A program made the translations under genes and the position numbers. A stretch of DNA of 21,339 nt from a virus, in the IMG/VR virus record IMGVR_UViG_3300030406_001509, positions 1 to 21,339 of that record. One strand, 5' to 3'. The stretch's first letter is position 1, and each line of letters begins with the position of its first letter. The notes below the pieces were generated by a model. It was not told the origin of the DNA and did no database searches. It worked only from the letters and a program-made list of their open reading frames with translations. Positions 1 to 21,339 of the stretch are shown one piece after another.

Positions 1-15
1 ATAAACGATATAGAT

Positions 16-45
16 ATATTAAAGGAACAAAGGCTACAAAGTAAA
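16..45 (-). promoter_or_regulatory. Leftward promoter P1 (GCTTTACT family), fires out of the window
   Basis: On the minus strand the -35-like TTTACT lies at 45-40 within GTGCTTTACTTT (49-38), and an 18-base spacer leads to TAATAT (21-16). It lies just after the stop of the gene ending at 52 and would drive a gene beyond the left edge. The block AAAGTAAAGCACTAT (plus strand, 38-52) is identical to the one at 1032-1046. Seen directly: the repeated motif and spacing. Promoter activity is inferred. Confidence 0.7.
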
Positions 46-51
46 GCACTA

Positions 52-309
52 TTACATGTCCTCCAAAATCTGCTCAGCACTCTTCTCATACTCCCACCAA
101 ACGTGGATAATCTTGTCGTTTTGTTGCCGCTCTATTTTCCCATTATTGTATTCAAAATCAGTAACATAGCCACGTTCTGTATCTTCTGGTCGATCATCAT
201 ACCAACATGATTTTAGTCTATGTGTGTGTACTGATTTTATCTCGCTACCCCACTGTTCTGCTTTTAGTAGAGCTCTTTGTCTTTCGACTAATTCTTTAAA
301 TTGTGTCAT
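52..309 (-). CDS. Hypothetical protein, 85 aa
   Basis: I do not recognise a family. The protein is charged and soluble, with no membrane segment, signal peptide or cysteine pair. It has an N-terminal helix-prone stretch rich in Glu, Lys and Arg (about residues 1-25) and an aromatic acidic C-terminus (WWEYEKSAEQ). The start ATG shares its A with the TGA stop of the upstream gene (TGATG at 311-307), so it is probably translated by coupling. It is the last gene before promoter P1 and is likely co-transcribed with the genes starting at 512 and 935. Its length and position suit a phage early accessory protein, but no function can be assigned. Confidence 0.7.
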   Translation of the reverse strand: MTQFKELVERQRALLKAEQWGSEIKSVHTHRLKSCWYDDRPEDTERGYVTDFEYNNGKIERQQNDKIIHVWWEYEKSAEQILEDM

Positions 310-512
310 CAGCTCACCGAATCTTCTTGTTCTTCTTTTGCTTCTTCGAAGGCATCAAATATCAACTGATAAAGTGCAAACTCATCACCTGATAAATATT
401 TTTTCTGTCTGAAGTCGCTTTCTTTGATTTTTTGTACAACGATCCGAGCTATCGTTCTGACTGAGGTAGTCGTTATCTTACCGTTGTTATCTATTAATTC
501 TACTTTATACAT
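309..512 (-). CDS. Hypothetical protein, 67 aa
   Basis: No family is recognised. This is a small soluble protein with a beta-prone N-terminus (MYKVELIDNNGK) and an acidic C-terminal helix ending EEAKEEQEDSVS. The ATG at 512 has a strong Shine-Dalgarno, AAGGAGG, six bases upstream, so the start is well supported. Its leader contains a perfect 9-bp hairpin (532-566) that ends about ten bases before the ribosome-binding site. The gene overlaps the next one by a single base. It probably belongs to the transcription unit started by promoter P2, unless the hairpin reduces read-through. Confidence 0.72.
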   Translation of the reverse strand: MYKVELIDNNGKITTTSVRTIARIVVQKIKESDFRQKKYLSGDEFALYQLIFDAFEEAKEEQEDSVS

Positions 513-531
513 GGATTCCTCCTTTTAAGTC

Positions 532-566
532 GTCCTGCGGCAAAACAAATAACAAAACCGCAGGAC
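532..566 (-). other. GC-rich hairpin in a leader: 9-bp stem, 17-base loop
   Basis: The arms are 532-540 (GTCCTGCGG) and 558-566 (CCGCAGGAC), perfectly complementary around an AT-rich loop (541-557). In the leftward transcript the stem is followed by GACUUAAAAGGAGG, not a uridine run, so a classic intrinsic terminator is unlikely. It sits between the stop of the gene ending at 591 and the ribosome-binding site of the gene starting at 512. RNA processing, mRNA stabilisation or translational control are possible. The structure is seen directly; the role is not known. Confidence 0.7.
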
Positions 567-590
567 TTGAGAGCTCTTGCTCCCCATTAA

Positions 591-935
591 TTAGACTTTG
601 ACGAAGTAACCCTCATCCGTCAGTCTCTTAGCGTAAAACCTAAAGATTCTAAGCGGCTCCTGACGTGTAGCAAGTATCTTCATCTTAACTGCTAACTTAG
701 TTAAGTCTTGAGCTGTAAAGCTAGAAGAGTCTAAATCCTCTTTCTTAGCTGTAGCAGCTGTGTCAACCAATGCTCTCATTTGAGCAGTTTTACAGTCTTC
801 AGGGTTTTTACCTGTAAACTTGTAAAGCGTTCTAGGTGACCCATTGCTAGAAGTAGTGGGCTCGGGTATCACAACCCCACTATTTTTCTTAGCTATCGAC
901 TTCTTAACAGTCTTTTTAGCTGTAGATGTAGTCAT
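591..935 (-). CDS. Hypothetical basic protein, 114 aa, first gene of the P2 unit
   Basis: Not recognised as a named family. Residues 1-20 form a Lys/Thr/Ala-rich low-complexity tail (TAKKTVKKSIAKK) resembling histone-like or nucleic-acid-binding tails. Residues 35-114 look like a compact helical domain ending in FYAKRLTDEGYFVKV. The ATG at 935 is preceded by AGAAAGGAG with good spacing, the same leader motif used before the genes starting at 9672, 14707 and 15024. Promoter P2 lies about 75 bases upstream, so this is a promoter-proximal gene and probably well expressed. A DNA-binding role is suggested only by the basic tail. Confidence 0.75.
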   Translation of the reverse strand: MTTSTAKKTVKKSIAKKNSGVVIPEPTTSSNGSPRTLYKFTGKNPEDCKTAQMRALVDTAATAKKEDLDSSSFTAQDLTKLAVKMKILATRQEPLRIFRFYAKRLTDEGYFVKV

Positions 936-1010
936 AACATTCTCCTTTCTAAATTATAATAACACACTCGTAAGTGCAACCTTCAGCTTGTTTACCAACA
1001 AACTATAACC

Positions 1011-1039
1011 ATTGTATAGTGCGAAACTCAGAAAGTAAA
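1011..1039 (-). promoter_or_regulatory. Leftward promoter P2 (GCTTTACT family)
   Basis: On the minus strand TTTACT (1039-1034, within GTGCTTTACTTT) is followed after 17 bases by TACAAT (1016-1011). It lies between the genes ending at 1051 and starting at 935. Spacing and the TAnnnT box fit a sigma-70-type promoter, and the longer upstream motif is shared with four other sites in the window. The core overlaps the inverted repeat 1014-1048. Confidence 0.75.
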
Positions 1040-1048
1040 GCACTATAC
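1014..1048. promoter_or_regulatory. Perfect 9-bp inverted repeat over promoter P2, operator candidate
   Basis: GTATAGTGC (1014-1022) and GCACTATAC (1040-1048) are exact reverse complements separated by 17 bases. The left arm overlaps the -10 box and the right arm abuts the -35 element. A partial third copy, ACTATA, lies at 1002-1007. This fits a two-site operator for a dimeric repressor. As RNA it could also form a hairpin at the end of the upstream gene, but no uridine run follows. Confidence 0.55.
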
Positions 1049-1050
1049 GA

Positions 1051-1272
1051 TTAACCTTGATTAACGTAATTACGATCAGCCCCGTAGAGAAAATCACCAA
1101 TATCATCTTTTAGTTTTGCAACATCTTCCCAAAGCATAGCATTAGGAACAATATCAATCATATTAAGACTTTTCTCTAGTAGAGCTCTAGCCTTCACTAA
1201 ATCGTTAGCCTGATGATCTACGTGCTTCTCTAAATCTCTTACGTATTGGGTTGGTTCTAACTCTTTCGCCAT
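1051..1272 (-). CDS. Hypothetical protein, 73 aa, probably helical
   Basis: No named family is recognised. Residues 8-35 look like a long amphipathic or coiled-coil helix (YVRDLEKHVDHQ and ARALLEKSL), followed by a second helical stretch around WEDVAKLKDDIGDFL. There is no catalytic motif or membrane segment. The ATG at 1272 has AGGAG seven bases upstream and the gene overlaps the end of its upstream neighbour by 16 bases. It closes the P3 unit (genes 2802 to 1051) just before promoter P2. It is most likely a small accessory phage protein. Confidence 0.7.
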   Translation of the reverse strand: MAKELEPTQYVRDLEKHVDHQANDLVKARALLEKSLNMIDIVPNAMLWEDVAKLKDDIGDFLYGADRNYVNQG

Positions 1273-1529
1273 ATCCTAACTCCTGATACTTCTAGTGAGC
1301 CATAGCTCTCTAACATATATCTAAGAACAAAAGTCCACTCGGGATCTTGTTTCTTACCAAAATTACGACTAGCTTGAGCTAAACGATTACGTAAGCGTTG
1401 AGCATCATCTTTTTCCGCTAATTTAATAAATATAGAGTCCCCTACTTCCATATCTTCGAACGGATAAGTGTTCTTAGATCGTAAATCCGTAGGCAACGGT
1501 ACATTCTTTTCTATTTTATATTCAGCCAT
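1257..1529 (-). CDS. Conserved small phage protein, 90 aa
   Basis: The arrangement of YPFEDMEVGDSIFI (about residues 22-35), a central basic helix (RLRNRLAQASRNFGKK) and a C-terminal GVRIWRKS matches a widespread family of small phage proteins of unknown function. The family typically reads YPF-x2-M-x-VGDSF near the start and ends with Arg-x-Trp-Arg; I believe it carries a recent DUF number, possibly DUF7303, but cannot confirm this. The start is supported by GAGGAGG upstream and a TAATG junction with the gene before it. The basic helix could contact nucleic acid, which is inference. Confidence 0.75.
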   Translation of the reverse strand: MAEYKIEKNVPLPTDLRSKNTYPFEDMEVGDSIFIKLAEKDDAQRLRNRLAQASRNFGKKQDPEWTFVLRYMLESYGSLEVSGVRIWRKS

Positions 1530-1768
1530 TAATTAACCTCCTCTGGTTCAGGCACGGTATATATCATGCCCCTGTCTTCCATATAGCCTCTCCAAAAAGC
1601 CAACAACATAGCGGGATCTTCAGTCCCGATAAGTTCTTGACAACCTTGTTGTATCATGATGTCCGATATTGCATGAGCCAAGTCTTCTTGACCTGACTCA
1701 TACAAAGCAACCCAAACACTACTCATCACGAAACCGTCTACTTTGTAGTCTTTTGGGCTGTCAGCCAT
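1529..1768 (-). CDS. Hypothetical acidic protein, 79 aa
   Basis: No family is recognised. The protein is acidic and soluble. It appears helical in the middle (VWVALYESGQEDLAHAISDIMIQQG) and ends with MIYTVPEPEEVN. Its ATG shares one base with the TAA stop of the DUF932 gene (TAATG at 1770-1766) and lies close behind that gene's GAGGTT sequence, so it is probably translated by coupling. The tight link to the DUF932 gene suggests shared expression, not necessarily shared function. Confidence 0.7.
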   Translation of the reverse strand: MADSPKDYKVDGFVMSSVWVALYESGQEDLAHAISDIMIQQGCQELIGTEDPAMLLAFWRGYMEDRGMIYTVPEPEEVN

Positions 1769-2802
1769 TATGCAACCTCAGCGTACTTAATAGCTAGATC
1801 GAGAGCTTTCGCTTTACGATTAGCCGCTACACCAAACCATGAGCTGTGTAGGGTATTACCCTTCTCGTGAGACTCACGTAAGTGGTCTTCTACGTAGGTA
1901 ACCGCATTTAATGCACCCCACCAAGTACCCTTAGAAGAAGCTAAATGAGCTCCTGGTTGTTGCTCAAGAGCATCAACAACTAATTTAGGGTACTTATTAA
2001 ATTGATCAATAAGCGGCGTTTGCTCACCGATCAGCTTACCGTCAGCTTTAAGCTTCTGCTCATGCCTATAAGTAAGCATGGTATTAGGTTGGTAAAGCTC
2101 TCCGACGAAGTCTAAGAACTGCGGGTGTTTAGCTTTCTTCTTAGAAAGAAACTCCGCCGCTTCCTTAAACTTACTCATCTTCTCTGCCGATAACCCTAGA
2201 GCTTCTTCCGCAGCTTCCATAACGTCTGCATCAAACTCTCTAACGTGTGGCATACGGAAAGACGCTGTACCCTTATCACCTAAAGCGAAAGTAAGTGTGT
2301 TATTGCACACTACTCTAATAGGTGTAAGTTTAACAGTCATCGACTTACCAACGACATGCGGTTGGTGTATTAAAAGGTAACCTTTAATATGGTCTTCGCC
2401 CGCAAGCTCGAAGTCCTCAGAAATTTTAGCTAAACCCCAAATTTCTGCACCGTCCTTTAAGCTACCCGCAGTCTCCATCTTCATGTGTCCCGCTTCGGTA
2501 AAACGTTTAAAGAACTTAAATATGTCCTCGTTTTGAACAGGGACGTAATCCCTACCACAATGACTAAGAACACGGTTATCAGAATCACGAACGATGTGGA
2601 AAGTATTCTCCGCTTGGATTAACCCCACGTCGTCGCTCCACTCAGGTGCGTCAAGCGTATAACTTGGACGTTTACTAACTGTCCAGTCAAGACTTGCTGC
2701 CTCCTGCATTTGCAATGGTGTAAGGTCATCAGATACTTCGACACCTAATCCGTGCCATGGTACCTGATTCGCCCACGCCATTGTCTCTATTTGATGTGCC
2801 AT
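1768..2802 (-). CDS. DUF932 phage/plasmid-like protein, 344 aa
   Basis: This matches the DUF932 / phage-plasmid-like (TIGR03299-type) family. The N-terminus MAHQIETMAWANQVPWHGLG has the typical aromatic stretch ending in PWHGLG, followed by a 'disL..aa.lDW.v.' segment and RDYVPVQNEDIF. Later come a PIRVVCNNTL block (near residue 165) and a C-terminal W-G-A-x-N-A-V-T-x-x-x-D motif. The biochemical role of the family is unknown; it is common on phages and plasmids. I place the start at 2802 rather than the in-frame ATG at 2826, because GGAGG (2813-2809) lies six bases before 2802. Promoter P3 lies just upstream, so this is the first gene of its unit. Confidence 0.9.
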   Translation of the reverse strand: MAHQIETMAWANQVPWHGLGVEVSDDLTPLQMQEAASLDWTVSKRPSYTLDAPEWSDDVGLIQAENTFHIVRDSDNRVLSHCGRDYVPVQNEDIFKFFKRFTEAGHMKMETAGSLKDGAEIWGLAKISEDFELAGEDHIKGYLLIHQPHVVGKSMTVKLTPIRVVCNNTLTFALGDKGTASFRMPHVREFDADVMEAAEEALGLSAEKMSKFKEAAEFLSKKKAKHPQFLDFVGELYQPNTMLTYRHEQKLKADGKLIGEQTPLIDQFNKYPKLVVDALEQQPGAHLASSKGTWWGALNAVTYVEDHLRESHEKGNTLHSSWFGVAANRKAKALDLAIKYAEVA

Positions 2803-2808
2803 AAAAAA

Positions 2809-2813
2809 CCTCC
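2809..2813 (-). promoter_or_regulatory. Ribosome-binding site fixing the DUF932 start
   Basis: GGAGG on the minus strand sits six bases before the ATG at 2802. It falls inside the reading frame if the upstream ATG at 2826 were used, and nothing comparable precedes 2826. Confidence 0.8.
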
Positions 2814-2860
2814 GTTTTGTTTGCACTGTTAAATGAGCGTAGCTGTAAACTACGGGGTAT

Positions 2861-2890
2861 ATAGTAAAAGAAGAAACCTACGATAGTAAA
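2861..2890 (-). promoter_or_regulatory. Leftward promoter P3 (GCTTTACT family)
   Basis: On the minus strand TTTACT (2890-2885, within TGCTTTACT) is followed after 18 bases by TACTAT (2866-2861). The -35 part overlaps the last codons of the nuclease gene ending at 2878. Predicted transcription starts near 2854, at a short hairpin with arms 2838-2842 and 2850-2854 (CGTAG/CTACG). It would drive the DUF932 gene. It is the most divergent family member after position 8 of the motif. Confidence 0.6.
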
Positions 2891-3267
2891 GCAGCAGCGA
2901 GAGCCTCCCAATCGTAAGGAGGAACAAGCTTAACCAGAGCCTTCTTCTTAAAACCTTCGTCAATAAGTTCTTTTGCACCTAGTAGACCATCTACGTGGAA
3001 CAACTTTATAACTTCATTTTTTCTTGCTAAAACAAAAACTTGTCCACCGTATTGAGCACGTTTAGCTATCCATGCAACTTGCATAGGTCGTAGAGTGAGT
3101 GCGTTCCCAGAGTGTATTTCTTTTAACTCTACCCAAAACTCTTGACCTTTAGCACAACCATTAACATCAGGCACTCCAGAACCTGTTGCTCCTGTTTCTA
3201 TTCGTTGTAGATGTATATCTCGTAGATTGGTTTTAATCAATCTCCAGAGTTCTTTTTCTTTAGCCAA
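2878..3267 (-). CDS. PD-(D/E)XK nuclease, VRR-NUC / Holliday-junction-resolvase-like, 129 aa
   Basis: The catalytic signature is visible: GVPDVN (Asp34) followed by FWVELKE (Glu47-Leu-Lys49), giving PD-x12-ExK. It is preceded by an N-terminal acidic helix (EKELWRLIK) and followed by a helix with LRPMQVAWI, as in VRR-NUC and small phage resolvase-like nucleases. Likely role: metal-dependent cutting of branched or damaged DNA during replication, recombination or packaging. The start is a TTG at 3267. An in-frame TGA two codons upstream excludes an earlier start, and AAGGAG (3279-3274) is well spaced. It overlaps the upstream gene by 31 bases. The fold is fairly certain; the exact substrate is not. 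Confidence 0.82.
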   Translation of the reverse strand: MAKEKELWRLIKTNLRDIHLQRIETGATGSGVPDVNGCAKGQEFWVELKEIHSGNALTLRPMQVAWIAKRAQYGGQVFVLARKNEVIKLFHVDGLLGAKELIDEGFKKKALVKLVPPYDWEALAAALLS

Positions 3268-3878
3268 AGCTCACTCCTTGTGCCCATCAAAATATTTTGA
3301 AATTTGAAAGTATTATAATTTTTTGCACGTTTATCTGGTTGATAATGAGAACCGTCTGAATATCTAGCGGGGGTAGTTTCTTCATTTATTTTCTCAAATA
3401 ACTCTACAGGATCTTCATAGATATAAGAATCATCGCTTACTGTATAACCTATCAAATCTATAATCTGTTCAGGTAGAGTACAATGCCCATAACAATCTAT
3501 TGGCTCCCTGTCGGTTTGGTCGATTCCAGGCTTTATATCACCTTTCTCGTATATCTTAGTGTACTGCTTATTTCGTGCTAAATCGTAAGACTCTTTACAT
3601 TTATCACTACAATAATATGATTTTTCTAAATGGTCTATACCGCACCATAAACAAGATTTTTTACCCTCAGTAGAGCTTAGATGAACATTCTTAGTAAGAT
3701 CCCCCCACTTGTACGTTCTATTTTCTTCTCTACAATTTACTGAACAAAACTTCTTTTTTCTAGTAGCTTCAAAATTATCGCCACACCAATAACATTCTTG
3801 TTTTATGTTCTTACTCTTATCTTGTATTAATAATCTCTTTTTATACGTGAGTAGAGGGAACACTAATACAAACTTCAT
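3237..3878 (-). CDS. Putative zinc-binding protein with two tandem CxxC...CxxxC modules, about 213 aa
   Basis: Two similar zinc-ribbon or treble-clef-like modules are visible near the N-terminus: CYWC...FCSVNC (Cys29, 32, 45, 49) and CLWC...YCSDKC (Cys76, 79, 90, 94). This resembles small zinc fingers of phage HNH-associated or transposase-like proteins, but no HNH catalytic motif follows. The C-terminal half is acidic then basic (DPVELFEKINEE, then KKKNSGD) and unrecognised. I favour the ATG at 3878, which overlaps the preceding stop as TGATG. An in-frame ATG at 3890 would add MGFL. The N-terminus is rather hydrophobic (MKFVLVFPLL). A nucleic-acid or protein-binding role is inferred. Confidence 0.72.
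   Translation of the reverse strand: MKFVLVFPLLTYKKRLLIQDKSKNIKQECYWCGDNFEATRKKKFCSVNCREENRTYKWGDLTKNVHLSSTEGKKSCLWCGIDHLEKSYYCSDKCKESYDLARNKQYTKIYEKGDIKPGIDQTDREPIDCYGHCTLPEQIIDLIGYTVSDDSYIYEDPVELFEKINEETTPARYSDGSHYQPDKRAKNYNTFKFQNILMGTRSELWLKKKNSGD
3274..3279 (-). promoter_or_regulatory. Ribosome-binding site supporting a TTG start
   Basis: AAGGAG on the minus strand lies six bases before the TTG at 3267. With the in-frame stop just upstream, it supports initiation at a non-ATG codon. Confidence 0.75.
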
Positions 3879-4219
3879 CAGAAATCCCATCCTGTATGCG
3901 GAGCCTTCTTTTTGTTGTTAGCTATAGTTCTTATACATTTTCTTTCTAGCCATTCGTTATAAGCTCGTTGTATTTGTTCTTCTTCATTAGAGTAGAGTTT
4001 AGCTAACTCTTGCCACTTCTCTCTAGCTTTTTGTTGTCCTGTGTAATAGTAACCGTCTCCGAGTAGACACCTCTGCATAATTTGCCAAGCTCTTTGTTTC
4101 GTAACGTTAAATCTTTCTCCAAGTTCCTGTAGAGTACAACCATCTCCTATCCAAACCAGATACATATCTTTATACATTCTGTCTTGTTTCATCATACGTT
4201 CTTTCGATATACCTTTCAT
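3878..4219 (-). CDS. Helix-turn-helix DNA-binding protein, sigma-70 region 4-like, 113 aa
   Basis: Residues about 28-50 (CTLQELGERFNVTKQRAWQ) give a clear helix-turn-helix of the kind found in sigma-70 region 4 and small phage regulators. The core is 'LqELGerFnVTkqRawqIm'. The rest is basic and helical, with no second domain. It is too short to be a complete sigma factor. It could be a transcriptional regulator acting on phage promoters, for example the repeated GCTTTACT sites or the operator at 1014-1048; that link is speculation. The ATG at 4219 overlaps the polymerase stop (TAATG), with AAAGGAGG four to five bases upstream inside the polymerase gene's last codons. Confidence 0.78.
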   Translation of the reverse strand: MKGISKERMMKQDRMYKDMYLVWIGDGCTLQELGERFNVTKQRAWQIMQRCLLGDGYYYTGQQKAREKWQELAKLYSNEEEQIQRAYNEWLERKCIRTIANNKKKAPHTGWDF

Positions 4220-6075
4220 TAAACCTCCTTTGTATCACCCCAAGATTCGCCTACCTCTATATCTACAACTAAAGGTACAGCAAGTTGTATACAGTTTTCC
4301 ATAATCTCTGCTACTCGCTTACCTTGTTGTTCGTTTTCGATAGAGACATCTACCTCATCGTGAACCTGTAGGTGTGGAACTATTCCTTCCTTCCATAAAT
4401 CCAACATAGCTAGTTTTGTCATATCAGCAGCCGAACCTTGTATTAATCTATTTAGTGCTTTGTACGTATACGACCTACGTAAATCGTCACCGTATTTTTC
4501 TTTTGCTTCTTCTAAGGGTAACGGTGTGCTTCTTTCGTAACGTTTTTCCCAAGAATCAAACCTACACTTACGCCCCCCTAGAGTTTTTATGTACCCTCTA
4601 TCGTTAGCCACACGAGTACAATGATCTTGTAAACCTTTTATAAATGGTACTTGAGCATGATACTGAAGAAATAGCTTTTCAGCCTCTACATCATCAAGCC
4701 CTAATTCGTTAATTAGCTTTTCTTTACCCATTCCGTAACTTAGCCCTAGATTAATCACTTTAGCTTGCTTACGTGGGATATTAGCCATGTCCGCTATTAT
4801 CTGGTGGAAGTCTGCGTTTTTATCTCTATAGTCCGCTACGGCTTCTTTAGCACCCGCTAGACCTACTTTATTAGCGTAATGTACGGTTATTCTAGGTTCT
4901 TGCTGTGAGTAATCGAACACGCCCCACTGACAGTCATCTTCTGGTATAAAAACAGAACGAATTAAGTTGCCTATCTCTGGGTCACGAGCAGGGACTTGTT
5001 GTAGATTAGGATTACTGTAACTAAACCTACCGCTTACTGTACCGCCGCTATCGTTACGTAGAGGATGAGCTTCCGCATGTATTCTACCTTCGTAAGAGTG
5101 TTCTAAAATCATCTTATCTATAAACGTTGTTCTAGCTTTATTTAGTTTTCTTGCTTTTACAATAAGTTTTGGTAGATCGTGTTCATGTTTCTCTAACCAA
5201 TCTCTTTGGAAACTAGCCATACCTTTTTCAGTATGCGGGTACCATAAATTATTATTATCGAATATGTCTTTTAACGAAGCATTAGCCCAAAGGTTTACTT
5301 CTGAACCGTACTTACGTTTTATCTCTACCTGTATCTTTTGTTCTTCCTTCGATAACTGTTCGCTTATCCTGTGTGCTTTTTCTTCATCTACCCGTACCCC
5401 TTGCCATCTCATTTCTATCAGTAGAGGTAGTAGAGCACACTCTGTTTTAAATATCTTTTCTACGTCTTGATATCTTAATTCGTTTTTTAATACCCTCCAT
5501 AATTTTAAGGTAAGGGCTGCATCTTGCTCGCCATAAGGTCCAACGTATTTAGCTGGAAGTTTATACATCTCTGACTTAGGATTTATACCGTAAGCCAAAG
5601 CTGCATCCTGTAATAACGATTCATCTTTCTTTTCGTTACAGTAAGTCTCTCCCAAAGAGTCGAGAGAGAAAGAATATCTATGTTCATCTATCAAGGGAGC
5701 GGCAATGATAGTGTCCAGAACTTGTCCGTGAATATCAATGCCTTCCCTTTTTAACCACCCCACATCGTACAACGAGTTATGAAAAACCACATCACGTTTG
5801 TCCGATTTAAGAGTGTTTCTTAGCCACTTTAAAACAACATCTTCGTCTAAGTTTCCGCCGCCCTCGTGACGTATAGGAAAGTAGCCTTTCCAATTATCAG
5901 AGGCAACGCCAATGCCAACTATATGACCACGACCTGTAGCCCACCCTGGACCGCTAGTAAGCAGATGAGGGTCGTAAGTTTCTAAATCTATAGCTAACGT
6001 TTCTGTCTCCCCAAACGTAGGAAACACATCAGGTACAGACCATTTACTATCAGGTGTAAACATAGGTTGTTGCAT
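4219..6075 (-). CDS. polA: Family-A DNA polymerase with 3'-5' exonuclease, 618 aa
   Basis: This is the phage replicative polymerase, Klenow-like with no 5' nuclease domain. The exonuclease motifs look intact: AIDLETYD (Asp30, Glu32), VVFHNSLYDVGW (Asn100, Asp104) and YGEQDAA (Tyr181, Asp185). Polymerase motif A is FDYSQQEPRI (Asp388, Glu393). Motif B is RKQAKVINLGLSYG (Arg435, Lys439, Tyr447). Motif C is QVHDEVD (His572, Asp573, Glu574). The residue matching E. coli Pol I Phe762 is Leu443. The ATG at 6075 overlaps the previous stop (TAATG region) and has only an A/G-rich weak Shine-Dalgarno, so coupling is likely. It lies downstream of the nucleotide-modification cassette and may be co-transcribed with it. 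Confidence 0.97.
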   Translation of the reverse strand: MQQPMFTPDSKWSVPDVFPTFGETETLAIDLETYDPHLLTSGPGWATGRGHIVGIGVASDNWKGYFPIRHEGGGNLDEDVVLKWLRNTLKSDKRDVVFHNSLYDVGWLKREGIDIHGQVLDTIIAAPLIDEHRYSFSLDSLGETYCNEKKDESLLQDAALAYGINPKSEMYKLPAKYVGPYGEQDAALTLKLWRVLKNELRYQDVEKIFKTECALLPLLIEMRWQGVRVDEEKAHRISEQLSKEEQKIQVEIKRKYGSEVNLWANASLKDIFDNNNLWYPHTEKGMASFQRDWLEKHEHDLPKLIVKARKLNKARTTFIDKMILEHSYEGRIHAEAHPLRNDSGGTVSGRFSYSNPNLQQVPARDPEIGNLIRSVFIPEDDCQWGVFDYSQQEPRITVHYANKVGLAGAKEAVADYRDKNADFHQIIADMANIPRKQAKVINLGLSYGMGKEKLINELGLDDVEAEKLFLQYHAQVPFIKGLQDHCTRVANDRGYIKTLGGRKCRFDSWEKRYERSTPLPLEEAKEKYGDDLRRSYTYKALNRLIQGSAADMTKLAMLDLWKEGIVPHLQVHDEVDVSIENEQQGKRVAEIMENCIQLAVPLVVDIEVGESWGDTKEV

Positions 6076-6327
6076 TTATTTTTTCTTCTTAGACCTTTTT
6101 GTTTTCTTTTTCTTCGGTGCCTTACCACCAACGTAAGCTTCGTTTACGTCAGGAGTAGAAGGATCATCCGCTTTAAAAGTGCCTTTCTTAGTTCTAGCTC
6201 GAACAGGCTCAGGTGTAACTAACTCAGGATCAAACTTTTTAAGTTCTACCTTACCGTCTTCTACTGCCTGTTTTACGCTATCCTCTTTATTAGAAAATAA
6301 GTTCTTTATAAAACTAAATATACTCAT
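6076..6327 (-). CDS. Small protein with a poly-lysine tail, 83 aa
   Basis: No family is recognised. The N-terminus (MSIFSFIKNLFSNKE) is an amphipathic helix. The middle is Pro/Glu-rich and probably disordered (DPELVTPEPVRAR). The C-terminus is almost all lysine (KAPKKKKTKRSKKKK). Such a tail suggests binding to DNA or RNA, and the N-terminal helix could touch a membrane or a partner protein. The ATG at 6327 overlaps the previous stop as ATGA, with GAGGTAG upstream. It sits immediately before polA. It could be a polymerase accessory or DNA-coating protein, but this is only inferred from charge and position. Confidence 0.72.
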   Translation of the reverse strand: MSIFSFIKNLFSNKEDSVKQAVEDGKVELKKFDPELVTPEPVRARTKKGTFKADDPSTPDVNEAYVGGKAPKKKKTKRSKKKK

Positions 6328-6665
6328 TCATCTACCTCATCTTCGTATTCTTGATCTATCGCTACTGCTGATCCAGAATAGTTTGTTAAAATTTCCTGCT
6401 CGACTAATAATAGATATCTTCTTAAATCTCTAATATCGTCTAACAGACCTGCTTCGCCTTGAAATATCTGACCCGCTTCGAATACGTCCCAACCATGTTT
6501 TTCTGATTGGTGTTCTATCCTATCGAATTTACGGGCTAACATCATAAAGGCTCCAACCCCACCCCTACGTTTCCAAGAGTCACCGTAAGATGTCTCTGCT
6601 GTACGTAAAGCTGAAAGATCGTTTTGTGCCACTTCTTTCATCTTCTCCCAATTAGTATCACTCAT
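6324..6665 (-). CDS. Nmad1/MazG-like (DUF1599-type) putative nucleotide-metabolism protein, 113 aa
   Basis: The pattern YGDSWKRRGGVGAFMMLARK (about residues 27-46) followed by DRIE and a later LLDDIRDLRRYLLLVEQE is like small phage all-alpha proteins resembling the 'nucleotide modification associated domain 1' (Nmad1/DUF1599) and MazG-type NTP pyrophosphatases. Those have acidic helices that bind metal; here Glu/Asp pairs occur in DDIRDLRRY. Likely role: handling or hydrolysing a nucleotide so that the dNTP pool suits modified-DNA synthesis. It directly follows the synthase-fold gene with an ATGA overlap and has AAAGGAG upstream, which supports a nucleotide role. The family call is from memory and moderate; no activity can be shown. 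Confidence 0.6.
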   Translation of the reverse strand: MSDTNWEKMKEVAQNDLSALRTAETSYGDSWKRRGGVGAFMMLARKFDRIEHQSEKHGWDVFEAGQIFQGEAGLLDDIRDLRRYLLLVEQEILTNYSGSAVAIDQEYEDEVDE

Positions 6666-7720
6666 ATAGTCTCCTTTGGTTTATTAATTAAAGTTACTTT
6701 GCCAGACTTGTCTCTTTTCTTTATCCAATTAAAACAAGCTAACATCCAATCAACAGGTTCAATCTCTTGTACGTGTCGATATGAATTCTCTATATCGTTA
6801 TCTTTATACGCCTTGTAAGCCATTACCATAGGTTTAGCTATTTTCCGTATAGCGTATGATTTCCACTCGTAAGTCGTTCCCAACATACTATCGAAGAATA
6901 TATGTAATTCATCGTCTAAATGGGGACACGGTCTAATACTATCAGGCTCCGATGCAAAAGATCGATATTTATAATCTTTCAACTTATCGTAAGGATTTAC
7001 CCAATGCTCTCTAAAAGTCATAGGGTCTATTTTTAAATGTTTAACTCTTTTCCAAACTTCATTAGGGTAGACATGAAAGCTATCACTAATCTGTCTGTAT
7101 CTTCCTGGATGAACACCAATCTTATACGCCATGTATTCTTGTAGCATAGACATATGCACAACGTTAGCTCCATAGGCTCCCCAAAGCATATCGTTACTAC
7201 GGCAACAAACAGTCATATCTAATTCGTTATCTCTCACCTTAAAGTAAATATTAGTATTACAAGGAGCGTCTTTCGTTGGTTTACCTAAGTCATCTACAGG
7301 AGACCACATCTGTAAAACACAGCGTCTATCATCTGGATTATTACGTAGTATATTCACTATCATCGTAATCTGATTAAAATTAAAATTAGCTCTCCATCGA
7401 AAACCGTAAGCACCGTGTAGTGTTTTGCCATCGTCTGAAAAATCTTCCATAGACTTTACAAAGAAAGTTAAAGGCTCAAGATCTTCTCTACCCGCTAACA
7501 TCCACAAACCTTCTATAAAATGGAAAAATGGGTTAGCGTCTCTATCTTTAATTAAACAAACTCTCTCCCACGGTCTCTCGTAGACCGTAGTAACAGGTTC
7601 TAAAGCCTCGAAGGTAACGCCGTTTCTACTTTCTTGCACCCTAAAATTTCTTGGATCTTGAAAAAGGTCTATGCCTTTTAACAAAACTTCGTTTATATTC
7701 CTACCTAATAAGACATTCAT
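6662..7720 (-). CDS. Thymidylate synthase / pyrimidine hydroxymethylase-fold enzyme, 352 aa
   Basis: Motifs of the thymidylate synthase superfamily are visible: the phosphate-binding arginine pair (DDRRCVLQ, Arg132-133), catalytic Cys154 in APCNTN, RSND (174-177), Asn186 in GAYGANVV, and the ribose-binding His216-x-Tyr218 in SFHVYPN. Asn186 aligns with E. coli Asn177, which selects dUMP; dCMP hydroxymethylases have Asp there. The residue after the catalytic Cys is Asn rather than the usual His. The long C-terminus (250-352) lacks a normal thymidylate synthase tail. The product could be dTMP, or 5-hydroxymethyl-dUMP for modified DNA. I favour the latter because of the adjacent modification-family gene (7919-8830). 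The start is supported by AGGAG and an ATGA overlap. Confidence 0.88.
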   Translation of the reverse strand: MNVLLGRNINEVLLKGIDLFQDPRNFRVQESRNGVTFEALEPVTTVYERPWERVCLIKDRDANPFFHFIEGLWMLAGREDLEPLTFFVKSMEDFSDDGKTLHGAYGFRWRANFNFNQITMIVNILRNNPDDRRCVLQMWSPVDDLGKPTKDAPCNTNIYFKVRDNELDMTVCCRSNDMLWGAYGANVVHMSMLQEYMAYKIGVHPGRYRQISDSFHVYPNEVWKRVKHLKIDPMTFREHWVNPYDKLKDYKYRSFASEPDSIRPCPHLDDELHIFFDSMLGTTYEWKSYAIRKIAKPMVMAYKAYKDNDIENSYRHVQEIEPVDWMLACFNWIKKRDKSGKVTLINKPKETI

Positions 7721-7935
7721 AACAGCTCCTGATGTCCGCTTACTATCTCTGTAATTAAATTATGTATGTCGCTTGTTGAAAGCTGTGGTAATTTCTTCTT
7801 AATAAAACCTACAGCCATTTCTTGATCAGCCGCCACCTTTAAGTAGAACGCTACTTCTAAAAACTGTGTGTAATAGATATCTACTAAATCACCGTATTGA
7901 TCTATCAAGTCTATAAATTCATCCTCTAATGTCAT
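7717..7935 (-). CDS. Hypothetical acidic helical protein, 72 aa
   Basis: No family is recognised. The protein is acidic and looks wholly helical: EDEFIDLIDQYGDLVDIYY, then EVAFYLKVAADQEMAVGFIKKKL, then an Asp/His-containing tail. It overlaps its upstream neighbour by 17 bases and its downstream neighbour by 4 (ATGA), so it lies between two predicted base-modification enzymes. Its Shine-Dalgarno (GGAGAAAG) is somewhat distant from the ATG at 7935. It might be a small subunit or adaptor of the cassette, but this rests only on position. Confidence 0.68.
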   Translation of the reverse strand: MTLEDEFIDLIDQYGDLVDIYYTQFLEVAFYLKVAADQEMAVGFIKKKLPQLSTSDIHNLITEIVSGHQELL

Positions 7936-8830
7936 AATTACTTTCTCCGTTTGATCCGCAATCTTCTATAATAGGAAGATCGCTAGGTTTAAAAATTGAT
8001 CTTGTTCTGCCTTCGCCTTTATATATTCGTGAGTATTTATCAAACTCACATAAACCACCCTCTATCTCTCGTAACTCAAACTCGTTAGAAGAACGAGCTA
8101 TCAAAGGTGATAGATTACCCTCGCATAAAGAATAGAGTTCTACCATCTCACCGCACCAATCGTGAGTACGTCTAGTGTATTTTAAATCTCTACCTGTTAG
8201 CCTATTCAGTCCTCGCATGGCTCCTGGTCCCGCATTAGCCCAAGTATAGATATCGTTAGCTTGATTAAGAATGCAAGTATGTCTAAGATCGGTAACTACT
8301 TCATACGCCATGAACGGTCCCATGTAAGGATAAGCTCGTATAATCTTCCAAAAAGTTTCTAGATTACAGCCCTTAGATTGTTCTATAAGGTATTCTCTAT
8401 CGTTCCACATATGGCTAATACACTCAGCGACTCCAGATACTTTATCCATGCCGTTAGGTGTTTTTATAATGTAAGCACCCGTGATCCACTGATCTTGCTC
8501 CTTAATTAAATCGATAGCTTTCTGCCTATCCCAATTAAATAACAGATCGTTTTCTATCAAAGTTCTACCTGTATCTATTAGATTAAACCATCTAAAAATA
8601 ACCGTAGCCATAAAAACATCGGGATCATCTTTTAGAGGTTCTCTTATGTGTCGTCTAAACCAACGAGTAGTTCTATCGTCCTCTCTAAAAACCTGACAGA
8701 ATTTATAATTATTAAATATTGGATCTTTCGAGTACGGTGGAGTCTCATCCGTCTGTTCTTTAACATAACGGATGGACTCCCGCTCATTTATCCAATAGAA
8801 ATATCTATCAAGTTCTTCTTGAATGAACAT
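7919..8830 (-). CDS. 5-hmdU DNA kinase helical-domain / alpha-glutamyl-putrescinyl-thymine pyrophosphorylase family protein, 303 aa
   Basis: I recognise the family by several blocks in order: WINERESI (13-20), DPIFNNYKFC then REDDRTTRW (36-57), the helix-hairpin-helix-like YPYMGPFMAYEVVTDL (167-182), WANAGPGAMRGLNRLTG (197-213) and REIEGGLCEFDKYSR (254-268). These mark the helical domain predicted by Iyer and colleagues (2013) to act in thymine hypermodification, with a DNA-glycosylase-like fold. Members include the helical part of 5-hydroxymethyl-dU DNA kinases and amino acid:DNA transferases. No Walker A/B kinase motif is present, so this copy has only the helical domain. It likely acts on 5-hmdU in phage DNA, installing or exchanging a group. 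The ATG overlaps the methyltransferase stop by one base (TAATG). Confidence 0.82.
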   Translation of the reverse strand: MFIQEELDRYFYWINERESIRYVKEQTDETPPYSKDPIFNNYKFCQVFREDDRTTRWFRRHIREPLKDDPDVFMATVIFRWFNLIDTGRTLIENDLLFNWDRQKAIDLIKEQDQWITGAYIIKTPNGMDKVSGVAECISHMWNDREYLIEQSKGCNLETFWKIIRAYPYMGPFMAYEVVTDLRHTCILNQANDIYTWANAGPGAMRGLNRLTGRDLKYTRRTHDWCGEMVELYSLCEGNLSPLIARSSNEFELREIEGGLCEFDKYSRIYKGEGRTRSIFKPSDLPIIEDCGSNGESNYDIRG

Positions 8831-9672
8831 TACTTCTTAGTTAATCTCCAAGCACAGTTATTAGCTCGTTCAGGATAAAACATAGCCGCAACCATTCTAA
8901 AAAATTGTCTACCGAAACGTTCCTCTAAATAGACCATCATATCATCCGTCCACCATCTTGCGTCAGGATCCGCCTGTACTTTCTTAAAATTAGGTATTTG
9001 TATAAACGTACCTGTAACCGCCTGCACATGAAAGTTTCTTTCTAGTTCTTGTTTAAGTTCTTGAAAACCCCACTCATAAACATGATCTTCAGGCAACTTA
9101 TCGTTAGAGCCATCATGATTAGGTGTAGACACATAAGCTATACCTGTAGGTCGCATAACACGAGCTGCCTCGTCTAGCCATGGGGGGACAAACTCTCTAC
9201 CCATATGTTCAATAACTTCCGTAGACCAAAAGAAATCTATACTTTCATCAGGTAAATCAAGTTTAGGATTAACCGTCAAGTCTTGTATACGTATCTCGCC
9301 GTTGAAGTTTTTAAACCACGTAGATTCTTCTAACCTACCCCCTGCATTAGACCAAAATGGGTTTTCTAACTCACACGCTGGATCGATATCGTAGCCGTAA
9401 TAAGATCGGATAATATCGGACTTTTTAACTACGTATGCCTTATATAAACAACGTAAAGCCCAACACTCTCCACAACCTATTTCTAAAGTGTCTAAGGGTC
9501 TCCCTAACGCTTTTGCATGTTCTATGCACAAACTAGCTATCTTATCGAAACGACTCATATGAGCTAACTCATCGGGTCTCCAATTACCTAGAACTCCAGC
9601 ACTAGCTAAATCCATTCTAGTATTTTTACTGTCATTTTCATTAACAGTAAGTTTTCTTCTTATAGATGACAT
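8830..9672 (-). CDS. Class I SAM-dependent methyltransferase, 280 aa
   Basis: A Rossmann-fold methyltransferase is clear: motif I LEIGCGE (63-69), the acidic end of strand 2 at YDID (94-97), an Asp at IQDL (129-132), FFWSTEVIEHM (147-157) and a RPTGIAYVSTPN strand (174-185). The order matches the Methyltransf_11/UbiE-like group, not DNA N6-adenine (no NPPY) or 5-cytosine (no Pro-Cys) enzymes. The substrate could be a small group on a modified base, a nucleotide or a surface molecule. It is the first gene of the cassette, directly under promoter P4, with a strong AGAAAGGAG upstream. Its neighbour at 7919-8830 suggests a role in tailoring modified DNA; this is inference. Confidence 0.88.
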   Translation of the reverse strand: MSSIRRKLTVNENDSKNTRMDLASAGVLGNWRPDELAHMSRFDKIASLCIEHAKALGRPLDTLEIGCGECWALRCLYKAYVVKKSDIIRSYYGYDIDPACELENPFWSNAGGRLEESTWFKNFNGEIRIQDLTVNPKLDLPDESIDFFWSTEVIEHMGREFVPPWLDEAARVMRPTGIAYVSTPNHDGSNDKLPEDHVYEWGFQELKQELERNFHVQAVTGTFIQIPNFKKVQADPDARWWTDDMMVYLEERFGRQFFRMVAAMFYPERANNCAWRLTKK

Positions 9673-9698
9673 ATTTTCTCCTTTCTAAAAGTTAAACC

Positions 9699-9728
9699 AT
9701 TTTACTTTATTAATAGTTACAAAGTAAA
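9699..9728 (-). promoter_or_regulatory. Leftward promoter P4 (GCTTTACT family) before the modification cassette
   Basis: On the minus strand TTTACT (9728-9723, within GTGCTTTACTTT) is followed after 18 bases by TAAAAT (9704-9699). The -35 motif overlaps the last codons of the UvrD-type gene (Cys-Phe-Thr-Leu-stop). Transcription would start near 9692 and give a short leader to the methyltransferase gene, making the cassette its own unit. Confidence 0.7.
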
Positions 9729-11210
9729 GCACTTCGTGGACTGCGGTTCTATCAAATAAAGATTCTGTTTTGTTCTTGTTAAACCTACGTAAAACACCCT
9801 GTTTTCATCGTCAGGGTTTTTCTGATAATTTTTATAAACTCTACTTGTTATATCGGTTATTAATACGACATTGGTTGCTTCCCCACCTTTTGCAGCATGT
9901 ATCGTTGATAAACGTATACGTGGTTCTTTAGTAATCTTTTCGCCTCTACGTAACATAGCTCTTATGTAACTAATCTCTTTCGGACTAATCAATGTAAAAA
10001 CATCATACCAATTACCTTGTGGTAAATCAGGGAAGTCAGCTTTTAATTCTACGTAATCCTTAGTCTTAAAATCTAAATTATCTATCTTCTTATAGTTCTG
10101 TACCTTTACGTACTTAAATAAATCAACACAATCTGCTAAAGCTATACGACCACCCTTCATCAAAGATTGCCAACTTAATACTGCTTTTACTTTCTTCTCT
10201 GATATACTCGGTCTACCTTTTACCTCAAAAAACCACCCCTCGTTCCTACAGTATTCATCTACTTCTTCTAATAAATAATTTGTTCTAGCTAAAACAAGCC
10301 AATCACCCTCGTCCATATTTACTAATGATATGTTAGGTTCCCAACGTACCATGCCTTGTTCTTTTCTAGGCTCCCATACTTTATGTACTCTTGATCTAAC
10401 TTGACCAATACACTTCGTTGCTATCCCGTGTACAGAGGCAGGCACTCTGTGAGATTGTTTTAACACCATGGCGTCTTTAGAATTACTAATCAGGTATTCG
10501 ACATCAGCTCCCGCCCACTTATAAATAGCTTGATCGTCATCACCCGCTACGTAAATCTTCTTAGCCTTCTCTGCCATCTTCCGCACTACAGCCCACTGTA
10601 ACGGTGATAAGTCTTGTGCCTCGTCTACAAACATAACATCTAAAAAAGGTACAGCACCTTCTTCTAAAAACATTTGTAACATATCTGTATAATCAACTAA
10701 CAATCTATCTTTCTTAAATAACTCTAAACCTCTAGCAAAACGTTCTAATTCAAACCAACCCACAGCATCATCAACTTCGTGCCACTGTTCTGATAACGGT
10801 ATGTTCTTCATACGAGCTAAATTTTCTATAAACGCTAATCTATCATCATGTGTCATAGCAAACAAATGACCGTCTTCTGATGTAGTTCTACCTGTAAGAC
10901 GTATGTTTAGTTTTTCATTTAAATCTAAGATATTAGATTTATTCATCACGTTTTCTTTAGATAATCCCAACTGTCTAAAAGCTAAAGAGTGTAGTGTTCG
11001 AAAGAAAGGGAGATCACGGTTCGATATGGAAAACCTATTGATCGCCCTCTCTTTCCCCTCATTAACAGCTTTCTTAGTGAAGGTAAAAAATCCTATCTTC
11101 TCTGGCTCGGTTCCTGTTTCTAACTCATCCTCTATTAAACCTAATAAAGTGCTAGTCTTTCCTGTACCAGGAGGTCCAAGTATCATCTGTGTATGGCTAG
11201 GTAAAGTCAT
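9717..11210 (-). CDS. UvrD/Rep-type superfamily 1A DNA helicase, 497 aa
   Basis: All main SF1A motifs are visible: Walker A GPPGTGKT (12-19), motif Ia FTFTKKAV, Walker B VDEAQD (195-200), motif III GDDDQAIYKW (223-232), motif IV-like LKQSHRVP, motif V STIHAAKGGE (435-444) and motif VI YVGLTRTK (474-481). At 497 residues it is shorter than cellular UvrD, with reduced 1B/2B insertions, as in many phage helicases. It unwinds DNA with 3'-5' polarity in known relatives, probably for replication or recombination. The ATG at 11210 overlaps the previous stop (ATGA) with a weak Shine-Dalgarno. Its last codons contain the -35 part of promoter P4. Confidence 0.95.
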   Translation of the reverse strand: MTLPSHTQMILGPPGTGKTSTLLGLIEDELETGTEPEKIGFFTFTKKAVNEGKERAINRFSISNRDLPFFRTLHSLAFRQLGLSKENVMNKSNILDLNEKLNIRLTGRTTSEDGHLFAMTHDDRLAFIENLARMKNIPLSEQWHEVDDAVGWFELERFARGLELFKKDRLLVDYTDMLQMFLEEGAVPFLDVMFVDEAQDLSPLQWAVVRKMAEKAKKIYVAGDDDQAIYKWAGADVEYLISNSKDAMVLKQSHRVPASVHGIATKCIGQVRSRVHKVWEPRKEQGMVRWEPNISLVNMDEGDWLVLARTNYLLEEVDEYCRNEGWFFEVKGRPSISEKKVKAVLSWQSLMKGGRIALADCVDLFKYVKVQNYKKIDNLDFKTKDYVELKADFPDLPQGNWYDVFTLISPKEISYIRAMLRRGEKITKEPRIRLSTIHAAKGGEATNVVLITDITSRVYKNYQKNPDDENRVFYVGLTRTKQNLYLIEPQSTKCFTL

Positions 11211-11794
11211 AAGCCTGACCTAAAAGTCATATTGATTCTATCGCCTAGCGGTCCCATAACTTCAGGAACTGCGTGTGTACTATTCATTTGTGAGTACCCA
11301 TCAAATAACATAATATCGCCGTGTTCCATAATGTAAGATTCTTTTTTAACTATCTCTTTATGTTCAATATTTATATCACTCGTATTACAGTTATCTTTTA
11401 TCTGTCCGCTATACTCAATCCACTCAAAAACTCTAGGTGATCCGAAAGAAGCAGATAAAACAATATCATCGTATTCAGGAACTGTATCAGAATGATGGGG
11501 TATACCCTCACCCATGTGAGAATAATAACCACACAAACAAAAAGTAAATCTAACTTTTTTACCTAATACTTGTTCCGCTACTCGTTCTGCTGCTGCTTTT
11601 ATAAACGGCATAAAGATCACAGAATCCCACCGCTCAGGGTTCATATGCTTTCCTGCATAGTTAAAAGACCCATCACCAAAACCCCTAGTTGGTCTGCCTT
11701 TAACTACCTTTCCTTCATACACCCTTGTTTGCGGTGGGTTCCACTTCTCGAAAAATGGATTAAACATTAACGCTTCTTTTATGAACTCTTTCAT
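11207..11794 (-). CDS. AlkB-like 2-oxoglutarate/Fe(II) dioxygenase, 195 aa
   Basis: The iron-binding triad and 2-oxoglutarate site of AlkB-type enzymes are visible: H-x-D at His101-Ser-Asp103 (PHHSDTVPEYDD), distal His174 (STHAVPEV), and RINMTFR (Arg186 to Arg192), which matches the R-x-N-x-T-F-R of E. coli AlkB. Characterised AlkB proteins remove methyl groups oxidatively from N1-methyladenine and N3-methylcytosine. Between core strands, residues 130-156 form an extra loop. Possible roles are alkylation repair of phage DNA or hydroxylation of a base as part of modification. The ATG at 11794 overlaps the primase stop (ATGA), with no good Shine-Dalgarno, so coupling is likely. Confidence 0.88.
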   Translation of the reverse strand: MKEFIKEALMFNPFFEKWNPPQTRVYEGKVVKGRPTRGFGDGSFNYAGKHMNPERWDSVIFMPFIKAAAERVAEQVLGKKVRFTFCLCGYYSHMGEGIPHHSDTVPEYDDIVLSASFGSPRVFEWIEYSGQIKDNCNTSDINIEHKEIVKKESYIMEHGDIMLFDGYSQMNSTHAVPEVMGPLGDRINMTFRSGL

Positions 11795-13314
11795 ATCAAA
11801 CTATCATCGAAGTCTGGTAAATCATGAGGTTCTTCTTGAGCTTGGAACTCCTCTATAAACCATACATTAACACCTTTTCCTTTTATGTTAAAAAAGTGCG
11901 GCTCTCCACTTAACTGTTTTAATTTAGCTGTTAATTTATTTCTAGGGTAATCTTTAAAATTATTCCTGTGTAAATACTCCATTAAGTCGTTAAGTCTAAA
12001 ATAAGTTTTACCTTTATTCGTCCATGGCTTATGTAACAAAAGTTCGTCTCTTTCCCTTGCAGGTCGCTCTGTGCAAAACGTTTCTAAAAGCTCTAAAAAA
12101 TGTCCTTCAGTAGAAGATTCTTTCGGCACCTCTACAATCGTCAAACTATCTAACAGTTGTTGGATAATCTGTCGCCAAACATTTTCTTTTACCTTTGGCG
12201 GTATTTTATTTAAAGCGTCCATACACTTTCTTTGAAACCTGTTTTGATTTAACAAATCATCTGTTTCTAACTCTAGTCTGCCACCTTCCACATCTAAAAA
12301 CCATATCGGCGGCTCACTATCTTGTTTTGTTAAATTACTAAATAAAGGTGTGCCTGAACTTGCTCCTATACCAAACTTTTTAGTCCGACATAGTGGACTA
12401 TTACAATGGCTTGCTATAGGTTGATCATTACACCTGTAAAAGTAATCTTTTCTATTCAACTGTTTAATCACAGTTAAAACCTCTTGTGCTACTAATGGGG
12501 GCTGCATATACTGCACGTTTATTTCTTCTATTCGTTTTTCCCAATCATCAGGGTATTTTTTACGTAAGAACACACCAATGTTAAATAGTCCCGAGTTTCT
12601 TGTACCCTTCGGAAAGCCTTGCACAACTAAGTGTTGTAAACAAGGCGGTGATTGATCTAGCCAATCTATATTCTCTGTTAAAGGATTTATCTCTAAACTT
12701 TCTAAACTTTCTGGTGTTAAACATTTTTCCTCTGCTAACGTTAAAAACTCTTGAGGTGATAAAGCTTCGCCTTTTAATCCATATGCATATCTAGTGGAGT
12801 TCTCTCCGCCAAAGAATGGCATATTTAAAGTGCTGCCTCTATCGCCACGTTCTAGTAACAGTTGTGTCTGTTTAGGAAATATCTCTGCTTGACCAAAACC
12901 TAAAGCTGCGGCTAACTGTCGTAGCTTTCGTTGTATCATCGATGCAGAAACGGGCTCGCTCACGAATAAATAAACGTGAGCTCCGCCGCTTTTACTCCTA
13001 CAAACTATGAGAGGTAATTCATACTTAGCTATCTTTTTAGATAAACTTTTGAGATCTAACTGATACTCGTCAACATCTATTGCACCCCATACACAAGAAT
13101 TATTCTCGTCTATAGGGACAATACCTATGCTTTGTTTACCCGCCAGATGATTATCCCATAACTGAAGTACAGCATCATCATCTAACTCTTTAGAGATAGT
13201 AATATTTTTACCGTTCTCTTTACCATCTTCTCGTTGGTCGTTACTAGCAGTAAACGTTCCGTAAGCTTGGCGAAGTCCCGCAAATCGTGTAGCAAATTCT
13301 TTTGCTAACGTCAT
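11791..13314 (-). CDS. Archaeo-eukaryotic-type (AEP/PrimPol-like) primase, 507 aa
   Basis: The AEP core is visible: AIDVDEY (Asp80, Asp82), RSKSGGAHVYLF (106-117, with the S-x-H pattern) and EIFPKQ (144-149). A helical segment follows (GFPKGTRNSGLFNIGVFLRKK), as in PriCT-type regions. Next come clustered Cys/His residues around 295-309 (YRCN, HCNSPLC) that may bind zinc, and the C-terminal region (about 410-490) looks like a winged helix. Related domains occur in phage primases and the TOTE-type primase group. Likely function: RNA/DNA primer synthesis at the phage fork. AGGAG lies six bases before the ATG at 13314; a 17-base gap separates it from the preceding gene. Confidence 0.85.
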   Translation of the reverse strand: MTLAKEFATRFAGLRQAYGTFTASNDQREDGKENGKNITISKELDDDAVLQLWDNHLAGKQSIGIVPIDENNSCVWGAIDVDEYQLDLKSLSKKIAKYELPLIVCRSKSGGAHVYLFVSEPVSASMIQRKLRQLAAALGFGQAEIFPKQTQLLLERGDRGSTLNMPFFGGENSTRYAYGLKGEALSPQEFLTLAEEKCLTPESLESLEINPLTENIDWLDQSPPCLQHLVVQGFPKGTRNSGLFNIGVFLRKKYPDDWEKRIEEINVQYMQPPLVAQEVLTVIKQLNRKDYFYRCNDQPIASHCNSPLCRTKKFGIGASSGTPLFSNLTKQDSEPPIWFLDVEGGRLELETDDLLNQNRFQRKCMDALNKIPPKVKENVWRQIIQQLLDSLTIVEVPKESSTEGHFLELLETFCTERPARERDELLLHKPWTNKGKTYFRLNDLMEYLHRNNFKDYPRNKLTAKLKQLSGEPHFFNIKGKGVNVWFIEEFQAQEEPHDLPDFDDSLI

Positions 13315-13331
13315 TAGTTACTCCTGTTATC

Positions 13332-14129
13332 TTACAGCTCGTCATCAATAACTTGAGCAGACGAAGAATCATCTCTTGTTTGCTCATGTTTTACCTCTAC
13401 CTCTCCTTGTCTAGCAGCAGTCATAAACTCTTTAGCTACTAAAGCTAGTTCCATAGGCGTTGATCCCTCTTGATTAATTGAGTAACCTTGCCAAGAACCT
13501 TTATCATTAGATTGTGAAGTGGTCGTCAACTTATACGTATAAGCAAACATAGGAGCCTGTACAGACTGACCTTTACTATTTTGCACCCTAGCCATACGTA
13601 ACATAGTTAGCCACTTTCTAGCAGCACCTAGTTGTGTAGACGTAAAGGCACATACCGCTTGTGACGGTGCCTCATCACCTTTATAAGCTAACACGAAAAA
13701 CTGTGCAGTTTCTACTATTTCATTACCGTTACGTAAGTAATAACGTCTGCTTTCTTCGTCCCGCTTACATTGATGTAAGATCTCAGCTGTGTGGTTAGCG
13801 TTTACTAAACCACCGCCTTTCTCTCTAGGAATCCATTCAATATACTTTTTAGTATAGGCACATGGAACTACAGATAGTCCTTCAACACCATCATAAGCTT
13901 CATTAGTAACGGTGTTTAATAAATCTCCAGCACTCGCACCTTCAATATATTTACCGTTGTTTTTTATAAGCTGTGGTGATGTGTTTTGCAAAACCCTTAT
14001 AAAAGGTATCGCAAAATCATCCGCAGTTGTTTCCTCTAATCCCGTGCCTTCAGATAATAAATCATCATCAAACACGCCCATTGCTGTGCTCTTAGGCTCA
14101 GCTATTTCAGTTTTATTTTTATCGGTCAT
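13332..14129 (-). CDS. Conserved phage protein, candidate ssDNA-binding protein, 265 aa
   Basis: No named domain is certain. The block FAIPFIRVLQNTSPQL near residues 40-55, then YIEGASAGDLLNT and YIEWIPREKGGG, is a pattern I associate with conserved phage proteins that sit beside primase and helicase genes. The C-terminus is short and acidic (DDSSSAQVIDDEL), as in ssDNA-binding proteins that recruit partners. The middle is beta-rich. Candidate role: coating single-stranded DNA at the replication fork. This rests on the acidic tail and context, not on a recognised OB fold. The start is a TAATG junction with GAGGG upstream. Confidence 0.65.
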   Translation of the reverse strand: MTDKNKTEIAEPKSTAMGVFDDDLLSEGTGLEETTADDFAIPFIRVLQNTSPQLIKNNGKYIEGASAGDLLNTVTNEAYDGVEGLSVVPCAYTKKYIEWIPREKGGGLVNANHTAEILHQCKRDEESRRYYLRNGNEIVETAQFFVLAYKGDEAPSQAVCAFTSTQLGAARKWLTMLRMARVQNSKGQSVQAPMFAYTYKLTTTSQSNDKGSWQGYSINQEGSTPMELALVAKEFMTAARQGEVEVKHEQTRDDSSSAQVIDDEL

Positions 14130-14707
14130 TAGTCCCTCTTAATGATAGCCTTGTTACCTATATAGATACCAAAAGGCTCGGTTGGAATATCACTTCCCGC
14201 ACCTAATTGCTCTTTTACAAAAGCTTTTAAAGTACTAGGATGTATGCTTGCACGTATCTCTGGAGCTAGTCCCCTAGCTTTAAGAGCGTCCACGGTCTGA
14301 TCAACCATTTCCGTCTCTCCTTTACCAAAACGTAACATAACTTCATTTTTAATAATACCGTCATGTCCGTTATCAGCTAACCATTTATACGCTACTTCTT
14401 GATTCGCTTTAGATATATGAGCGTTATAAAACTCAGCTACGGAGATTTTCTCACCGCTACTTAATTTTATTTCAGTAAGTCCTGCGGCTTGCATAGCCTC
14501 AGGTAACTCTTGCTCAGACGTCACACGAAGTTCTTCTTTTTTCATTTTAACAGCTTCTTCTAGGTCTGATAGTTCTTGAGCTAATTGAAGTTGTTTCTGT
14601 GCTAAAGAAGAAACCAAAGTTAGTTCACCGTCGGTAATGTTGTTGTCCCAATCTTGGACATCGCTTTCACCTACGAGTTCTTCAAAAGTTGGTTTTTCTG
14701 TACTCAT
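14129..14707 (-). CDS. Conserved phage protein with a coiled coil, 192 aa
   Basis: I do not recognise a function. Residues about 30-62 form a strong coiled-coil-prone helix (AQKQLQLAQELSDLEEAVK). Then come a basic beta segment (EIKLSSGEKISVAEFYNAH) and a conserved-looking C-terminal domain around RASIHPSTLKAFVKEQL with FGIYIGNKAII. Similar coiled-coil proteins are common next to SSB-like genes in phages. The start at 14707 has AGAAAGGAG and an ATGA overlap with the gene before. It is probably involved in replication or recombination, from position only. Confidence 0.7.
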   Translation of the reverse strand: MSTEKPTFEELVGESDVQDWDNNITDGELTLVSSLAQKQLQLAQELSDLEEAVKMKKEELRVTSEQELPEAMQAAGLTEIKLSSGEKISVAEFYNAHISKANQEVAYKWLADNGHDGIIKNEVMLRFGKGETEMVDQTVDALKARGLAPEIRASIHPSTLKAFVKEQLGAGSDIPTEPFGIYIGNKAIIKRD

Positions 14708-15024
14708 ATTTCTCCTTTCTTATGAATGTCGATTTCTACGGGGTAGTACAAGCCTTCTTGCCTGTCCCACTTTAATAGTTTAAACCGACCTCGGTTATAG
14801 TAAGCAGCGATAGCACATGCCGCACCAATAGCGGCAGGATCGCCAATCAAAAGAAGATAGTCCTCGTCCTTAAAGTCTTGAAGGATAGATTTCATCCTAC
14901 GTACCGAAGGGGCAGAACTAAGCATAATATTACTGTTAGAGGGCAACAAGACTTCAAAATCACCGAACTGTCTAGCAGATGCGATGTTTCGACCCGCCAC
15001 CTCTTGTACAACATATACTGTCAT
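14704..15024 (-). CDS. Conserved small phage protein, 106 aa, first gene of the P5 unit
   Basis: I recognise no enzyme. The conserved-looking features are MTVYVVQEV at the start, FGDFEVLLPSN, DYLLLIGDPAAIGAACAIAAYYN (about residues 55-77) and LKWDRQEGLYYPVEIDI near the end. Similar small proteins occur in replication regions of aquatic phages, function unknown. The GDPAAIG stretch is reminiscent of nucleotide-binding turns but is too short to assign. The ATG at 15024 has AGAAAGGAG upstream and is the first gene after promoter P5, so it is probably expressed early and strongly with the replication genes. Confidence 0.72.
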   Translation of the reverse strand: MTVYVVQEVAGRNIASARQFGDFEVLLPSNSNIMLSSAPSVRRMKSILQDFKDEDYLLLIGDPAAIGAACAIAAYYNRGRFKLLKWDRQEGLYYPVEIDIHKKGEI

Positions 15025-15052
15025 TTTTCTCCTTTCTTATTTCTAAAAAATT

Positions 15053-15081
15053 AAGATACTAAAACTAAACGTCAAAGTAAA
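15053..15081 (-). promoter_or_regulatory. Leftward promoter P5 (GCTTTACT family)
   Basis: On the minus strand TTTACT (15081-15076, within AGCTTTACTTT) is followed after 17 bases by TATCTT (15058-15053). It would transcribe the replication block starting with the gene at 15024. An alternative overlapping pair is TTGACG (15075-15070), 16 bases, then TAATTT (15053-15048). Confidence 0.65.
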
Positions 15082-15095
15082 GCTATTAGTATTAT

Positions 15096-15111
15096 TACTT
15101 TTTAAAAAGTA
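15096..15111. repeat. Perfect 16-bp palindrome TACTTTTTAAAAAGTA
   Basis: The two 8-base halves are exact reverse complements, 15 bases upstream of the P5 -35 element. It could be a protein-binding site or an easily melted element. In AT-rich DNA such palindromes are partly expected by chance. Confidence 0.5.
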
Positions 15112-15289
15112 TTTTAATTAGGAAAAAAATTTTTAAAACTGCTAATAGAACTAATAATTTAATAGATTTTCTTTCTGAGTCCTGTTTTTACTAGATAGAT
15201 CAGTATTAGAGGGCATGAGAAAAGTATTACTTTGGCGTATATTTCTTTCCTTAAAAAATATATAATCACTCTTAGAAATTAGAAAGCTT

Positions 15290-16732
15290 ATGAAATACAA
15301 GTTTAAAACTCAGCCTTATGAGCATCAGCTTGAGGCACTAAAGAGGTCTTGGAACAAACCTGAATACGCTTATTTTATGGAGATGGGCACAGGTAAATCT
15401 AAAGTCCTTATAGATAATATAGCCTTACTATACGATAAGGGGGCTATCAATGCGGCGGTGATAGTAGCACCCAAAGGCGTATATAAAAATTGGTCGGAAA
15501 AAGAAATACCTACCCATATGCCAGAACATATTGTTTATAACGTGGTGGCTTGGGATCCCGCACCTACAAAGAAGAATAAAAAAGCTTTAGTCGATATCTT
15601 CGAACCTTTAGCAGATTTAAAAATATTAGTGGTAAACGTAGAAGCTTTTAGTACGAAAAAAGGTGTGACCTACGTAGAAAAGTTTTTACTTGCTCATAAT
15701 GCTCTCATAGCCGTTGACGAATCAACTACTATAAAGAACCCAAAAGCACAAAGAACTAAGTCTTTAATTAAGTTAGCAAGGAATACAAAGTTTAGAAGAA
15801 TACTTACAGGCTTCCCTGTGACTCAATCACCGTTAGACTTATACAGTCAGTCGGAGTTCTTATCGGACAGTATGTTAGGGTACTCATCGTTTTACTCTTT
15901 TCAAAATAGATACGCCCAACTAATAAATAGAACTATGGGACAAAGACAGTTTAGACAAGTTATAGGTTATCAAAACATAGAAGAACTTAGCAATAAGGTT
16001 GGCGATTTTTCTTACCGTGTTTTGAAAAAAGATTGTTTAGACCTACCAAGTAAAGTTTATCTTAGGCGAGAAGTAGAACTCACACCAGAACAGAAAAAGG
16101 TTTATCAAGAAATTAAAAAAGACGCTATCTCATTATTAGAGAATAACGAAATAGTAAGCGTAAGCTCTGTATTGACACAGATTTTAAGATTACACCAAGT
16201 TTCGTGTGGCTTCGTAAAACATGACGAAGGAGAAGAAATAGAGATTAAAAATAAAAGAGTTGATGAATTATTAGATATCCTACAAGAACTACAAGGTAAA
16301 ACAATTATATGGGCTAATTACCAATACGATATAAAAAGAATCTTACGAGTATTACAAGATACAGTTGGTAGTGATTTAGTCGCTTCGTATTACGGAGAAA
16401 CACCAGATGAAGAAAGACAGCCTACTATAAATGAGTTTCAAAACCCTGATTCACAGTTACAGTATTTAGTTAGTAACGTACAAACAGGCGGCTATGGTAT
16501 AACTTTGACACAGGCGAAGAATGTTATTTATTATTCTAATAATTATGATTTAGAAAAACGTTTACAATCTGAAGATCGTGCACATAGGATAGGTCAAGAA
16601 AATAAAGTTACCTATATCGATATTGTAGCTAAAGATACTGTAGACGAAAAAATAGTAAAAGCTTTACGTAAAAAGCTGAATCTAGCTCAAGAAGTTTTAG
16701 GTGACGATAAATGGAAAGATTGGATAGGTTAA
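15290..16732 (+). CDS. SNF2-like superfamily 2 helicase/ATPase, 480 aa
   Basis: SF2 motifs of the SNF2/Rad54 branch are visible: Walker A MGTGKS (32-37), Walker B variant VDEST (142-146), motif III LTGFPV (172-177), a motif IV region IIWANYQYD (339-347), motif V SNVQTGGYGITL and motif VI QSEDRAHRIGQ (426-436). There is no extra targeting domain, so it is a minimal core enzyme as in other phages. It likely translocates on duplex DNA and helps replication, recombination or removal of bound proteins. It is the only rightward gene. The ATG has only AGAAAG upstream. The stop overlaps the stop of the convergent gene (TTAA, 16729-16732). Confidence 0.94.
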   Translation: MKYKFKTQPYEHQLEALKRSWNKPEYAYFMEMGTGKSKVLIDNIALLYDKGAINAAVIVAPKGVYKNWSEKEIPTHMPEHIVYNVVAWDPAPTKKNKKALVDIFEPLADLKILVVNVEAFSTKKGVTYVEKFLLAHNALIAVDESTTIKNPKAQRTKSLIKLARNTKFRRILTGFPVTQSPLDLYSQSEFLSDSMLGYSSFYSFQNRYAQLINRTMGQRQFRQVIGYQNIEELSNKVGDFSYRVLKKDCLDLPSKVYLRREVELTPEQKKVYQEIKKDAISLLENNEIVSVSSVLTQILRLHQVSCGFVKHDEGEEIEIKNKRVDELLDILQELQGKTIIWANYQYDIKRILRVLQDTVGSDLVASYYGETPDEERQPTINEFQNPDSQLQYLVSNVQTGGYGITLTQAKNVIYYSNNYDLEKRLQSEDRAHRIGQENKVTYIDIVAKDTVDEKIVKALRKKLNLAQEVLGDDKWKDWIG

Positions 16733-16739
16733 GACCTAT
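16724..16739. terminator. Short hairpin at the convergent gene junction, weak bidirectional terminator candidate
   Basis: ATAGGT (16724-16729) and ACCTAT (16734-16739) flank a 4-base loop that contains the overlapping stop codons of the two converging genes. No uridine run follows on either strand, so termination is uncertain. Confidence 0.3.
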
Positions 16740-17175
16740 TGAATAAATTTGCTCTCTCCATAAAGATATTTTTGTTTCTTCTACCTGTTTGAGTCAGCGG
16801 CATATCTTTATCAGACATTGTTCTACCCTCTTGACCTTTCATGATCATATTACGCACACCGTCTGCATCTAATTCTTTACCCTCTGCTGCCATAATAGGT
16901 TTTCTACCAGAAGCCATTAACATAGCTTTTGCATCGTCTAACATTGATATAGCTTGTTGTACATCACCCTGTGTTCTTTGTACTACAGCTTGTGCTAATG
17001 CGGCTGAATCACCGCCTGATCCAGCCGCCATCTCTGGTTCCTCAGGGGTCATTGCTACATCTGAGGGAATGGGTGGCATCGTCTGTCTCCTTGGTTGACT
17101 AGGGGGTTGCATAGGGACATCAGATCTTCCACCTGATACTAATATTTCTTTTAATTGTTCAATACCTTGTTTCAT
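16729..17175 (-). CDS. Hypothetical protein, 148 aa, Pro/Met-rich, likely virion-module
   Basis: No family is recognised. The N-terminal half is Pro/Gln/Met-rich and probably disordered (MQPPSQPRRQTMPPIPSD). The centre has an Ala-rich helix (ALAQAVVQRTQGDVQQA). Near the C-terminus the peptide PLTQTGRR (126-133) also occurs in the 1116-residue protein of the same transcript. Proteins of this composition are often minor virion or scaffold-associated parts in phages. The ATG overlaps the preceding stop (ATGA) without a clear Shine-Dalgarno. Converges with the SNF2-like gene. Confidence 0.72.
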   Translation of the reverse strand: MKQGIEQLKEILVSGGRSDVPMQPPSQPRRQTMPPIPSDVAMTPEEPEMAAGSGGDSAALAQAVVQRTQGDVQQAISMLDDAKAMLMASGRKPIMAAEGKELDADGVRNMIMKGQEGRTMSDKDMPLTQTGRRNKNIFMERANLFNRS

Positions 17176-17579
17176 ATTTTATTTGGTCTAAAACTGTTTC
17201 TAAAAGACTCTGCTAGTGTATCGTCATTAGACATTCCTAGCAACTCCATTACGCCTTTATTTAAACTATTATCTAACCTACCAAACTCTTCTGGTTTCAT
17301 AGGAGCTCTAAATGTGCTGTCATTTCTAGGCATCTCAAACGGTGCTACAGGTGTGCCCTCATCTAAACCGAAAGATTTACGTTGATTTTGAATTAAATTA
17401 GCTAATGGATTGTTTGGTTTTTGTAAAGGAGTTATCTCACCGAATTGTTGTTTTTGCATTTCTCTATCGTTAGATTCGCCTTCTTTTATGAAATCTATTA
17501 AAAACTCTACGATATCGCCTTCGTATTGATTAGAAGCAGAATTTTTTAAGTTTCTAATTATGTCTATTATTCCATTCAT
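17172..17579 (-). CDS. Hypothetical protein, 135 aa, likely virion-module
   Basis: No family is recognised. The N-terminus is helical (MNGIIDIIRNLKNSASNQYE), followed by Asn/Pro-rich segments (PLQKPNNPLANLIQNQRK; APFEMPRNDSTFRAPMKPEE) that look flexible, and a basic end (FRNSFRPNKI). The ATG at 17579 shares a base with the TAA stop of the 1116-residue gene (TAATG). The composition and the position behind a giant structural-looking gene suggest a minor virion protein. No activity can be inferred. Confidence 0.7.
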   Translation of the reverse strand: MNGIIDIIRNLKNSASNQYEGDIVEFLIDFIKEGESNDREMQKQQFGEITPLQKPNNPLANLIQNQRKSFGLDEGTPVAPFEMPRNDSTFRAPMKPEEFGRLDNSLNKGVMELLGMSNDDTLAESFRNSFRPNKI

Positions 17580-20500
17580 TATAACAAACCAGCGTCTAGT
17601 AATTGTTCTATTGTATAGTCTAAACCATATTGTTGTATTGATCTTTCTAATAATTCTTCACTAAATGTATCTGCTCTTTCTCTCATCTGTTTTTTATCTG
17701 GGTCATAGTTTTTTGATTGATCACCTACATCATTAACTACAGCAGAATGGTGTGTTTGTGCTAATTTTAAAAACTCGTTAAATCCTTTTCTAGTTTTCAG
17801 ACCATCAGTGAATGCTCTAAATAATTCTGGATCACGTATAAGTTCGCTTACGAATTGTGAGTTCCTGTCTGCAATTAAGTTTTCCCCTGCTGTAATTCTT
17901 CTACCTGTTTGTGTTAAAGGCGGAATAAAAAATCGTTTTAAATAATTAATTTGTGGGTTTGATATGTTATCTTCGATTTGTTTCCTTAAACCAGCAGGTC
18001 CTGATGTTAAATCACCATTTACTCTTATACCAATATCTCTTAACACTTTCATGTTTTTTAAAAACTCGTCTGCTTCATTACCAAGTAATTTACCAAAAGT
18101 ACCATCAAAACTTAAAGCATCGCCCATGCCGTCAGCAAAACCTTGATTCAAAAAGTTATTTAATTTAAATACGTCAAACTCACCATCGCTTGAAATACGT
18201 TGAAAAATATATTTTTTTGTAGCTTGAGCTATTTCATCTTGTAAAATTTTATTATCTTTAGGGTCACCTAATTTCAATAAACCTAAAACAAAATCTATAT
18301 CTGTAGCTACTTCTCCAGCAGCTCGAGCAGTCTCACCTGTGCCTAGTATATTACTTACGATATTGTAAGGAGTGCCCTCACCGTAAGTTTTGTTTAAGAT
18401 GTTTATTTGTTGATTATAAACTTGTAATGGCTCTAATATTTGTTCATTGAAGTTTTTAAAACTAGGAAACAGTTTATTAAATTGATCTTCATCAAATATT
18501 TCTCTTAATACGCTTTGTTTTTCATCTACGAATTGTCTATATTTTTCTGCTCTTTTTAAAGAGTTGCCTACAGATTCATCAAAAAAGTTTTTTTGCATAT
18601 AATCTATAATATCGTTACGTATTACTTTTAAATCATCTAGATTATCAGTAACCTTTAAAAACTCTACAAAATCTTTTACTTTTGTATTAGTTGTTGCACC
18701 AGGAATGTTTTGATTAAATAAATAACTAACCACACCTTCAGGCTGTTTATTAGCAATCTCTAAAACTATTTCTTTATTTGCTAATTCAGTAGCAGCTTTT
18801 TGAGCTTGAAAAATACTTTGGAATTTTGCTGCTTCACCTACTGATAAATTTCTTTTAGCTATAGCAAAAATATTATTTTCTAATGCTCTTTGTAAATTAG
18901 AAACGACATCAAATATTCTCATATCCGATGGTTTGTTACTAGTTCTACTTAAATCTGCACGGAACTGACCTAAATCTATACGTAATCTATTTAGTTCAGA
19001 GATACTTAAATCACCGTCTGTATAACGTAATAAACGTTCTGCTGTTTCCTCATCAAAAAAGTCATTAAATTTATTTTTTACTTGTTGTGTTGATCCTTTA
19101 AATAAATCACCGCCTTCTCCATAATCTCTAAATTTAATTAAGGCATCTCTAAAACCACCTGCTCTACTGTTTGTTTTAATTTCATTTAAACCGAACTCTT
19201 CAAAAGCATCGTCTAAAGATTGTGCTGCATCTGCTCTGTATTTTTTAGCAGCAGCATTGATTTTTGAAGTTTGTCTTGTGTATAAATCACTCGAAGCTTG
19301 TTCGTCTAAAACTTTACTCAAAACACCCTTACCTTGTGTTATGTCTTTTATGTCGTTTACTTGTTTAGATAAACTATCTATTATAAGTTCACCTTCATCT
19401 AAAAATGATTGTCTTTTAATATCTATTCTTTTTAATAAATCTCTACCAACGGTTTCTCCTGTTATTGAATTATCTAATTTATCAAATAAAGCATTAAAAA
19501 ATTTTTGTTCAACTTCTTTATTACCTTTAAAAACTTCTTGATAAAATTTAGCAAACTCTGGATTACTAGCATTCGTGTTAAAAATTTGTTCAAGGTTAGC
19601 TACAAATTCATTTTTTGTGCCTTGTGCTAATGTAGGATTAAACATTACATCATCGCCTATTTTATCTGCTAAACTCTCTATTGCTGTATCAATATCTAAT
19701 AATGTGATTTCTTCAGGTTTACCTGATAGTGTTGTTTGTTTTACACCTTTTTTACTTTCTCCATAAGCCTTAAAAGCTTCTTCTAATTCTTTTAATTCAG
19801 TGGCTCCTATATCTTTACCTACTATCGCTCTATAGATTTTTGGTATTCCATTCATAAATATGTCTATGGTTTGATTACCAGCATAAGCGAGTATACCCAT
19901 AAGACCAGATTCTGTCATTATATCTGTAATACTTCTATCATGAGCACCGTAAGATAAACCTGCCATTCTTTGTAAAAAGGTTGCACCTGCTGCACCAGCA
20001 CCAATTATTGAATTAAACGCTACGCTGTCTCTTATTTTCCCTGCGATACCGCTGCCTTTTGGTATAGCTTTTAAAAAATCATCTCTAAAATATCCTGCAC
20101 CTTTAAAACCAATCACTTCACCTGCAAAAGTAGGACCTTCTTGTGCAACAAACTCTGCTACATCTAATCCTGTAATCAATGGTGAATCAAATAACACGGG
20201 TCTTTTACCTTCTTCGTAAATAGCTATACCTAACTCTGGTCTAGAAGGATCAACATAACCAAAGTCTCCTTTGATGATATCAGCAAACTTTCCTCTCGCT
20301 CCTGGATTTTCTAATCTAGTTCTGGCACTTAAACCCATATAATTTTTAGCAAAATTCAAATCTTCAGGTGTTACATTACGAGGTGCTCCAAAATTTATTG
20401 CAAGTCTAAATTGATTCATACCCTCAACATCGTATTCTATTGCAGAGTCTATACCGTATTTAGCTAATTCTACTGATTTATCAAAACCTATGGGCTTTAT

Positions 20501-20929
20501 AGGTTTTGGGTCAATATCTAAAAAACTCTCAGGAAAATCACCTCTAGTGTATGCTAAATTTCTTCTTTGTTGTTGTTTAAATCTAAAATTTGGATCGTTA
20601 TAATTTTGTAAATCCGTGTAATATTGAGGGTGTCTTTGTTGTACGTTATAATCTATAGGTTCAAAATTTCTAGCATCAAAACGTCTTTTAAAAAGTGCCT
20701 CTGCTTGAGCTATTTTCATATCTAAATCTTCTTGACCTACTGCTTCGACCATTGCATTATAGAAAGGTCTATTACCTTGTGAATCTACATACGTATTTAT
20801 AGCAATTAACCTTAAAGCATCATCATTTAACAAACTTCCGTAAGTTAAATTTTCATTGAGTGATCTTTCAGGTGTTCGTTGTCTTATAACATCAACAACT
20901 TTATCTAATTCTTGTACAGGAATACTCAT
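17579..20929 (-). CDS. Large putative internal virion or structural protein, 1116 aa
   Basis: I do not recognise a conserved enzyme domain. Residues 1-250 are soluble, with many Asn, Gln and aromatics. Residues about 250-370 contain Gly/Ala-rich hydrophobic segments (for example FNSIIGAGAAGATFLQRMAG at 305-324 and GLMGILAYAGN at 342-352) that could insert in a membrane. Residues 375-1116 are highly charged and mostly helical, with coiled-coil-like stretches. This layout resembles giant internal or ejection proteins of short-tailed phages, which form a DNA channel through the host envelope. That role is inferred from size and layout only. PLTQTGRR occurs at 1004-1011. The ATG overlaps the previous stop (ATGA). 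Confidence 0.7.
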   Translation of the reverse strand: MSIPVQELDKVVDVIRQRTPERSLNENLTYGSLLNDDALRLIAINTYVDSQGNRPFYNAMVEAVGQEDLDMKIAQAEALFKRRFDARNFEPIDYNVQQRHPQYYTDLQNYNDPNFRFKQQQRRNLAYTRGDFPESFLDIDPKPIKPIGFDKSVELAKYGIDSAIEYDVEGMNQFRLAINFGAPRNVTPEDLNFAKNYMGLSARTRLENPGARGKFADIIKGDFGYVDPSRPELGIAIYEEGKRPVLFDSPLITGLDVAEFVAQEGPTFAGEVIGFKGAGYFRDDFLKAIPKGSGIAGKIRDSVAFNSIIGAGAAGATFLQRMAGLSYGAHDRSITDIMTESGLMGILAYAGNQTIDIFMNGIPKIYRAIVGKDIGATELKELEEAFKAYGESKKGVKQTTLSGKPEEITLLDIDTAIESLADKIGDDVMFNPTLAQGTKNEFVANLEQIFNTNASNPEFAKFYQEVFKGNKEVEQKFFNALFDKLDNSITGETVGRDLLKRIDIKRQSFLDEGELIIDSLSKQVNDIKDITQGKGVLSKVLDEQASSDLYTRQTSKINAAAKKYRADAAQSLDDAFEEFGLNEIKTNSRAGGFRDALIKFRDYGEGGDLFKGSTQQVKNKFNDFFDEETAERLLRYTDGDLSISELNRLRIDLGQFRADLSRTSNKPSDMRIFDVVSNLQRALENNIFAIAKRNLSVGEAAKFQSIFQAQKAATELANKEIVLEIANKQPEGVVSYLFNQNIPGATTNTKVKDFVEFLKVTDNLDDLKVIRNDIIDYMQKNFFDESVGNSLKRAEKYRQFVDEKQSVLREIFDEDQFNKLFPSFKNFNEQILEPLQVYNQQINILNKTYGEGTPYNIVSNILGTGETARAAGEVATDIDFVLGLLKLGDPKDNKILQDEIAQATKKYIFQRISSDGEFDVFKLNNFLNQGFADGMGDALSFDGTFGKLLGNEADEFLKNMKVLRDIGIRVNGDLTSGPAGLRKQIEDNISNPQINYLKRFFIPPLTQTGRRITAGENLIADRNSQFVSELIRDPELFRAFTDGLKTRKGFNEFLKLAQTHHSAVVNDVGDQSKNYDPDKKQMRERADTFSEELLERSIQQYGLDYTIEQLLDAGLL

Positions 20930-21339
20930 GGAAGTAGACCTTCATTTATTTTAATTTCAGTGAAATCGAAACCTTCTATACCGCTTGTTTTCCCTTCGTT
21001 TATCGTATTAGGAACTTTACTAGACTCAGGTCTTTCATAATTTAAAAATTGCGTTACACTTGGAACATTTCCATACCTTTGAACATAACTTTTGAACTTA
21101 TAGTTTTCTTTATTTGTGTAATCTTTTACTCCATTCGGATCTGTTTTTATATCGTAAAAATAATCAAATGCATTTACATAATTATTACCAGAATCATTAG
21201 GTTTTTTAGTGATTAATTTATCTTGATAAATACTAAATATGGTATTTAACCCAAAAGGTACCTCAGTTTGTGCATCGTTTTGTTGTATAACTTGATCTAC
21301 AAAACCAATTAAATTTTTCTTCAAAGCTGTTGGATCTTG
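20926..21339 (-). CDS. Hypothetical protein, partial, continues past the right edge
   Basis: The frame stays open to the window edge. A TTG at 21324 could be read as a start, but the five codons before it are also open (Gln-Asp-Pro-Thr-Ala) and no Shine-Dalgarno precedes it, so the true start is probably outside. The visible part (about 137 residues) is Asn/Tyr/Lys-rich, with FDYFYDIKTDPNGVKDY and YVQRYGNVPSVTQFLNYE. It has no recognised domain. It is coupled by ATGA to the 1116-residue gene and is likely another virion-module protein. Confidence 0.65.
   Translation of the reverse strand, partial: QDPTALKKNLIGFVDQVIQQNDAQTEVPFGLNTIFSIYQDKLITKKPNDSGNNYVNAFDYFYDIKTDPNGVKDYTNKENYKFKSYVQRYGNVPSVTQFLNYERPESSKVPNTINEGKTSGIEGFDFTEIKINEGLLP

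Follow-up and report, generated by a model that had tools for sequence, protein, structure and literature searches.

A marine phage gene run with a methyltransferase in the place of the 5hmdU kinase suggests a possible O-methylated thymine replacement

Gene content and conservation of the locus

The 21,339-nt stretch of viral DNA analyzed here (the window) carries five open reading frames on the minus strand between 6324 and 9672, each overlapping or abutting the next in the window's ORF table, in agreement with the contiguous leftward set of genes described in the first-pass annotation. The run goes on beyond 6324 with an 83-aa gene and then a DNA polymerase gene. In the direction of transcription, the features are as follows.

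9701..9728, minus strand: inverted repeat TTTACTTT-N12-AAAGTAAA, overlapping a promoter-like site, upstream of MT280
8830..9672, minus strand: MT280, 280 aa, class-I SAM methyltransferase, Pfam Methyltransf_23/11
7919..8830, minus strand: HEL, 303 aa, HMUDK_hel (5-hmdU DNA kinase helical domain; aGPT-PPlase1), PF18723
7717..7935, minus strand: s72, 72 aa, small, between HEL and the hydroxymethylase gene
6662..7720, minus strand: TS-like enzyme, 352 aa, predicted dUMP 5-hydroxymethylase with a thymidylate synthase fold, PF00303
6324..6665, minus strand: 113-aa protein, conserved core gene
6076..6327, minus strand: 83-aa protein, small and lysine-rich, member of the gene run
4219..6075, minus strand: PolA, family A DNA polymerase, last gene of the run

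Megablast of the whole window against phages gave no match. Across about 80 related IMG/VR loci, the order MT280-HEL-(s72)-TS-113aa-(83aa)-PolA was kept, with the MT280, HEL, TS, and 113-aa genes holding their order in 78 to 80 of 80. The 113-aa gene was present in 79 of the approximately 80 loci, the PolA gene in 79 with its order unchanged, the 83-aa gene in 60, and the s72 gene in 55, window included (about two thirds). Because the five ORFs recur in fixed order among these loci, they represent genes and not chance ORFs. The product of s72 had been listed as a protein of no recognizable kind, and profile searches likewise found no family match for it; PolA produced PolI-family NCBIfam matches under the cut-off.

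A promoter had also been proposed ahead of the cassette. A consensus promoter scan of the window does not help this proposal, since the 20 sites found, versus 33 in shuffled sequences, are at or below chance, and conservation of the inverted repeat was used in place of the scan. What supports a promoter is a TTTACT-18-TAAAAT site (9728-9699, minus strand) inside the repeat, which occurs once in the window (0 expected), is conserved in relatives between the UvrD and methyltransferase genes in an upstream alignment, and has 55 occurrences in MT280 loci at no more than 120 nt past UvrD.

Predicted roles of the encoded proteins

The 352-aa protein had been recognized as having a thymidylate synthase fold, and it matched Thymidylat_synt (PF00303) in the Pfam search and phrog_5131 (E = 9e-107), with MilA CMP hydroxymethylase as its closest solved relative. 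Its active site refines this assignment to the dUMP hydroxymethylase type. The PCN and WG..GAN motifs are the signature of dUMP hydroxymethylases and recur in SPO1-type gp29 and M6; the protein has the catalytic Cys (C154), a uracil-type Asn (N186) equivalent to E. coli residue 177, and Asn replacing His147 (PCN), features common to SPO1-type gp29, M6, and PaMx11. Thymidylate synthase controls, in contrast, had PCH or PCV plus LGLPFN-type loops. Conversion of dUMP to 5hmdUMP by this enzyme is therefore a strongly supported prediction.

HEL belongs to HMUDK_hel (PF18723; E = 5.2e-40, 138 bits versus a cut-off of 25), with a match covering the whole domain (profile positions 4 to 276 of 281), and is homologous to M6 gp55 and PaMx11 gp50. 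This agrees with the 5-hmdU-kinase-helical half of its first label; the other half, "pyrophosphorylase," is an outdated name, because the HMUDK_hel family adjoins the 5hmdU kinase in M6-like phages. A PDB sequence search with HEL gave nothing useful. Its AF2 model (pLDDT 94) had weak top matches to HhH DNA glycosylases (best E 0.06) and to PaMx11 gp46, and we propose that HEL is a base-presenting DNA-binding partner of a transferase. Together, the HMUDK_hel match and the dUMP hydroxymethylase signature make replacement of thymine through 5hmdU, as first suggested, a well-supported prediction from sequence.

The 113-aa protein had been described as Nmad1/MazG-like, and this label gained no profile support: none of 20 members had a Pfam match, and comparison with PF07659/DUF1599, which we take to be Nmad1, was blank up to E = 10. 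It has a strong YGDSWKRRGGVGAFMMLARKFDRIE block, and a homologous stretch occurs in Pam3_54, annotated "nucleotide modification."

MT280 is a class-I SAM methyltransferase by Pfam, as expected, with hits solely of the Methyltransf_11/23/25 type and no DNA methyltransferase domain (N6/N4 or C5) in the same search. It is 60 to 85% identical across 26 relatives, and the closest solved folds to its AF2 model (pLDDT 82) are small-molecule methyltransferases, such as TleD, AtmM, and RebM. We propose that MT280 is a 5hmdU O-methyltransferase, a substrate and position that we infer from its gene neighborhood. HEL-MT280 fusion proteins, sought as proof of partnership, were not found among 434 HEL and 284 methyltransferase ORFs; some M6-type HEL ORFs that seem to exceed 400 aa were rejected as fusions, their open 5' extensions overlapping the kinase gene.

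Exchange of the gene beside HEL

In M6, PaMx11, and Pam3, a 5hmdU kinase gene lies directly upstream of HMUDK_hel. In the window phage and its marine relatives, MT280 fills that place. Among 258 distinct HEL proteins, the neighbor was MT280 for 119, a kinase for 43, and a glycosyltransferase for 29, and two of these never occurred together. HEL was present in all of the best 80 MT280 loci, and no complete locus of the clade had MT280 without it. The HEL tree requires at least nine changes of partner, with MT280 gained once, within glycosyltransferase and kinase lineages; the link between MT280 and HEL is thus a single event retained through descent.

The window being a 21-kb fragment, absence of decorating enzymes was judged from relatives' records. 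In 28 of these (46 to 84 kb), there was no HMUDK kinase, which is also missing from the window neighborhood, no amino acid:DNA transferase (ADDT; PF18724), no TAGT above the cut-off, and no Glycos_transf_1. phmmer searches with known decorating enzymes were without any match in six near-full relatives' records. The window has no glycosyltransferase beside HEL of the kind found in TAGT/GT-B systems, and MT280 is absent from the entire records of glycosyltransferase-bearing sister phages. The impression that this gene combination differs from characterized pathways is confirmed by the neighborhood comparison, which puts MT280 at the kinase's place with neither kinase nor ADDT. The missing kinase and amino acid:DNA transferase and the position of the methyltransferase had been overlooked in the first-pass annotation.

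Methyltransferase homologs in AXL3-type phages

Among 50,697 phage records, MT280 homologs, all remote, occurred only in AXL3, PW916, MW202621, and MW202510 (A2 profile, E 4e-18 to 7e-22), in each case adjoining a pyrimidine hydroxymethylase. The same adjacency was seen in 21 of 21 AXL3-type IMG/VR loci of sufficient length. The gp27-gp31 operon of Stenotrophomonas phage AXL3 resembles the window in this pairing but differs in that its hydroxymethylase has a PCT/PYDVF cytosine-type site and that the operon, like others of its type, encodes MazG and a dNMP kinase and no HEL. Partnership with HEL is therefore not universal. AXL3 DNA resists 35 of 37 restriction enzymes, and both cutters have A/T-only sites (PMC7504290).

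Proposed pathway and alternatives

On balance, we lean toward a pathway in which dUMP hydroxymethylase leads to 5hmdU, PolA incorporates it, and HMUDK_hel and MT280 O-methylate it in DNA to 5-methoxymethyl-dU. The evidence from the operon is strong, and we infer the chemistry. The TS-like enzyme would hydroxymethylate dUMP to 5hmdUMP, which cellular kinases would raise to 5hmdUTP, and the neighboring PolA would put 5hmdUTP in where T would go, probably with assistance from the 113-aa protein via the nucleotide pool. After replication, HMUDK_hel would present 5hmdU to MT280, which would move the methyl group of SAM onto the 5hmdU hydroxyl. A P-loop kinase takes the counterpart first step on the same hydroxyl in the M6/PaMx11 branch, as a glycosyltransferase probably does in sister marine phages. 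HMUDK_hel, hydroxymethylase, and PolA would then form a constant chassis with the transferase as the exchangeable part, and the likely gain would be a capped base out of reach of ordinary restriction enzymes as well as of those directed against 5hmdU.

Plain 5hmdU, as in SPO1/SP8, with MT280 acting on RNA, protein, or a nucleotide-pool intermediate and merely sharing the operon, seems unlikely. The hydroxymethylase signature by itself suffices for 5hmdU, and class-I methyltransferases like MT280 take very diverse substrates. However, MT280 fills the kinase/glycosyltransferase slot beside HEL to the exclusion of both, its homologs adjoin hydroxymethylases in unrelated phages, and HEL would be left without an obvious role. 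It is rather unlikely that MT280 instead performs a late step, methylating (for instance as a methyl ester or ether) a 5hmdU already changed by some unrecognized enzyme, such as an AlkB-like 2OG oxygenase that oxidizes it or the product of an unknown ORF. Such an order is suggested by a 2OG-Fe(II) oxygenase two genes upstream (11207-11794), detected in 64 loci, and by sister phages that pair a glycosyltransferase with an FkbM-type methyltransferase, yet the oxygenase is absent from many MT280 loci and elsewhere in others, and near-full relatives have no glycosyltransferase, kinase, or ADDT homolog.

The HEL-less operons of the AXL3 type leave room for methylation at the nucleotide level, with MT280 acting on free 5hmdUMP or a nucleotide, PolA incorporating the methylated base, and HEL acting elsewhere. 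We regard this as improbable for the window clade, where HEL always accompanies MT280 in complete loci and belongs to the family that M6-like phages pair with their 5hmdU DNA kinase. Least probable by far is a cassette that simply makes dTMP, without any modified base, since, although related phages carry the annotation thymidylate synthase, the active-site features are of the hydroxymethylase type and HMUDK_hel accompanies modification pathways.

Returning to O-methylation of 5hmdU in DNA, we tentatively suggest, as a plausible extension, that the clade's DNA holds 5-methoxymethyl-2'-deoxyuridine made by an HMUDK_hel-guided 5hmdU O-methyltransferase, that HMUDK_hel acts generally as the targeting subunit of exchangeable transferases (kinases, glycosyltransferases, and methyltransferases), and that AXL3-type phages make the cytosine counterpart with a related enzyme. 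If so, an O-methylated hydroxymethylpyrimidine would join the natural DNA bases, the methyl cap, versus the phosphate, amino acid, or sugar of relatives, making a DNA base so far undescribed in nature. Phage thymine hypermodification would be modular, a single chassis with an exchangeable capping enzyme; HMUDK_hel would gain a testable role, and the cultured phage AXL3 would be a candidate for the cytosine version. Since well over 100 marine phage contigs carry the cassette, the base could be widespread in the sea.

Comparison with known modification systems

SPO1-type phages keep bare 5hmdU. The window clade shares the dUMP hydroxymethylase active-site signature with SPO1/SP8 and differs in having HEL and MT280 in addition. 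In HTVC023P-type pelagiphages, TS and aG/PT-PPlase1 beside PolA were reported as probable thymidine hypermodification (PMC9599517), placing two of the cassette's genes next to PolA in marine phages; the main text of that report does not mention a methyltransferase, transferase exchange, or kinase absence. The TS and aGPT-PPlase1 pair in marine phages is thus already published, and the methyltransferase version is apparently unreported, with no report found; a literature search for methoxymethyl bases in phage DNA gave no relevant paper within the collection searched.

With pathway details drawn from papers that cite the original work, from GenBank annotation, and from Pfam names, Pseudomonas phages M6 (5-NedU) and PaMx11 (N-alpha-GlyT/5-NmdU type) share with the window the dUMP hydroxymethylase, HMUDK_hel (37 to 40% identical), PolA, and gene order. 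The window clade differs from them in lacking the HMUDK kinase, amino acid:DNA transferase, PLP, radical-SAM, and FAD enzymes and in carrying a methyltransferase instead. The same core of HMUDK_hel and hydroxymethylase recurs in LuckyBarnes, a Brevibacterium phage, and in the sister marine phages L194, L197, L199, L214, L357, and L374; some of these also carry a radical-SAM or FkbM methyltransferase, and they encode TAGT or GT-B glycosyltransferases where the window has MT280.

Gene content of the cassette

The virus record (21,339 bases; GC content, 36.8%) had no DNA-level match in the phage collection. All five close-packed minus-strand genes described by the first-pass annotation were found at the positions it gave, in a run that continues to a family A DNA polymerase (PolA).

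8830-9672, minus strand: MT280, the SAM methyltransferase
7919-8830, minus strand: HEL, 303 residues
7717-7935, minus strand: 72-residue protein
6662-7720, minus strand: thymidylate synthase (TS)-like enzyme
6324-6665, minus strand: 113-residue protein
6076-6327, same run: 83-residue protein, between the 113-residue protein and PolA
4219-6075, last gene of the run: PolA

The SAM methyltransferase, MT280, is class I by Pfam, which detected no DNA-methyltransferase domain, and its model (pLDDT 82) most resembles small-molecule methyltransferases, among them TleD, AtmM, and RebM. Assignment of HEL to the 5-hydroxymethyl-deoxyuridine (5hmdU)-kinase-helical family was borne out by a match to HMUDK_hel (PF18723) well above cut-off, and homology to phage M6 gp55 and PaMx11 gp50 is full length. 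The top solved folds for its predicted structure (pLDDT 94) were helix-hairpin-helix DNA glycosylases and PaMx11 gp46; because the E-values were 0.06 or worse, they hint at, rather than prove, a base-flipping fold. Distant HMUDK_hel homologs occur without phage partners in archaeal and candidate-phylum genomes (L376, L379, L380, L382, L383, L385, L386, and other genome contigs). The 113-residue protein has a striking conserved block and no Pfam match, leaving its earlier name, Nmad1, unproven.

The TS-like enzyme matches TS profiles, but among proteins of solved structure the hydroxymethylase MilA is closest to it in sequence. Its active site (PCN and WGAYGAN) is that of SPO1-type gp29, M6, and PaMx11, where TS controls carry PCH or PCV and LGLPFN-type loops. 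Together with positions 147 and 177, reported to be diagnostic (at 177, Asn indicates uracil and Asp indicates cytosine; PMC8670742), these features argue with high confidence for a dUMP hydroxymethylase, in line with the 5hmdU-forming role first proposed.

Among 80 IMG/VR loci collected with HEL as the query, the order and direction of MT280, HEL, the TS-like enzyme, the 113-residue protein, and PolA were kept in nearly all that were sufficiently long. The 72-residue gene was present in 55 of the loci counted, including the window, and MT280 from 26 relatives was 60 to 85% identical to the window copy. An AlkB-like 2OG-Fe(II) oxygenase (11207-11794) is present in 64 loci, in some relatives (L059 and L062) beside SNF2 on the opposite strand. 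The top NCBIfam match of PolA is DpoZ, an aminoadenine-incorporating polymerase (365 bits, under the cut-off of 500), probably reflecting relatedness only.

The proposal that the cassette has its own promoter gained support from a conserved repeat. The promoter-like TTTACT-18-TAAAAT site, separated from the start codon of MT280 by 27 bases, has no significance by consensus alone. It overlaps an inverted repeat, TTTACTTT-N-AAAGTAAA (9701-9728), which is unique in the window (0 expected) and was found 55 times within 120 nt past the UvrD stop codon in MT280 loci, making a promoter here, perhaps with an operator, likely.

MT280 replaces other enzymes beside HEL

In M6 and PaMx11, a P-loop kinase (M6 gp54; PF18748, 5-hmdU DNA kinase) lies directly upstream of HEL, followed by the hydroxymethylase and PolA. 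The window's clade shares the HEL-hydroxymethylase-PolA order but has MT280 in the kinase slot, a combination that, as first suspected, differs from characterized pathways. Neighbors were classified across phages, IMG/VR, and GTDB genomes. Of 258 distinct HEL proteins, 119 had MT280, 43 a kinase, and 29 a glycosyltransferase (TAGT, or GT-B enzymes that in some cases come with a radical-SAM or FkbM methyltransferase); two of the three never shared a locus. The other 67 were mostly distant cellular homologs or lay on truncated contigs. The closest marine sisters share the Prim-UvrD...TS-113aa-PolA backbone but carry a glycosyltransferase in MT280's place, and MT280 was absent from five such records (G029 to G033). 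Conversely, 28 long MT280-clade records contained no HMUDK kinase, amino acid:DNA transferase (ADDT), TAGT over cut-off, or Glycos_transf_1, and phmmer with 21 queries drawn from known pathway enzymes found no match in six near-full records. On the HEL tree, partner type switched at least 9 times, with a single gain of MT280 nested among glycosyltransferase and kinase lineages.

Other arrangements were also seen. Marine phages L214, L215, L219, L238, L245, L357, and L374 (about 5974-10260) encode HMUDK_hel with a 445-residue GT-B glycosyltransferase, some with FkbM methyltransferase; they probably attach a sugar to 5hmdU, and that sugar is possibly methylated. In L194, L197, L199 (HEL to TS interval), L266, L358, and L275, the gene after HEL encodes a glycosyltransferase-like protein that matches Pfam weakly or not at all, and a radical-SAM/SPASM protein precedes the hydroxymethylase. 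Beside HMUDK_hel, Acinetobacter phage nACB2 (L086, 6101-8906) encodes a Macro-domain protein and a 350-residue protein that weakly matches AAA; it also has an ADDT-like gene, making it a possible further variant.

MT280 homologs and the proposed pathway

Only four distinct phages in the 50,697-record collection had a detectable MT280 homolog. All four homologs adjoin a pyrimidine hydroxymethylase with a cytosine-type site (PCT and PYDVF), with MazG and dCMP deaminase and, in most, a dNMP-kinase-like protein. This operon, called AXL3-type after one of the four, the cultured Stenotrophomonas phage AXL3, occurs in cultured and uncultured phages (L465, 5851-9885; L467-L488; L461, 7372-10614; L464, 4854-8749), including 22 more IMG/VR loci wherever contigs were long enough. 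These operons lack HEL and have a cytosine-type hydroxymethylase, whereas the window has HEL and a uracil-type enzyme. AXL3 DNA was cut by only 2 of 37 restriction enzymes, both with A/T-only sites, from which that study inferred possible alteration of G/C bases (PMC7504290); the operon is a candidate source of modified cytosine. The MT280 family thus accompanies hydroxymethylated pyrimidines of both uracil and cytosine kinds.

Beyond the observed gene content, order, exclusivity, and active-site signatures, it is very likely that 5hmdU is made and then incorporated into DNA, replacing thymine as first proposed. Once 5hmdU is in DNA, HEL would expose it to MT280, which would methylate its 5-hydroxymethyl group with SAM as the donor, a step to which we give about an even chance or better. 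Exchanging kinase for MT280 is chemically sensible because the M6-like kinase acts on that same hydroxyl. Methylation could instead occur at the nucleotide level, for which the HEL-free AXL3-type operons leave room.

Comparison with published cassettes

TS with aG/PT-PPlase1 beside PolA, as in the window, has already been published for marine pelagiphages (PMC9599517), in a main text that does not mention a methyltransferase. A literature search, mostly of papers available without subscription, found no report of a methoxymethyl base in phage DNA. The TS and aG/PT-PPlase1 pairing is therefore already known, and its methyltransferase version appears new as far as the literature was searched.
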